Below, piece after piece: positions 1 to 64,000 of a DNA stretch of 64,000 bases. This DNA is from Hyphomicrobiales bacterium. Its GTDB lineage: Bacteria; Pseudomonadota; Alphaproteobacteria; Rhizobiales; JACESI01. The DNA lies in contig JBDWKL010000043.1 in the NCBI GenBank assembly GCA_039973685.1, forward strand, positions 271,749 through 335,748. Reading direction: 5' to 3'. Below the pieces are notes generated by a model. That model did no database searches, was not told the origin of the DNA, and worked only from the letters and a program-made list of their open reading frames with translations. A program made the position numbers and the translations under genes. Position 1 is the first letter of the stretch; each line of letters opens with the position of its first letter.

Positions 1-1792
1 CTGGCCATTTAAGGTCTTCGCGCTGCTCCAAACAGAAAGCGTGCGTTGAACCAGAATCAAACCACACATCCAAGATGTCGCGAACCATTGTCCAATTTGA
101 TGCATCAACGTCAGGGTCTGCGGCAAGGAAGCGTTCTTTCGCGCCATCTGCATACCATGCGTCTGCACCGTCTTGTTTGAAGGCTTCGAAAATGGCTGCA
201 TTGACCTTTTCGCTTTTCAGCACAGTGCCGTCTTCATCAACGAAAACGGAAATAGGCACACCCCATGCGCGTTGACGTGAAAGCACCCAGTCTGGGCGAC
301 CTTCAATCATACCGCGCAAACGGTTTTGGCCTTGCGGTGGCACGAAATTGGTGTTGTCGATGGCCTCAAGCGCTGTTGTGCGTAATGTGCCTTTTTCAAC
401 AACGCCGTCTTTATCCATATAAACAAACCACTGCGGTGTGTTTCTAAAGATGATCGGCTTTTTGGAGCGCCATGAATGTGGGTATTCATGTTTTACGCGA
501 CCACGGGCGAAAAGATTGCCTTGGCCAATAAGGGCAGTGATGACCTTCTGGTTGGCGTCACCCTTCTTACCTTTGTCATCAATCACGCGGGCATCTTCAA
601 AACCTGGCGCATCTTTGGTGTAGAAACCATCATCACCCACGGTGAACGGAATGTCGGATGAGATGCCCATCGCTTCAATGTCGCGAGCTTTCGTCATCCA
701 GATTTCAAAGTCATCACGACCATGACCCGGTGCTGTATGCACAAAGCCTGTACCAGCTTCATCAGTAACGTGGTCGCCGCTCAACATCGGCACGCCGAAG
801 TCATAGCCGCCAAGACCTGCTTGTTTGAGCGGATGATCAAGAACCATGCCGTCAAAATCAGCGGCAGTCACATCGCTCACACGTTTAAATTCAACTTTAG
901 CCTTTGCTGCACATTCTTCACTTAAGGCATCTGCAAAGACGAATTGGTGGCCGGCTTGCGGACCAAACTCATTTTCTGCCGCCGTTACTTCATAAAGGCC
1001 GTAGGAAATTTTCGGCGAATAACAAACCGCACGGTTGCCTGGCATTGTCCAAGGTGTCGTCGTCCAAATCACAACCTTTGCATCTTTTAGATGGTCTGGT
1101 CCTTTACCGATTGGGAATGGCACCCAAACCGTATCTGACTCGTAGTTTTGATATTCGATCTCAGCCTCAGCCAAAGCTGTGCGTTCAACCACAGACCACA
1201 TGATCGGTTTTGAACCACGATAAAGCTGGCCGCTGGTCGCAAACTTCATCAGTTCTTTCGCGATATAGGCTTCAGCCTCAAAGTTCATGGTGAGATAAGG
1301 GCGTTCAAAATCACCTTCGATACCAAGGCGCTTGAACTCTTCTGACTGCACCCCAACCCAATGCTTCGCGAAGTCGCGGCATTCTTGGCGGAACTCATTA
1401 ATAGGGATGTCGTCTTTATTCTTACCCTTGGCGCGGTATTTTTCTTCAACCTTCCATTCAATGGGAAGACCGTGACAATCCCAGCCAGGGACATAGTTTG
1501 AATCAAAACCCAGCATCTGGTGCGAGCGGGTGATGACGTCTTTCAACACTTTGTTGAGGGCGTGGCCAATGTGTAGATTGCCATTGGCATAGGGCGGGCC
1601 ATCATGAAGGACGAATTTCTCACGTCCCTTCGATTGCTCGCGCAATGTCTTATAAATGCCTTGCTGTTTCCATTTCGCAATAATCTCTGGCTCTTTCTTT
1701 GGAAGGCCAGCGCGCATTGGGAAGTCTGTTTTTGGAAGAAATAGAGTTTTGGAATAATCAAAACCGTCTTCTGTATTTGTGTCGTTTGACAT
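1..1792 (-). CDS. ileS: Isoleucyl-tRNA synthetase, partial (C-terminus beyond left edge)
   Basis: Cytoplasmic class I aminoacyl-tRNA synthetase that charges tRNA-Ile. Translating the minus strand from the ATG at 1792 gives an uninterrupted frame of about 597 codons to the window edge. It carries the HIGH signature as HIGH at residues 74-77 (context [11 protein letters not shown]), then [10 protein letters not shown] near residue 105, WTTTPWT in the editing region, and WFDSGST close to the edge. The family is usually about 950 residues, so the KMSKS loop, anticodon-binding domain and zinc region should lie outside the window. ribF lies 89 bp upstream on the same strand, a common alphaproteobacterial arrangement that suggests one transcript. 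Identification is secure. Confidence 0.97.
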
Positions 1793-1881
1793 TATGGTTT
1801 CTCAGCTTGAAGAAAAGGCAAGGTTGCGATGTACTAGCAATGGTTCACGCGCAAATAAAGAGGCAATTGCAAAGCTTGCAA

Positions 1882-2889
1882 TCACTCACCATTTAAGCCG
1901 CGATCAATACTCGATAAAATTTCAGCATTTTGTAGGACTTGGCGCGCGTTATCGCAGTCGATGGCCATTTGATCAAGCAAGTCTTGCAAGCTATCAAATG
2001 CCTCTTCCCCACGCAGATATTTGAAAAACGCAACTTCAACGTTTTTGCCATAAAGGTCGCCGTCAAAATCAAACACATATGTTTCTAGCAAGGGCGGGCC
2101 ATTATCAAACATCGGGCGGCGACCAAAACTTGCAACACCGTCCATCACCTTGCCATCAACACGCAACTGAACGGCATAGATGCCGTGTTTTAATTCATTG
2201 TTGGGCGCAAGCGCCATATTCGCGGTTGGGTATCCAAGCTCCCGCCCCTCTTTTCGGCCATGCACCACTTCTCCCGAAACAAAGTAGCGATAACCAAGGA
2301 TATCGTTCGCGAGTTTAATATTGCCCTCAGCCAAACAATTGCGGGTTGCAGAAGACGAATAAACCAACGCCCCCTCCTCATTCTTTTGTGCTGGCACAAC
2401 ACTCACAGCAAAACCATGTGCCTTGCCCATTTCGATCAAGAACTCAGGAGACCCTTGCCGCGCTCTGCCGAAATGAAAGTCATAACCAACCACAACATGC
2501 GAAACCGCAAGCTTCTCTATGAGTAGGTCCTGCACAAAATCTTCAGCCGCCATTTGTGAAAAATCATGGTCAAAGGGAACAATCACCATGCCGTCTAAAC
2601 CCATTGCGGCAAGTAAGCGCCCTTTTTCATGGCGTGGCGTGAGGCGGAAGACAGGCGCATCTGGCTTAAACACGGTGCGCGGATGGGGTTCGAAAGTCAT
2701 CGCGACCGCTTTGGATTGCTCACCTTGGCTTGCTGCAAGATTAAGGGCTGTTTCCAAAACAACACGGTGCCCCTTGTGGACACCATCAAAATTCCCAATC
2801 GCAAGCACCCCACCTTTTAATCCTGCGACTTGTTCATACGAGGCCGTTAAAAGATTAAAGACTTGATCAAAGGGCTTATTGTTTTTCAT
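1882..2889 (-). CDS. ribF: Bifunctional riboflavin kinase / FAD synthetase
   Basis: Converts riboflavin to FMN and then FAD in the cytoplasm. The N-terminal nucleotidyltransferase half shows GNFDGVHKGH with the HxGH-like motif, and the C-terminal flavokinase half shows GYPTANM followed by the G-x-Y-x(n)-VASFGRRPMF region and LETYVFDFD. From the ATG at 2889 (MKNNKPF) the product is 335 residues, normal for the family. A GTG in the same frame at 2916 would add nine residues. I prefer the ATG because family members usually start shortly before a PF-x-x motif, but neither start has a strong Shine-Dalgarno. It lies directly upstream of ileS. No FMN riboswitch was seen in the 5' region. Confidence 0.95.
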   Translation of the reverse strand: MKNNKPFDQVFNLLTASYEQVAGLKGGVLAIGNFDGVHKGHRVVLETALNLAASQGEQSKAVAMTFEPHPRTVFKPDAPVFRLTPRHEKGRLLAAMGLDGMVIVPFDHDFSQMAAEDFVQDLLIEKLAVSHVVVGYDFHFGRARQGSPEFLIEMGKAHGFAVSVVPAQKNEEGALVYSSSATRNCLAEGNIKLANDILGYRYFVSGEVVHGRKEGRELGYPTANMALAPNNELKHGIYAVQLRVDGKVMDGVASFGRRPMFDNGPPLLETYVFDFDGDLYGKNVEVAFFKYLRGEEAFDSLQDLLDQMAIDCDNARQVLQNAEILSSIDRGLNGE

Positions 2890-3181
2890 CTGTCGCTTTA
2901 CTTTCAACCTAACCACGGCCTTCGATAACTTCAGTTATTCTTTGGCTCTTCTATTTAATACTCTTGCTTGCCACACTTACAGCCAATGATTAACTCTTTT
3001 TTCATTATAAAAACTGTTTCCAACCCAATTTTTGCCATTTTACGCAAATTTCGGCTCCATCTCAAAACGTATTAACTATCTCTTCAAAGGTCGTGGTTAT
3101 TTTTGACCCAACTGCGATGGCTTGTCGCTGTATTTGGGGAATGGAACAGTAGTTCTTTCGATTAACGTGTGGAGTAACCAA

Positions 3182-3565
3182 ATGGCCCTTGATCTATCTA
3201 TGCCCGTCCTGGTGGTGGATGACTATAAAACTATGGTTCGTATTATTCGCAACCTGCTTAAGCAACTTGGCTTCGAAAATGTAGATGATGCCGCAGATGG
3301 CACTGAAGCATTTGCCAAAATGAAAGACCAAAAATACGGTTTGGTTATTTCAGATTGGAACATGGAACCGATGACTGGTTATGAGCTTCTTAAACAAGTT
3401 CGTGGCGATGCAGGTTTAACAAAGACACCATTCATCATGGTGACTGCGGAATCTAAAACCGAGAATGTTATCGCGGCTAAAAAAGCTGGCGTGAACAACT
3501 ATATCGTTAAACCATTCAATGCTCAAACATTGAAGGGTAAAATTGAGGCCGTATTCGGCGAATAA
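3182..3565 (+). CDS. cheY: CheY-type single-domain response regulator
   Basis: Stand-alone receiver domain of 127 residues, expected to be a phosphorylated diffusible signal for the flagellar switch or another target. The acidic pair D13-D14, the phosphoacceptor D58 (in SDWNMEP), T88 (MVTAES), aromatic switch Y107 and K110 (VKPF) are all present, so it should be a competent receiver. The open frame runs further upstream to 3122, but the ATG at 3182 follows GGAG about 10 nt earlier and gives the normal CheY N-terminus, so it is preferred. A cheZ gene follows after 91 bp on the same strand, so kinase-input and phosphatase-output partners are encoded apart from any che operon in this window. Confidence 0.92.
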   Translation: MALDLSMPVLVVDDYKTMVRIIRNLLKQLGFENVDDAADGTEAFAKMKDQKYGLVISDWNMEPMTGYELLKQVRGDAGLTKTPFIMVTAESKTENVIAAKKAGVNNYIVKPFNAQTLKGKIEAVFGE

Positions 3566-3656
3566 TTAAACCTCAGGTTCGTCAGTTCATTGAGCGCGTG
3601 AAGAACTCACGCCCAATGAGAATATTATACTGGCGGTTCTAGATTGGAGCAGGTGA

Positions 3657-4286
3657 ATGTCAGCTCAACTGGACATAACGCGCATCAAACATTTTTTGAA
3701 GCGTGAGAAGCAAGATAGTATCCATCTGAATGACATCGTTCGGCTCGCTGAATTGATGACAGACAGTATGCTCGATATCCTCAAAGGGAATGATCAGCAG
3801 ACATTTGAAGAGCTACGCAAAATTTCTTACCAAATCTCTGATACGAAAAGAGATTTGGCAGATTTTCGCGCAGACGAAATGCATGACGAACATATCCCTC
3901 AAGCGGGTCTAGAGCTTGATGCTATTGTGGAAGCAACAGAAGGTGCTACCAACACGATCATGGAAGCTGCCGAAACTATTATGGGTGGCGATACAAGTGA
4001 TCCTGAGGCTTACACCGCGATGGTGAATGACAAAGTTATCGAAATTTTCGAAGCTTGCTCTTTCCAAGACATCACAGGGCAACGGATCTCTAAAGTTGTG
4101 AAAACTCTCAATATTATTGATGAGCAGATCAAATGTATCGTTGACCGAATGGACAACCAGCAGAAAAATGAAGACGACGGCGGATCTCGCCCAACTGGCG
4201 AAAGCTTGTTGACTGGTCTTCTAAATGGCCCTGCCCTTGGTGATTCAGGCATTAAGCAAGACGAAGTCGATTCACATTTCCCTTAA
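3657..4286 (+). CDS. cheZ: CheZ-family protein phosphatase (first copy)
   Basis: Predicted phosphatase for CheY-P, 209 residues, soluble and mostly helical. The active-site helix reads FEACSFQDITGQRI; D138 and Q142 have the same four-residue spacing as the catalytic Asp and Gln of enterobacterial CheZ. A long linker rich in charged residues and Gly follows (about 168-200). The C-terminus IKQDEVDSHFP resembles the short helix by which CheZ docks on CheY. It follows cheY by 91 bp with an SD of GGAGCAGGTGA before the ATG. A second homologue with the same core lies at about 15 kb. The family assignment is good; the actual receiver partner is inferred from the neighbouring cheY. Confidence 0.88.
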   Translation: MSAQLDITRIKHFLKREKQDSIHLNDIVRLAELMTDSMLDILKGNDQQTFEELRKISYQISDTKRDLADFRADEMHDEHIPQAGLELDAIVEATEGATNTIMEAAETIMGGDTSDPEAYTAMVNDKVIEIFEACSFQDITGQRISKVVKTLNIIDEQIKCIVDRMDNQQKNEDDGGSRPTGESLLTGLLNGPALGDSGIKQDEVDSHFP

Positions 4287-4311
4287 GTGAACACTTTCGA
4301 GCATCAACAAA

Positions 4312-5190
4312 TTACCAAATAAGCCGAGGCAAAAATGCCTTGGCTTTTTGCTTATGTTCATCAAGGAATTGCGCCACGTTTTCTGGTGTCGGATGAGCAA
4401 GCGGTCCATTTTCTGCGCTATGAATGCCGGCCGTAACGAACAGGCAATCAAGACCATTGTCGCCCGCTCCTTTAACATCAGTTGCAATACCGTCACCCAC
4501 AGCAAGAACCCGCTGTTTATCCAAACCTTGGCGAACCAGTTCTGCACCACGTTCAAGCGCGCGGTTATAGATTGGCGCGTAAGGCTTGCCGAAATAGAGG
4601 GCTTCGCCGCCCATTTGTTTATACTTTTGCGCCAATGCACCGCCGCAATAAATCAGTTTATCGCCGCGTTCGACAACAATATCAGGGTTGGCGCAAATCA
4701 TTGAAAGACCGCGTTTCAAGAAATCGTTCAACATCTCATCGTAGTCGTCAGGCGTTTCTGTCGCATCATCAATTAGGCCTGTTACGGACACTACTTCAGC
4801 CTCTTTTGCATCCACTAGATCGATTGGCAAATCGTCGTAAAAATTCAAATCTTTTTCTGGCCCTAACGCGTAAACTTTTTGCGCATCTCGGTTTGCAATA
4901 TCAAGGCGCGTAACATCGCCAGATGTAACAATGTCATCGTAAGCATCAGAGCGCACACCAAGTTCATCGAGCTGGCACTTAATCCACCACGCTGGCCGTG
5001 GTGCATTGGTGAGCAGGATGACATGCTTGCCTTCTTGTTGGCGGAATTTTGCAAGCGCATCAGGTGCCGCATTGAACACTGAAATGCCATTATGAATAAC
5101 ACCCCAAACATCACACAGTACCAAATCATAAGCCTCATTGAGATTTGATAATCCATCAACCAAAGGGACGGGCAGCAAGGTCATATTCAA
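4312..5190 (-). CDS. HAD superfamily class IIA hydrolase (TIGR01459-like)
   Basis: Cytoplasmic phosphatase-type protein of 292 residues. The nucleophile loop is LCDVWGVIHNG (D27), the second motif LLTNAPRP, the lysine-containing YFGKPYAPIY, and the acidic motif AVGDGIATDVKGA. This order with a C2-type cap is typical of class IIA HAD enzymes (NagD/phosphoglycolate phosphatase relatives). The W at the position two after the nucleophile is usual in the TIGR01459 subgroup. The substrate is not known from sequence. It converges on cheZ with only 25 bp between stop codons. ATGs at 5190 and 5184 are both possible starts. Confidence 0.88.
   Translation of the reverse strand: MNMTLLPVPLVDGLSNLNEAYDLVLCDVWGVIHNGISVFNAAPDALAKFRQQEGKHVILLTNAPRPAWWIKCQLDELGVRSDAYDDIVTSGDVTRLDIANRDAQKVYALGPEKDLNFYDDLPIDLVDAKEAEVVSVTGLIDDATETPDDYDEMLNDFLKRGLSMICANPDIVVERGDKLIYCGGALAQKYKQMGGEALYFGKPYAPIYNRALERGAELVRQGLDKQRVLAVGDGIATDVKGAGDNGLDCLFVTAGIHSAENGPLAHPTPENVAQFLDEHKQKAKAFLPRLIW
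4321..4349 (+). terminator. Rho-independent terminator of cheY-cheZ, inside the convergent gene
   Basis: Left arm AAGCCGAGGC (4321-4330) pairs with GCCTTGGCTT (4337-4346) through ten base pairs including one G-U, with a 6-nt loop and a T run to 4349. It sits 35 bp past the cheZ stop, and also within the last codons of the convergent HAD phosphatase gene, so the same bases encode that protein's C-terminus. Confidence 0.75.
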
Positions 5191-5451
5191 TTCCTCAATT
5201 AAGGATGGTTGGGTGTCCTACATTCGTTTTTAAACAAGTACTATCGCAGGATCAGAACAATTTAGATCGCGCTTTAGCAGAACCGTTTGTGGAATGATAG
5301 CTTTCCATGATTTCAACTAGCCCCAATCACTTGTTCTAGGGCGGCAAGTATGGCGTAGTTGGAATGGGTGATTCGGTGCTGGACTGTATGTTTTCGTGGG
5401 TTAACGCAAAATAGCATCGAACTTTGAGAATGTGCGTAGGGTCGTGGTCGG

Positions 5452-6840
5452 TTGAACTTAGCAAAAAACCTTTTTATCTGTGCGTGCATGGTGGTCATTT
5501 CTGCGTCACTTGGTTATTCCGTTTGGGCACATTTGAGCCTTACAGGGTTTGAAGCCACAATGACGGGTATGTGCTTTTTGGTTATCCAATTAGTCGGATA
5601 TCTTTTTGTATGGAAAGCCATCGTCCACCGCGCTCTTCTTTCTCGCATTCATGATTTAGCACTGGCAGAAGCCCAAAACGCAAACGGCGTGGACAGGGTT
5701 AGCAACGAACTGGCGGGTCTTCGTAAAGCAATCAAAACGGTAACGCGCAAGGAACTGGAGCCGCTGGCAAGAGAGCTTGAAGTTATCAGCACTCTCATCA
5801 AACAGTTGGCTGAAAGCACCGTTGCAGTTGAAGCGCGGATGGGGGAGCTAGAAGCAGCGCCCGCACCTGTTGCTGCGGTTGCATCGCCTTCCCCACAAGA
5901 TGCGACAACAAAATCAAGCACCAAAAAAGCGCCCCAAAAATCATCTTCCCCACCAACTGTTGGTAAAAAGACAGAGCCAGATGCAAGTGAATGGTTAGGC
6001 GAAATTCCAGCTGACCAACCAGCTACCGAACTGGACAACCTCACCAGCGAAAATTCGCCAATTTTAAAAGCTCTTCAAGAAGCAGTTGATAAAAATGAGG
6101 TCGATTTATATCTACAACCAATCGTCACTCTTCCCCAACGAAAACCGAAATTTTATGAGGCGTTATCACGCATCCGCGATGACAAGGGCGAACTCATCCG
6201 ACCTGCGCAATTTATGCATTCTGCGAAAAAATCAGGCACAATGCCTGTACTCGACAAGATGTTGTTGGTGCGCGCGATCCAAGTCTTACGGCGCCTGCTG
6301 CTTCGAAAAAGCGATGCGGTTGTTGTCTGCAACATTTCATCATCTAGTCTTGCCGACAGCAGCTTCTTCAATGATTTTAGAAAATTGCTAAGCGCCAAAC
6401 CGGATCTTGCTGACCATTTAATTTTTGAATTTGACCAAGAAACCGTCATGAAAATCGACACCCTTGAGGAAGAAAGCTTGCGAGCCTTGAAAAACCTTGG
6501 CTTCCGGTTTGCGATCGATAATGTGACGGACCTATCGATGGACTTCCTCAAACTGGTATCGCTTGGCTTCCATTACGTAAAAGTCTCATCACAGGTTTTG
6601 TTGGCTGCAAAGAAAACAGGCATCAATGAAATTCATGCCGAAGACTTCTCGCGCTTCCTTTCGCGCAATGGCCTTCAACTCATTGTCGATCATGTGGAGA
6701 ATGAGAGCGAAGTCGTTGAACTGCTCGATTTTGACATCAGCCTTGGACAAGGTTTCTTGTTTGCTGCGCCTCGTGAAGTCAAACCAGATGCAATATCAAA
6801 CCACAATCGCCGCGCGCACGGTAAAAAACTTGCCAGCTAA
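5452..6840 (+). CDS. Membrane-anchored degenerate EAL-domain protein (TipF-like)
   Basis: 462 residues: two transmembrane helices at about 5-25 and 36-56, a probable coiled coil at 62-130, an Ala/Pro/Ser/Lys-rich linker at 135-200, and an EAL domain at 205-440. The EAL tripeptide survives (EALSR, 236-240), but the metal and catalytic motifs are altered: the usual DDFG is AIDNVTD (354-360), the KxD motif is VKVS (376-379), and the glutamate of the AEGVE motif is VDHVE (412-416). Phosphodiesterase activity is therefore unlikely, and binding of c-di-GMP or a structural role is more plausible. The architecture matches TipF, a flagellum-assembly factor of Caulobacter. The first in-frame start after the stop at 5437 is TTG at 5452; starting later would cut the first helix. 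Confidence 0.8.
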   Translation: MNLAKNLFICACMVVISASLGYSVWAHLSLTGFEATMTGMCFLVIQLVGYLFVWKAIVHRALLSRIHDLALAEAQNANGVDRVSNELAGLRKAIKTVTRKELEPLARELEVISTLIKQLAESTVAVEARMGELEAAPAPVAAVASPSPQDATTKSSTKKAPQKSSSPPTVGKKTEPDASEWLGEIPADQPATELDNLTSENSPILKALQEAVDKNEVDLYLQPIVTLPQRKPKFYEALSRIRDDKGELIRPAQFMHSAKKSGTMPVLDKMLLVRAIQVLRRLLLRKSDAVVVCNISSSSLADSSFFNDFRKLLSAKPDLADHLIFEFDQETVMKIDTLEEESLRALKNLGFRFAIDNVTDLSMDFLKLVSLGFHYVKVSSQVLLAAKKTGINEIHAEDFSRFLSRNGLQLIVDHVENESEVVELLDFDISLGQGFLFAAPREVKPDAISNHNRRAHGKKLAS

Positions 6841-6996
6841 GCTTCCAGCTTAGTAGTGGGATGGTCTTTTCTTAAATTTAATCGGTTTTATTTTTTTCGT
6901 TTCAATAATTTGTTTACACAGATCGCTGTATTTTACGGTTAGTTCTTCAGTCTTAGCCTCTGTCTCGCGTATCTGGCTCAAATTCAAAAAAAGATA

Positions 6997-7587
6997 TTGC
7001 GACGGCCCGTGACAAGAAAATATTTTCATCAAGATCAACGACAAATTCACTTAGTTTCTCCAACTCTTGGCGAACACAATGACATTATGCTCGAGATCGA
7101 GCAGCAATGTAGATGTTCGGTTACGCACTTTAGCGCGCCTGAAGCGACGTTGACGGCGAATAGACCGAATTTGATCATTCTTGATATGGCAGATCGACAA
7201 GGCGTTGAATTCGTTGAATGCCTTAAGACCTGTTTTCAATCACCCATTATCGTTCTGTCCGATCGCCCGTCCATGGCAATGGCTGTGAATGTAATGCGGG
7301 CGGGTGGCTGTGACTTTTTTCCAAAACCCGTGAGCAAAAGCGCTTTAGTGGAACGGTTAAAAACCCTATTGATCGAGCCTTCCCCGACAAATACTCAAGC
7401 TTTGAATATGGCATCAACACCATCTACCAATGCGATCATTCCATTTGCCGACCAAGAACGGCAGATTATTGAAGATGCGCTTGGCGTGTACCACGGTAAC
7501 ATCACCCACGCAGCCGCGGCTCTGCAAATTAGCCCGTCGACAATCTATCGCAAGAAACAAGGTTGGGATCTTCTGCTATCGGATTGA
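6997..7587 (+). CDS. Atypical receiver domain with Fis-type helix-turn-helix
   Basis: 196-residue predicted DNA-binding regulator. Residues 17-122 resemble a receiver: a candidate phosphoacceptor D63 in LIILDMAD, S88 at the switch position and K110 in FFPKPVS. The acidic pair that normally follows the first strand is missing (HLVSPTLGE), so phosphorylation is doubtful. The C-terminal helix-turn-helix (about 152-190) has the Fis/NtrC pattern ITHAAAALQISPSTIYRKKQ. There is no AAA+ domain, as in ActR/RegA-type regulators. Starts are TTG at 6997 or GTG at 7009; neither has a clear SD. It sits between the TipF-like gene and groESL, with no evident shared transcript with the latter. Confidence 0.75.
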   Translation: MRRPVTRKYFHQDQRQIHLVSPTLGEHNDIMLEIEQQCRCSVTHFSAPEATLTANRPNLIILDMADRQGVEFVECLKTCFQSPIIVLSDRPSMAMAVNVMRAGGCDFFPKPVSKSALVERLKTLLIEPSPTNTQALNMASTPSTNAIIPFADQERQIIEDALGVYHGNITHAAAALQISPSTIYRKKQGWDLLLSD

Positions 7588-7683
7588 TTGCCGAAGAAAA
7601 CGGCCCCGCATAACCGCCGTTTCGTCGTTAACAATACTTCAAGAAAACGATTGAACCTTGGGCTAATCCTGCCATATAGAAGC

Positions 7684-7712
7684 TTGACAAGCTCCCCTCA
7701 TATCCATATAAA
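7684..7712 (+). promoter_or_regulatory. Sigma70-type promoter of groESL
   Basis: TTGACA at 7684-7689 and TATAAA at 7707-7712 are separated by exactly 17 bp. The predicted start falls just before the CIRCE element, about 95 bp ahead of groES. Confidence 0.88.
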
Positions 7713-7721
7713 TCCGCGCTG

Positions 7722-7748
7722 TTAGCACTCACACAAGTAGAGTGCTAA
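7722..7748 (+). promoter_or_regulatory. CIRCE operator (HrcA binding site)
   Basis: TTAGCACTC (7722-7730), a 9-bp spacer, then GAGTGCTAA (7740-7748): a perfect match to the CIRCE consensus. Its place right behind the -10 box means bound HrcA would block initiation, and in the transcript the repeat would form a hairpin in the groES leader. hrcA itself is not in the window. Confidence 0.95.
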
Positions 7749-7814
7749 TTTATTTTGAGCGTACGTTTGCCGGCCTTTCGGTAAACATCAATCGTATAAA
7801 GAGGAAAAACGGAC

Positions 7815-8108
7815 ATGAAGTTTCGTCCCCTACATGATCGTGTGGTAGTTCGCCGCGTCGATTCAGAAGAAAAAACCGCTGGCGGCATCATTATTCCAGA
7901 TACTGCTAAAGAAAAGCCAAGCGAAGGCGAAATTGTTGCTGTAGGCGCTGGCGCTCGCGGTGGTGAAGACAATGCACTTATCCCTATGGATGTTAAAGTT
8001 GGTGACCAAGTTCTATTCGGCAAATGGTCAGGCACAGAAATCCGGATTGACGGCGACGACCTGCTGATCATGAAAGAAAGCGACATCATGGGTGTTGTAG
8101 AAGGCTAA
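7815..8108 (+). CDS. groES: Co-chaperonin GroES
   Basis: 97-residue 10-kDa co-chaperonin that caps the GroEL ring in the cytoplasm. Typical N-terminus [13 protein letters not shown], the mobile loop around [17 protein letters not shown], and the C-terminal [15 protein letters not shown]. The SD GAGG lies 10 nt before the ATG. It forms a two-gene operon with groEL, 50 bp downstream, under the CIRCE-controlled promoter. Confidence 0.98.
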
Positions 8109-8140
8109 TCCCTTCCCATCACATTCTTCCGCTTAAATAA

Positions 8141-9793
<1,653 letters not shown>

Positions 9794-9827
9794 GCTTAAG
9801 CTTACACATAAAGCTAACTAAGATTAA

Positions 9828-9854
9828 GGGCGCTCTTATTGAGCGCTCTTTTTT
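9828..9854 (+). terminator. Rho-independent terminator of groESL
   Basis: GGGCGCTC (9828-9835), a 5-nt loop TTATT, then GAGCGCTC, forming an eight-pair stem with one G-U and followed by a run of T. It begins 35 bp after the groEL stop. Confidence 0.88.
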
Positions 9855-9890
9855 CTTGCCATCAGTGATCTTCAATCGCTAAATAACGGC

Positions 9891-10574
9891 ATGACAATAT
9901 TACTTTTCATAGCCGCACTCGTCGCAACCTTATGCATAAGCTTTGCCGCAACACCTTTCGTGAAGCGCCGACCCTTCAGCCTTCCATTTTTGGCGATAGC
10001 ACTACCAGCGAGCCTATTGATGGCGATGGCCTCAGCGCCAACGCTTTGGATTGCGATCTTGTCAGGCTATCCAGATGACAGCTTTTTTGACCTTGGTTTC
10101 TTCGGGGGGCTTGGTGTGTTGGCAATCAGCGGGACATTGATCACGCTCTTTGCCCTCATCATTGTTTGGAAATCACGCAAGGTACTAGCAATCGCGTCGA
10201 AACGGCGATTGTCAGGCTGGTTAGTTTTGGCTTTTGATTGCGCACTGGGCTTAGCACTTTTCGGCACGCTGCACGCTTTATCACCTCAAGCATTCTATCA
10301 ATTTTATCATCTGACCCATTCAGGCCTGCCAAACCAAATTGTCGTCAAAACACTATTTGACTATGAGGGCATGATAACCTTTGCAGCCTTATCGACAGGT
10401 GGCAATTTATCGCAACACCTATCAGGCTTGGTTTTACTTTCAATCATTCCGCTAACCGTGTTCAGCCATATTAAGTTCCACGAAAAGAGCGGTACACAAG
10501 CAAAAACCCACAGACTTTTGCTCTTTGTTGCACCGACTCTACTCGTGAGTGTAAATTTTTTAAGACAATTCTAG
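9891..10574 (+). CDS. Integral membrane protein of unknown function
   Basis: 227 residues with about six hydrophobic segments (roughly 2-20, 32-56, 70-92, 108-128, 155-185 and 208-224), separated by short polar loops containing clusters of basic residues such as KRRP and SKRR. I do not recognise a family or catalytic motif. It follows the groESL terminator and has its own ATG, so it is probably a separate transcript. It could be a small transporter or an unknown inner-membrane protein; the sequence alone does not decide. Confidence 0.72.
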   Translation: MTILLFIAALVATLCISFAATPFVKRRPFSLPFLAIALPASLLMAMASAPTLWIAILSGYPDDSFFDLGFFGGLGVLAISGTLITLFALIIVWKSRKVLAIASKRRLSGWLVLAFDCALGLALFGTLHALSPQAFYQFYHLTHSGLPNQIVVKTLFDYEGMITFAALSTGGNLSQHLSGLVLLSIIPLTVFSHIKFHEKSGTQAKTHRLLLFVAPTLLVSVNFLRQF

Positions 10575-10888
10575 TGAACACGTATATTTACAGATGTGGC
10601 GGATGTTTTCTTTGTGAGACACTCCGCAACGAGGCTTGTGGGAACCCCCGAACTTTCCATTAGCTTCATAGAGGCCGTTTCCCCCGAGACGGCCTCTACC
10701 ATGAGAAATTACTTTCTCAGCCTTCATCATACGCAAAAATGCTTATATTCCCTATCGAATAAACCGAAAAGCGAGCAGTAAAACGGCTCTCATGTCAGGG
10801 AAAGCTAGACCTTTTACTCTAAGGCGTTGGTTGCACGTCGTATTAAATTTTTTAAAATTGAAAAAATAATGCTGCGTTTATTCAAAAC
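10575..10888. other. 314-bp intergenic region with two adjacent perfect hairpins
   Basis: No convincing gene. A short open frame at 10596-10781 lacks an SD and any recognisable content. The main content is a pair of inverted repeats at 10669-10719 (listed separately). The right part, 10830-10890, is A/T-rich and lies just past the 3' end of hisG on the other strand. Confidence 0.6.
10669..10719. repeat. Two consecutive perfect stem-loops (candidate small RNA)
   Basis: Hairpin A has arms TAGAGGCCGT (10669-10678) and ACGGCCTCTA (10689-10698). The stem extends inward by three more pairs (one G-U) to a CCCC tetraloop, 13 pairs in all. Hairpin B follows after 3 nt, with arms TGAGAAA (10702-10708) and TTTCTCA (10713-10719) around TTAC. 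No T run follows on either strand, so this is not a simple terminator. Orientation and function are unknown. Confidence 0.5.
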
Positions 10889-11668
10889 TCACCCAATAAG
10901 CGATGAAAATCGACTTCCTGCCGAATTTGCCAGTTTTTTAACATCGCTATCATCGCTCGATTGTTGCAGAACTTCAGCCAACGACACCACCAAGTTTTTT
11001 GCTAAATCAGCATGAGCACCTGACCAATTCGCCGTTTTTGACGCAAACAGGTTGGCTTGAGATTTCAGCATAACGCCGTCATCGAGCATTTTGAGATAAT
11101 TCGCCCTTAACGTACTTCCAGTTGACGTTATATCAACAATCGCATCAGCAAGCCCAGCAGCCGGTGCGCCCTCAGTTGCGCCCAAGCTTTCAACAATCCG
11201 ATAAACCGAAATGCCGTGACCTGCGAAAAAGCGCTGTGTCAGGTTCCAGTATTTCGTCGCAACCCTTAGGCGGCGACCATAGTGTTGGCGGAAGGACGCT
11301 GCGACATCGTCGAGGTCTTCCATGCTGTTCACATCAATCCAGCATTCAGGAACGGCCACCACAACATCTGCATGGCCAAAGCCGAGCGGTGTGAGCTGCA
11401 AAGTTGTCGCGTCATAATTGGCGATGTTCTCTTTGACGAGATCCTCGCCTGTCACACCAATATGCACCGTACCGCGTGCTACTTCGCGGGCGATCTCAGA
11501 GGCGGATAAGAAGGCGACTTCAACGCCGTCGTGCCCTTCAATAATCCCTCTATAATTGCGCTCACCATAAGGCGAGCCAACTTTAAAGCCTGCCTGTTCA
11601 AACAGTGCTTCTGTATCTTTTTTCAAACGACCCTTGGACGGGATTGCAATGACAAGTTTCTCACTCAT
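10889..11668 (-). CDS. hisG: ATP phosphoribosyltransferase catalytic subunit
   Basis: First step of histidine biosynthesis, joining ATP and PRPP. 259 residues; it begins [21 protein letters not shown], and the PRPP-binding region reads [14 protein letters not shown]. It lacks the long regulatory C-terminal domain, so it is the short form that needs HisZ. Its ATG overlaps the hisZ stop by 4 bp (11665-11668), implying translational coupling and a fixed HisG:HisZ ratio. It is the last gene of hisS-hisZ-hisG. Confidence 0.96.
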
Positions 11669-12720
11669 GAGCGTGCCTCCATCCGGTCAAGCCATAAGGA
11701 GAAGCCGACTGCTGGAAGCTTCTCGCCGCCAAGCATTTCTGTCAGATGATCATAGCGACCACCACCAGCAAGAGCGCCTTTTGCGCGATCATTGGCATCG
11801 TAAATTTCAAAAACAAAGCCTGTGTAATAATCAAGCCGACGACCAAAGCCTGCGGAGAATTTGATCGAGGCGTTTAAATCATTAAGCCCTGCATCAAGTC
11901 GATTTGTGAAACCAGAGATTGCTTGGCTGAAATCAATTTCGTGCTCTTCGCTAAAGACCTCAAAGGTATGCGCGACACTTGATGCATCACATTCAAGTTC
12001 GAGGAACAGCTTGCATAAGCCAATTGCTTGGCCGGGCACGTCTGCTTGAGATTGGCGGGTTTTGATAAAGCGAGCGGCGATTTCTTCTGCACTTCGACCC
12101 TCAGCGCTGCCAAGGCCATGGCTGGTGATCATCGCGCTGACTTTTGCCGTCACCTCTTCCAAGCTCTCACCTTCGTCGCCAGTAGCCGAGGCAGTAACGG
12201 GCGTATCCATCCGCTCTAAAACTTTGGTAACTAATTCATCATCACCGAAGGAACGAGTGAGCCTGTCACGCCATGTATCTGAAAGGCCAATCGGCTGCAC
12301 CAAGGCGTCGAAAAAGGCGGGATCACCGATACGAATTTCTGGCTGGCAATCACTCACGCTTTGAACGGCTTCCAATGCAAGGCGCACCATTTCGGCGTCT
12401 GCTTTCGCAAAGTCTGTATCGCCTAAAGCTTCCACACCTGCCTGAGCAAATTCTACTGGTTGCTCTTCGCGCTGACGAAAAACGGTACCCTCATAACAAT
12501 ATTTAGCAGCGCCACCCTTATGCTCAATACAAACGGGTATCGTGAATTCTGGGCGCAAACATAAAGCCTCACCATTTGCACTTTGCGTAACGAACAAACG
12601 ACGGCGCAGCGCTTCACCCGCCGCGTTTAAAAACGGGTCAGCAGGTTGCAGAATGGCTGGTTCCACCGACGCATATCCGTAAGACTGGAAAAGCTTGGTA
12701 AGGGTGTTGAGAGTGGACAC
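11665..12720 (-). CDS. hisZ: ATP phosphoribosyltransferase regulatory subunit
   Basis: 351-residue class II synthetase-like protein without aminoacylation function. It assembles with short-form HisG and mediates histidine feedback. The HisRS-like fold is visible in [32 protein letters not shown] and [12 protein letters not shown], but the motif 2 and histidine-A signatures are degraded. The start is GTG at 12720, with AACAGG just before it overlapping the hisS stop. The hisS stop is only 3 bp away, and hisG overlaps the other end. Confidence 0.93.
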
Positions 12721-12723
12721 CTG

Positions 12724-14178
12724 TTAGCCTTTCGCCTGCTCTGCCAGAAGTTTTTTCACTTCTGAAATCAGATCATCAGCTGCAATTTCAAATTGGCCCG
12801 GACGGGTCTCGCGCCACTCTTCGTTGGAGGCGATAGCGTCTGCTTGCTTGCGGCCTTCAATCAAATCTTTGACTTGGATTTTACCTGCTTCGCGCTCGTC
12901 TGATCCTTGGATGATGGCAATCGGGCAACCGCGACGGTCTGCGTATTTCAGCTGATTGCCGAACTTCTTCCAATTACCTTGATACATCTCAGCGCGAATG
13001 CCTTCACCGCGCAATTGCTGCACCATCTTTTGATATTCGCCAAGCGCTTCCGTGTTGCCATCCATAACAGTGACGAGCACAGGGGCTGTCACGTCAGAGG
13101 TGCCAAGCTTGCCAAGGTTTTTAAGCGCGGTCACCAAACGCGACACGCCGATTGAAAACCCAGTGCCCGGCACATCGCGGCCCGTGAAGCGTTTGATCAA
13201 TCCATCATAACGACCACCACCGCCGACAGAACCAAACTGAACGCTTTCACCTTTTTCATTGGTGACGTCGAACAGGAGCTCTGCCTCATAGACCATGCCT
13301 GTGTAATATTCGAGACCACGGACGACGGATGGGTCGATCTTGATACGGTCTGAACCATAACCTGCATGATCGAAAAGGCTTTGCATCTGATCAAGTTCAG
13401 ATTGCCCCTCACCTTCAATTGTCTGGCTCCCATCGGTATAGCCGATGACTTTATCAATACCAGCAGCGTCCAGCTTCGCACCTTCAGTAAAGTCCCCACT
13501 CTCATCTTTGCGGCCTTCACCAAGCAGAAGCTTCACGCCTTCAACGCCAAATTTATCGAGCTTATCAATCGCGCGAAGCACAGTGAGACGACGTTCTGTG
13601 TTTTCATCACCGCCGAGGCCGATTGCTTCCATCACCCCATCAAGCACTTTGCGGTTGTTGACGCGGATGACATAATCGCCACGCGCAATGCCGAGGGCTT
13701 CCATGGTGTCGGCCATCATCATGCACATTTCAGCATCTGCCTGCACACCCGGTGCGCCGATGCTGTCCGCGTCGAACTGCATGAACTGACGGAAACGACC
13801 CGGTCCCGGTTTTTCATTGCGGAACACATAGCCTTGGCGATAGGTGCGGAACGGCATTTGAATTTCGTTGATGTTTTCTGCCACATGGCGCGCAAGTGGT
13901 GCCGTCATGTCATAGCGAAGGCTCATCCATTGTTCGTCGTCATCTTGAACGGAGAACACGCCCGCGTTTGGCCGATCTGTATCTGGCAAAAACTTGCCCA
14001 AACAATCCGTATATTCAAACATCGGCGTTTCCACCGGATCAAAGCCATAACGCTCATAAACTTCGCGAATTTTTGCGATCATTTCATCAGTCGCGCGAAT
14101 GTCGGAAGCGGAGCGATCCACAAAACCACGCGGCAGACGAGCTTTTGGCTTTTTCTCTTTGTTTTTCTTAGCTGACAT
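12724..14178 (-). CDS. hisS: Histidyl-tRNA synthetase
   Basis: Charges tRNA-His; 484 residues with a Lys-rich N-terminal extension ([18 protein letters not shown]). Motif 2 reads [20 protein letters not shown] and the histidine-binding loop [15 protein letters not shown]; motif 3 is [11 protein letters not shown]. The sequence differs from the enterobacterial type (for example RYGPMFRYERP in E. coli), in line with the divergent HisRS described for a clade of alphaproteobacteria whose tRNA-His lacks G(-1). The matching unusual tRNA gene lies at 33.6 kb. It is the first gene of the hisS-hisZ-hisG operon. Confidence 0.96.
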
Positions 14179-14295
14179 GATGGCTTTCGACTTGGCTCTG
14201 AGGCACTCTAAATTGTTGCCGCTTTCCTAGCCGATAAGGCCGACCGCTGCAAGGTACTGCTTACCATGACGACACCTTGAAATAGCGATGATTAA

Positions 14296-14910
14296 TTATG
14301 TAACAGGCCGTTTTAACGCTGCCCGCTTTTCTTCAACGATGGCCCAACAATCGCAACCGTCCACATGGTCATTCACCATGCCCATTGCCTGCATGAATGC
14401 ATAAACCGTCGTTGGCCCGACAAATGACCAACCACGCTTTTTCAAATCTTTAGATATTTTCGTCGATGTTTCCGTAAAGCCCGGTATATCCGCCTTCGTC
14501 ATTTTCGCTGGACGCCCTTTTTGCGCTTCTTCTTCAAAGCGCCAAAAATAGGCCGCCAGTGACCCGAACTCTTGCTGCATCTTCAAGGCTTGTTTCGCAT
14601 TATTGATGGTGGATTTAATTTTACCGCGATGGCGAATAATGCCCGCATCTAAAACCAGTCGCTCAATATCGTCCTCGGTGAAGCCTGCAACCTTGGTAAT
14701 TTCAAAACCTGCAAAAGCTGAACGGAAGTTTTCACGTTTACGCAAGATGGTGAGCCACGACAGGCCGGACTGAAATCCTTCAAGGCAGATTTTTTCAAAC
14801 AGCCTCGTGTCATCCGTGACAGGGTTTCCCCATTCATAATCATGATAGCGCACATATTCGGGGTCTTCGCCCGGCCACCAGCAACGATTTTGAATATTGG
14901 ATGTTGTCAT
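14296..14910 (-). CDS. tag: DNA-3-methyladenine glycosylase I
   Basis: Base-excision repair enzyme that removes 3-methyladenine; 204 residues. N-terminal RCWWPGEDPEYVRYHDYEWG contains the first Cys ligand, and the C-terminal VNDHVDGCDCW supplies the His and Cys ligands of the structural zinc of Tag. FEKICLEGFQSGLSW and FVGPTTVYAFMQA are also standard for the family. It lies downstream of the second cheZ-like gene on the same strand with 59 bp between them, so co-transcription is possible. No regulatory motif was recognised. Confidence 0.95.
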   Translation of the reverse strand: MTTSNIQNRCWWPGEDPEYVRYHDYEWGNPVTDDTRLFEKICLEGFQSGLSWLTILRKRENFRSAFAGFEITKVAGFTEDDIERLVLDAGIIRHRGKIKSTINNAKQALKMQQEFGSLAAYFWRFEEEAQKGRPAKMTKADIPGFTETSTKISKDLKKRGWSFVGPTTVYAFMQAMGMVNDHVDGCDCWAIVEEKRAALKRPVT

Positions 14911-14969
14911 AATGCTCTCCCGTCAATTTGGGCGAGCATAAGCGCTGAGGCTAAAGCTGCAAGATGGAA

Positions 14970-15686
14970 TTATCCAAAAAGAGCGTCGATATCATCTTGA
15001 GATGCAACATTATCGTCTGTTTCAAGCGATGGGCCATTCTTAAGGCGATCATCACCTTCGCGGGTATCCATTGATTCCGCTTCGACACCTTCGAAGGAAT
15101 CCATACCACCCCAAATCTCGATCATACGGTCGGTCCGTTCAGACACGAACCGAAGAGCTTCAACCACTTTGGTAATCCGTTGGCCGGTAATATCTTGGAA
15201 GTTACAAGCTTCATAAATCGAGAGAACTTTTTCTTGGATGTTCACGGCGATCAAGCCTTCATCCCCAACCAGCGTGTTTGCAAGCGTGGTTGCATCAGCT
15301 TCCACCTGTTCTACCGCGTTAAGAATTTGGTTTGTTGCAGATTCAGTGCCGCTAACAACCGCATCCAACTCATCTTCTGGAGTGCTGCCAGACTGTTGCA
15401 TACCAGCGCTGTTTATTGAGGCAATCTCAGCTTTAGTTTTAGCAATCGCCTCGTAAATCTGATCAAGTTCGTTCTTGATACCGATGGCTTCAGCTATGCT
15501 CGAGTTAGTTTGAGGAGCCTTGCTACCGTCTGATTGTTCAGTCAATGGACAGATATGAGATTTCAATACCGCCAATTCATCCATTATCGTTTTAAGCTGA
15601 TCATTATCAAAACTACCACCTTCAGACGGTGTGCTTTGCGGCTCATTGCGTGAGAAGGATTCAAAACGATATACTTTGGATTTCAT
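14970..15686 (-). CDS. CheZ-like protein phosphatase (second copy) with FliM-like C-terminal peptide
   Basis: Second CheZ homologue in the window, 238 residues from the ATG at 15686; in-frame ATG 15716 and TTG 15719 would add 10 or 11 residues. The core YEACNFQDITGQRITKVVEALRF carries the catalytic pair Asp165 and Gln169, and ELDAVVSGTESATNQIL parallels ELDAIVEATEGATNTIM of the first copy. The last residues, ASQDDIDALFG, resemble the CheY-binding N-terminal peptide of FliM (SQxEIDALL), expected to dock on a phosphorylated receiver. The region before the core (15-95) is polar, Ser/Gln-rich and probably helical. No cheY is adjacent; neighbours are tag and a DUF2927 gene. Which receiver it serves is unknown. 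Confidence 0.83.
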   Translation of the reverse strand: MKSKVYRFESFSRNEPQSTPSEGGSFDNDQLKTIMDELAVLKSHICPLTEQSDGSKAPQTNSSIAEAIGIKNELDQIYEAIAKTKAEIASINSAGMQQSGSTPEDELDAVVSGTESATNQILNAVEQVEADATTLANTLVGDEGLIAVNIQEKVLSIYEACNFQDITGQRITKVVEALRFVSERTDRMIEIWGGMDSFEGVEAESMDTREGDDRLKNGPSLETDDNVASQDDIDALFG

Positions 15687-15847
15687 CAGATAATCTTTTT
15701 TTTGTAGCGATAACATCAAAATACAGGTGAAAACGTTAAGCTCGACTTAATTTCATCAATTCAGCAACAATTGTTGTTCCACCCTTGAAATTTGAAAAAT
15801 CACATGCAAATCTTCTCGAAGTGGCTAATTTAATAAGAAAAACATAA

Positions 15848-16678
15848 ATGATGGCACGTCACAAACTGCATTCTTGCGTAATTAATTTTCTGCAAAAAAT
15901 GGATATTTTTTACAATACTCCTCAGGAAAACAGAGTATTTAATACTTTATGTGCTGTACTTATACTTATTTTTTCACCCGTTATTCTCACAAATGCTCAG
16001 GCAGACAACATAACGATTGATCAAAAGGTCATCAAACGAGATTTCATGCGTGTCGTTATGTCGGCGGAATATGGTGGGAACAGCAAATTTGGGCGTTCCG
16101 TAAAAAAATATGATTCCACTGTCCGCTTTGCAATCATCAATCATTCAAAACTTGATCGTAGACAAGCCATAAAAGGTTTCGTCTGGAGCCTGCCGACAAA
16201 AATCGCTGGCTTGAAAACCTCCGTGGTATCTAATCCACAACAAGCAAATTTCCGCATCCACGTTGTCGATAAAGATCAATATGCCGATGTCATCCGCAAT
16301 GAAATTTACGGTGGCGCTCGCAAACCTGTGCGTGGCAAATGCTTCGTTCGGGTGCTGGCCTCTAAAAATGCGAACAGCATTGGCTCGACTGATGTCGTTA
16401 TCCGTTCCGATGATGGCGAGCGCTTATTCCAGCGCTGCATGGTTGAAGAAATCTTGCAGGGCCTCGGCCCTCTCGCTGATCGTGGCAACAAGAATTTCAG
16501 CATTTTCAACACAGCCTCGCAGCATTCCAGCTTTACAGTCCATGATCAGGTCTTGATGAATATATTGTACGACCCACGGATCAAGCCGGGCATGTCTAAG
16601 TCGCAAGTTGCGAAAATTTTGCCAACAGTAATGCATGACTGCCTAAAGCGGCTCAACTTGATTGAGCCGCAAAGCTAA
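15848..16678 (+). CDS. DUF2927 exported protein
   Basis: 276 residues. A hydrophobic stretch around residues 31-52 ending in TNAQA looks like a signal peptide, so the protein is probably periplasmic or lipid-free exported. The body has the DUF2927 pattern, including CFVRVLAS, CMVEEILQGLGPL and LYDPRIKPGMSKSQV. The function of this family is not established. Two tandem ATGs occur at 15848 and 15851; another at 15899 would shorten the unusually long N-region before the signal peptide and may be the true start. No SD is convincing. Expressed in the direction of the L,D-transpeptidase but separated from it by a 236-bp structured leader. Confidence 0.8.
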   Translation: MMARHKLHSCVINFLQKMDIFYNTPQENRVFNTLCAVLILIFSPVILTNAQADNITIDQKVIKRDFMRVVMSAEYGGNSKFGRSVKKYDSTVRFAIINHSKLDRRQAIKGFVWSLPTKIAGLKTSVVSNPQQANFRIHVVDKDQYADVIRNEIYGGARKPVRGKCFVRVLASKNANSIGSTDVVIRSDDGERLFQRCMVEEILQGLGPLADRGNKNFSIFNTASQHSSFTVHDQVLMNILYDPRIKPGMSKSQVAKILPTVMHDCLKRLNLIEPQS

Positions 16679-16793
16679 GTTGCCTGACAAGGTTTCTAAT
16701 AAAGGCTTCTGGCAAGGTTTCAGGCGATAAAACCAGCAAGTTTCGTTAACCATTCTTCCCAACCATTTGCTAACCTTAAGCGATGATTTACGG

Positions 16794-16911
16794 CTCACAG
16801 CTGCGTGAGGCGGGCAAACGTTTACTATTTAGCGCCCTGCTTCACGTACTCTATTGGCAAGGCGCTGTGTTTTTGGCGCCCTTTGTTTGAGACGAATTGT
16901 AGAGAGTACGT
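16794..16911 (+). promoter_or_regulatory. Structured 5' leader sequestering the SD of the L,D-transpeptidase
   Basis: ACGTACTCT (16844-16852) is the exact complement of AGAGTACGT (16903-16911), which overlaps the SD-like AGAGAG and ends 3 bp before the ATG. Between them, GGCGC (16861-16865) can pair either with upstream AGCGCC (16831-16836) or with downstream GCGCC (16876-16880), two mutually exclusive stems. A further hairpin CTCAC-6 nt-GTGAG lies at 16794-16809. The layout suggests translational control by RNA folding, but the transcript start is not known. Confidence 0.5.
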
Positions 16912-16914
16912 CAC

Positions 16915-17715
16915 ATGTTTGAAAAAACCTTATCCCGTTTGACCCTTGCGGGTCTCGGAATACTCATGGGCGGTGCAATGTTAATTGCGCCGGCAGAAGC
17001 AGGAAGCCGCTACGGGGAACAACCTCCTGTTGTTCTAAGTCCTGATTTAACAGAACCATGGCAATTACAACTAACCACACCGCGTAGCGCGAAAGTGGTT
17101 ACTCGATCTTCTAAATCCTTTGCGCGTCAAAAACGCCAAAATCGCAAGAACAAACGCGCTAAACATGGTTATTCCACTTCCGCGCTTGCAACGGGTGCTT
17201 CCCTTCGCACGAAGAAGAAACAGCAGCGTTATTCAACAACACAACGTAGCCGCGAATTACCTAAGCGCTTTTTGCCACAAGTTGTTGAATATAATACCAA
17301 TCAAAAACCAGGCACGATCGTGATCGATACGACAAGCCGTTACCTATATCTCGTATTGGGCAATGGTGAAGCGCGCAGATACGGCGTTGGTGTTGGCAAA
17401 CAAGGCTTCGGCTGGACAGGCTCTGAACGCGTAACCCGTAAAGCAGAATGGCCATCATGGCGTCCGCCAGCAGAAATGATTGCCCGCGAACGTAAAAAAG
17501 GCCGCATCTTGCCTGCTTTCATGCCAGGTGGTGTTGAAAACCCAATGGGCGCACGCGGTATCTACCTCGGCTCCACCCTTTACCGCATCCACGGCACCAA
17601 TGCGCCTTGGACAATCGGTCAGGCTGTTTCATCAGGCTGCTTCCGTATGCGCAATGAGGATGTTAGCGATCTTTACCCACGGGTAAAACTCGGCGCAAAG
17701 GTTGTTGTAATCTAA
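16915..17715 (+). CDS. L,D-transpeptidase (YkuD domain), exported
   Basis: 266 residues. Signal peptide 1-29 (IAPAEAGS cleavage region), then a very basic low-complexity stretch (about 60-115, many Lys/Arg/Ser/Thr), then a YkuD catalytic domain from about 130. The catalytic motif HGTNAPWTIGQ...SSGCFRMRNED supplies His226 and Cys242, so it should be active in forming 3-3 crosslinks in peptidoglycan or attaching proteins to it. The basic N-terminal region could bind the anionic cell wall. It is monocistronic, followed by a strong terminator, and its SD lies in an inverted repeat with the leader. Confidence 0.92.
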   Translation: MFEKTLSRLTLAGLGILMGGAMLIAPAEAGSRYGEQPPVVLSPDLTEPWQLQLTTPRSAKVVTRSSKSFARQKRQNRKNKRAKHGYSTSALATGASLRTKKKQQRYSTTQRSRELPKRFLPQVVEYNTNQKPGTIVIDTTSRYLYLVLGNGEARRYGVGVGKQGFGWTGSERVTRKAEWPSWRPPAEMIARERKKGRILPAFMPGGVENPMGARGIYLGSTLYRIHGTNAPWTIGQAVSSGCFRMRNEDVSDLYPRVKLGAKVVVI

Positions 17716-17740
17716 CGATTACTTTTGAACCCTAAAAACA

Positions 17741-17773
17741 AAAAAGCCCCGACATTCACGTCGGGGCTTTTTT
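17741..17773. terminator. Bidirectional terminator between the L,D-transpeptidase and glcF
   Basis: AAAAAGCCCCGAC - 6 nt - GTCGGGGCTTTTTT: a GC-rich stem flanked by A and T tracts, so it can act on both strands. It lies between convergent genes (stops at 17715 and 17800). Confidence 0.92.
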
Positions 17774-17799
17774 ATTTATGCGTGTTTTTATCCTGCGCC

Positions 17800-19164
17800 T
17801 TATTCAGCCGCTTCTGCAATTGTTGCTACCCGTTTATCTAAGCCATTCTTCGCAACGACTGTCGGGATTTCCCCGCCATAAACCCAGTTGAGCAATTCGA
17901 TGGTATGCACGATTGGAATATTGGCCCCATCATCCGCCATGCCATTTGCAATTTGCGTGATGCAGCCAATGTTACCTGCCGCAATCATATCCGGTTTGAT
18001 GCTTTTGATGTTCTTGATTTTGCGATCACGCAATTTGCCTGCGATTTCTGGCTGCATAATGTTGTACGTGCCAGCCGACCCGCAACACAAATGCCCCTCA
18101 GGCACATCTGACACAGCAAACCCGGCAGCACGCAACAAGTTCTTTGGCTGCATCGTGATCTTCTGACCATGTTGCATTGAACAGGCCGAATGATAAGCGA
18201 GCTTTATCTCTGGCTTGAATGCTGGCGTTGGCAATTCTGTCTCGCTTAGATATTCGACAATATCTTTTGCAAGAGCTGATACCTTTTTCGCCTTTTGGGC
18301 ATAAGCCGCATCATCACGCAGCATGTGGCCGTAATCCTTGATTGTCGTGCCACAGCCTGAGGCGGTGATCACAATCGCATCGAGGCCATCGCCCTCTATT
18401 TCCGCCGTCCATGCATCAACATTTTGGCGAGCCGAAACAAGCGCTGCATCTTCTTTACCCATGTGATGAACGAGCGCACCGCAACAGCCCTCACCCTTTG
18501 GCAGGACGACTTCAATGTCCAACCGCTTCAACAAAGAGATGGTCGCTTCATTGGTGCCCGGCTGCAATACAGGCTGGGCACAGCCAGATAGGATTGCAAC
18601 ACGCCCGCGTTTTTGACCCGTGGCTTCATAGACTTTCGGGCCAACGGCGTCAGTTTTCTCAGGCAACGACGAAGGTGCTAAATCCAACATGGCACCAAAG
18701 CGCTCTGTCATCGGGATAGATTTCATTACACCTGCAAAGGGCTTGCCCAATTTTGCCAATTTGGTGGCTGTTCTAAAGCGGCTTGGATAAGGCAGCACAT
18801 TTGCCAAGATCGTACGGATCAACCGATCCATAAACGGGCGTTTATAGGTGTTTTCGATATGGGCGCGAGCATGATCAACCAGATGCATGTAATGCACGCC
18901 AGATGGGCAAGTGGTCATGCAAGAAAGACAGGACAAACAGCGGTCGATATGTTTGACGGTTTTTGCGTCTGCCGGACGATCGTTCTCCAACATTTCTTTA
19001 ATCAGATAAATGCGACCGCGTGGACTGTCGAGTTCATCGCCTAAAGTGAGATAAGTCGGGCATGTCGCCGTGCAAAAACCACAATGAACACAGCTTCGCA
19101 AAATCTTTTCAGAATGCGCAGTATGGCTGTCTTTTAATTGGTCAGGGCTAAAATTCGTTTGCAT
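17800..19164 (-). CDS. glcF: Glycolate oxidase iron-sulfur subunit
   Basis: 454 residues. Two 4Fe-4S clusters are encoded by CVHCGFCTATCP and CLSCLSCMTTCP near the N-terminus, followed by two CCG-type cysteine-rich domains (GCCGALVHH and LCCGSAGTYNI). It passes electrons from the FAD subunits GlcD and GlcE to the quinone pool at the inner membrane. It is last in glcD-glcE-glcF, 9 bp after glcE. All cluster ligands look intact. Confidence 0.95.
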   Translation of the reverse strand: MQTNFSPDQLKDSHTAHSEKILRSCVHCGFCTATCPTYLTLGDELDSPRGRIYLIKEMLENDRPADAKTVKHIDRCLSCLSCMTTCPSGVHYMHLVDHARAHIENTYKRPFMDRLIRTILANVLPYPSRFRTATKLAKLGKPFAGVMKSIPMTERFGAMLDLAPSSLPEKTDAVGPKVYEATGQKRGRVAILSGCAQPVLQPGTNEATISLLKRLDIEVVLPKGEGCCGALVHHMGKEDAALVSARQNVDAWTAEIEGDGLDAIVITASGCGTTIKDYGHMLRDDAAYAQKAKKVSALAKDIVEYLSETELPTPAFKPEIKLAYHSACSMQHGQKITMQPKNLLRAAGFAVSDVPEGHLCCGSAGTYNIMQPEIAGKLRDRKIKNIKSIKPDMIAAGNIGCITQIANGMADDGANIPIVHTIELLNWVYGGEIPTVVAKNGLDKRVATIAEAAE

Positions 19165-19173
19165 ATTCAGTCC

Positions 19174-20361
19174 CTATCCTTCTGCAACCATGAGCCCAGT
19201 GTTCAACACACCGGCAGGGTCAAAACTTTTCTTAATGCCATGAGAGACCACTTTTAAGGGCTCTATTTGAGGTTCAAACACATCAATGCGGGATCTCAAC
19301 TCTTCAGATCCACGAATGAGCGTTGCATAACCTTCTGCTGCATTGGCTGCATTACGAACAGTCTCAACGCCGGCATCATCTTCTTCATCAATAGCAAGCC
19401 AAACCAAGCCGCCAGACCAATCAAAATAATAGGTGCAGTCAATCGCCTGCTCTATCACTGCAATCGTATTCGGCGCTGATGTTGGACGCACAGACAATTT
19501 CCAGATGGCTTTGTTCTTTGGCTCTGTAAGAAATGTGACATCACGAACACTCGCCCAAAGATCGCCCTGCGTCTTGCCTTCAACGACACTCGCCTCACCA
19601 TAGTTCGCGAGAGCTTTTTGAAGCTCAGCCAAACGATAGCTTACTTGTTCATCAAAGCCTTCAACCCGTATGAGTGTGCGTGGACCTTTGTCGCCAATAC
19701 AAGCGGGCAAATGCGCAAGTCCTGTTGGTTCAAACGGCGTTCCAGCGGCAGCACAAAGCGCTTGTATTGCAGTTTCATCATCAAGCCCTTTGAACATCAA
19801 CGTCGCAACACGGTCTGGTGCAGGCAGCAGCTTAAAGATGACTTCCGTTAAAAGCCCCAGCGTGCCCCATGCACCGGCCTGTAGCTTCACAAGATCAAGG
19901 CCCGTCACGTTCTTCATAACGCGGCCACCATTTTTGATAATCTCGCCTTTGCCGTTGACGAAGCGAACACCGATGAGGCTATCGCGCGCAGCACCGCCGT
20001 AGATGCGGCGTGGGCCTGAAATATTGCCAGCAACAACGGCACCAATTGTCGGCGAACCTTTCGTGCCAAGCAAAGCGCTATGATCCATCGGCTCAAACGT
20101 CAGCATTTGTTTATTGTCTGCTAAGGCCTTTTGTATCTCGGCCACTGGTGTACCAGCTTTCGCCGCCAACACCATTTCGCCCGGCTCATACAGGCTAATG
20201 CCAGATAAGTTTTTGGTCGAAAGCACTTCATCGGTTGTGATGTTTTGTCCGATAGAAGAACGCGTGCCACCCCCTTGAATGCGCAACCGCGTTCCCGCTG
20301 CTGTGGCTTCTTGAATGATTTTTGCTGCTTCTTCTTCAGTCTTTGGTGCGTGGGTAATCAT
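19174..20361 (-). CDS. glcE: Glycolate oxidase FAD-binding subunit GlcE
   Basis: 395 residues, a shortened FAD-linked oxidase homologue of GlcD. The PP-loop region reads RIQGGGTRSSIGQ, and TIGAVVAGNISGPRRIYGG and MKNVTGLDLVKLQAGAWGTLG complete the flavin site. It forms the glycolate dehydrogenase complex with GlcD and GlcF. The ATG overlaps the glcD stop by 4 bp (20358-20361), so translation is coupled. Confidence 0.94.
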   Translation of the reverse strand: MITHAPKTEEEAAKIIQEATAAGTRLRIQGGGTRSSIGQNITTDEVLSTKNLSGISLYEPGEMVLAAKAGTPVAEIQKALADNKQMLTFEPMDHSALLGTKGSPTIGAVVAGNISGPRRIYGGAARDSLIGVRFVNGKGEIIKNGGRVMKNVTGLDLVKLQAGAWGTLGLLTEVIFKLLPAPDRVATLMFKGLDDETAIQALCAAAGTPFEPTGLAHLPACIGDKGPRTLIRVEGFDEQVSYRLAELQKALANYGEASVVEGKTQGDLWASVRDVTFLTEPKNKAIWKLSVRPTSAPNTIAVIEQAIDCTYYFDWSGGLVWLAIDEEDDAGVETVRNAANAAEGYATLIRGSEELRSRIDVFEPQIEPLKVVSHGIKKSFDPAGVLNTGLMVAEG

Positions 20362-21821
20362 GCCGCAGCCTTCTTCTTTTTATCTTTATCATCGCCCCTT
20401 GCATCAAGCGGGAAGACTTTCGCAGGGTTCATGAGCCAGTTCGGATCAAAAACAGCACGAACAGCCATTTGTTGATCGAGATCAACTTGGTCAAATTGGT
20501 GCAGCATTAGATCGCGTTTTTCGATGCCGACACCGTGCTCACCTGTGAGGCAGCCTCCAACGTCAACACAAAGCTTCAAGATATCATCGCCTGCAAGCTG
20601 CGCTTTCATCCGCTCTTCAGGATCGTTCACATTGTGCAAGATCAACGGGTGCATATTGCCATCACCAGCGTGGAAAACATTGGCAACGCGCAGGCCATAA
20701 TGCTCGATAATTTTCGTCGTTTCTTTCAACACATGGTCAAGTTTTGAAAGCGGTACGGTGCCATCCATACAGATATAGTCAGCAACACGACCCGTTGCGC
20801 CAAAGGCCGATTTGCGGCCTTTCCAAATGGCAGCGGCTTCCATCGCGGATTGGCTTTCTTTGATGGTGGCAACATTATTACGTTTCGCAATCTCGACAAT
20901 GCGCGCAAGCATTGCATCCATCTCAACCTCAGAGCCTTCAACCTCTACGATGAGCAACGCTTCCACTTCGAGTGGGTAACCAGCATGGGCGAATTCTTCG
21001 CAGATATGAATGGCTTCTTTGTCCATATATTCAATGGCAACTGGCACGATACCTTCGGCAATAATATCCGCGACACAAGCACCTGCGACCGTTGGATCAT
21101 CAAAGCCAAACAGAACAGGCCGTGCGCCTTCAGCCTTGTGCAAAATTCTAACAACAGCTTCCGTTACAATACCCAGCTGCCCTTCAGACCCGCACATTAA
21201 ACCAAGCAAGTCATAGCCAGGTGCATCAAGCGCCTCACCACCAATATCAACGATGGTGCCGTCTAGCATCACCATTTTGATGCCCATTAGATTATTTGTC
21301 GTGACACCATATTTTAGACAGTGTGCCCCGCCCGAGTTCATGCCGATATTGCCTGCGATTGTGCAAGCAAGTTGCGATGAAGGATCTGGCGCATAAAAGA
21401 AGCCATCCGGCCCCACATGCTCCGACACGCGAAGATTGGTCACGCCGGCTTGTACCCGCGCCATTCTATTGGCGAAATCAACATCAAGCACTTGGTTCAT
21501 TTTTGAAACGCCGATCACAACCGCATCTTCTTGCGGGATCGCGCCTCCAGCCAGAGATGTTCCAGCACCACGCGGCACAACAGGCACCCCCTGTTCAACG
21601 CAATATTTTAAAACTGCGGCTGTCTGCTCAGTGGTTTCTGGCAAGACTACCGCCAACGGAACACGCCTGTAAGAAGTAAAGGCATCCGTTTCATAGGGCA
21701 CCAATTCGCGTTCATCGCTTATCAAGCAATCGTGAGGTATGAGGGCCGATAACCCATTTACAATCGAATCCCGCCTTGCGAGAATGTCTGGGTTTGGTTT
21801 TGGAATTTCAATCTCTGACAT
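20358..21821 (-). CDS. glcD: Glycolate oxidase subunit GlcD
   Basis: Catalytic FAD subunit that oxidises glycolate (or D-lactate) to the 2-oxoacid. 487 residues from the ATG at 21821, preceded by GGAG; a longer open frame upstream to 21947 has no SD and is not family-like. FAD motifs PRGAGTSLAGGA and CTIAGNIGMNSGGAHCLKYG are present, and GEHGVGIEKR lies near the C-terminus. It is the first gene of glcDEF, with a candidate promoter at 21910-21937. The divergent LysR gene and nearby lldD point to a 2-hydroxyacid oxidation locus. Confidence 0.95.
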   Translation of the reverse strand: MSEIEIPKPNPDILARRDSIVNGLSALIPHDCLISDERELVPYETDAFTSYRRVPLAVVLPETTEQTAAVLKYCVEQGVPVVPRGAGTSLAGGAIPQEDAVVIGVSKMNQVLDVDFANRMARVQAGVTNLRVSEHVGPDGFFYAPDPSSQLACTIAGNIGMNSGGAHCLKYGVTTNNLMGIKMVMLDGTIVDIGGEALDAPGYDLLGLMCGSEGQLGIVTEAVVRILHKAEGARPVLFGFDDPTVAGACVADIIAEGIVPVAIEYMDKEAIHICEEFAHAGYPLEVEALLIVEVEGSEVEMDAMLARIVEIAKRNNVATIKESQSAMEAAAIWKGRKSAFGATGRVADYICMDGTVPLSKLDHVLKETTKIIEHYGLRVANVFHAGDGNMHPLILHNVNDPEERMKAQLAGDDILKLCVDVGGCLTGEHGVGIEKRDLMLHQFDQVDLDQQMAVRAVFDPNWLMNPAKVFPLDARGDDKDKKKKAAA

Positions 21822-21909
21822 TTTTTCTCCAAATCGACGCTGATCAACTATGCAGCTTGCAATGGACCTTTGCGGTATTATGCGAGCCACGCAAGAACAC
21901 AAGGAGAGA

Positions 21910-21937
21910 TTTATAGGGTTTGCCGCAAAATTGCCAA
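21910..21937 (-). promoter_or_regulatory. Candidate sigma70 promoter of glcDEF
   Basis: On the minus strand, TTGGCA (21937-21932), a 16-bp spacer, then TATAAA (21915-21910). Transcription would start near 21903, giving a leader of about 80 nt before the glcD ATG. Inferred from sequence only. Confidence 0.55.
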
Positions 21938-22159
21938 ACAAAAGCATCTATCTTTGCCAACAAAAATAAAAGCATCGCTTAATTGGGAAACTCCTTCCAA
22001 TCTACCGGTGTATGAGAAAAAGATGCAAACCATGGCAGTTGACCCTAGGGAAGAATTACGATAGGCCCGCGGCCTAATTCCGCACCGCAGAATGACACAC
22101 ATTTCGCTAGTGCGATGTTTTTTGGGGGGAACCAAAAAAAACTGGAATACATGAGCTTT

Positions 22160-22194
22160 CTCAATTTTAATTGAGCGAGCAAATGCACTATAAT
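22160..22194 (+). promoter_or_regulatory. LysR-type operator palindrome and -10 box
   Basis: CTCAATT-TT-AATTGAG (22160-22175) is a perfect 7-bp inverted repeat. A TATAAT at 22189-22194 fits a -10 box, placing the palindrome over the -35 region, as expected for negative autoregulation. The TATA is embedded in a direct repeat ATGCAC-TATA-ATGCAC (22183-22198). Confidence 0.55.
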
Positions 22195-22226
22195 GCACAC
22201 GCCTACAAGGGGAACAAATACGGGTA

Positions 22227-23153
22227 ATGGCATATTTCCATGATTTTGAAATTTTCGCGCGTGTTGTCGCGACAGGCAGCATGTCTGCTGCTGGACGAGA
22301 GCTGGGGTTTTCTCCAGCACTAATATCGAAGAGAATGAAGCGCCTCGAGGAAAGACTTGGCGTTAGACTTTTGCAACGAACCACGCGGCAAATCGCACTT
22401 ACTGAAGTTGGGCAAGGTTTCTACGAACGAATCTTGAACATTCTGGCAAGTGTAGAGGAAGCTGAAAACTACGCGACAAGGCGTTCGGAGACCGTGCGCG
22501 GCACGCTAAAGGTTGCAGCACCAACAACGTTTGGTCGCATGCACATAGCACCCTATTTGCCGCAGCTTTTAGCGAAAAATCCTGACATCTCGATCACCCT
22601 TGACCTATCTGATGACTTTGTTGATTTGGTTGCTGATGGTGTTGATATCGCGATACGAATTGCTGAGCTTAAAGATTCAAGCCACGTGGCCAAGAAACTG
22701 GCTGCAAACACACGCATTTTATGTGCATCACCTGAATATCTCAAAAAACATGGTGAGCCAAAAAGCATAGCTGATTTGGCAAATCACCAATGTTTGGCAA
22801 CTGCCAGCCAAGATATTTGGAACATGGTTGGGCCGGATGGTCCTGTCACAATCAAGCCAGAGGGTTCAGTCAAAACCAATTCCAGCGAAGTTGTGCGGGA
22901 AGCAGCCCTTGCAGGCCTTGGTATCGCCAACCGCTCAACATGGGATGTGGGGGCGGAGCTTGCCAACGGCAAACTCAAAATCATCTTGCCACAATATCGC
23001 GGGTCACGGAATGTGGGTGTCTACGCGATCTACCCAAGCCGCCAGTATCTACCAACGAAAGTGCGCGTATTCTTGGATTACCTGTCCTCACTTTATGGCG
23101 GGGCCAATCCATATTGGGAAAAAGGGCTAGAGAAGGTATTGAAGAAAGACTAG
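22227..23153 (+). CDS. LysR-family transcriptional regulator (glc/lld locus)
   Basis: 308 residues. The N-terminal winged helix-turn-helix reads FARVVATGSMSAAGRELGFSPALISKRMKRLEERLG, and the C-terminal ligand-binding domain starts at about residue 92 (TLKVAAPTTFGR). SD CAAGGGG is present before the ATG at 22227. It is divergent from glcDEF and convergent with lldD (27 bp between stops), so control of hydroxyacid oxidation is a reasonable inference, but the inducer cannot be read from sequence. Confidence 0.93.
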   Translation: MAYFHDFEIFARVVATGSMSAAGRELGFSPALISKRMKRLEERLGVRLLQRTTRQIALTEVGQGFYERILNILASVEEAENYATRRSETVRGTLKVAAPTTFGRMHIAPYLPQLLAKNPDISITLDLSDDFVDLVADGVDIAIRIAELKDSSHVAKKLAANTRILCASPEYLKKHGEPKSIADLANHQCLATASQDIWNMVGPDGPVTIKPEGSVKTNSSEVVREAALAGLGIANRSTWDVGAELANGKLKIILPQYRGSRNVGVYAIYPSRQYLPTKVRVFLDYLSSLYGGANPYWEKGLEKVLKKD

Positions 23154-23180
23154 GTGTTCCCCGCCTTTCAAGGCTTATCT

Positions 23181-24323
23181 CTAGTCGTTCAAAACCAGGT
23201 TATGGCGGCCGACATTGGCAATGTCGGTTTCGCCACATAGCCCCATCGTGATATCCAGTTCTTTCTGTAAAATTTCAAGCGACTTGGTGACACCTGGTTT
23301 TCCCAGCGCGCCAAGGCCATAGATATAAGAACGCCCGATGAAAGTGCTTTTTGCGCCCATCGCAATGGCACGAAAAACATCTTGGCCAGAGCGTATGCCG
23401 CTATCAAAATGCACATCGACCTTATCGCCAACCGCATCGACGATTTCGCGCAGCACATCGTAAGAAGCAAGCGCGCCATCAAGCTGCCGCCCACCATGGT
23501 TTGAGACGACGATCGCATCCACATCAAGATCTGCTGCAATCTTCGCGTCTTCAACGTCATTGATGCCTTTAAGAATGAGCTTGCGATCCCAATGCTTTTT
23601 GACCCACTCTACAGAGTTCCAATCAAGGGTCGGATCAAATTGACTTGCCGTCCATTCACTCAAGGAGGACATATCCTCAACACCAGACACATGACCAAAA
23701 ATATTGCCAAAGTTACGGCGTTTGGTCTGCAACATCTTCAAGCCCCAGCGCGGCTTGAACATAAGATCGAACATAACGCGCGGCGTTGGCTTTGGTGGTG
23801 TTGAAAGGCCGTTCTTCACATCCCGATGGCGCTGCCCTAACACTTGCAGATCAAGGGTCAACATCAAAGCAGAACAATTGGCATCATGCGCGCGGCGCAT
23901 CAAGTTTTCGGAAAAACCACGATCACGCATCACATAGAGCTGAAACCAAAACGGGTTTTTGGTATGTTCAGCCACATCCTCAATTGAGCAGATCGACATG
24001 GTCGTAAGTGTGAATGGCACACCAAACTCTTCTGCAGCTTGTGCCGCAAGTATCTCACCATCAGCGTGCTGCATGCCGGTCATTCCAACCGGACCAAGTG
24101 CCACAGGCATCACGGCATCTTCACCGATTATCTTGGTTGTCACCGAACGATTATCAATATTGACGGCGACCCGCTGGCGAAGCTTTTGCTTTTGCAATGC
24201 TGCTTCATTGTCGAAATAGGTGCTTTGGGTCCAAGAGCCAGTATCTGCATATTCATAAAACATTTTAGGCACCCGCTTTTTAGCAAGCGCTTGAAGGTCG
24301 TATATATCGGTAATTACTGGCAT
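23181..24323 (-). CDS. lldD: FMN-dependent L-lactate dehydrogenase (alpha-hydroxyacid oxidase family)
   Basis: 380 residues from the ATG at 24323, preceded by AGGGGGA; an in-frame extension to 24380 lacks an SD. FMN-binding and catalytic elements are present: ALGPVGMTGMQHADGE, WFQLYVMRDRG, and the active-site VVSNHGGRQLDGA with the catalytic histidine, then FDSGIRSGQDVF. It should oxidise L-lactate or a related L-2-hydroxyacid at the membrane. Together with glcDEF it covers both D/L or glycolate-type substrates. Substrate preference is not decided by sequence. Confidence 0.92.
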   Translation of the reverse strand: MPVITDIYDLQALAKKRVPKMFYEYADTGSWTQSTYFDNEAALQKQKLRQRVAVNIDNRSVTTKIIGEDAVMPVALGPVGMTGMQHADGEILAAQAAEEFGVPFTLTTMSICSIEDVAEHTKNPFWFQLYVMRDRGFSENLMRRAHDANCSALMLTLDLQVLGQRHRDVKNGLSTPPKPTPRVMFDLMFKPRWGLKMLQTKRRNFGNIFGHVSGVEDMSSLSEWTASQFDPTLDWNSVEWVKKHWDRKLILKGINDVEDAKIAADLDVDAIVVSNHGGRQLDGALASYDVLREIVDAVGDKVDVHFDSGIRSGQDVFRAIAMGAKSTFIGRSYIYGLGALGKPGVTKSLEILQKELDITMGLCGETDIANVGRHNLVLND

Positions 24324-24429
24324 GGCCACGTGTCCCCCTGTTGGTCTATCCTTTTTAGAAACAGTTTCGTGAAATTCCAAGCAAAACTATGGAATAGTGA
24401 AACGATCATGCTTTTTGGGGGATACAACA

Positions 24430-25053
24430 ATGCCACTGCAAAACCGAATGGACCCTGAAGGCTGCATCCATATAACCCCTTCGCGTGGGACGATGATGGG
24501 CAATCGTGGCGGGCGCATCCATGATCCTGAGACGAAAACACTCACCAATCGTCGTTGGGCAAACAAGGCTTGGATCATCTGCGTAACAGAGTTCAACAAC
24601 CGCCACCGCACCTTAATGGGATATAGCTATACGGAGCTTTTCTTTCTCGATGAAGTAACAGCTTTAGCAGCGGGCCATCGCCCGTGTTTTGAGTGCCGCC
24701 GAAAAGCCGCCAAAGCCTATCAAGCAGCATGGCAAAGTGCCGAAAGGCTGCCTGAAGCGCCGAAGGTCGGCTTTATGGACCCTGTTCTTCATGGCGAGCG
24801 GTTAGAGGGAAAAGTACAGCGCCGTCACACTATCCACAAATCGAACATTGTTGATGGCCTCGTGCTTTCGCATGAGGGCGCATTGTATGCAGTAAAGGGT
24901 GGGCAATTGCTTCGCTGGAGCTTCGAAGGCTATGCAAGATCACGGTTTAGCGTCGATGACCTGCCAGAGATTTGCACTGGCGTAACGCCTCCTGCCAGCA
25001 TGAAAGCGCTTGGCCACGGCTACCAACCCATTTGGCACCCAAGCGCCATTTAA
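24430..25053 (+). CDS. Conserved hypothetical protein with a CxxC motif
   Basis: 207 residues from the ATG at 24430, which follows GGGGGA; a longer frame begins at 24397. I do not recognise a named family. It contains RPCFECRRKAAKAYQ, a Cys-x2-Cys in a basic helix, which could be a metal site, and several conserved-looking Arg/His (RRWANKAWIICVT, RRHTIHKS). No signal peptide or membrane segment, so it is probably cytoplasmic. It is divergent from lldD (106 bp) and 50-65 bp before the DMT transporter. Confidence 0.75.
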   Translation: MPLQNRMDPEGCIHITPSRGTMMGNRGGRIHDPETKTLTNRRWANKAWIICVTEFNNRHRTLMGYSYTELFFLDEVTALAAGHRPCFECRRKAAKAYQAAWQSAERLPEAPKVGFMDPVLHGERLEGKVQRRHTIHKSNIVDGLVLSHEGALYAVKGGQLLRWSFEGYARSRFSVDDLPEICTGVTPPASMKALGHGYQPIWHPSAI

Positions 25054-25058
25054 AAACC

Positions 25059-25072
25059 TGATCAATTGATCA
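25059..25072. promoter_or_regulatory. 14-bp palindrome upstream of the DMT transporter
   Basis: TGATCAATTGATCA is a perfect palindrome, 45 bp before the preferred ATG at 25118. Its half ATTGATCA also occurs in the large palindrome next to the convergent LysR gene (27093-27100), so both may be sites for that regulator. Confidence 0.45.
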
Positions 25073-25117
25073 CGGATTATCATTGGACATTCAAATGGTT
25101 GCGTGGTGCTTTGGTTC

Positions 25118-26059
25118 ATGACGAACCGATCAAACGCCCCCTCTCCTCAATCGACAAGCTTCCGCTTTACTGGCTTCGACCTTAGCCTCTATGCAATCAT
25201 TATCTTTGCGTGGAGCACCAGCTGGTATCCGCTCTCTTTGCAAGTCGGCGTGGTAGCACCTGAAGTATCGCTGACATGGCGGTTTGCTGGTGCCAGCATT
25301 TTGATGTTCTTGTTCTTGATCATCACAAAACGTCAAATACGCTTTTCCCTCGCCAATCATGCGCGTTTTGCTCTGCTTGGTATCTTGATCTTCTCGACAA
25401 ATTTTTTGGTGTTTTATTACGCAGCCCTACAAGGCCTCGCGTCTGGATTGCTCTCGGTAATTTTTTCAACGGCATCCATTACCAGCCTGATTTTGAGTTC
25501 AATCTTATTCCGGCAACGACCAGATAATCGGGTGGCGCTCGGTGGTGTCATTGGTCTTTGTGGTATTGCTTTCGTGTTTTGGCCAGAAATTTCGGGCACC
25601 ACGTTCAATCACAGCGCACTAATCGGCTTCCTATTGGGATTTTGCGGTGTGGTCTGTTTTTCACTCGGTGGCATTTGGTCCGCGAAAAATCAGGCGGCGG
25701 GCCTTCCCCTTGTTTCTATGAACGGATGGGGCATGTTTTATGGCACCTTATGGGTGGCTTTAATCTCAGTGGTCAGAGGTCAGCCCTTCATTATTGAAAC
25801 CACGGCAATCTATCTTGGGTCACTGGTTTGGTTGACCGTGCTTTCAACGCTGCTTGCTTTCGCGGTTTATCTGACATTGCTAGGGCGAATAGGAGCAGCA
25901 CGGGCGGGCTATGCGACGGTGATATTCCCAATTTTCGCCCTGCTGATTTCAACCGTGACAGAAGGTTATCAATGGACAGCGCTCTCGCTTGTTGGATTAG
26001 CCCTCGTCTTGGTTGGAAATTATTTCGTCTTAAGCCGTAGCAAAGCCAGCAAGCAGTAA
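25118..26059 (+). CDS. DMT/EamA-family transporter
   Basis: Inner-membrane metabolite exporter of the drug/metabolite transporter superfamily. The preferred ATG at 25118 gives 313 residues; GTG at 25103 would add five. About ten hydrophobic segments in two EamA repeats are visible, with the typical ends SILFRQRP at the close of the first repeat and LVGNYFVLSRSK at the C-terminus. The substrate is unknown. It converges with a LysR gene with only 2 bp between stops, a frequent exporter-regulator pairing. Confidence 0.9.
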   Translation: MTNRSNAPSPQSTSFRFTGFDLSLYAIIIFAWSTSWYPLSLQVGVVAPEVSLTWRFAGASILMFLFLIITKRQIRFSLANHARFALLGILIFSTNFLVFYYAALQGLASGLLSVIFSTASITSLILSSILFRQRPDNRVALGGVIGLCGIAFVFWPEISGTTFNHSALIGFLLGFCGVVCFSLGGIWSAKNQAAGLPLVSMNGWGMFYGTLWVALISVVRGQPFIIETTAIYLGSLVWLTVLSTLLAFAVYLTLLGRIGAARAGYATVIFPIFALLISTVTEGYQWTALSLVGLALVLVGNYFVLSRSKASKQ

Positions 26060-26061
26060 AC

Positions 26062-27021
26062 CTACCAACCTGCCATGATGTGTCCCGGCCTTAACCGCTT
26101 GCCATTTTGACCTTGTATGGTGCGCACTAAAGACGGATCGCCCTGCATATCACTGAGAGGAGATGACAGGTTGCCGAGAGAATCGATCACATGATCCGCC
26201 AAGGCTTTCACCGTGTCGCTATAGGTATTACCAGCCCACACGAGTGCGATCTGACAGTTTTCCAATGGTGGAAATCCATCTTCCTCCTTCAACACACGCA
26301 TACCGCTTCTAAGCGCTGATTCAGGCAGGACAGAAACAGCAAGGCCTGAGAGCACAGTTGCGGCAATCACAGTTGCAGACCAGCTTGAATATTTTAGACT
26401 ATAACTCCGCCCCTGTTCGACCAATTTAGCCTCCGCCTGCTTTCGCCAAAGGCACGTCTCGCGGCCAAAGGCTGCAGGCAACACGTCTCGCTTGTGGGTG
26501 TCGTGATAGGCGGATGTGACCCATAAGAGCGGCTCTTCACGCACCACATGGGCGCTGCCTTTGCTGCTGTCGTGGGTAATCAAGGCAAGATCAAGCCTGC
26601 CGTTTTTGATGCCGTCCACGAGATAGGGTGAGGCTTCACAGGCAAATTCAATTTCAACCTTCGGGTTTGAATGGGCAAAACGCGCCAAAACTTCTGGCAG
26701 AAATCGATCAGCGAAATCATCCGGCATACCAAAACGAACAACACCTTCTAGCCGATTTTCATCGAAAGCTGCCAAAGTCTCAGAAGACAATTGAACCATC
26801 CGGCGGGCATAAACCAATAGCCGCTCACCATCACTACTTAACCGCGATTGCCTGCCATCACGCACAAAGAGAGACTTGCCGATACGCTCTTCTAATCGAC
26901 GCATTTGCATTGAAACCGCAGACTGGGTTTTGAACACCGTATCAGCCGCTCGGGTGAAGGAGCCATTTTCCGCAATGGCCACGAAAGTCTTTAGTTGATC
27001 CAAATCAAGCGGTGTTGCCAT
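26062..27021 (-). CDS. LysR-family transcriptional regulator
   Basis: 319 residues from the ATG at 27021, which has an excellent SD (GGAGG, 7 nt away); the frame is open back to 27057. The N-terminal helix-turn-helix reads FVAIAENGSFTRAADTVFKTQSAVSMQMRRLE, and the effector domain begins around residue 90 (VVRFGMPDDFADRFLPEVL). It is convergent with the DMT transporter and divergent from the DUF1127 gene. A 24-bp palindrome 62 bp upstream is a likely operator. Confidence 0.93.
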   Translation of the reverse strand: MATPLDLDQLKTFVAIAENGSFTRAADTVFKTQSAVSMQMRRLEERIGKSLFVRDGRQSRLSSDGERLLVYARRMVQLSSETLAAFDENRLEGVVRFGMPDDFADRFLPEVLARFAHSNPKVEIEFACEASPYLVDGIKNGRLDLALITHDSSKGSAHVVREEPLLWVTSAYHDTHKRDVLPAAFGRETCLWRKQAEAKLVEQGRSYSLKYSSWSATVIAATVLSGLAVSVLPESALRSGMRVLKEEDGFPPLENCQIALVWAGNTYSDTVKALADHVIDSLGNLSSPLSDMQGDPSLVRTIQGQNGKRLRPGHIMAGW

Positions 27022-27083
27022 GAGAGCCTCCAAAGGTGGTTCTCGCATATTCATCAATTATTGTGATGATATCAATCAAAAAC

Positions 27084-27107
27084 ATTCGTTTGATTGATCA
27101 AACGAAT
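27084..27107. promoter_or_regulatory. 24-bp palindromic operator between LysR and DUF1127 genes
   Basis: Arms ATTCGTTTGAT and ATCAAACGAAT are exact complements around a 2-bp centre TG. It lies 62 bp upstream of the LysR start and 165 bp from the DUF1127 start, in an A/T-rich divergent region. Confidence 0.65.
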
Positions 27108-27271
27108 TCGATCATTCTCATCTTGTCTCTAACAGACATTAATCTCCCCTGTCGCCTTCGCACCATCCCCCCGCGGAGGCGGCTCCTTTATTGCGTCCAT
27201 CGGTATGCTGTTTGCACACCCCCACCCGATTAGTGCCTGTTTTTGACAATATCTTAGAAAGGAGAACGACA

Positions 27272-27742
27272 ATGACAAACTATCTCGAATTAAACACGCA
27301 AACACCGACAATGACACCATGTGGTGCTACACAGAAGCAGACGCTTCCCCTCGCGAAACACGCAGGCTTTACGAAGGCGATTACCGCCACTGTCGTCTCT
27401 TCTTTGAGTGCGGTGATGCGAATTGGTGGGCAGGCTTGGTCTGATTATTTTGCCCGTCGCAAAAGCTCCCAAGAAGTACGCAACATGCTCGAGCTTGATA
27501 ATGCAATTTTGGATGACATGAGCTTGACCCGTGGTGATCTCCATTATGTGCTGAAAAGCCGCTCGCAGCTTTTGCCGACAACACGTTTGAAGCTCATCAG
27601 CGTTCAACGGCGCGCGGTCAATCGCAACGATCACATTCGGCGTGCTGAATATCTGCAATCAATCGTGCCAACCCCGTTTAATGGCGAGGCGAAACGGTCC
27701 TCATTGCCAAAAGCACAAGGCACCAGCGAACAGCTACACTAG
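27272..27742 (+). CDS. DUF1127 (YjiS-like) protein
   Basis: 156 residues from the ATG at 27272, preceded by AAGGAGA; the open frame extends to 27191 without an SD. The central part (about 60-105) fits DUF1127: an aromatic/basic helix followed by LELDNAILDDMSLTRGDLHYVL. Family members in alphaproteobacteria include small RNA-binding regulators of about 45-70 residues; this one is much longer, with a Thr/Pro-rich N-terminus and a basic C-terminal tail. Function is not known. It is divergent from LysR. Confidence 0.82.
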   Translation: MTNYLELNTQTPTMTPCGATQKQTLPLAKHAGFTKAITATVVSSLSAVMRIGGQAWSDYFARRKSSQEVRNMLELDNAILDDMSLTRGDLHYVLKSRSQLLPTTRLKLISVQRRAVNRNDHIRRAEYLQSIVPTPFNGEAKRSSLPKAQGTSEQLH

Positions 27743-27797
27743 ATTGTAGGTTAAAACTTAAGCTCAGAATTTATCTCAATCAGGATGGGTTCTGGGC

Positions 27798-28547
27798 TTA
27801 TCTTCGTTTCATGCCGTCCAAATATTGGCTAAAAATATCGTCGACATTTTTGCGGTAATCTTCTTGCACTTTTCTGCCAGTTTCAAACATCTCACCAAAC
27901 ATATCTTCACCGCGTTCTGGCGCACGATATTGCTCACGAGACGCACGTGGTTGGGCACTCATGCCGCCGCCTAGAAAATCTTCCAGCATATTGCCGAACG
28001 GGTTATTTCCCATTGGGTTTTGCTGTCTGCGTTGAGTTTGTTGCATACGGCCCATATTGCCGCCCATCATATTTTCCATGAAGCTACCAAGCAGCTCATC
28101 CATCATGCCGCCGCCTTGCGATGTACGGCCTTGCGTGCCTTTAAACAGGCCCCCCATAACCATGCTCGCCACCACTGGGAGCATCTTTTTCAAGATCGAC
28201 GGACCAATGCCAGAGGCAAGAGCGACTTGGTCGGCAACGGCGCGACTTGTGTCTTTTGATCCAAACAAATGGCCTAGGATCGCATTTCCTTCGCCCATCG
28301 CTTCATCACGAAAGGCAGAAGCTGGGTCATCATGATATTGCTGATGGCGGCCAGAAGAGAGTGCCGACATGAAATTCATCAACGCCATTGGGTCAGAGGT
28401 GTTGCGCTTCAAACCATTGGAGAAGGCAGGCATCATCAATTCAAGCGCTTGCTCAGTTTGCTCCTGCGAAAGACCAAACTGCTTACCCAGCGTATCCATC
28501 GCACCGCCATCTTGAGCCTGCATCATCATCTCAAAAAGATTATTCAA
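27798..28547 (-). CDS. DUF937 family protein with Met/Gly/Gln-rich C-terminus
   Basis: 249 residues. The first 135 residues match the DUF937 (YidB-like) pattern: GKQFGLSQEQTEQALELMMPAF, AILGHLFGSKD and ILKKMLPVVASMVMGGLF. After that comes a low-complexity Met/Gly/Asn/Gln segment (about 148-205) and a charged tail that could form a helix (EMFETGRKVQEDYRKNVDD). No signal peptide. The function of the family is not established. It is convergent with the DUF1127 gene. Confidence 0.82.
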   Translation of the reverse strand: MNNLFEMMMQAQDGGAMDTLGKQFGLSQEQTEQALELMMPAFSNGLKRNTSDPMALMNFMSALSSGRHQQYHDDPASAFRDEAMGEGNAILGHLFGSKDTSRAVADQVALASGIGPSILKKMLPVVASMVMGGLFKGTQGRTSQGGGMMDELLGSFMENMMGGNMGRMQQTQRRQQNPMGNNPFGNMLEDFLGGGMSAQPRASREQYRAPERGEDMFGEMFETGRKVQEDYRKNVDDIFSQYLDGMKRR

Positions 28548-28688
28548 CGCTCTTCTCCCTATGAAATTCGGTTGGACTAAATAAAAGACTTACGAACGAC
28601 GACCGTCAACTGTAAGTTTCAGATTAGCGGCTTGATTTATGATACCCAGCCTATCAAAATACCTCACGCTCCTCAGTCAGCTTGATCA

Positions 28689-29621
28689 ATGACCACTGTT
28701 TTAAATCTCACCATTCCCTTTTTTGCTGTTATCGCACTTGGCGTAATCGCTGTTCGTTTGGGCATGATTGATGGCTCCGCCTCGCGCATCATCAATGTGT
28801 TCGTGTTCAACTTCACCATGCCCGCCTTGGTGATCAGCGGTCTTGCGCGGCAAGATTTTGGTGAGTTGATCGATATTCCTTTTTTGATCGCATGGTTTAT
28901 CGCAACCACTATCGTCTTCATCATCGGCATGATCTTCAGCCGCGCTTTTTTCAATGGTCGTTTGAGAGAAATGGCACTCACGGGGCAAGCAGCTTCCATT
29001 GGCAATGTCGGCTTTTTGGGTTTTCCGCTCATGGCAGCGGCCTTTGGTGCAGATGGCGTGCGGGTTGCGGCAACCGCGTTGCTTATCGACCTTATCCTCT
29101 TTGTCCCTTTGAGTATCGCACTGCTTGAAGCCTCCAATGGTGGCTCTATCGGTAACTCACTCAAACGGGTCGTTAAAGCCAGTTTACTCAACCCCTTCAT
29201 CTTCTCGATTTTTGGTGGGTTCATTCTGTCTGCAACAGGCATTGGACTACCTGGCCCTACCGAACGCTTCGTCGATTTTTTGGCCGGTGCCGCTGGTCCT
29301 GCAGCGCTTTTTGCGCTTGGAATTTCACTTGCCAGTCGCAAGTTTGAAGGGGATGGCGCTTCTATCGTTGTTATTTCCGTTCTAAAATTAATCGCACACC
29401 CGCTCATCGCCTATGTCGCGCTCACACTTTTTGGCGTGAGAGGTGAAACCTTGATGATTGGGGTGGTGGTTGCCTCCCTACCAGTAGCGGGCAATGTCTT
29501 TGTTATCGCTCAACAATACGAGGTTATGGTGCGTCGAATTTCATCGGTGGTGTTAATATCAACAATCATCGCCGTTGTAACAACGGCCTATGCACTCAAC
29601 TGGGCAAATGTCGGCATATAA
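28689..29621 (+). CDS. AEC-family (auxin efflux carrier-like) transporter
   Basis: 310 residues with about ten transmembrane helices, TIPFFAVIALGVIAVRLGMID at the N-terminus and the conserved ASIGNVGFLGFPL and ALFALGISLASRKF segments of AEC permeases. Bacterial members export or exchange malonate, malate and other carboxylates; the substrate here is unknown. It converges with gshA, 38 bp between stops. Confidence 0.92.
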   Translation: MTTVLNLTIPFFAVIALGVIAVRLGMIDGSASRIINVFVFNFTMPALVISGLARQDFGELIDIPFLIAWFIATTIVFIIGMIFSRAFFNGRLREMALTGQAASIGNVGFLGFPLMAAAFGADGVRVAATALLIDLILFVPLSIALLEASNGGSIGNSLKRVVKASLLNPFIFSIFGGFILSATGIGLPGPTERFVDFLAGAAGPAALFALGISLASRKFEGDGASIVVISVLKLIAHPLIAYVALTLFGVRGETLMIGVVVASLPVAGNVFVIAQQYEVMVRRISSVVLISTIIAVVTTAYALNWANVGI

Positions 29622-29659
29622 CGTGCCGCCAATCAAGAAGCTACTCAGCAATAAACGCC

Positions 29660-31033
29660 CTAGAATGCGTATTCTTTGAAGATCGGCGCGAGGCTTTCAT
29701 TCCATTCGCCATGATATTTCGCCAGCATCTTTTCTGCTTGCGTCTTACCACTTACGAGCGTTTCAAGAACGGGCTCTAAATATTGCGTCTCATCAAGACC
29801 TGTATCGCTGAGGCGTTCGCGCGATTTCAAACCTTCGCGCGACAAGCCAACAACTTCTTTCGCGATTTCATGAACCGTGCGGCCTTTGAGCGTTGCTTGC
29901 AGTCCTTCAATCGAAACTGCATCGCGCAATGCTTGCATCTCATCTGTCGTCCAATCAGATATCAGATCGTAGGCTGCATCGAGTGCTGTTTGATTGTAAA
30001 GCAATCCAACCCAGAAAGCTGGAAGTGCGCAAATACCACGCCACGGGCCACCATCTGCACCGCGCATTTCCAAGAAACGCTTCAAGCGGACTTCTGGGAA
30101 GATCGTCCCTAAATGGTTCACCCAGTCGCCCATCATTGGATAACCTTGTGGCACTGTATTTTTCAAAGCACCATCCATGAACTGGCGGAACGTCGTGCCT
30201 GTCACATCGTGATAGTCATCACCGCGCTTTAAGAAATACATCGGCACGTCGAGCGCATATCGCACGTAGGCATCAAAGCCGAAGCCTTTATCAAAAACGA
30301 AAGGCAGCATGCCTGCACGGTTGTTGTCCGTGTCTTTCCAAATTTCAGAACGCTCAGACAGACAGCCCGTTGGCTTGCCATCTAAGAACGGAGAATTTGC
30401 AAACAGAGCAGTCGCGATCGGCTGCAGGGCAATCGATACCTGCATCTTCTTGATCATGTCCGCTTCTGAGGAGAAATCGAGGTTCACTTGAATGGTGCAC
30501 GTACGGTGCATCATATCGAGACCACGGGTACCAACCTTCGGCATATAGTTGCGCATAATATCATAGCGCGATTTCGGCATTTTCGGTGTTTCGTCAAACG
30601 ACCAAATTGGTGATGAGCCGACACCGAGGAAATTGATATTGAGATCGTCCGCACATTTTCTAACGTGCATCAAATGCGTATGCGCTTCTTTGCATGTGTC
30701 GTGGATTGTCTCTAAAGGCGCACCAGATAATTCAAACTGCCCGCCTGGTTCAATAGAAATCGCACCGCCGCCGCTTTTTGCAGCAAGGCCAATGATGCGA
30801 CCATCATCAACAATTGGTTCCCAATCAAGCAGCGCTTGCATGGATGTTAGAAGCGCCTCAATGCCATCTGGCCCCTCATAGGGGATAGGCTCATTGGTGT
30901 TGGGACGGAAGCCAAACTTCTCGTGCTCTGTGCCAATACGAAAATCAGCTTCTGGCTTGCAACCTTCTGCAATCCAGTTTGCGAGTTCTGCCACGCCCTC
31001 AATCGGCGTTTCATCAACTACATCGCGTGCCAT
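29660..31033 (-). CDS. gshA: Glutamate-cysteine ligase, plant/alphaproteobacterial type
   Basis: First step of glutathione synthesis. 457 residues with the signatures of this GCS group: RIGTEHEKFGF, the Gly-rich SIEPGGQFELSGAP, and MMHRTCTIQVNLDFSSE. It belongs to the form shared by plants and alphaproteobacteria rather than the E. coli type. rsmE lies 127 bp upstream on the same strand, and this pair may be one transcript. No gshB is in the window. Confidence 0.95.
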   Translation of the reverse strand: MARDVVDETPIEGVAELANWIAEGCKPEADFRIGTEHEKFGFRPNTNEPIPYEGPDGIEALLTSMQALLDWEPIVDDGRIIGLAAKSGGGAISIEPGGQFELSGAPLETIHDTCKEAHTHLMHVRKCADDLNINFLGVGSSPIWSFDETPKMPKSRYDIMRNYMPKVGTRGLDMMHRTCTIQVNLDFSSEADMIKKMQVSIALQPIATALFANSPFLDGKPTGCLSERSEIWKDTDNNRAGMLPFVFDKGFGFDAYVRYALDVPMYFLKRGDDYHDVTGTTFRQFMDGALKNTVPQGYPMMGDWVNHLGTIFPEVRLKRFLEMRGADGGPWRGICALPAFWVGLLYNQTALDAAYDLISDWTTDEMQALRDAVSIEGLQATLKGRTVHEIAKEVVGLSREGLKSRERLSDTGLDETQYLEPVLETLVSGKTQAEKMLAKYHGEWNESLAPIFKEYAF

Positions 31034-31160
31034 CGCAAAACTCCAAATTCCTCAATGGTAGATAACGAGAAAGCTATCAGAATAATTTAATTCCAGACCG
31101 ATAACCACAATTTGACGCAATTGGAAAGTGCAAACTGTTTAACTGATTGTTCAAAAAATC

Positions 31161-31913
31161 TTAGTTGCGCTTTGAAACCCAGTCACCAATGGCCGCCTGA
31201 ACCACAGCAAGCGCTGCAACAGCGGCGGTATCTGCCCGCAATATGCGTGGGCCAAGGGGTATTGTTTTCACAAAATTTTGAGCTTTTAAAAGCGTGCGTT
31301 CATTGTCACTAAACCCGCCTTCAGGCCCAATCAACACACCAATATTGCTGCCTGCAACATCCTGCAGAAGCGTGATGGGGTTGTCGCCCTCTTCGCTTTC
31401 ATCACAAAAAACCAGCGCATCATCGGCAGGCCAACCCTCAATCAAAGGCTGCAACTTGGTCGGTTCTTCAACAACAGGGATTGCTAAAATTCCACACTGT
31501 TCCGCCGCCTCAACAGCATTTGCTCGCATCCGTTCAAGGTTTAGGCGATTGACCTGTGTGTGATCTGTAAACACCGGACAAAGCCGCCCTGCCCCCATTT
31601 CAACAGCCTTTTGCACCATGTAATCGAGGCGGGCGTGTTTTAACGGCGCAAAGTAATAGCTGAGCTTAGATGCATCAGGCTGCGGACGGGTTTGCTCTTT
31701 GGTTTTTAGCACCGCCGCTTTTTTCGAAGCACCTTCAAGCACGGCTAGCCATTCGCCGTCTTTGCCGTTAAAGACCAGCAATTCTGCACCCACGCCCATG
31801 CGAAGCACATTGATGAGGTAATTTGATTGATTTTTATCAAGCACCACCTCACCACCATCCAGTAGTGGATGGTCGATATAGAGCCGTTGCATTTTGTAGT
31901 TATAGCGCGCCAT
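31161..31913 (-). CDS. rsmE: 16S rRNA (uracil-1498-N3)-methyltransferase
   Basis: SPOUT-type methyltransferase that modifies 16S rRNA. 250 residues from the ATG at 31913; ATG 31892 ([10 protein letters not shown]) is an alternative. The SAM-binding knot reads [15 protein letters not shown], followed by [21 protein letters not shown] near the C-terminus, diagnostic of RsmE. It is divergent from xseA: the two starts are about 20 bp apart, so their promoters must overlap or lie in the neighbouring coding regions. Confidence 0.94.
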
Positions 31914-31933
31914 ACTGGCACCAATAACGCTGA

Positions 31934-33526
31934 ATGACGAAAGACACAATGAGCGATAACGCCAATAGCAACGCGAGCGAATTTACCGTCTCGGAAATAT
32001 CCCGCGCCGTAAAGAAAACGGTAGAGGATGCTTATGGCTATGTGCGCGTGCGTGGCGAAATTTCTGGCTTCAGCGGGCCAGTCCGTTCAGGTCATTCATA
32101 TTTTGGCTTGAAAGATGAGAAGGCAAAAATTGATGCGATTGTCTGGAAAGGCGTTTACAACAAGCTGAAAGTGAAACCGGAAGAAGGTTTAGAGGTGATT
32201 GCAACAGGCAAACTCACCACTTATCCTGGTACATCGAAATATCAAATTATCATCGAATCATTAGAGCCTGCCGGTGTTGGCGCTTTGATGGCTTTGCTTG
32301 AGGAGCGCAAACGTAAGCTCACGGCAGAAGGATTGTTTGATCCCGCCCGCAAGCAGCTTCTTCCCTATCTGCCAAAAGTCATCGGCGTGATCACCTCGCC
32401 AACGGGCGCAGTCATCCGCGATATTATGCACCGCCTCGATGACCGCTTTCCAACCCACGTGCTTTTATGGCCAGCAAGGGTGCAGGGTGAAACATGCGGC
32501 AATGAAGTGGCAAATGCCATTCGTGGCTTTAACGCTTTTGATGGCTCCAACGGATTGGTAAAACCCGACCTCTTGATTGTTGCGCGTGGTGGCGGATCAC
32601 TTGAAGACCTTTGGGGCTTTAATGATGAAGCGGTTGTTCGCGCTGCAGCTGAAAGCGATATTCCGCTGATTTCCGCTGTTGGCCACGAAACAGATTGGAC
32701 ACTGATTGACTATGCCAGCGATCAACGCGCACCAACACCAACGGGTGCTGCTGAAATGGCGGTTCCTGTGCGGGCTGACCTTTTGGCTGCGATCGATGAT
32801 TTAGACAGACGCAACAAGGGTGCAGTTGGTCGCAACCTTGAAAACCAGAAGAACAATCTGCGCGGTCTTTCCCGTGCATTGCCTTCCCTGTCATCCTTGC
32901 TCGCCCTACCAAGGCAGCGGCTTGATGAAGCAACGGGCCGCCTACCCCGTTCAATAGATGGCACGATGCGGGATTATCGAAATCGGTTGAGCGCATCACA
33001 AGGACGGCTTTCCATCAACACGCTGGCGCAGTCGCTTGATATTGCGCGGCGGCGGCTCACGGAGCAAAGCGGCAAGGCAGCAGCGGCTCTTCGCCAGCGA
33101 GCAAACATCGGGCGCAACCAACTTACCTCTGCAAGTTCGCGCCTGACGCCGAATACACTGCTTCGCAAAGTTGAGACCCACCAAACACAACTCACCCAAC
33201 TCCACGCCCGTGCTGATCGTGCGACAGTGACACTGCAAGACAGGCGCCGTGCATCCTTTGAGCGGGTCGCAGGGGTTTTGAAATTGGTATCTTATGAAAG
33301 TGTACTTGCCCGTGGCTTTGCTTTGGTGCGTGATGGCAACAACGAACCTGTTAGATCCGTTAAAGGCATTACGGCAGGTGCAGGCTATAGCGTGCAATTG
33401 GCAGATGGTCGCGCTGAGATGATTGGCGGCACTGCTTCACCTTCAACGCCGAGCGCACCACCAGCGAAACCAAAAGCTGCCAAGCCGAAAACAACGCCTA
33501 ATGATAATCAGGGCAGTTTGTTTTAA
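31934..33526 (+). CDS. xseA: Exodeoxyribonuclease VII large subunit
   Basis: 530 residues; ATG at 31934 or 31949. The N-terminal OB fold ([26 protein letters not shown]) is followed by the catalytic core with [19 protein letters not shown] and [19 protein letters not shown], then a long coiled-coil region (about 280-430) and the C-terminal strand [12 protein letters not shown] Pro/Lys-rich tail ends the protein. It degrades single-stranded DNA together with XseB, which is not in the window. Confidence 0.95.
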
Positions 33527-33552
33527 ACGGTTCAAAATTACGGAAAAGGGAA

Positions 33553-33629
33553 TGGTACAGTCGGGTGGATTTGAACCACCGGCCTTCGGCGCCACAAGCC
33601 GACGCTCTAACCAACTGAGCTACGACTGC
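33553..33629 (-). tRNA. tRNA-His (GTG), lacking the extra G(-1)
   Basis: Folds fully: acceptor GCAGTCG/CGACTGT, D stem GCTC/GAGC, anticodon stem TCGGC/GCCGA around TTGTGGC (anticodon GTG), 5-nt variable loop, T stem GGTGG/CCACC, and an encoded CCA; 77 nt in total. The base before position 1 is T, not G. Pair 1-72 is G-U, and the discriminator is A rather than the C73 usual in bacterial tRNA-His. Confidence 0.95.
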
Positions 33630-33711
33630 ACATTTGCTCTTGGACTAAGCGCAATTGACTTCCATTTCAAGCACTTTTCTTTGGAAAATTCACAAAATCG
33701 TAGAACAGCCT

Positions 33712-33745
33712 TAAAAGAAAAGGCCCCGCTTATAAGCGAGGCCTT
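33712..33745 (-). terminator. Rho-independent terminator of the phasin gene
   Basis: Read on the minus strand: AAGGCCTCGCT - TATA - AGCGGGGCCTT (one G-U pair), followed by TTTTCTTT. It lies 27 bp past the phasin stop codon. Confidence 0.85.
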
Positions 33746-33772
33746 CATAAAACCGATTATTGCGTGAAGCAA

Positions 33773-34264
33773 TTACGCAGGTTTGAATGCGTTCAATGAT
33801 TTTTCGAACGCAGCTTGATAAGGTTGTGTTGCTTCTTGAGCAGCATTTGTTGTCATTTCCTGAAACGCTTGCGCCTGATCTTGGAAAACACCCATTTGCT
33901 TTTTAACGAAAGCTGCTTGCAATTCGAGTACATCCGTAAAGCTCTTCACAGACATCACTTCTTTAGCATGCTCAAGAGCCGCTTTTGAATTTGTCTCTGC
34001 AACGCTCATTGTTTTCTCATTGAGTTCAATCACGCTGTTGCGCGTTTTTTCAAAAGTTACTTCCAACGCATCTTTAGCTTCTTCAGAAGCAGATGTGAAT
34101 TTGTCAAAAGCTTCTTTGCCTTTAGCAAGGCTCTCGTCTGCCATGCCTTGGAAAGCTGGGCCGAAAGAATCAAAAGACGGTGTTGGGAATGCAAACGCGT
34201 CTGTTGTTGCGCCTTTAGCTTCAGTTGCAGTTTTTGGAGCTGTCTTTGTTTTAGCGGTTGCCAT
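33773..34264 (-). CDS. Phasin family protein
   Basis: 163 residues, largely helical and amphipathic, coating polyhydroxyalkanoate granules. The Lys/Thr/Ala-rich N-terminus resembles other phasin N-termini, and the central ALEVTFEKTRNSVIELNEKTMSVAETNSKAALEHAKEV together with KKQMGVFQDQAQAFQEMT is typical of PF09361. SD AGGAAC lies 7 nt before the ATG. The upstream region contains two TGC-N3-GCA palindromes that fit PhaR control. The phaC, phaA and phaB genes are not in the window. Confidence 0.92.
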   Translation of the reverse strand: MATAKTKTAPKTATEAKGATTDAFAFPTPSFDSFGPAFQGMADESLAKGKEAFDKFTSASEEAKDALEVTFEKTRNSVIELNEKTMSVAETNSKAALEHAKEVMSVKSFTDVLELQAAFVKKQMGVFQDQAQAFQEMTTNAAQEATQPYQAAFEKSLNAFKPA

Positions 34265-34344
34265 GGTGTGTTCCTGTGCAAAAAAATGAATTAAGTGAAA
34301 ACGTTGGGAGTGCGATGGGCCCTTAGAACCATCTTCTTATCCTC

Positions 34345-34372
34345 AATATAGTGCATTTATATTGCATTGCAA
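34345..34372 (-). promoter_or_regulatory. Candidate phasin promoter
   Basis: Minus strand TTGCAA (34372-34367), a 16-bp spacer, and TATATT (34350-34345). The -35 box lies within the first TGC-N3-GCA palindrome, so an occupied operator would block polymerase. Leader about 70 nt. Confidence 0.5.
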
Positions 34373-34394
34373 CATTTATTTGTGCATTGCACAA
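34362..34394. promoter_or_regulatory. Paired TGC-N3-GCA palindromes (candidate PhaR operators)
   Basis: TTGCATTGCAA (34362-34372) and TTGTGCATTGCACAA (34380-34394) are both perfect palindromes around a single T. Their centres are 20 bp apart, about two helical turns. A related half, GTGCATTT, precedes them at 34351. PhaR repressors of alphaproteobacteria recognise TGC-N3/4-GCA sites near phasin genes. Confidence 0.65.
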
Positions 34395-34573
34395 TTTTTA
34401 TTACTACAGAGCTCCCTCACCGCCCCAAAGTTAACCAAATATGAACAGAATTGACTTGATTCACGCGCAAAAGCTGGACCAAATGCTCGCAGAAGGGCTA
34501 TGAAAACTCTTAAAAATGGTCCCTTCACCACCTAAATAATTTTTCGGGTGGCTATGACAGCAAGGAATGCACA

Positions 34574-37500
34574 ATGAGCACCCCTACCAAAACGTTCGGC
34601 ATCGCTCTCACGAACCATAAAGTGTCAAAGGCATTGTTCAACGAAAACCCGGCATGGCTTTGGGCGCCTGAGGGTGATCGTCTTTTATGGGCAAATGAAG
34701 CGGGTTGCCGCTTTTTCGGTACCAAGTCGATCACTGACTTGCTTTCGCGTTCCTTCAGAAGAATTTCGCCTGCATCGATTGAAATCAATCGGTTGGGTAA
34801 AAGCAAAAACTTCAACAAGACCATCTCCCGCAAAATGAAATTTTTGCGTGGCATGAAGGCTGTTTCGGTTAAGGCAGAATTGACGCACTTAAAATTGAGC
34901 GACGGCACAACAGGCGTTTTGGTAGAAGTTGATGCACCAGAAAAGAAATTTGACGAGAACGATCACCAGAAAAACGCGCTTCGTTTCATCAAACTATTTT
35001 CACGCAGTGAACTCTCTGTCGCCTTGCTGTCTGAGGACGGCGGGCGTTTGCAAGAATCCAATGAATTTCGTGATGCAGATGTGAGCAAAAAGGTTCTGCG
35101 TAATTTAGCAAAAGCGTTAGAAGACCAAGATATCGCATCAATCTCACTAAACGACGGCGCGCAAGCAATTATCGGCTATGCACAGCGCAAAAAGAAAGGT
35201 GCCCTCACCTCAATCTTTGCAATCATCGAAGATGTTGTTGTTGAAGAGGAAACAATCGCCGCAACCGACGATGCTGTGATTGTAGAAGATATTGCTGAAA
35301 TTCCAGAGCAAGAAGGACAGCTAGAGCACGTTAATGCGCTCGCTGACGAAGCAGAAACGACTGCGCCAGATGGCATTGAACTGGACGTCGACACTCAACC
35401 GGAAGACGACACGGGGTCGGAAGTCGATGACAATGATGACGCCACCCTTGGCATTGGCGCAGCTGCAGCAGGTATCGCGGCAGGTGCTGCGATTAGTGCA
35501 GGTGAAGTGCTGAACAACGATACTGATGTAAACGAAGATGAAGCATCAGACGAAACGCCAGTTGATACTGATGTCGAAGACGAAGTAACTGCCTCCACAA
35601 CCATTGATGCTGAAGAGCAAGCGGCTGATCTCGTGGAAGACAACGCAGACACTTACGATACAGCAAGCACAGATGACAATGTGGACACGGGTGATCATTC
35701 AGAAAATGACGACACATCAACAAGCGAAAAGCCTACCCGCTTTTTGTTTGAGTTTGACCTCGACAGCAATTTAAAATCACTCTCGCCAGAATTTCACAAG
35801 GCCATGAGCACCGATGACGATGCCTTTGTCGGATCAAGTTGGGGCGAACTTTCGCAAACAATGAAGCTTGATGCCGACGGTAAAATTGCCCGCCATCTTA
35901 AAGGCCAAGCGATTTGGACTGAAACCAGTTACTGGCCACTAAATGAGGCTGGCGCTGACGAAGACGCCCCTAAACGCGTTCCAATCTCGCTCACCGCTAT
36001 GCCTGTGTTTGATCGAAACAGATTATTCCAGGGCTTTAGAGGTTTTGGAACAATGGACTGGGAAAATGTCGCGGTTCACCCAGAGCTTGACGCGCTGGTA
36101 ATCGTTGAAGAAACCGACGTGAGCGAAAACGCTGAAGATGAATGGGAAACCTTTGTCGCAACAACGCCATTGTCTGGCGATGATGAAGGCAACATTGACC
36201 GCAGCACTGGCCTCGGTGGTTCTGAAGATGCCAGTGAACAAGAACTTGACTGGGGGCAATCCTCTGATGATGACGAGGACGACGCTGAACGTTTTCGTGC
36301 AGAGCTTAATGATCAAGACGGCGATGACAACGTCCGCAATACCGTGGTTCATCTTACTGACCAACCCACAGCAAACGATGATGACAATATCATCCGATTG
36401 CATGGCAATGGCCGAGGCTTAAAAGACGTTAGTGAAGAGGATGCTCAAAACGGCAATTTGAGCAAACCAGAACAAAAAACATTCAAGCAAATCGCAGATG
36501 TTTTGAGTTCAGAAATCACACATAAAGACGACAAGAATTCTTCGGATAATGATGCTCCTTCAAGCGATGACAAGACTTTGCAAGACAGCATTGATTTGGC
36601 CGCTGCTAACGCCATTGAGGGATCGCCTAGAATTAAGACGAATAACAAATCCGTTGATGATCGCGCCGCTGAACTACTCAATAAGAAGACCGATACAGAA
36701 GACGCTAAAAGCGACAAGCCTGTTGGTAAGATTGCCAAAGGGCTGGGCGCTGGCGCCGCAGCAATTTTGGGCGTTAATAGCCTCAAGAAATCATCGGTTC
36801 AAAAAGACGATGTCGCAAACGATATGGAAAGCACCACCGAAGACGGTGAAGCAGATGAAGACCATATTTTTCAGCCAAAATCACCTTCAGTAGGCGATGC
36901 TACCGAGCAAAAAGTAGCGGCTGAGTCAGTTGATGATGAACCGCATGGAATTTTAAACCGATTGCCACTCGGCCTTATTGTCTCAAGACAACGCAATGTG
37001 CTTTTTGCCAATCAAGCTGTCCTAGATTTCCTAGGGTATAATTCTATCGACGAGTTAATCGAAAATGGCGGCGTCAACACGCTGTTCAAGCCTGAAATAA
37101 CAGCAGAAACCAGTGATGAACTAGACATGTTCAAACGGCTTGTTGTGAAAGCAGATGAGCAAGAAGAACCAATGACACAAGTCGTTCGCGCCAAGATGGC
37201 CGACGGTTCAACCGCCAATGTCGATGTCCGCTTACAATCTGGCGACTGGCAGGGCGAACAAGCTTTGCTACTCACTTTATCGGCGCACCTTGAGCAATCA
37301 GATGAGGCCCAAAGCGAAGAAAGCAAAGTCTCCAAGCTCATTGGTCAATCCACCGATGTGATGGATATCGCATCCGATGGCATTATCATTGTCGATAATT
37401 CAGGCGATGTTATCCATGCCAATGCAAGCGCTGAAGCCTTGTTCGGCAGAGACCGCCGCGAAATGCGCAATTTGAGTTTCTCATCTCTCTTCGCCGAAGA

Positions 37501-38461
37501 AAGCCAGCGCTCAGTTAGCGACTATCTCGATGGTCTTTCAAGCAATGGTGTTGCCAGTGTTTTGAATGACGGACGCGAGGTGATTGGACGCGAAGCAAAT
37601 GGTGGCTTGATGCCGTTGTTCATGACCATTGGTAAGTTGGACGATGAGAACAACAAAGAAAACAAAGGCTATTGCGCCGTGTTGCGTGATATCACCCAGT
37701 GGAAACGTGCTGAAGAAGAGCTGATTGAAAGCCGCCGTATCGCAGAAAATGCTAACGCGCAGAAATCAGATTTCCTTGCCAAAGTAAGCCACGAAATCCG
37801 CACGCCGCTAAATGCCATCATCGGCTTTTCTGAAGTTATGATGGAAGAGCGCTTTGGGGAGATGAATAACCCACGCTATTTAGGATATGCCCGCGATATT
37901 CATAATTCTGGCGAACACCTCATCAGTCTTGTGAATGATCTTTTGGATCTTTCCAAAATTGAAGCTGGCAAACTCGACCTCACCTTCGCCTCAGTGCAGC
38001 TTAATGAACTAATCCGTGAAGCTGTGGCGATTATGCAACCAGATGCAAACAAAGACCGCATTATCATTCGTACAAGTTTGGAAGATAGCCTGCCAAATGT
38101 GGTGGCAGATGCCCGTTCAATCAGGCAGATCGCGCTCAACCTTTTGTCGAACGCTGTGAAATTTACAAATTCTGGCGGGCAAGTCATCATTTCAACCGCA
38201 TTAGAGGAAAATGGTGAAGTCAGCATACGGGTTCGTGACACGGGTATTGGCATGAGCGAAGCAGAATTAGAGATTGCCCTTGAACCTTTCCGCCAAGTCG
38301 GCACAGAAAGCCACGGAAAAGCAAATGGCACAGGCCTCGGTCTTCCACTGACCAAAGCATTGGTTGAAGCAAACCGCGCCAAATTCGTCATCAACTCGCG
38401 AGTTGATTATGGGACATTGATCCATGTGACATTCCCAAATGAACGGGTTTTGGCACAATAA
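34574..38461 (+). CDS. PdhS-family PAS sensor histidine kinase with long acidic linkers
   Basis: 1295 residues. An N-terminal PAS-like region (about 20-110), two further PAS domains (about 790-900 and 930-1050), then HisKA with the phosphoacceptor H1073 in KVSHEIRTPLN and HATPase_c with LNLLSNAVKF and GTGLGLPLTKALVEANRA near the end. The C-terminus LIHVTFPNERVLAQ is a family signature of PdhS/PleC/DivJ kinases, which act on DivK and control asymmetric division. The segments about 215-400 and 530-780 are Asp/Glu-rich and low complexity, and each contains one Gly/Ala-rich hydrophobic patch (about 291-316, 718-740). No clear transmembrane anchor. Longer than the usual PdhS. SD AAGGA precedes the ATG. 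Confidence 0.88.
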   Translation: MSTPTKTFGIALTNHKVSKALFNENPAWLWAPEGDRLLWANEAGCRFFGTKSITDLLSRSFRRISPASIEINRLGKSKNFNKTISRKMKFLRGMKAVSVKAELTHLKLSDGTTGVLVEVDAPEKKFDENDHQKNALRFIKLFSRSELSVALLSEDGGRLQESNEFRDADVSKKVLRNLAKALEDQDIASISLNDGAQAIIGYAQRKKKGALTSIFAIIEDVVVEEETIAATDDAVIVEDIAEIPEQEGQLEHVNALADEAETTAPDGIELDVDTQPEDDTGSEVDDNDDATLGIGAAAAGIAAGAAISAGEVLNNDTDVNEDEASDETPVDTDVEDEVTASTTIDAEEQAADLVEDNADTYDTASTDDNVDTGDHSENDDTSTSEKPTRFLFEFDLDSNLKSLSPEFHKAMSTDDDAFVGSSWGELSQTMKLDADGKIARHLKGQAIWTETSYWPLNEAGADEDAPKRVPISLTAMPVFDRNRLFQGFRGFGTMDWENVAVHPELDALVIVEETDVSENAEDEWETFVATTPLSGDDEGNIDRSTGLGGSEDASEQELDWGQSSDDDEDDAERFRAELNDQDGDDNVRNTVVHLTDQPTANDDDNIIRLHGNGRGLKDVSEEDAQNGNLSKPEQKTFKQIADVLSSEITHKDDKNSSDNDAPSSDDKTLQDSIDLAAANAIEGSPRIKTNNKSVDDRAAELLNKKTDTEDAKSDKPVGKIAKGLGAGAAAILGVNSLKKSSVQKDDVANDMESTTEDGEADEDHIFQPKSPSVGDATEQKVAAESVDDEPHGILNRLPLGLIVSRQRNVLFANQAVLDFLGYNSIDELIENGGVNTLFKPEITAETSDELDMFKRLVVKADEQEEPMTQVVRAKMADGSTANVDVRLQSGDWQGEQALLLTLSAHLEQSDEAQSEESKVSKLIGQSTDVMDIASDGIIIVDNSGDVIHANASAEALFGRDRREMRNLSFSSLFAEESQRSVSDYLDGLSSNGVASVLNDGREVIGREANGGLMPLFMTIGKLDDENNKENKGYCAVLRDITQWKRAEEELIESRRIAENANAQKSDFLAKVSHEIRTPLNAIIGFSEVMMEERFGEMNNPRYLGYARDIHNSGEHLISLVNDLLDLSKIEAGKLDLTFASVQLNELIREAVAIMQPDANKDRIIIRTSLEDSLPNVVADARSIRQIALNLLSNAVKFTNSGGQVIISTALEENGEVSIRVRDTGIGMSEAELEIALEPFRQVGTESHGKANGTGLGLPLTKALVEANRAKFVINSRVDYGTLIHVTFPNERVLAQ

Positions 38462-38488
38462 TTCGTCCCACTGTCATCTATATAAATC

Positions 38489-38519
38489 AAAAAGGCGGCT
38501 CACTTTGAGCCGCCTTTTT
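38489..38519. terminator. Bidirectional terminator after the PdhS-like gene
   Basis: AAAAAGGCGGCTCA - CTT - TGAGCCGCCTTTTT, with A and T tracts on both sides. It separates the kinase gene from the small convergent gene at 38545. Confidence 0.9.
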
Positions 38520-38544
38520 CTATAACTATGTGAGAGTCTTAAGC

Positions 38545-38775
38545 TTAGTTTTGCTTAATGATAGGCACAACTAGATCACCCCAATTGCTGTTGCTGCTGT
38601 GATGACGCGCTGTGCGTACTAGCTCAACTGAAACACCTGCTTCAACGGCACGAATTACAGATTGATTCAACCGGTGAATTTCATTAGCAAGTATCCGAAT
38701 TGCAGTTGCCTGCTCATCATCTAAAAGCTCAACTTGCTCTTCTGTTCTTTCTTTAACTTTTGCTTTCGCTTGCAT
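38545..38775 (-). CDS. Small conserved hypothetical protein
   Basis: 76 residues with a strong SD (AAAGGAG, 8 nt before the ATG), which supports a real gene. It is charged and helical: LDDEQATAIRILANEIHRLNQSVIRAVEAG. Ends with WGDLVVPIIKQN. No recognised domain. It is flanked by a terminator shared with the PdhS-like gene on one side and the divergent ScfR-like gene on the other. Confidence 0.72.
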   Translation of the reverse strand: MQAKAKVKERTEEQVELLDDEQATAIRILANEIHRLNQSVIRAVEAGVSVELVRTARHHSSNSNWGDLVVPIIKQN

Positions 38776-38944
38776 GATAGTGCTCCTTTGCTAGCATTTA
38801 TCGGTCCGCCTGCTTGAACCATTGCTGAGTGCATGGCCTTAACTAAGCGATGTAAAGTTTTGTCAAAATTGACAATTCCTAACAACGACTATGCCAACGT
38901 AATTTACAAATTGAAATTTAAATCTGCTACGCATTGATATAAAT

Positions 38945-38997
38945 GAAGTTTTTTTGTAAACTTCTTTTCATATCAGCAAATTGAGCTTGTAAACTTC
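38945..38997. promoter_or_regulatory. Repeated TTGTAAACTTC sites upstream of the ScfR-like gene
   Basis: TTGTAAACTTC occurs at 38954-38964 and again at 38987-38997, 33 bp apart (about three helical turns). The first copy is also the right half of an inverted repeat, GAAGTTT - 6 bp - AAACTTC (38945-38964). TTTGTAAA here and TTTACAAA at about 38904 are reverse complements and resemble the TTTGCAAA element of PccR-type regulators. Confidence 0.5.
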
Positions 38998-39032
38998 ACG
39001 ACACACCGCAGCGATTACACAGAGGCAATGAG

Positions 39033-40451
39033 ATGGCAGATCAGAAAATATTTGCAGGTCCCCGCATCAGGCGCGTACGCACCCAACTCAGCCTAACACA
39101 GGCTGCAATGGCAGAAGAACTTGGCATTTCGCCAAGCTATCTCAATCTTATTGAGCGCAACCAGCGCCCTTTAACAGTGCAACTGCTGCTCAAGCTCTCT
39201 TCTAAATATGAGATTGATCTCAAAGAATTGCAGGGTGACGAAAGTGGGCAGACCGCTGAAGCTTTAAAGGAAGTGTTCTCCGACCCGTTGCTTGTGACAG
39301 AAATTGTGTCTGATTCAGAACTTGTCGAAGCAGCAGACACATCTCCCAATTTGGTGTCCGGCCTCATTCAGCTTTATCGAACTTACAAAGAGACAACTGA
39401 TAAATTATCGACCTTGTCGCATTTGATGTCTGACGAAGCCAAAGCGCAAGTCGTGACCCAAAGCCGCCTTCCGCTTGATGAGGTTCGTGATTTTTTGCAA
39501 GCAAGATCTTATTATTTTCCCGACATCGATGAGGCAGCTACCGCCCTTAGCCAAGAGCTTGGAAGTGGCGATGATATTCTAGCAAAGCTCAAGAACTTTC
39601 TTTTGGAAGAACGCCAAATCAGCGTCAAGATTTTGCCAGTTCATACCATGCCAGATCACTCGATCCGTTATGATCGACATTCGCAGCGCGTGTTCATTTC
39701 AGAACGCCTCACACCAGAAGAGCGTAACATTGCGCTTGCCAGTCAAATTGCGCTGTTAAACTATAAAGAGTTGATTGAGGAAACCGTCTCTGAAGCAGGT
39801 TTTGATAATGATGAAACAGCACGGTTTTTAACGCTGGAATGTGCGCATTATTTCGCCATTTCAATGCTCATGCCTTATGAGGCTTTCTATACTGCTGCTG
39901 CCCGTTCACGCCATGATATTGGCCTGCTTGCAAGACGGTTTCAGGTGCGCTGGCGTGATGTGGTGCGGCGTCTTACAAGCCTGCATCAACCAGGGCGCGC
40001 GGGCATTCCGTTTTTCATGATTGAGCTAGATCCCGTGGGCAATGTTTGCACATTCAGCCCGGGGGCAAACTTCACATTGCCGCGCGCTGGCAATCCTTGC
40101 TTGAAGCTCGTGCCACCGGGCGTAAACACCAATCATGGGCGTGTCGCAGTTGAAAGCCTTGCCCTTCCAGATGGGCCAGAATGGTTGATTGTTGCTCACT
40201 CAGAAAAGACCCGCGCTTTTGGCCACGGTGATAGACCACGCAGACGCACTTTCATTATTGGGTGCGATATTCTCCATGCCAAAGACTTGATTTATGGCGA
40301 CGGATTTTTAGGTCGTGCCCCTTTGCAAATCGGTGTTACCTGTCGCCTTTGCGAGCAAGTAAATTGCAGAGACCGCGCCTTCCCACCTGTTATGCGACCA
40401 GGTAATATAGACCTCACATCAAGGACGTTCTCAGATTACGATTTTAGCTAG
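39033..40451 (+). CDS. ScfR/PccR-type transcriptional regulator of short-chain acyl metabolism
   Basis: 472 residues. An XRE-type helix-turn-helix at about 9-65 (RIRRVRTQLSLTQAAMAEELGISPSYLNLIE), an IrrE-like central domain (YDRHSQRVFISERLTPEERNIALASQ ... LTLECAHYFAISMLMPYEAF), and a C-terminal DUF2083 domain with the typical CRLCEQVNCRDRAFPP. Such proteins sense short-chain acyl-CoA and control propionate or acetate genes (RamB, MccR, PccR). scoAB and mutAB elsewhere in the window are plausible targets but not proven. The upstream region carries repeats that may be its own binding sites. It converges tightly (11 bp) on an aldolase gene. Confidence 0.88.
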   Translation: MADQKIFAGPRIRRVRTQLSLTQAAMAEELGISPSYLNLIERNQRPLTVQLLLKLSSKYEIDLKELQGDESGQTAEALKEVFSDPLLVTEIVSDSELVEAADTSPNLVSGLIQLYRTYKETTDKLSTLSHLMSDEAKAQVVTQSRLPLDEVRDFLQARSYYFPDIDEAATALSQELGSGDDILAKLKNFLLEERQISVKILPVHTMPDHSIRYDRHSQRVFISERLTPEERNIALASQIALLNYKELIEETVSEAGFDNDETARFLTLECAHYFAISMLMPYEAFYTAAARSRHDIGLLARRFQVRWRDVVRRLTSLHQPGRAGIPFFMIELDPVGNVCTFSPGANFTLPRAGNPCLKLVPPGVNTNHGRVAVESLALPDGPEWLIVAHSEKTRAFGHGDRPRRRTFIIGCDILHAKDLIYGDGFLGRAPLQIGVTCRLCEQVNCRDRAFPPVMRPGNIDLTSRTFSDYDFS

Positions 40452-40462
40452 TAAGCCGCCTA

Positions 40463-41191
40463 TCAATTTATTCCAACGACGCGCTTAAGGGCTGCAAAGT
40501 GCAAATCAGGCATGACGTCAAACTCTGCCTGATATTGTTTGGCGGTTTGTTCAGCGACCTCATTGGAGACGATGTTAAGCGCCATACCTGTTGATTGTGC
40601 CAGCACTTGTTGGCGACAAGCACGCTCTAAATAATAAAGATCATCGAATGCTTGTGCTGCTGTTGGTCCGCCGACCACGACCCCGTGATTGGCGAGAAAT
40701 ATAACGTCAGCGCCCGCATTGCTCTTAGCCTGCTGCGCAAGGCGTTCGCCTTCTTCTTCGCTTGCAGCTAAACCACCAAATTCGCCCTCATAACCGACAC
40801 GGCCATAATAGCGACATGCAGTTTGATGGGCCATTTCAAGACGCCCGCCCTTTAGCATGGTGAGTGCTGTCGCATAAGGCATATGGGTGTGAAACAAGCA
40901 CAAATGCCGCGAATTGGCACGGTGGCCTGCGATATGGATATTGCGGGCTGAAGCTTCGGCCTCTCCCTCGCCTTCCAATGTCTCGCCCTTTGCATTCATC
41001 AAGATTAGATTTTCAGGTCTAATCTCAGACCAATGCAATCCATAGGCGTTGATCAAGAACAGCTCTTCTTCCCCATCCTCATTGCCAGACACTTGATAAG
41101 AGAAATGATTGCAAATGCCTTCATGCAGATCGAAGTGCTCAGCCAATCGAAGGCTTGCGGCAAGGTCCTCACGTTCTTTCATAAATTGCAT
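40463..41191 (-). CDS. Class II aldolase/adducin family protein
   Basis: 242 residues, zinc-dependent aldolase fold. The metal-binding histidine motif HTHMPYATAL and the conserved NHGVVVGG are present, with GICNHFSYQVSG near the N-terminus. This subgroup is not assignable to fuculose- or ribulose-phosphate aldolase from sequence, and could be a decarboxylating or catabolic member. Start ATG 41191 or 41182. Neighbours give no clear pathway. Confidence 0.85.
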   Translation of the reverse strand: MQFMKEREDLAASLRLAEHFDLHEGICNHFSYQVSGNEDGEEELFLINAYGLHWSEIRPENLILMNAKGETLEGEGEAEASARNIHIAGHRANSRHLCLFHTHMPYATALTMLKGGRLEMAHQTACRYYGRVGYEGEFGGLAASEEEGERLAQQAKSNAGADVIFLANHGVVVGGPTAAQAFDDLYYLERACRQQVLAQSTGMALNIVSNEVAEQTAKQYQAEFDVMPDLHFAALKRVVGIN

Positions 41192-41268
41192 AGTTTCATT
41201 CGTCCCAATTGGTCAGCAATAAAGCGACCTTAGGAGGACTAATGACGGAAGAAAAGCGAAAACTGCGT

Positions 41269-41568
41269 CTATTCCTGACGATTTCCAGATGACGGAGTAA
41301 GAAGCAATATGACGAGCCAAATCGGGATAATTATGAAAGACCCCAAAATAATATTCGGTAACATCCACTCAAAAGCTTGCGTAAGCCAAGCGATGAACTC
41401 TGTTTTGGTGAAACCAAATTTATCCAGAAAACTCTCAATAGTGATGTTGAAATAGGACATCGACATCCCTGTGATTAGAGATGCTATTGCAACCTTCAAA
41501 CTGAGAGAAAGCAATTGAACCAATTTACTAACACCATCATTTCGTTGACAAATTTCGTCAAACGACAC
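41269..41568 (-). CDS. Small two-helix membrane protein, DUF6460-like
   Basis: 99 residues with hydrophobic segments at about 19-40 and 70-92. The pattern (a hydrophobic helix with a LITGMSMSYFNI turn, an amphipathic middle, then LGSFIIIPIWLVILLL) resembles DUF6460 proteins of Rhizobiales. Function unknown. The next gene on the strand, asmA-like, is 116 bp away and upstream. Confidence 0.65.
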   Translation of the reverse strand: MSFDEICQRNDGVSKLVQLLSLSLKVAIASLITGMSMSYFNITIESFLDKFGFTKTEFIAWLTQAFEWMLPNIILGSFIIIPIWLVILLLTPSSGNRQE

Positions 41569-41683
41569 TCTAACGCCACACGAATTACATCGATATGGCC
41601 CACACTACTGACGCTATTATAGTTTTATTTTGGTTGATGAAGTCTGAACGCCGCTATTTTTGGCGACATACACATTGGAAATC

Positions 41684-43498
41684 TTAAAGAGCCTTACCCG
41701 CGACACTTGTTACTTTCGGTTTAGACATCGTACCACCGAGGCTGAAAGGAATAGCTGGTAATGGCCCTTCGCTGCTGTCATCGTCGCTCTTTTTCTTCGC
41801 GACACCAAGCAGGGATAATCGGTTTTCAACTAGATCGATCACACCACTGCTCGAAAACTCATTCTGCTCAGTTTTCAAAACGAATTTGGTGATTTCCATA
41901 TTTCCATCAGCACGAATAATTGCTTGAATTTCACCCGTCTCAAAGTCGGTTTGCTCATCCATCCCATTAACAGTGCCCGCTTCAAGGGCTGCTGGATCAC
42001 TCATTTTATCAAGGGCAACTTCTTTCAACACCCCTTGTTTCAAGTGGGCAGCGGCTTCCACTTCGAACGAATTCACGACTTTCTCTTGGCTTTCGCCTTT
42101 TGCCCTCATTTGCAGTGTGAGGGATATATCGCCTTCAAAAGGCAATGGAACGGACGTTGGCTGGCTGATCGACGCGAAGCTGGTTTCTGAAAGGGTCAAA
42201 TTAGCATCAAAGCCACTAACCTCTGCCTCTTTTGAAATGGTGAGTTCACCCCCCAGTTTGCCATTGATCAAATTATCAGCACCAGCAAGCTCCATCGCGC
42301 CAACATTCACGACTAGGTTATTGTCTTTCAAAAGCAAACCAACAGCCATATTGTTTGCATCCTGCATACCGATACGAGCGGTTTCAGCAGACAATCTGAG
42401 ATCAACGACGGCGCCAGACTGGCTGGTTTTCAGCAAATCTTCCAAAAGATTATTGCCGCCTTGCCCGCCAATTCCAATTTCACCAAGAAGCAATTGGTCG
42501 AAGGCCAATGTTCCAGACAAGCCAACGGCACCCTCTGCCACTGATACCTTCAAGCGGCCATCAGCCTTACCATCACCAAGGCGAACAGATATTGGCCGAA
42601 ACTCAAAGGCTCCATCAGTAAAGACACCGTCTCCTAAAATGCGCAATTGGTCTGCGGGAAGAGCATCAGCCCCTTTAACTCCGATCCATTCAACCAGCTT
42701 GCCAGCGGATGGAATATCAGCTTCCCAAATACCATCGCCTTGCAATTTTTCTTTCCAAACCACATCGCCATTAAAGCGTGCGACAACTGGAGCCGATTCA
42801 ATCGTGAAGTCAGCTTTGGTCGTACCTCCTGCCATCATCACACCGGGATCGGCCATCGTTGCAGAAAACTCTGCTAATTCACCTCGCCAAATCATTGAAC
42901 CATTAATTGCAAATTTTTGACTGCGCGGCGGACCAACAATAGTGGCATTGATACCCGTAAACGTCTCAGGTTTTTCCATCGTCTCGTCATCAACCGTCAA
43001 TGTGCTGTCAGTAAATTTAATTGAACGCAAACGGGTAGGAAAGCGTAGCGCAGGCGCATTACTTGGCCCTTGCCTATCTTCGATAAACAAACGTGCCGTC
43101 GACCAGTTCGACTTGCCGTCCTGCTTGCGCACTAAAGACACATTTGCCCGTTCCAATACGATAAAACGCAGTGACGGGTTTCCCTCCCATAAGGACGTAA
43201 CAGACAAGCGTCCGTTGGCGCGCTCAATCTCAATTAACGGAGCACTACCCTCTTCTGCTGCCGCTACTGCCAACGGCCCGAAGCTTACAGAAAGATAAGG
43301 AAGCAAACTGACCGAAGGACGGCCTGTGACGACAACTGTATGCCCGAATGCTTCGCTCAACTGTTTTGCAATCAAGGCGTTCAATCGCTCTTTAGGCACT
43401 AACAAAAAGCTCACTGCCAACACGATGAGCAGCAAGGCAATTAGACCCACAATTGAAACCAAAAAACGTCGTAGCAAAACAGCCACAATCCTTTGCAA
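41684..43498 (-). CDS. AsmA family protein
   Basis: 604 residues. One N-terminal transmembrane helix (about 12-34), then a long periplasmic region of repeated beta-strand pattern, typical of AsmA/TamB-like bridge proteins involved in lipid transport or outer-membrane assembly. The AsmA signature is seen at the C-terminus (ATFLKTEQNEFSSSGVIDL-like region, then PIPFSLGGTMSKP). The start is TTG at 43498 after AGGAAA. No paralogue is adjacent. Confidence 0.85.
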   Translation of the reverse strand: MQRIVAVLLRRFLVSIVGLIALLLIVLAVSFLLVPKERLNALIAKQLSEAFGHTVVVTGRPSVSLLPYLSVSFGPLAVAAAEEGSAPLIEIERANGRLSVTSLWEGNPSLRFIVLERANVSLVRKQDGKSNWSTARLFIEDRQGPSNAPALRFPTRLRSIKFTDSTLTVDDETMEKPETFTGINATIVGPPRSQKFAINGSMIWRGELAEFSATMADPGVMMAGGTTKADFTIESAPVVARFNGDVVWKEKLQGDGIWEADIPSAGKLVEWIGVKGADALPADQLRILGDGVFTDGAFEFRPISVRLGDGKADGRLKVSVAEGAVGLSGTLAFDQLLLGEIGIGGQGGNNLLEDLLKTSQSGAVVDLRLSAETARIGMQDANNMAVGLLLKDNNLVVNVGAMELAGADNLINGKLGGELTISKEAEVSGFDANLTLSETSFASISQPTSVPLPFEGDISLTLQMRAKGESQEKVVNSFEVEAAAHLKQGVLKEVALDKMSDPAALEAGTVNGMDEQTDFETGEIQAIIRADGNMEITKFVLKTEQNEFSSSGVIDLVENRLSLLGVAKKKSDDDSSEGPLPAIPFSLGGTMSKPKVTSVAGKAL

Positions 43499-43626
43499 AT
43501 TTTCCTATTTAGCCATGCGCAATTAATTGCTTTTTGACAAGGTCACAGTGCCCTAAACAGCATTCATCCCATAGTTGAATGTCGCATCAATCAAATGTAC
43601 CTCAATCGCATCAAAGCTCCATATCA

Positions 43627-43764
43627 TTTTGCAAAATTACTGTGCGAAATTGTGTCGACGTGGCCTAAAATTGGTATATGTTGCACCACAGCATTAATTA
43701 CCATCGCGGCATTGAGTTTAACTCAGCCGCATTTACACCCTTAGAAATACACACACCCTTAGAA
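43627..43764 (+). promoter_or_regulatory. Candidate control region of scoAB
   Basis: Holds the palindrome TTTTGCAAAA (43627-43636), which contains TTTGCAAA, followed nearby by TGCGAAA; a second palindrome TGAGTT-T-AACTCA (43713-43725); and a direct repeat of ACACCCTTAGAA (43735-43746 and 43753-43764). TTTGCAAA is the type of element linked to PccR/ScfR regulators. Function inferred. Confidence 0.4.
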
Positions 43765-43787
43765 TCTTGAGGGAAATGGGAGATAAT

Positions 43788-44483
43788 ATGGGAAAAGTTT
43801 ATCAGTCCGCAGATGAAGCGCTTGAAGGCGTTTTATTCGATGGGATGTTGATTGCCTCAGGCGGCTTTGGCCTTTGCGGTATTCCAGAAAATTTAATCGC
43901 CGGTATTAAAAAAGCCGGTACCAAGAATCTCACTATCGCCTCAAACAACGCAGGCGTTGATGGATTCGGTCTTGGTCTTCTGCTTGAGGATCGCCAAGTC
44001 GATAAGATGATCTCGTCTTATGTTGGTGAGAATGATCTATTCATGCAGCAATATCTTGCAGGCGATCTTGAAATTGAATTCAACCCACAAGGCACGCTTG
44101 CTGAACGCATGCGCGCAGGCGGCGCAGGCATTCCAGGTTTTTATACAAAGACAGGTGTTGGAACAGCGGTTGCAGAAGGCAAAGAGCACAAAGATTTCGA
44201 CGGCAAAACTTACATCCTTGAGCACGGCATCAAGGCTGACATTGCTATCGTGAAAGCTTGGAAAGGCGACACACAGGGCAATCTTGTGTTCCGCAAAACA
44301 GCTCAAAACTTTAATCCGATGGCTGCCATGTGCGGCAAGATCACGATTGCGGAAGTGGAAGAACTGGTTGAGCCGCATGAGCTTGACGGGGATGCCATTG
44401 ATACGCCGAGCGTTTTCGTTCAGCGCATCTTTAAAGGCGACCACGAAAAACGCATCGAACAACGCACAACACGCGCAGCTTAA
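43788..44483 (+). CDS. scoA: 3-oxoacid CoA-transferase subunit A
   Basis: 231 residues from the ATG at 43788 (SD GGGAGA); the frame extends to 43767. GFGLCGIPENLI near the N-terminus and the C-terminal VEELVEPHELDGDAIDTPSVFV match the A subunit of succinyl-CoA:3-oxoacid transferase. It activates acetoacetate with CoA from succinyl-CoA. The B subunit follows 12 bp later. Confidence 0.95.
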   Translation: MGKVYQSADEALEGVLFDGMLIASGGFGLCGIPENLIAGIKKAGTKNLTIASNNAGVDGFGLGLLLEDRQVDKMISSYVGENDLFMQQYLAGDLEIEFNPQGTLAERMRAGGAGIPGFYTKTGVGTAVAEGKEHKDFDGKTYILEHGIKADIAIVKAWKGDTQGNLVFRKTAQNFNPMAAMCGKITIAEVEELVEPHELDGDAIDTPSVFVQRIFKGDHEKRIEQRTTRAA

Positions 44484-44495
44484 GGAGAATTGATC

Positions 44496-45125
44496 ATGGC
44501 ATGGGACCGCAATCAAATGGCCGAACGGGCCGCGCAAGAATTAGAAGATGGGTTTTACGTGAACCTTGGCATTGGCATTCCGACATTGGTTGCCAACTAC
44601 ATTCCTGAAGGCGTGGATGTCACCCTTCAATCAGAAAACGGCATGCTTGGCATGGGTCCGTTTCCAACAGAAGATGCTGTTGATCCAGACTTGATCAATG
44701 CTGGCAAGCAAACCATCACCGAGCTTGATCGCACGAGCTATTTCTCATCAGCTGATAGTTTCGCCATGATCCGTGGTGGGCACATCAACTTGTCGATCCT
44801 TGGCGCAATGGAAGTTGCAGAAAATGGCGATCTGGCCAACTGGATGATCCCTGGCAAGCTGGTTAAAGGCATGGGAGGCGCAATGGATCTTGTGGCTGGT
44901 GTTCAACGGGTTGTTGTGGTGATGGATCACGCGAATAAAAAGGGCGAAAGCAAACTTTTAAAAGCCTGTTCTTTGCCGCTTACAGGCGCTGGTGTGGTTG
45001 ATCGCATTATCACGGGTCTTGGGGTTTTCGACGTTGTTGATGGCGGCCTCAAGATCGTTGAACTGGCACCGGATGTAACGATGGATGACGTGAACGCCGT
45101 GACAGAAGCGAACATTGTTAGCTAA
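44496..45125 (+). CDS. scoB: 3-oxoacid CoA-transferase subunit B
   Basis: 209 residues from the ATG at 44496 (SD AAGGAG). The catalytic glutamate lies in [10 protein letters not shown]. It pairs with ScoA to return acetoacetate, for example from polyhydroxybutyrate breakdown or ketone bodies, to acetoacetyl-CoA. A terminator follows. The phasin gene in the window is a functional counterpart on the polymer side. Confidence 0.95.
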
Positions 45126-45150
45126 GCGCTGATCCAATACTTCGAGATTT

Positions 45151-45179
45151 AAAGGCAGTCTTTATAGGCTGCCTTTTTT
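45151..45179 (+). terminator. Rho-independent terminator of scoAB
   Basis: AAAGGCAG (45151-45158), a 10-nt loop, CTGCCTTT (45169-45176), then T to 45179. Its T tract abuts the stop codon of the convergent permease gene. Confidence 0.82.
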
Positions 45180-46890
45180 ATTTCTGCTGCACTGACAAAA
45201 GAATAACGGGCACGAGGCCTACCACAATAATAGTTAGAGCAGGCAGTGCGCCCATTTCAAAAATCTCTAACGAGGCTGCATCATAAATGCGGGTGGCCAG
45301 CGTGTCTGTATTAAATGGCCGCAAGAGCAAGGTTGCTGGCAGCTCCTTCATGCAATCCACGAACACTAAGATACCGCCAGTAAGCAGAGCAGGTTTCATC
45401 AAGGGCAAATAAACCTGTTTCAACGTTGTCGATTGTGTTCGCCCTAAAGTGCGGGCCGCATGGGCGTAGTTTGGTGATAGCCGCTGGAAGCCAGCGTCGC
45501 TGGAACCGAATGCCATTGGTAGAAAGCGAATTGAATAAGCATAGATCAACGCAATGGATGTACCAGACAGCAACAGGCCCGTTTTAAAATCAAACAAAGA
45601 CCGCGCCACACCATCCAACGCATTGTCAAAGGCGGCAAGTGGCACCAGCACGCCAATGGCTAAAATGACACCGGGCACGGCATAACCAAGCGTGGTAAGC
45701 CGCACCAAGAATTCCCAAACACCTGATAAGCGCAGGCTGGATGCATAGGCAAACAGAAAACCTGCACCAACGGTTACAAACATCGCAGCTAACGACAAAA
45801 AGACCGAAGTTCTAGCGGGCTTAATCAACTCAACAAGCCCACCATCAAAACCATACGCAATGGCACTTTCTGCAAGTACAATCACAGGTACGATAAACCC
45901 TAAAAGAACAGGCACGCCACAAGCAGCAATCGCAAATACTACTTTTCGTCCCTTGAGTTTAAAGGGTTGAAAGCCGATCATTTTTCCAGTTGGCGAATAG
46001 AGCCGTTGCTCCCGTCTGGCGCGGCGTTCTATCCAGAGCAGGAACGTGATGATTGCCAAGAAGAAAAGAGCAATTTGCGCTGCTGTTGAAAGGCTCGAAC
46101 GGTTCAGCCAAACATCATAAATGGTGGTTGTAAGGGTCCGCACACCGAAGAATTCTACGGCTCCAATGTCATTGGCAGCTTCCATAAGTGCAAGTGCGAC
46201 ACCAATAATGATCCCTGGCCTTGCCATCGGCAAACCGATCTCTTTGAACAATCGCCAAGGCCTTGCACCAAGGGTGCGGCAAGCATCAAACGTGCTGGCG
46301 GTTTGCATGGCAAACGAGGCGCGGCTTGTGAGATAGACATAAGGGTATAGTACCAACGACATAATGACGATCGCACCATTGGTGGTGCGATAGTCTGGGA
46401 ACCAATATTGCTTCACCGATGTATAGCCAAACAGGTCGCGTATGAATGTTTGCAACGGGCCTGTAAAACCCAAAAACTCAATATAAGCAAAAGCAGAGAC
46501 ATAAGTTGGCAAAGCAAGTGGCAACAGCAACAGCACAGCAAAAATACGCCGCCCCGGAAAATCACACATCGTGACCAACCAAGCGGTAGAAACACCGATC
46601 AAAGTCACCAAAATCCCGACACCTAAAAGCAGATAAAGCGTTGTGCCAATGGTTGAAAATAAGATCGTCTTGAGAAGGTGCGCCCAAAGAGATGCATCAA
46701 ACGCACCAGCAGCCATGAAAAAGAGCGCAATAAAGGGCACGGAAACCAGCAGAAACAAGAACCCCATCAGCACACGCAACCGCAAATCTAGGCTACGCAT
46801 TTTTGCAGGGTTAGTACCTTTCAAAATGGCAGCGTTTTGCGCGGAAGGCTGGAGCGGAGATGTCTTACTGGACAATACGTTTTTCGGCAC
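45178..46890 (-). CDS. FbpB/AfuB-type ferric-iron ABC transporter permease
   Basis: 570 residues with about twelve transmembrane helices in two homologous halves, each carrying the binding-protein-dependent permease loop (ACRTLGARPWRLFKEIGLPMARP and ARTLGRTQSTTLKQVYLPLMKP). Fused double permeases of this kind import ferric iron, sometimes thiamine or polyamines. Neither an ATPase nor a periplasmic binding protein lies next to it, so the partners must be encoded elsewhere. No Fur box recognised. Confidence 0.9.
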   Translation of the reverse strand: MPKNVLSSKTSPLQPSAQNAAILKGTNPAKMRSLDLRLRVLMGFLFLLVSVPFIALFFMAAGAFDASLWAHLLKTILFSTIGTTLYLLLGVGILVTLIGVSTAWLVTMCDFPGRRIFAVLLLLPLALPTYVSAFAYIEFLGFTGPLQTFIRDLFGYTSVKQYWFPDYRTTNGAIVIMSLVLYPYVYLTSRASFAMQTASTFDACRTLGARPWRLFKEIGLPMARPGIIIGVALALMEAANDIGAVEFFGVRTLTTTIYDVWLNRSSLSTAAQIALFFLAIITFLLWIERRARREQRLYSPTGKMIGFQPFKLKGRKVVFAIAACGVPVLLGFIVPVIVLAESAIAYGFDGGLVELIKPARTSVFLSLAAMFVTVGAGFLFAYASSLRLSGVWEFLVRLTTLGYAVPGVILAIGVLVPLAAFDNALDGVARSLFDFKTGLLLSGTSIALIYAYSIRFLPMAFGSSDAGFQRLSPNYAHAARTLGRTQSTTLKQVYLPLMKPALLTGGILVFVDCMKELPATLLLRPFNTDTLATRIYDAASLEIFEMGALPALTIIVVGLVPVILLSVQQK

Positions 46891-47084
46891 GTTTTTCGGC
46901 GATGCCGACCTAATAGTTGAGTAACCAAGTCAGAATTATTTATTGCTCAGTGACCACTAAAGTCAATTGATAACAGACAAGAAATTTGCAAACGCCGCCG
47001 CCTTGCCTTGTCTTTGTCCCTTTTCGCACTAAGATATGAGCCATATTGAAGCTTTTATAAGGTTTTGAGATTCAGGGGTTTTTT

Positions 47085-47645
47085 ATGGAATATATTATTA
47101 TTGGCGTGATCATCGCGATCATTTTCTATGTGATTACGATTTACAATGGCTTGGTCAAAGCCCGTCAAATGGTTCGTGAAGCATGGAGCGGCATTGATGT
47201 GCAGCTCAAGCGACGCTCCAATCTCATTCCAAATTTGATTGAAACCGTCAAAGGCTATGCAAGCCACGAATCTGACACGCTTGCAGAAGTCACAAAAATG
47301 CGCACGGCAGCTGGAAATGTCCACGGTGATGATGTTGCAGGTCGCTCGGCTGCAGAAGGAATGCTGGGCATGGCGCTAGGCAAATTGATGGCAGTTGCAG
47401 AAGCATACCCTGACCTTAAAGCGAATGAAGGTTTTCGCGACCTTCAAAACTCGCTTGAAGAGATCGAAGATGAAATTCAAATGTCGCGCCGCTATTACAA
47501 TGGCACCGCGCGGGATTTAAACACGAAGGTGGAAAGCTTCCCTTCCAATCTGGTTGCTGGTCAATTCAAATTTGCGCAGGCGGATTACTTCGAAATTGAA
47601 AACGCAGCAGAACGTGCTGTACCAAAAGTTGATTTCGGTTCTTAG
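47085..47645 (+). CDS. lemA: LemA family protein
   Basis: 186 residues: one N-terminal transmembrane helix (about 2-22) and a helical cytoplasmic or periplasmic domain with YNGLVKARQMVREAWSGIDVQLKRRSNLIPNL and EIEDEIQMSRRYYNGTARDLN. The function of LemA is not firmly known. It is followed after 52 bp by a DUF2207 protein, the usual LemA partner. Confidence 0.93.
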   Translation: MEYIIIGVIIAIIFYVITIYNGLVKARQMVREAWSGIDVQLKRRSNLIPNLIETVKGYASHESDTLAEVTKMRTAAGNVHGDDVAGRSAAEGMLGMALGKLMAVAEAYPDLKANEGFRDLQNSLEEIEDEIQMSRRYYNGTARDLNTKVESFPSNLVAGQFKFAQADYFEIENAAERAVPKVDFGS

Positions 47646-47697
47646 GCGGACTGGGGCGGACTGGGGTGCATCTCTTGCACTCTTAAGAAGGTAAAAA

Positions 47698-49668
47698 ATG
47701 ATGCGGATTTATGACAAGCGCCTGTGCAAGCAGAGCGGCTTTTTAGCACTTTGCTTTTTGATGCTGTTTGGCTTGAGCTTAGGGCTCAGCGCAAACAGCC
47801 ATGCGCAGTCTTCGCAGGGCGAGGTCATTACCAATTTTCATGCTGACATTGAGGTGCAGCAAAATGGTGATTTGATTGTAACGGAGACGATTTCGGTTAT
47901 TGCTAAGCAACAAAAAATCAAGCGCGGCATCTTCAGAGATTTTCCACGGACCTTTATTGATGACAAGGGGGCAACCCAGAAGGTCGGTTTTAAAATTCTC
48001 TCAATTATCCGCGATGGTGAGCCGGATTCTTATCATCATAAATGGTCACCTTCTTGGGTAAGAACCTATATTGGCAAGGAGGATTATTACTTAAAACCAG
48101 GTGCACATACCTACGAAATTAAATATTGGACCGACAGACAAATTCGCTTTTTCAATGAGCACGATGAGCTTTACTGGAATGTGACGGGGAATGGATGGGA
48201 TTTCCCGATTGACACGGCAAGTGCCAGTGTTCGCGTGGTTGAAGGTGGGCTGATCACCGATGTTAATTTCTTCACTGGCCCCGCTGGTTCAACGGATCAA
48301 AATGCCGATGCCCGTGTCAGTGCAGACCAACGCTCAGCCAATTTTTCAGCCACCACCAAGCTTGCGAGATACGAAGGCCTGACGATTGTTGCAAAGCTTG
48401 TAAAAGGTACAGTTGATGCCCCTTCCGGCAAGCAAAATTTCAGCTGGTTTATGCGTGATTTCGGTCACATTGTCGTGGCGGTCCTGACCCTTTTCGTCAT
48501 CTCCATTTATTATCTGTTGACGTGGTTTCGAATTGGTCGAGACCCAAGTGGTCACACGGTTGTTCCGCGTTGGGATTTGCCAGATGGCATGTCCCCTGCT
48601 CTTGTCAATTACATCGATAAGAAAGGGCTTGATGATGATGCCATGGCTGCTGCAATACTTAGCCTCGCGATCAAAGGCCTAGTTATCATCGACAATGCCG
48701 GAAAAAAACTCCACATCATTAAGACTGATGCAAAACCTGCTGAGGCGCTCCCAACTGGGGAGAATGCTATCTACAAAAAATTGGATGCGAATGAGGTGTT
48801 CAAGTTCACAAAATCAAATGGAACATCAGTCGCAGGCCTCAGAAAAGCTTTTCGAGATGCTCTCGAAAGTGAACATCGTGGGGTTTATTATAAGCATAAC
48901 AGCCTGTGGGTTGCACTTGGTGTCGTGCTAAGTATCGCTGGCTTGGTTGCCACAATGATATACAACTCTTTGGGCATCGCACTTCTAGTGCCTCTTATTC
49001 CCACTACTATCGTCGGCTTTGCAATTATGGGCCCAATCCTTTCAACCGTTCGCAATTTGAAGCGCAATGATGGGTTAGCCACAAAATTGCTTTCGGTCAT
49101 AAAGGTAGGATTCATCATTGCGCTAGCATTTGGTTTAATCGGATCATTTATCTCCAAATTCGTCGCAATTTTCGAAGATTCTGACCTGAGCATCTTCATA
49201 GGTGTCGTCAGTACAATCGCGGCGGTGAACGGTCTGTTTTATTTTCTTCTGGGCGCGCCAACAAAAATTGGCGCTAAGAAAAATGCTGAAGTTGAAGGGC
49301 TGCGCACCTACCTAAAATATGCCGAAGAAGACCGGATGAACCGACGCGATGCACCTGAAATGTCGCCACAGCTTTTTGAAAAACTCTTACCTTATGCCGT
49401 GGCTTTGAACGTTGAAAAACCTTGGTCGCAAGCCTTTGATACTTGGCTTGCAAGTGCAGCCACTGGCAGCATTGGCTCTACCTATCAGCCACACTGGAGC
49501 TCGCGCCGATACAGGCATGGTAATATTAGTGATGGCTTTGGCAATATCGGCAATTCCATTGCAAGTTCTATTTCTTCTTCCATGCCGAAACCAAAATCAT
49601 CTTCCTCAGGGTTTTCCGGCGGCAGCTCCGGCGGTGGCGGTGGTGGCGGCGGTGGCGGTGGCTGGTAG
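47698..49668 (+). CDS. DUF2207 membrane protein with polyglycine tail
   Basis: 656 residues. Signal peptide ending around HAQS (about 37), a periplasmic DUF2207 domain (GDLIVTETISVIAKQQKIKRGIFRDFP), a transmembrane helix near 258-275, a cytoplasmic stretch, two to three more helices (about 400-520), and a C-terminus of Ser-rich segment then an almost pure glycine run ending in GGW. This layout is usual for the YpeB/DUF2207 partner of LemA. The gap to lemA contains a 10-bp tandem duplication (GGCGGACTGG). Function unknown. Confidence 0.9.
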   Translation: MMRIYDKRLCKQSGFLALCFLMLFGLSLGLSANSHAQSSQGEVITNFHADIEVQQNGDLIVTETISVIAKQQKIKRGIFRDFPRTFIDDKGATQKVGFKILSIIRDGEPDSYHHKWSPSWVRTYIGKEDYYLKPGAHTYEIKYWTDRQIRFFNEHDELYWNVTGNGWDFPIDTASASVRVVEGGLITDVNFFTGPAGSTDQNADARVSADQRSANFSATTKLARYEGLTIVAKLVKGTVDAPSGKQNFSWFMRDFGHIVVAVLTLFVISIYYLLTWFRIGRDPSGHTVVPRWDLPDGMSPALVNYIDKKGLDDDAMAAAILSLAIKGLVIIDNAGKKLHIIKTDAKPAEALPTGENAIYKKLDANEVFKFTKSNGTSVAGLRKAFRDALESEHRGVYYKHNSLWVALGVVLSIAGLVATMIYNSLGIALLVPLIPTTIVGFAIMGPILSTVRNLKRNDGLATKLLSVIKVGFIIALAFGLIGSFISKFVAIFEDSDLSIFIGVVSTIAAVNGLFYFLLGAPTKIGAKKNAEVEGLRTYLKYAEEDRMNRRDAPEMSPQLFEKLLPYAVALNVEKPWSQAFDTWLASAATGSIGSTYQPHWSSRRYRHGNISDGFGNIGNSIASSISSSMPKPKSSSSGFSGGSSGGGGGGGGGGGW

Positions 49669-49733
49669 AAACACCATAGCCATGATAAACACCTGTCCTA
49701 GAACTCAAAGCAGCTATTAAATTAGAGGTTATC

Positions 49734-51128
49734 ATGGATACCAAAGCGCCACCAGCAATCGCCCAAGCGCGCGGTGTTGCCAATGAAAGCGAAGCTCTGG
49801 AATGGCTGCGTGAAAGAAACATCGATGATATTGAGCTGATCATTCCAGATCATGCAGGCGTTGCTCGTGGTAAGATGATGCCCGTTGCTAAGTTTTTCTC
49901 CTCTGGGAAATCAGCAATGCCTCGTTCGATATTTACCCAAACCATCTCTGGCGAATATCCAGAAGATGATGAGGGTTTTCAATATGACCCGATCGATAGC
50001 GATTTTCACCTTATCCCAGACTATTCAACACTGACCATTGTTCCTTGGGAAACCGACCCTACTGCGCAACTTATTCATGATGCAGCTAATCATGATGGCA
50101 CCCCGCTGCAAACATCTCCGCGTGAGGTATTGCGCCGTGTGATTGGGCTTTATGAAGATATTGGCCTCAAACCGATTGTCGCACCGGAGCTCGAATTTTA
50201 TTTCGTCAAACCGAACATTGATGCCGATAATCCCATTGAGCCGCCGGTAGGCCGATCTGGTCGGGCAGAAGTAGGCCGCCGCTCCTTTTCGATCTCAGCG
50301 CTCAATGAATTTGATGAGGTGATCGACGACATTTATGATTTTTCGGAAGCACAAGGCCTAGAGATTGACACCCTTATCCATGAAGAGGGTGCGGCACAGA
50401 TGGAAATCAACCTGCGGCATGGCGACCCGTTAGAACTTGCCGATCAAGCCTTTCTATTCAAGCGTACCATTCGCGAAGCTGCCCATAGGCATGATATGTA
50501 CGCGACCTTCATGGCAAAGCCGATGAACCAACAACCCGGTTCCGCCATGCATATTCACCAATCTTTGGTGGGACTTGAAAATGGCTTTAATGCATTTTCT
50601 AAAGATGATGGTTCACCGACTGATTTATTTTCTCACTTCATTGGTGGTCATCAAAAATATTTGCCGCATGTCATGTGTATGTTAGCGCCCTATGTGAATT
50701 CCTACAGGCGGCTTGCGAAAAACCAAGATCCAGTATCTGCCAATTTATGTTGGGGGCATGACAATAGAACAGTTGGCCTGCGCGTTCCAAGGTCATCACC
50801 GGAAGCACGACGGTTAGAAAACCGCATCCCATCATCCGATGCAAACCCTTATCTTGCAATTGCGGCCTCTCTTGCCTGCGGATATTTAGGCATTAAAGAG
50901 CAACTCCAGCCTGATGCGCCTTTGCAAGATAATGGCGAAGATAAAGATTCAGGCTTACCGCGTTGGCTCCTAGATGCTGTCGATCTTTTTGGGCAATGCG
51001 ACCCGCTGAAGGAAGTATTTGGTGAGCAATTTGTTGGAACTTATCGCGCGATCAAACTGTCAGAATTTGAGACTTTTATGGGCGTGGTAAGCACATGGGA
51101 ACGCGAGCACCTGCTTTTGCAAGTCTAA
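49734..51128 (+). CDS. Glutamine synthetase family protein, gamma-glutamylputrescine synthetase-like
   Basis: 464 residues with the GS fold: LELIIPDHAGVARGKMMP at the N-terminus, the glutamate cluster APELEFYF, AAQMEINLRHGDPL, SAMHIHQSL, and NRTVGLRVP and EARRLENRIPSSDANPYL for ATP and metal. The tyrosine loop for adenylylation is not seen. Members of this group ligate glutamate to amines such as putrescine (PuuA). No other puu genes are close, so the amine is unknown. A MarR gene is convergent. Confidence 0.87.
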   Translation: MDTKAPPAIAQARGVANESEALEWLRERNIDDIELIIPDHAGVARGKMMPVAKFFSSGKSAMPRSIFTQTISGEYPEDDEGFQYDPIDSDFHLIPDYSTLTIVPWETDPTAQLIHDAANHDGTPLQTSPREVLRRVIGLYEDIGLKPIVAPELEFYFVKPNIDADNPIEPPVGRSGRAEVGRRSFSISALNEFDEVIDDIYDFSEAQGLEIDTLIHEEGAAQMEINLRHGDPLELADQAFLFKRTIREAAHRHDMYATFMAKPMNQQPGSAMHIHQSLVGLENGFNAFSKDDGSPTDLFSHFIGGHQKYLPHVMCMLAPYVNSYRRLAKNQDPVSANLCWGHDNRTVGLRVPRSSPEARRLENRIPSSDANPYLAIAASLACGYLGIKEQLQPDAPLQDNGEDKDSGLPRWLLDAVDLFGQCDPLKEVFGEQFVGTYRAIKLSEFETFMGVVSTWEREHLLLQV

Positions 51129-51173
51129 ACCGTTCTAAATGTCTAAGGTTATTTGCTTGGCTGCTTTATGTGC

Positions 51174-51833
51174 TTAAGCAACGTCTTTTTGTCTTTCAGC
51201 CTGATTAGGCTGCATAGCTGGCGATGCGATTGGACTACGACGTGAACCAATTGGTCGGCGGAAGCCGTGCTCTGTTGCAGCATCCTTCCACTCTTCATGA
51301 CAACCATTAACCGCACAGAATTCTTGCGGGCACATTTCTAATTCGCATACGCGACAAACGAAGTGTTGATCATCGCCACCAATCACCACTGAAGGCATCA
51401 TTTTGCCGAGTAAATCGAATAAAGTCTGCATCTCGCTATCATCAAGCGCACCTGTCATCGGTTGCAATATTCGACGGCGGGCATTCAGCATTTCGGTCAA
51501 AAGCTCTTCGCCTGCTAAAGACAAGTGAACTTTCTTGCCCCGACGATCTTCAGGGTCTAACCGACGCTCAATCAAGCCATCCCGCTCTAAAACATCCAAT
51601 AGACGAACGAGACTAGAATGCTCAATATTCAACATGCCTGTTAGCGTTTTGATGGATGAACCTGGCTCAGAACCTATCTGATTGATGGCATAACAAGTGG
51701 TCACACCGCGGCCAGTTAAAGTCGTCCACGCATGGTCAACTTTGTCAGATAAGGCACAAGCAAACGCTCCGACGGCATTTCCAACGAAATCATCTTTTGA
51801 AACTTCGACAGGAAGATTATTGAGATCAGCCAT
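51174..51833 (-). CDS. MarR-family regulator with a C-terminal cysteine cluster
   Basis: 219 residues. The MarR winged helix (about 35-130) includes SGSSIKTLTGMLNIEHSSLVRLLDVLERDGLIERRLDPEDRRGKKVHLS. After the dimer helices comes CRVCELEMCPQEFCAVNGCH, with Cys160, 163, 168, 173, 178 and His179. This is not part of ordinary MarR proteins and could bind a metal or Fe-S cluster and sense redox state. The C-terminal tail is Arg/Ser/Pro-rich. It converges with the glutamine synthetase homologue; an A/T-rich 107-bp gap separates it from the next gene. Confidence 0.85.
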   Translation of the reverse strand: MADLNNLPVEVSKDDFVGNAVGAFACALSDKVDHAWTTLTGRGVTTCYAINQIGSEPGSSIKTLTGMLNIEHSSLVRLLDVLERDGLIERRLDPEDRRGKKVHLSLAGEELLTEMLNARRRILQPMTGALDDSEMQTLFDLLGKMMPSVVIGGDDQHFVCRVCELEMCPQEFCAVNGCHEEWKDAATEHGFRRPIGSRRSPIASPAMQPNQAERQKDVA

Positions 51834-51940
51834 TACGAGCAGGCACCTTAATTATTTTTTATACTAACATTTGCGGAAATTACGAAATAATTAGGCGTAA
51901 TGTAAAGTCAAAAAAAAATTACCATTAATATATTCTAGAT

Positions 51941-52876
51941 TTAGGCTTCGCAAACGACCGAAATTCCGTCCCGCGCTAGGCCCGTTGCAGAATATTCTCG
52001 ATCATCAAAAAAGTATTCCAGCCATTTATCCACAATACGCCGTCCATATAAAACAGGCAGTTCATGCGTGTGAACCTCTTTAATCTGTTCCGCGAAAGCT
52101 GGATCCTTATGGCCTGCAACCCATTGACTTTGGTCAGCATTTAAATGGATTGGGCATATTGAGGTATCTGTGATGGCTTCATAATTCTGGATAGTTTTTG
52201 CTGCGACACGCTGCCATTGAGCGACACAGCCCATAAGAGCTGCTTCAAGTTCGTCGCGGTCGTTAGTTAGATCTTTAACCGCAACGCCATGGCGAAGCTC
52301 AATCATATCTGCCACGAAAGTAGAAAACGCATACATATCAGACGACATATTGACGGCTGGCAGTGGCATTGCGAGCAATGGGTCATAAAGCGGGTCGTTT
52401 GGATTATTGGATTGCGGACAAAAAGCAATGCACTCAAAGTCATCAAAATCAGTCAACACACCAGTTATAGGACAATGCAACCTGATTGTGGACGTCAAGG
52501 CTTCCCCATTTGCAAGAGCACACGGCGGCACGCTCGAAATTTTCTGCATTTGGCGCGCAAGGAAATGAAAAACCTCGCTAACGGTCACCTTAGGGTCGGC
52601 ATATTGTTGTGAATTAAAAATATAAAGACAAGCGACGGCTTCGCGACGGTGCAATTTCTGTTTAAATTCTTCGAAAACATTTGGTACTGTATCAATATCA
52701 GCGGTTTGCACCATATACCGGCCACGCATGGTTTCACGACGACCTGCCACACAGGGTAAATCCCGTTTCATCCAGGCGATTATTTGGTTCGTTGCCTCAT
52801 CGTTCGTGAGCAATTGACTAGGCGGTTTGGCAAATTCCAAATCACCGTCAATCGGCTTGTAAGCTAAAGACTGCAT
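51941..52876 (-). CDS. Unrecognised 311-residue protein
   Basis: Start ATG 52876 with SD GGGGGG; the frame is open to 52909. I cannot place it in a family. Visible features: a DLPCVAGRRETMRGRY motif early, EVFHFLARQMQKIS, FECIAFCPQSNNPNDPLYDP, and ICPIHLNADQSQW late; six or more Cys and several His spread along the chain. No signal peptide or transmembrane helix. There is a faint resemblance in order to YqcI/YcgG-type (GntA-like) haem proteins that start with a PC-x2-R motif, too weak to call. It is divergent from an MFS transporter 67 bp away. Confidence 0.75.
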   Translation of the reverse strand: MQSLAYKPIDGDLEFAKPPSQLLTNDEATNQIIAWMKRDLPCVAGRRETMRGRYMVQTADIDTVPNVFEEFKQKLHRREAVACLYIFNSQQYADPKVTVSEVFHFLARQMQKISSVPPCALANGEALTSTIRLHCPITGVLTDFDDFECIAFCPQSNNPNDPLYDPLLAMPLPAVNMSSDMYAFSTFVADMIELRHGVAVKDLTNDRDELEAALMGCVAQWQRVAAKTIQNYEAITDTSICPIHLNADQSQWVAGHKDPAFAEQIKEVHTHELPVLYGRRIVDKWLEYFFDDREYSATGLARDGISVVCEA

Positions 52877-52943
52877 AGTGCCCCCCATATATATGTATGG
52901 AGAATGCATTTAAATGAAAATTAAACAACGCGATTTACAATAA

Positions 52944-54077
52944 ATGCTAAGAAACCACCGCCTTTTCCTTGTTTTATATGGGTCTTTCCTTGCTCAAATC
53001 GTTCAGGTCGGCATTTTTCCACTTTTCTTGGCTCAAAAATTAAGTGACTTAGGCGTTTCTCTACCTACAATTGGTTGGGTTGTTGGTAGTCAATGGCTTG
53101 CAGTACTAATTATTGCGCCATTTATCCCTCGATTTATGTCTAAAATTTCCCTTGAACAATTTAATCGAATTTCCGGTGCTGTAACGGTGATTGGATTACT
53201 TCTTATTACGACAAATCATCTGGTTTTAATTATGCTATCAGCGCCTTTTATTGGTGCAGGTTTGATTCAACGCTGGGTTTCTTGCGATGTTTTAGTTGTG
53301 CGCCTTAGTCCAAAGAATAAAATGGGCCGCATGATCGGCATCCATGAAGCACTTATGGGATTTGCCATAGCGGTTGGGCCTCTCATGTTTGCCTGGCTTA
53401 GCTTAAATCAAGTTTTAATCGCAGCCCTACTCATTGCCACGATCTCTACGATGCTCTTTTTCTTAATTGGAAAAAACGAAGTCGTAGACGAAACAGAAGA
53501 TACTCCATTACTTCGCGCTGATTTCTTTTTGATTCAAATTGCCCTTGTTGCAGCGTTAACAGGCGGCTTCATCGAAACAGCTGCCATTGCCTTCTTCCCA
53601 TTTTACTTTGAAGAAAATGGGTTTCCACTTACGGAAAGCGCGTTATTTGTCGCCTCTTTTGGTTTAGGCGGAACATTGCTCCAACTACCTCTTGGGCTGC
53701 TTGCTGACAAAATCGGATACCGCCTCGCCCAACTTATTGTCTCCATCACAGCCCTCGCCTCACTTGGCCTCACTGTTATATATGGTTCTTCGTTCACGGT
53801 TGTGATTGCTGTATTGTTCATAATGGGCGGCGCAGTTGGGGCGTTTAATACACTTGCTGTGTTACAAGCAGGTGCTCAAATTTCTGCAAAGAAAAGCGCT
53901 GCTGCTATGGCCGCAATAGCATTCTCCTACACATTGGGAGGCATTTTGGGGCCCATTATCTCAGCATGGACGCTTGAGCATTACTCGCAAAATATGGTGA
54001 TTTCCGTCTATACCCTCACAATTTGCATCTTACTGGGCGTCATCGTAAGCACCAGATTACGACCATCTAATACATAA
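52944..54077 (+). CDS. MFS transporter
   Basis: 377 residues with about twelve hydrophobic helices. The gene is more A/T-rich than its neighbours. FLAQIVQVGIFPLF at the N-terminus and the loop RLSPKNKMGRMIGIHEALMG between helices 4 and 5 match the MFS pattern, and the second half has ADKIGYRLAQL. Substrate unknown. It is divergent from the unrecognised protein; the pair may be a product-and-export unit. Confidence 0.88.
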   Translation: MLRNHRLFLVLYGSFLAQIVQVGIFPLFLAQKLSDLGVSLPTIGWVVGSQWLAVLIIAPFIPRFMSKISLEQFNRISGAVTVIGLLLITTNHLVLIMLSAPFIGAGLIQRWVSCDVLVVRLSPKNKMGRMIGIHEALMGFAIAVGPLMFAWLSLNQVLIAALLIATISTMLFFLIGKNEVVDETEDTPLLRADFFLIQIALVAALTGGFIETAAIAFFPFYFEENGFPLTESALFVASFGLGGTLLQLPLGLLADKIGYRLAQLIVSITALASLGLTVIYGSSFTVVIAVLFIMGGAVGAFNTLAVLQAGAQISAKKSAAAMAAIAFSYTLGGILGPIISAWTLEHYSQNMVISVYTLTICILLGVIVSTRLRPSNT

Positions 54078-54197
54078 GTTTATATGTGCATTACATACAT
54101 TCTTATTGTGATTGGCTTTGCTCGCGAAAATATGCCTATTACCTAGGGTAATACCTTAAGTTAAATTGAGCGCCCTTCGGCAAATCTGGCATTTCGT

Positions 54198-54494
54198 ATG
54201 TATCACTACACACCTGTCTTGAAACCTATTGGCGTTAATAGTGTGCCTGCTTTTAAAGCAGCGTCAGCGAACAGATCAATGTCACGCAATTCTAAATTTG
54301 TATATCAAGTCTTGAAAGACGCCGCCGTGATCGGTGGTGGCCCCTTGGCGGGATCGCTTAGTGAAGCGCGACAAGCTCTGGAACAATTGATATCTAACGG
54401 TGAACTTTCCCAAATTTATTGGACTGGCATCACATCCGTAATCATGCTCGACAAAGATCAAAACAAGATTACAAGTTACAGCCTATCTAAGTAG
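54198..54494 (+). CDS. Small hypothetical protein
   Basis: 98 residues. The C-terminal part (about 30-98) may be a short regulatory or helical fold (FVYQVLKDAAVIGGGPLAGSLSEARQALEQLISNGELSQIYW). No SD is obvious. Not recognised. Upstream is a palindrome TATTACC-TAG-GGTAATA (54137-54153) 45 bp before the ATG. Downstream a hairpin (54503-54524) separates it from the convergent DUF934 gene. Confidence 0.55.
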   Translation: MYHYTPVLKPIGVNSVPAFKAASANRSMSRNSKFVYQVLKDAAVIGGGPLAGSLSEARQALEQLISNGELSQIYWTGITSVIMLDKDQNKITSYSLSK

Positions 54495-54502
54495 CAGGAT
54501 CA

Positions 54503-54524
54503 GCGCCGCCTCTAGGTGCGGCGC
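54503..54524. terminator. GC-rich hairpin between convergent genes
   Basis: GCGCCGC (54503-54509), an 8-nt loop, GCGGCGC (54518-54524). Perfect 7-bp stem but with no long T run on either side, so a weak or factor-assisted terminator. Confidence 0.45.
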
Positions 54525-54552
54525 AATTTACCCATTATCAAAATCAATAAAA

Positions 54553-55092
54553 TTAAGCGGCCGAGCGCTGCTGTGAGCCAGCTTCTGCTTTAACAACTGA
54601 AAGCCAAGGACGTTTAGTGTCAACGCTTGCAATGCGATTTGCATCTAATGCATGCTGATAGTAGCGCGGCATATCTGGCCACAGGCCACGATCAAGACCG
54701 GTTTTAACGGCATTTGACGACACCTCAAAAGAAGTTACACCACAGCGTTCTAACATTGGCATTTGATCAATGATGTAGGCACCGCGCGCACGAATTTCGC
54801 GTTCAAAGCCAAATTTTTCACGGATCAAACGTGCGATCGAAAAGGCTGTACCATTTGCAAAGGCTGGGAAGTTCACAACAACCATATCGAAATACTCAAG
54901 CACGCTTGCAACCACATCAATATCGTCACTTGCTGCGACACTCAGAGCAAGACGACCTTCATGATCTGCCCATGAGCCACTTTGCCAATCTTCGAGACTA
55001 ATGATGACATCACCTGACAGCTTGTTTTCGCCATCAAACTCAGCCCAGCTATTTGCTTCAAAGCGACCGTTTGTCCAAACTTGATTTGTCAT
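54553..55092 (-). CDS. DUF934 protein of sulfite reductase cluster
   Basis: 179 residues. DUF934 proteins occur almost only beside siroheme sulfite reductases. The central VASVLEYFDMVVVNFPAFANGTAFSIARLIREKFGFE is the family core. Its exact role in sulfite reduction is not known. It is last in DUF2849-cysI-DUF934, 21 bp after cysI. Confidence 0.9.
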   Translation of the reverse strand: MTNQVWTNGRFEANSWAEFDGENKLSGDVIISLEDWQSGSWADHEGRLALSVAASDDIDVVASVLEYFDMVVVNFPAFANGTAFSIARLIREKFGFEREIRARGAYIIDQMPMLERCGVTSFEVSSNAVKTGLDRGLWPDMPRYYQHALDANRIASVDTKRPWLSVVKAEAGSQQRSAA

Positions 55093-55113
55093 AATCTTGT
55101 TCCTTTATTCAAC

Positions 55114-56766
55114 TTAGCCGTAAAGCGCTTGCTTAAAGGGCGCATCACCGAGACGGCGATAGGCCTGAATGAATGTTTCGTCTTCTTGTTCGCGGATATC
55201 CAGATAGGTATCGACGACTGTTTGAACCGCATCCACAATCTCATCTGATGTGAAGCCGCGACCCGTTATTTTTCCGATTGATGTATTCTCATCACCTGAG
55301 CCACCAAGCGTGATTTGGTAGAGTTCTTCACCCTTACGATCCACACCCAAAATTCCAATGTGCCCCACATGGTGGTGACCACAGGCATTAATGCAACCTG
55401 AGATTTTGAGCTTCAAATCACCAATATTTTTTTGACGTTCAATGTCCGCAAAACGCTCGCTTAAGCGCTGTGCAACAGGGATAGAACGCGCAGTAGCAAG
55501 AGCACAATAATCAAGACCTGGGCAAACAATCATATCTGTGATCAGGCCCGCATTCGCTGAATGCAATTTCGCTTTAACCAGCGCATCATAAACAGCAGGC
55601 AAATCATCAAGCTTCACATGCGGGAGGATAACGTTTTGCTCGTGGCTTACACGCAACTCGTCAAAACTATACTGCTCAGCAATGTCAGCCATTGCTTCCA
55701 TTTGCTCATCTGTCGCATCACCTGGAGGCGCTCCAACGGGCTTCACTGAAATTGTAACGCTCGTGTAGCCGTGTTTCTTATGGATATGAAGATTACGCTC
55801 AGCAAAAATTGCAAAAGAACGGTCGCTTGCAACGCGGTCTTCGAAAGCTTTGCTTGTTGATGGCAGCTCTTCAAATGCAGGATCTTGGAAATATTCCTCA
55901 ATCGCACGAATGCTCTCATCTGGGAGACGTAACACTGTGTCTTTAATGCGATCAAATTCCGCATCAATGTCAGCCTTCAACTCATCAAGTCCTGTCTCAT
56001 GGACAAGAATTTTGATGCGGGCTTTATACTTATTATCGCGACGGCCATACATGTTGTAGACACGCAAGATTGCTTCGCAATAGGCGATGATATCGTTTTC
56101 AAGAACAAACTCATTGACGAGCTTGCCAACCATTGGCGTACGCCCAAGACCACCGCCAACGTAGACTGCAAAACCAATCTTGCCAGCGTCATCCTTTTTA
56201 ACTTGAAGCCCAATATCGTGCGCCCGCATTGCCGCTCTGTCTTCTTCAGATGCAATAACAGCGATCTTAAATTTGCGTGGCAAAAAGGTAAATTCAGGGT
56301 GGATGGTTGACCACTGACGCAAGATTTCAGCGTAAACGCGCGGGTCTGCAGCTTCATCCCTCGCCGCACCAGCGAAATGGTCTGAGCTCACATTACGAAT
56401 ACAATTCCCTGAAGTCTGGATTGCATGCATTTCAACGCTTGCAAGGTCTTCCAAAATAGCTGGAATATCTTCAAGCTTTGGCCAGTTATATTGAAGGTTT
56501 TGGCGCGTCGTGAAGTGACCATAACCACGGTCATATTTACGAGCGATATGAGCCAACATCCGCATCTGGCTGCTGTTCAACGTGCCATAAGGAATGGCAA
56601 CCCGCAGCATATAAGCGTGCAGTTGAAGATAAACGCCATTCATCAAACGAAGCGGCTTAAACTCATCTTCTGTCAATTCACCAGAAACGCGACGCTCCAC
56701 CTGATTGCGGAATTGCTCCACACGCTCAGATACAAATTTCGCGTCAAATTCATCGTAACGATACAT
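55114..56766 (-). CDS. cysI: Siroheme-dependent nitrite/sulfite reductase
   Basis: 550 residues. Siroheme-4Fe-4S ligands are intact: CPGLDYC (Cys-x5-Cys) and KISGCINACGHH (Cys-x3-Cys). The N-terminal parachain region and ferredoxin-like repeats are visible. In this context it reduces sulfite to sulfide for cysteine synthesis. It lies between DUF2849 and DUF934 genes. The ancillary cysG and cysH are not in the cluster. Confidence 0.92.
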   Translation of the reverse strand: MYRYDEFDAKFVSERVEQFRNQVERRVSGELTEDEFKPLRLMNGVYLQLHAYMLRVAIPYGTLNSSQMRMLAHIARKYDRGYGHFTTRQNLQYNWPKLEDIPAILEDLASVEMHAIQTSGNCIRNVSSDHFAGAARDEAADPRVYAEILRQWSTIHPEFTFLPRKFKIAVIASEEDRAAMRAHDIGLQVKKDDAGKIGFAVYVGGGLGRTPMVGKLVNEFVLENDIIAYCEAILRVYNMYGRRDNKYKARIKILVHETGLDELKADIDAEFDRIKDTVLRLPDESIRAIEEYFQDPAFEELPSTSKAFEDRVASDRSFAIFAERNLHIHKKHGYTSVTISVKPVGAPPGDATDEQMEAMADIAEQYSFDELRVSHEQNVILPHVKLDDLPAVYDALVKAKLHSANAGLITDMIVCPGLDYCALATARSIPVAQRLSERFADIERQKNIGDLKLKISGCINACGHHHVGHIGILGVDRKGEELYQITLGGSGDENTSIGKITGRGFTSDEIVDAVQTVVDTYLDIREQEDETFIQAYRRLGDAPFKQALYG

Positions 56767-56804
56767 TCAAAAACCTTTCAAATCTTGCAAAGTCATCGCG
56801 CCAA

Positions 56805-57104
56805 TTAGGCTGCGTAAAAACCTTCAAGTTTCATTTCTTCGCCATAAGCAATAGTTGGACCTTCAGCGCGAATACGTTCGCGGAATTTGGAAGGACGCAA
56901 ACCTTCAGCAGTTTCCTCAACATCAATTTCATAAACACCGATCACAAGGCCGTTTACTTCATCTTGTTGAGCCGCCTGCAAAGCAGCGCCAAAACCCTCA
57001 GCGTCAAAGATCGCAGCTTTTGAAAACTCGCCACTCCACTTGCCATTTTCGGACAAGAAAAGGACGTTACCAACATGAAGTTCGTTTGCTGTAATTGCTT
57101 TCAT
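56805..57104 (-). CDS. DUF2849 protein of sulfite reductase cluster
   Basis: 99 residues from the ATG at 57104, with SD AAAGGTG; a GTG at 57113 would add three. The core FSKAAIFDAEGFGAALQAAQ and the C-terminal LRPSKFRERIRAEGPTI match DUF2849, a small protein always found before cysI in alphaproteobacteria. Function unknown, possibly an electron-transfer or assembly role. First gene of the operon; two palindromes lie upstream. Confidence 0.9.
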   Translation of the reverse strand: MKAITANELHVGNVLFLSENGKWSGEFSKAAIFDAEGFGAALQAAQQDEVNGLVIGVYEIDVEETAEGLRPSKFRERIRAEGPTIAYGEEMKLEGFYAA

Positions 57105-57166
57105 AATCGACACCTTTCACATGAGGTTGAGACCGCTTGGCGGTTTCATTCACGACGGAAGATAAG

Positions 57167-57195
57167 ATTTTGGGCCCAAAATTACCAAGATTGGT
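57167..57195. promoter_or_regulatory. Two adjacent palindromes upstream of the cysI operon
   Basis: ATTTTGGGCCCAAAAT (57167-57182) is a perfect 16-bp palindrome; ACCAA-GA-TTGGT (57184-57195) is directly next to it. They lie about 63 bp upstream of the DUF2849 start and are candidate operators of the sulfite reductase operon. Confidence 0.5.
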
Positions 57196-57284
57196 GTTTC
57201 AAACACAGGCGAAACATAGGAAAAATCATCTCTCAAATGCCGTTTTCGCGCAAAAAGAGGCATATTTTTCCAAAAAACGGATGA

Positions 57285-58439
57285 TTATTGGAGAGCCTTT
57301 GCAACACCCTGCATAAAATCCCAGCCTTTGGAGACTTGATCCAACGTTATAAATTCATCAGGTTGATGGGCTTGATCAATCGAGCCTGGGCCGCAGATAA
57401 CGGCTGAAAAACCAGCCGCTTGGAACTGCCCTGCTTCCGTTGCATAAGAGACCGCGTGGGTGCCGTTATCTCCGGTAATTTGCCGCGCAATCCGCTCCGC
57501 ACCGCCATTGTTTTCAGGCACAAGTCCGGGCACCACATCACGGCGGGATAATACCACTTTTGCATCCGGTGCAATGCCCTGCATTACAGGCTCAATTTCA
57601 TCGCGAATATAGGCTTCAAAGCTTTGATAAAACTGCAAAGGATCTTCGCCCGCAATGGTGCGGATGTCTGTTGAGAAGACGCAATCTTTTGCCACGATGT
57701 TGCTCGCCGTTCCGCCTTCAACCAACCCACAATGCAAGGTGGAAAATGGCGGATCAAACGGTGATTTTGGGTCAGCACGACGGCGGTTTTCTAGCATGGT
57801 TTCTTCAAGCCAATTGATGAGCCGCGCCGCTGTCATAACGGCGCTCACGCCACGATTCCATTGGCAAGAATGCACTGAATGACCGACCACATGGGTATTC
57901 ACCCCGAGGATGCTTTTATGCCCCGTCACCACCTGCATATCGGTCGGCTCACCCACAATGACGGCCATAGGCGACGGCACTTCATCCGACATTTTCTTAA
58001 TCATGGAAGGCGCACCAATGCAGCCGATTTCCTCATCATAAGAAAACGCTAAATGAATTGGCTTGCTCGGCTTACTGGCTAAAAATTCTGGCAAAATACC
58101 CATCGCCAACGCGCAATAGGTTTTCATATCTGCAACACCGCGCCCGAAATATTTGCCGTTCTTTTCAACCAGTGAAAAGGGGTCTGTCGTCCAATCTTGC
58201 CCATCAACAGGCACAACATCCGTATGACCAGATAACACCACCCCACCCGATTCATTCGGGCCGATGGTCGCGTAAAGATTGGCTTTGGAGCCATCTTCAT
58301 TCGGCACAAGCTTCGCCTCAACGCCGAGCTTACTCAAATAATCACGCACGAAGTCCAGCAGCGCCATATTGGAATTGCGCGACACTGTGTCGAAGCTGAT
58401 TAGTTTTTCGATGAGATGGGCGGGGATTTGATTAGTCAT
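57285..58439 (-). CDS. argE: Acetylornithine deacetylase
   Basis: 384-residue M20 metallopeptidase. Zinc-binding and catalytic motifs LSGHTDVVPVDG (His, Asp), DEEIGCIGAPS (Glu) and GRGVADMKTY are present. It removes acetyl from N-acetylornithine in arginine synthesis; some relatives act on other N-acyl amino acids. Monocistronic by appearance, with a small gene divergent or upstream on the same strand (58470). Confidence 0.92.
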   Translation of the reverse strand: MTNQIPAHLIEKLISFDTVSRNSNMALLDFVRDYLSKLGVEAKLVPNEDGSKANLYATIGPNESGGVVLSGHTDVVPVDGQDWTTDPFSLVEKNGKYFGRGVADMKTYCALAMGILPEFLASKPSKPIHLAFSYDEEIGCIGAPSMIKKMSDEVPSPMAVIVGEPTDMQVVTGHKSILGVNTHVVGHSVHSCQWNRGVSAVMTAARLINWLEETMLENRRRADPKSPFDPPFSTLHCGLVEGGTASNIVAKDCVFSTDIRTIAGEDPLQFYQSFEAYIRDEIEPVMQGIAPDAKVVLSRRDVVPGLVPENNGGAERIARQITGDNGTHAVSYATEAGQFQAAGFSAVICGPGSIDQAHQPDEFITLDQVSKGWDFMQGVAKALQ

Positions 58440-58469
58440 GAATGATCATTCTTTGTCTTATATGAGTCC

Positions 58470-58691
58470 CTAACGCCATTCGCGACCGCTGTTAAGATTT
58501 TTATTTTGTTCATTGAGCTTGTGAACTTTATCGGGATCAGCATCTGGCTCCCAATGGGTCATTTTTTTAGGTAACTTCTTCTCATCATAACGATACTTTT
58601 GTTTGCGTTGCCACCAAAATACCCCGACAGCAGAAACACACAAAATTACTGCAAAAATTAGAATTTCCCTAAAAATCACGAAAATATCCAC
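58470..58691 (-). CDS. Small single-helix membrane protein
   Basis: 73 residues. Starts with GTG at 58691 after AGGTAGG. One transmembrane helix at about 8-27, then a basic and hydrophilic tail (YRYDEKKLPKKMTHWEPDADPDKVHKLNEQ). No family recognised. It is 30 bp upstream of argE on the same strand, so co-transcription is possible. Confidence 0.65.
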   Translation of the reverse strand: MDIFVIFREILIFAVILCVSAVGVFWWQRKQKYRYDEKKLPKKMTHWEPDADPDKVHKLNEQNKNLNSGREWR

Positions 58692-58703
58692 GATACCTAC
58701 CTT

Positions 58704-58730
58704 GCATTTATGCGAAACTATCTCGCATTT
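58704..58730. promoter_or_regulatory. Inverted repeat upstream of mutAB
   Basis: ATGCGA (58710-58715) and TCGCAT (58723-58728) are exact complements around 7 bp; GCATTT also recurs 21 bp apart at 58704 and 58725. About 76 bp upstream of mutA. TGCGAAA here is shared with the scoA upstream region. A regulator site is possible but weakly supported. Confidence 0.35.
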
Positions 58731-58804
58731 GAAAATTAACAGCTGAATGAAAATTTCTGCTAACAGTATAACAACATAACAGAATAATTGAAGGCCGGAT
58801 CGAA

Positions 58805-60244
58805 ATGTCGATACCTGACAACATCAAGTTTCCTGACCCCAGTATGGAAAACTGGCGGCACGCAGCTGAGAAGGCGCTGAAGGGTGCTGACTTTGACGAA
58901 ACCTTGCTTTCCAAAACAGCTGACGGCCTCACAATCAATCCGCTTTATGAGCGCCACGATAATGCAACGCCTATCAGCCGTGCTGCCCCTGCAACGCCGT
59001 GGGCTGTTGTGCAAAAAATGGATCACACCGACCCCCTTGAAGCGAACAAACAAGCGCTTGATGATTTGATGAATGGTGCAACGGGCATTGCTATGGTGTT
59101 TGCCGATGCACATTCTGCTCGTGGGTTTGGTTTGGTGGCGGAAGCTGACACGTTTGATATTGCACTCGAAAACATCGACCTTAACGCCATCAAGCTGCAC
59201 ATAGAACCCGGCCCGCGCGGTAAGAAGACGCAAGAATTGTTTTCAGATTACGCGAAACGCGCTGACTACGACATCTCAAAACTCAACGTGCGATTCGGTC
59301 TTGATGCCATTGGCGCAGTCGCTTCATGTGGCACCATGCGCTGGCCTTTTGCAGACATTCAACAGCACATGCGCGAACAATGGCAAAACCGTCTTGATGA
59401 CGGATTTAAAGGTCCGTTCTTTGAAGCCGATGGCCGCATCTTCCATGATGCGGGCGCGACTGAAGCGCAAGAACTTGCGATCGTTTTAGCCAATGCCCTC
59501 GCCTTCTTCCGCACCCTAGACGCGAAAGATGGCAACACGCGATTGGCAGCGGACGCGATTGGCTTCACGCTTTCAGCTGATAGCGATCAGTTCATGACGA
59601 TTGCAAAATTCCGCGCTCTTCGCCTGTTATGGAACCGCGTGCAACAAGCAAGCGGACTGACCGCGACGCCTGCTAACATCCACGCAGAAACAAGCTTTAG
59701 AATGTTGGCCACCGCCGACCCAAACACCAACATGCTACGCATTGCGAGCGCTGCGTTTGCGGCTGGTGTCGGTGGTGCTGATAGCGTTACCGTTGCCCCC
59801 TTCACCAATGCACTCGGCCTACCCAACAGCTTCGCCCGCCGCATGGCGCGCAATGTTCAGTCGATCTTTTTGGAAGAGAGTAATCTCTATCGTGTCAGCG
59901 ACCCAGCAAGTGGCAGCGGCGCGTTTGAAGCGCTCACCACTGAACTGGCGAAAGAAGCTTGGACACTCTTCCAGAAAATTGAAGCAACTGGCGGCATTGA
60001 TCAGGCGCTCACAGGTGGCCTTATTCATGGCTGGATTGCCCAAGCAAATGTTGCAAGACGCAACGCCATTCAAAACGGCACGAAGCCCATTCTTGGCATC
60101 AATCTCCATCAACATGATGGCGCTAACGACGCGGGCGTTTTGAATATTGAAAAGCGGCCAACACTCGTAATCACAAAGGGAGCGCTGACCATCGAGCCGC
60201 TGCCAACCATCCGCGATGAAGACCTATTGGGAGACGCATCATGA
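58805..60244 (+). CDS. mutA: Methylmalonyl-CoA mutase small subunit
   Basis: 479 residues. Homologous to the large subunit's TIM barrel, but without the B12-binding DxHxxG domain at the C-terminus. It is the structural partner of MutB. The stop overlaps the mutB start by 4 bp (60241-60244), so the subunits should be translated in step. Together they convert methylmalonyl-CoA to succinyl-CoA at the end of propionate and odd-chain catabolism. Confidence 0.93.
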
Positions 60245-62394
60245 TCCCTGATTTTACGAAAATAGATTTTGCGACTGAAAGCACTAAGACAGAAAAAGGC
60301 GATGCTTGGACAACGCCTGAAGGCATTGCGGTTGATACGTCTTATGATAATCGCGATCTTGCAGGTCTCAACTTCCTCGATACGAAATCTGGCATCGCCC
60401 CTTATATTCGCGGCCCCTACCCAACCATGTATGTGCAGCGTCCTTGGACAATTCGCCAATATGCGGGTTTTTCGACAGCGGCTGATTCAAACGCGTTTTA
60501 TCGGCGCAATCTAGCCGCGGGCCAAAAAGGCCTTTCCGTCGCCTTTGATCTTGCCACCCACCGTGGCTATGACAGCGACCACCCTCGAGTTGCTGGCGAT
60601 GTGGGCATGGCAGGCGTTGCGATTGATTCAATCCTTGATATGCGCCAGCTCTTTGATGGTATTCCGCTGGATGAAATGTCCGTTTCCATGACCATGAACG
60701 GTGCGGTCCTGCCCGTTCTCGCACTCTTTATCGTGGCAGGTGAAGAACAAGGCGTTGATCAGGCGAAACTCTCTGGCACCATTCAAAATGACATCCTCAA
60801 AGAGTTCATGGTTCGCAATACCTATATCTACCCGCCGACGCCTTCCATGCGGATTATCTCCGATATCTTTGCTTATACGTCTGAGAACATGCCGAAATTT
60901 AATTCGATTTCGATCTCTGGCTATCACATGCAAGAAGCGGGTGCGACGGCTGATCTTGAGCTTGCCTATACGCTGGCTGATGGTATTGATTACATCAAAA
61001 CGGGTGTTGAGGCTGGCCTCGATGTCGATAAATTCGCGCCACGCCTTTCGTTCTTTTGGGCGGTAGGCATGAACTTCTTTATGGAAGTTGCGAAAATGCG
61101 GGCTGGCCGATTGTTATGGGCAAAGCTTGTCTCTGAACGGTTCAGCCCTAATGATGCGCGCTCGATTTCGCTGCGTACGCATTGCCAAACATCAGGCTGG
61201 TCGCTTACCGCACAAGACGTGTTTAACAATGTAACCCGCACCGCCGTTGAAGCCATGGCTGCGACCCAAGGTGGCACGCAATCCTTGCACACAAATTCGC
61301 TTGATGAAGCGCTGGCTCTACCGACAGATTTCTCCGCCCGCATCGCGCGCAACACGCAAATTTTCTTACAAAAAGAAAGCGGCACCACACGGATTATCGA
61401 CCCATGGGGCGGCTCTAGCTTCGTTGAAAAACTGACCCATGATCTGGCTGAAAAAGCACTCGCTCATATCGAAGAAATTGACGCTCTCGGCGGCATGGCA
61501 AAGGCGATTGAGGCAGGCATTCCAAAACAACGCATTGAAGAGGCTGCTGCCCGCACACAAGCGCGTATTGATACAGGCGCGCAGACTATCGTTGGCGTGA
61601 ACAAATATCTGACCGACGACGAGAAGCCGATTGATGTGTTGAAAGTTGATAATGCTGAGGTGCGTGCAGGACAAATTGCCAAGCTTGAAAAGCTCCGTGC
61701 TGAGCGCGATGAGGCAGCGTGTCAAACAGCCCTTAAAGCGCTCTCAAATGGCGCCGCAGGAGATGCAAACCTTCTCGATCTTTGCATAAAAGCAGCCCGC
61801 GCCCATGCATCCGTTGGCGAAATGTCGGATGCCATGGAAAGCGCTTTCACCCGCCATAAAGCCGTGACCAAAGCAATTTCAGGCGTCTACCGCAACGCGG
61901 CACTTTCGCCAGAGCAGCTTGATAAAGTCGCCAGCATGGTTGATGTGTTTAAAGATAACGACGGCAATAAGCCGCGTATTTTGGTCGCAAAAATGGGCCA
62001 AGACGGACACGACCGCGGGCAAAAAGTTATCGCCTCAGCCTTCATCGATATTGGCTTTGATGTTGAGATCGGCGACCTGTTTGCAACGCCTGAAGAAGTG
62101 GCGGATCAAGCGAAGACAACAGGTGTCGATATTGTTGGCGTCTCGTCACTCGCGGCAGGTCATTTGACCCTTGTGCCAGCCCTGAAGAAAGCGCTATCAG
62201 AACGAGGCCTCGACCACATCATGATCGTCTGCGGTGGCGTGATCCCGCCGCAAGATTATGATGAGCTCATGGCGCTTGGCGCTGACGCCATCTTCCCGCC
62301 TGGTACGGTGATTTCAGAAGCGGCGGAAAAACTGGTTACAGACCTCAATGCCCGCAAAGGTTATGAACAGAAACCGCTTGAGGCTTATTTGTGA
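60241..62394 (+). CDS. mutB: Methylmalonyl-CoA mutase large subunit
   Basis: 717 residues with the full catalytic domain (substrate barrel segments TMTMNGAV-like [35 protein letters not shown]) and the B12-binding domain with [15 protein letters not shown] (DxHxxG) near residue 590. Adenosylcobalamin-dependent. Neither the chaperone MeaB nor propionyl-CoA carboxylase is in the window. A hairpin lies past the stop. Confidence 0.97.
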
Positions 62395-62402
62395 GAATAA
62401 GA

Positions 62403-62429
62403 TGGGGGAATGGATGAACCATGCCCCCA
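62403..62429. terminator. Hairpin between mutB and the convergent monooxygenase gene
   Basis: TGGGGG-A-ATGG - ATGAA - CCAT-G-CCCCCA: a long stem with one A-G mismatch. No clear T tract follows, so termination efficiency is uncertain. Confidence 0.45.
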
Positions 62430-62454
62430 AATCAGCCTTTCAAACAAAGGCCAT

Positions 62455-64000
62455 TTACGACTTATGATGACTCTCTTGTAAGCCGTAAACAGACACAGGC
62501 AAGCCTTCCATCCGCGCTTTAATTTGCAAGGATAGAAATTGCGAATAATGGCGTGATTGGTGAAGGTTGCCGCCATGAAACCACAGGGCGTCTTGTTGGG
62601 TCGGCTTCCACATATTGCGTTGCTCCCCTTCCCATGGCCCCGGGTCTTTGGGCGTGTCAGAGCCAAGCCCCCACACTTTACCAACCTTATCTGCTGTGGG
62701 TTGATCGACAAGATCAGCCACCCAACCATTCATCGAACCATAGCCCGTGGCGTAGACAATAAGATCAGCCTCAAGTTTGGTTCCATCAGCAAGGACAACA
62801 CCGTCTGAGACGACTTCTGTGACCTGCCCATTGGCGAGTTTAATCTTACCATCGATAATCAGCTGGCTTGCACCCACGTCAATATAATAGCCTGAACCAC
62901 GACGTAGGTATTTCATGAACAGCCCCGAACCATCCGCACCCCAATCAAGGTCAAACCCTGCTTTTTCTAGGCCTGCATAAAAGTCAGCATCGACCTCTTT
63001 GATCTTGTCATACACAGGAATTTGGAATTCATGCAGGATTGCATAAGGCAGAGAGGCGAAGATCATGTCGGCTTTATTGGTGGTCATACCGCTCGCGACA
63101 GCACGCTCAGAATAAAGGTCTCCTAGCCCGATCTCCATCAATGGTTCAGAGCGGACGATATGCGTGCTTGAGCGTTGAACCATGGTGACATCAACGTCGT
63201 TTTCCCAAAGGGCGGCGCAAATATCGTGGGCAGAGTTATTGGAGCCAATCACAACCACCTTTTTACCCTTATAGGCGTCAGGTCCAGGGTGCTTGGAGGA
63301 GTGTTGTTGCTCGCCTTTGAAACTATCCATGCCGGGGAAATCTGGCATGTTCGGTTTGGCGGACATGCCCGTGGCGAAGATCAATTGCTTTGGCTTGAGC
63401 GTTACCGTTTCGCCATCGCGGTCCACAGTAACGGTCCACTCCTTGGCCGCTTCATCAAAGCTTGCGTTTTGGCACGTGGAGCGCGTCCAGTAGTTCAACT
63501 CCATGATTTTGGTATACATTTCCAGCCAATCGCCGATCTTGTCTTTTGGCGCAAAGACCGGCCAATTCGGCGGGAATGGAAGATAAGGCAGATGATCGTA
63601 CCAAACAGGATCATGCAAGCAGAGTGATTTATAACGGTTGCGCCAACTGTCGCCGGGGCGGTCGTTTTTCTCGATGATGATGGTTGGCACGCCGAGTTGA
63701 CGCAACCGCGCGCCTAAGGCAATGCCGCCTTGCCCTCCACCAATAATGACGGTGTAGGGCTGAGCAGAATAGCCAAGATCGGCTGCTTCTTTCTCTCGTT
63801 CTTCTTTCCAAGTCAGGCGGCCTTTTCCAGCCCCATGTTTCGCGCCTAATGGACGTTCCATGCCCATTGGTTCTTCATGGCCTTTAAGTTCCACCATTGA
63901 CGTGAGCAATGTCCAAATCAGGCCGTCGCGCAGGCGGATCAACCCATAACCGCGCGATACGCCAGTCTCAAAACCAATCCACGCTGTTATGATACCACCA
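62455..64000 (-). CDS. Flavin-containing monooxygenase-like oxidoreductase, partial (N-terminus beyond right edge)
   Basis: At least 514 codons. The FAD Rossmann motif VIIGGGQGGIALGAR, then ENDRPGDSWRNRYKSLCLHDP, and the NADPH-binding region KKVVVIGSNNSAHDICAALWE identify a class B-type flavin monooxygenase relative (the YUC/FMO group). A TTG at 63942 could be read as a start, but the same frame continues without a stop to the right edge and encodes a family-like N-terminal extension (AWIGFETGVSRGYGLIRLRDG), so the true start is outside the window. Substrate unknown. Convergent with mutB. Confidence 0.88.
   Translation of the reverse strand, partial: GGIITAWIGFETGVSRGYGLIRLRDGLIWTLLTSMVELKGHEEPMGMERPLGAKHGAGKGRLTWKEEREKEAADLGYSAQPYTVIIGGGQGGIALGARLRQLGVPTIIIEKNDRPGDSWRNRYKSLCLHDPVWYDHLPYLPFPPNWPVFAPKDKIGDWLEMYTKIMELNYWTRSTCQNASFDEAAKEWTVTVDRDGETVTLKPKQLIFATGMSAKPNMPDFPGMDSFKGEQQHSSKHPGPDAYKGKKVVVIGSNNSAHDICAALWENDVDVTMVQRSSTHIVRSEPLMEIGLGDLYSERAVASGMTTNKADMIFASLPYAILHEFQIPVYDKIKEVDADFYAGLEKAGFDLDWGADGSGLFMKYLRRGSGYYIDVGASQLIIDGKIKLANGQVTEVVSDGVVLADGTKLEADLIVYATGYGSMNGWVADLVDQPTADKVGKVWGLGSDTPKDPGPWEGEQRNMWKPTQQDALWFHGGNLHQSRHYSQFLSLQIKARMEGLPVSVYGLQESHHKS

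Follow-up and report, generated by a model that had tools for sequence, protein, structure and literature searches.

A conserved start-codon hairpin before one class of L,D-transpeptidase genes in Hyphomicrobiales as a candidate translational operator

Conserved element at the start of the LDT gene

Comparison of sequences leads us to regard it as probable, with moderate confidence, that the start of an L,D-transpeptidase (LDT) mRNA from a Hyphomicrobiales bacterium carries a conserved cis-acting translational operator hairpin. The element, recognised by a covariance model (R1, described below) and in other genomes, lies at positions 16891–16917 (+) of the window, which is the whole 64,000-nucleotide stretch of DNA analysed here, and is composed of GACG, a loop with GTA and the SD, TACGTC and the ATG. 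As far as sequence can tell, it is kept as a unit, with its pairing mostly kept, directly before one LDT class. The presence of this hairpin before one class of LDT in a number of rhizobia-like bacteria suggests control at the level of translation.

The gene itself (16915–17715, +) encodes a 266-aa YkuD-domain LDT, as judged from a Pfam match to PF03734 (E 2.3e-21) and from the motif SSGCFR in its translation, a form of SSGC[I/V/F]R, which we take to be the motif of the YkuD catalytic domain. The family comparison covered four genomes, namely the window's own (G000) and the same-genus relatives G001, G002 and G003, whose orthologous LDTs share 63.7–69.4% identity with it. The nearest hits that carry a name, Bradyrhizobium and Phreatobacter among them, likewise point to Hyphomicrobiales as the order of the window.

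The order of the element is GACG, a loop containing GT[A/G] and the SD GAG, then TA and CGTC. In the window, the 5′ arm GACG (16891–16894, +) pairs with the 3′ arm CGTC (16909–16912, +), which is situated inside the SD–ATG spacer and shows covariation with the 5′ arm in part of the relatives. The window stem is short (4 bp), G-U pairs occur in the stem, and in several lineages the pairing extends into the AUG. The loop measures about 14–21 nt, the distance between the arms varying over this range. It holds GTA at 16899–16901 (+), which reads GT[A/G] in most canonical rows, and the SD-like GAG at 16904–16906 (+) within GAGAG. In alignment A1 (28 rows), GAGT is invariant, and columns 18–35 pair in 27 of 28 rows and columns 17–36 in all 28. 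In alignment A3 (68 rows), G30, G32 and T33 are invariant and A31 is nearly so. The GTA could also form a 3-bp inner stem with TAC at 16907–16909, which would compete with the outermost loop-closing pair; this inner pairing is lost in several variants, for example L016, L030 and L058.

In the proposed mechanism, the 3′ arm would double as the SD–AUG spacer, while the loop would display the SD (GAG) together with its conserved flanking bases, and closure of the hairpin would lower translation initiation. Since the letters of the loop and spacer are conserved beyond the needs of pairing, a trans-acting factor, either protein or RNA, probably recognises the hairpin and sets the translation of the LDT. 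More tentatively, this factor could be an undescribed Hyphomicrobiales regulator (an RNA-binding protein or a small RNA) which binds the hairpin and couples the envelope or growth state to the translation of one dedicated LDT, a proposal that we would put at somewhat below even chances.

Distribution of the element

The sequence GTAGAGAGTNCG was found once each in G000, G001 and G002, always directly before the LDT gene, and was absent from G003. The reversed GTAGAGAGTNCG, used as a control, had 1, 2, 0 and 1 copies in G000, G001, G002 and G003; as it also occurs 0–2 times per genome, it is the place of GTAGAGAGTNCG that matters and not the count. When the scanned loci were searched for GAGTACGTC with at most one mismatch directly before ORFs of at least 100 aa, 28 of the 31 matches were LDT starts, compared with 0–8 matches for 30 shuffled motifs in the same scan. 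Among 188 LDT-related entries, a census which includes near-copies and some repeated genes, GAGTACGTC preceded an in-frame start exactly in 23 and with one mismatch in 7 (shuffled-motif means of 0 and 0.72, respectively). The 80 entries of this census picked without regard to the motif, most of which are probably paralogues, had three exact sites and no one-mismatch site.

The spaced pattern GACG-N4..10-GTA-NN-GAGTACGTC matched in 16 of 297 genomes of the order, once in each, and 15 of these 16 matches sit 0–2 nt before an LDT ORF, G082 being the exception; the reversed pattern gave six matches in five genomes. The same element was thus found before orthologous LDTs in diverged genomes. Because GACG and GT[A/G] lie at distances that differ by single bases, the element is not coding; coding by an upstream ORF was rejected for the same reason. 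A class-wide search with GAGTNCGTCGATG was uninformative, the listed matches being mostly GAGTTCGTCGATG, perhaps coding.

On the LDT tree, the element clusters, requiring 15 changes compared with a shuffled mean of 49.7 (0 of 500 as low). Near-copies inflate this clustering; on the other hand, four rows scored as lacking the element (L031, L170, L203 and L229) are the same genes as the scored rows L152, L013, L025 and L023, so that 15 changes is too high a count. In the census and on the tree, the second LDT rows of element-bearing loci and the rows L006–L012 of the window's genus are without the element. The Brucella, Ochrobactrum and Falsochrobactrum loci (L040–L051) contain no exact or one-mismatch GAGTACGTC site; a branch with weak support places them close to the clade of the window. 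In two of six loci inspected from this group (L040 and L042), GGACGCAAAACAG stands about 20 nt upstream of the ATG and may be what is left of the element. The element is largely lost in L004. L335 and L336, which belong to family f20, have GGGT in place of GAGT at the start and lack a matching left arm; in this branch the element is apparently in decay. The LDT start of L068, labelled Reyranella, is nearly identical to that of L074, and L068 may be a misbinned Bradyrhizobium.

Covariance model searches

The covariance model R1, with a stem of six pairs, was trained on 28 start regions. It matched the window at 16879–16919 (36.9 bits, E 7.3e-8), the window sequence being a training member. With stricter filters, R1 gave 68 matches in 64 of 397 genomes, of which 49, in 49 genomes (12%), lie before LDT ORFs. 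Strength separated these sites, with 42 of 43 matches at E ≤ 0.003 preceding LDTs and only 7 of 25 above this value; the lone strong match located elsewhere was L271 (E 1.9e-4). Among the 49 sites, 21 are in model-building genomes and 28 outside, several of the latter being close relatives of genomes used. The 49 also include three taken from the LDT census (L016, L020 and L023), one identical with the site of L005 (L266) and one, running off its contig, that was counted on a partial LDT sequence (L275).

Across 385 genomes drawn from the class, five of the 28 listed ones belonging to the same order, R1 produced eight matches at E ≤ 0.05. The true sites are those in G000 and G038, while none of the other six was seen to precede an LDT. 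In Rfam release 15 (4227 families), no family matched the element at its gathering score. Within the window, only a tRNA at 33556–33629 reached the threshold, and the region 16680–16980 had no match at E ≤ 5.

Pairing between the two arms

The canonical arms GACG and CGTC hardly vary and hence give no covariation signal, the canonical set being 80.6% paired and its shuffles likewise 80.6%. In alignment A2, which comprises eight Phreatobacter-like starts, the stem was 94.7% paired, a value reached by 10 of 500 shuffles. One of its pairs is AU in three rows, CG in four and a gap in one, and the number of pairs changed on both sides was within the ordinary range, being reached in 444 of 500 shuffles.

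In an arm-swap test of 13 deviant lineages, own arms paired better than swapped ones (p 0.00065, with relatedness and base composition not fully modelled). Four start regions had been added by hand (L004, L013, L018 and L021), the last three after their pairing was noticed. Without the three rows added in this way, the test gave p 0.0014 (n = 10), and when two later-found rows were left out too, p was 0.007 for the eight rows gathered before pairing was looked for. The left arms also paired better than their shuffles. For 39 representatives, the author's choice from 68 distinct start regions, z was −5.4 (0/300), with relatedness and base composition only partly modelled; the deviants gave −2.3 (3/300) and the 45 window ORFs, as a comparison, −1.8 (14/300).

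Two families were considered separately. Among the 12 genomes of family f20, three starts have the A-U form, five the C-G form and four no matching left arm. The left-arm swap gave p 0.0008 for this family, but 9 of its 12 start regions duplicate earlier members of the set and the new ones (L331, L335 and L336) are all without the stem, so f20 cannot count as independent support. In family f44 (20 genomes), 18 starts were tested, leaving out L364, where no element-like start was found, and L359, a copy of L358. Here the arms read GACA/UGUC in L355 and GACG/UGUC in L357–L359, while the left arm is of the CGUCGAU type in L018, L361–L363, L366 and L369–L372, where the right arm pairing with it runs into the AUG. 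The left arms of f44 paired better than shuffles (z −5.7, 0/300), but within the family swapped arms were almost as good (p 0.22). The arms are broken or missing in L005, L063, L070, L330, L331, L335 and L336, as well as in L365, L367 and L368 of f44.

These data also bear on the best-surviving alternative, namely that a small RNA or protein acting in trans recognises the conserved letters at the ribosome-binding site as a linear site, the hairpin being incidental. Such a site would suit the stronger conservation of GAGT and the following spacer relative to the stem, as well as the retention of GAGTCCGCCG in L063, L330 and L331, which have no matching left arms. It would leave unexplained the advantage in pairing that own arms have over swapped or shuffled ones. 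A small RNA site is further disfavoured by the exact copies of GACGTACTC in G000, G001 and G002 (5, 5 and 3, respectively): among these 13 sites, no pair had similar flanks except the LDT site. Taken together, we consider a linear site unlikely, though it deserves more weight than any other alternative. A search for an antisense small RNA with nine exact letters yielded no conserved candidate in G000, G001 and G002. The reversed GACGTACTC is more frequent in these three genomes, with 26, 20 and 23 copies.

Long-range pairing in the window leader

The preliminary description of this DNA proposed that the LDT leader can hide its ribosome-binding site through a 9-bp pairing of an upstream arm ACGTACTCT (16844–16852, +) with a downstream arm AGAGTACGT (16903–16911, +). 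Both arms lie at these positions and are exactly complementary. The downstream arm overlaps the SD-like GAGAG as described, but instead of touching the ATG it is separated from the ATG at 16915 by CAC (16912–16914). The two alternative stems suggested for GGCGC (16861–16865) can also be drawn, as its partners AGCGCC (16831–16836) and GCGCC (16876–16880) are both present. Conservation of the complementary pairs in relatives, whose absence would by that description itself refute the proposal, was found in none of G001, G002 and G003. In the four-leader alignment, the ACGTACTCT positions differ in all three of them, while the start side is kept as GTAGAGAGTACG in G001 and G002 and reads GTAGAGAGT in G003. 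The downstream arm is conserved, but as part of the local element. The start of the LDT does lie in a structure able to cover the ribosome-binding site, and the comparison supports a conserved structured start, but through a different, local hairpin (16891–16912) and not through the 9-bp arm.

Of 20,000 dinucleotide shuffles of the window leader, 0.1% contained a complement of at least nine letters to the 16 bases that precede the ATG. In a mechanical list of 45 window ORFs of at least 200 aa, overlaps included, the LDT start had the longest complement (9), followed by one other ORF with 8; with about 45 ORFs, one 9-nt complement per window would be a surprise of a few percent. Among 55 start regions that bear the element and have sufficient DNA upstream, the window alone had a complement of at least 8, the other 54 having none. 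On this comparison, the 9-bp pairing is a lineage-private or chance feature.

Folding predictions depended on the assumed transcript start. With a start at 16794, 16800 or 16820, the core of the long pairing had a predicted probability of 0.6–0.99 from 10 to 45 °C, while with a start at 16853 the local hairpin was dominant (0.87–1.0). With a start at 16740, neither structure was clean, and the long pairing rose from 0.02 at 10 °C to about 0.64 at 37 °C, the SD being mostly paired throughout. In the longer predicted leaders of the window, the local hairpin was minor (0.00–0.16). Folding of 16794–16950, another check proposed earlier, indicated a leader only modestly more stable than shuffles (z −1.67, 10/200 as low). 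The folding model alone cannot choose between the long pairing and the local hairpin, whereas conservation favours the latter.

A regulatory role of the long pairing in the window's own lineage, as a private switch competing with the local hairpin, thus appears improbable. Although an exact 9-bp complement has P of about 0.001 per leader and the predicted exchange of the two structures between starts at 16794–16820 and 16853 would suit a switch, all three same-genus relatives have a different upstream arm, two of them with the SD side intact, the match is a few-percent surprise among the ORFs of the window, and a start at 16740 weakens the core pairing.

It is more doubtful still that temperature alone melts the hairpin, as an RNA thermometer would require in such a model. 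The stem at the start codon is short, and the predicted stability of 38 start regions of 36 nt is small (−0.3 to −9.4 kcal/mol). Moreover, the best Rfam match of the L033 start is a Pseudomonas thermometer model that overlaps it, albeit far below threshold (16.6 bits compared with a cut-off of 60; E 0.62). Against this, the strong letter conservation would be unexpected for a simple thermometer, no Rfam thermometer matched at threshold, and the SD is located in the loop of the conserved hairpin and enters a stem only in the non-conserved long pairing of the window. In addition, the SD stayed mostly paired from 10 to 45 °C in four of the five modelled window leaders. Neither temperature nor two-state behaviour is therefore specifically supported for the RNA switch or thermometer first suggested. 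Finally, the inverted repeat GACG...CGTC might bring to mind a transcription-factor operator in the DNA that overlaps the start codon, but this is the least probable reading, given the variable arm distance, the occurrence of G-U pairs and a constant element–ATG distance that is better explained by ribosome contact.

Immediately upstream of the element, the inverted-repeat scan found a hairpin GGCGC...GGCGCC (16861–16880, +). Hairpins of other sequence occupy about the same position in L003 and L005, and none is present in L004. A conserved upstream hairpin was rejected as a general feature, the mean z over 39 loci being −0.54 compared with −0.70 upstream of 46 window ORFs.

Relation to known systems

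The operator of the R17/MS2 coat protein is a translational-operator hairpin overlapping a start codon. The translational operator hairpin favoured here resembles it as a short stem-loop at the translation start with conserved loop letters and a likely trans-acting factor, but differs in belonging to a chromosomal cell-wall gene, in having the SD in the loop and the spacer in the stem, and in that its factor is putative. With the fourU and ROSE thermometers, as far as the accessible descriptions go, it shares a structure over the ribosome-binding region; unlike them, it has the SD outside the stem, highly conserved letters and no Rfam match at threshold. The element would be a new family of cis-acting translational RNA, itself a known kind, with a mechanism that we infer.

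In the same order, the small RNA PmaR of Agrobacterium likewise provides post-transcriptional control of cell-wall genes; according to the accessible text of that paper, it occurs only in Agrobacterium and in a single strain of Rhizobium, and this text makes no mention of ldt or transpeptidase (PMC6234868). Hyphomicrobiales-specific LDTs, from the same order as the window LDT, crosslink peptidoglycan and tether it to outer-membrane barrels, and in Agrobacterium they matter for crosslinking, outer-membrane tethering and shape (PMC11527210, accessible part). The same part of this source reports CtrA motifs upstream of some Agrobacterium LDTs and also names ChvG/I, with no mention of post-transcriptional control or small RNAs for these enzymes. 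In the open-licence literature, we found nothing in print on translational control of LDTs.

As wall integrity and polar growth depend centrally on LDTs in one Hyphomicrobiales member that has been studied (PMC11527210, accessible part), the conserved start-codon hairpin offers a handle on the control of one LDT and a probe to fish for its regulator. If the regulator suggested above exists, LD-crosslinking or outer-membrane tethering would have a control point at translation in polar-growing bacteria.

Surroundings of the LDT gene

Upstream of the LDT lies a DUF2927 gene (15848–16678), and visual inspection shows the end of its coding sequence at the corresponding place in L003, L004 and L005. 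Between the two genes, TAACCTTAA at 16771–16779 is invariant across all four same-genus leaders, with GTTAACC nearby, and this is perhaps a promoter or CtrA-like region. It is followed at 16794–16809 by the dyad CTCAC-AGCTGC-GTGAG, which is retained as CTCAC..GTGAG in L003 and in a weaker form in L005, while L004 has a different palindrome, TTACACGTGTAA, in its place. On the 3′ side of the LDT, an inverted repeat with A and T tracts was seen by eye at 17740–17775, outside the list of the inverted-repeat scan, and is probably a terminator common to the LDT and the convergent gene.
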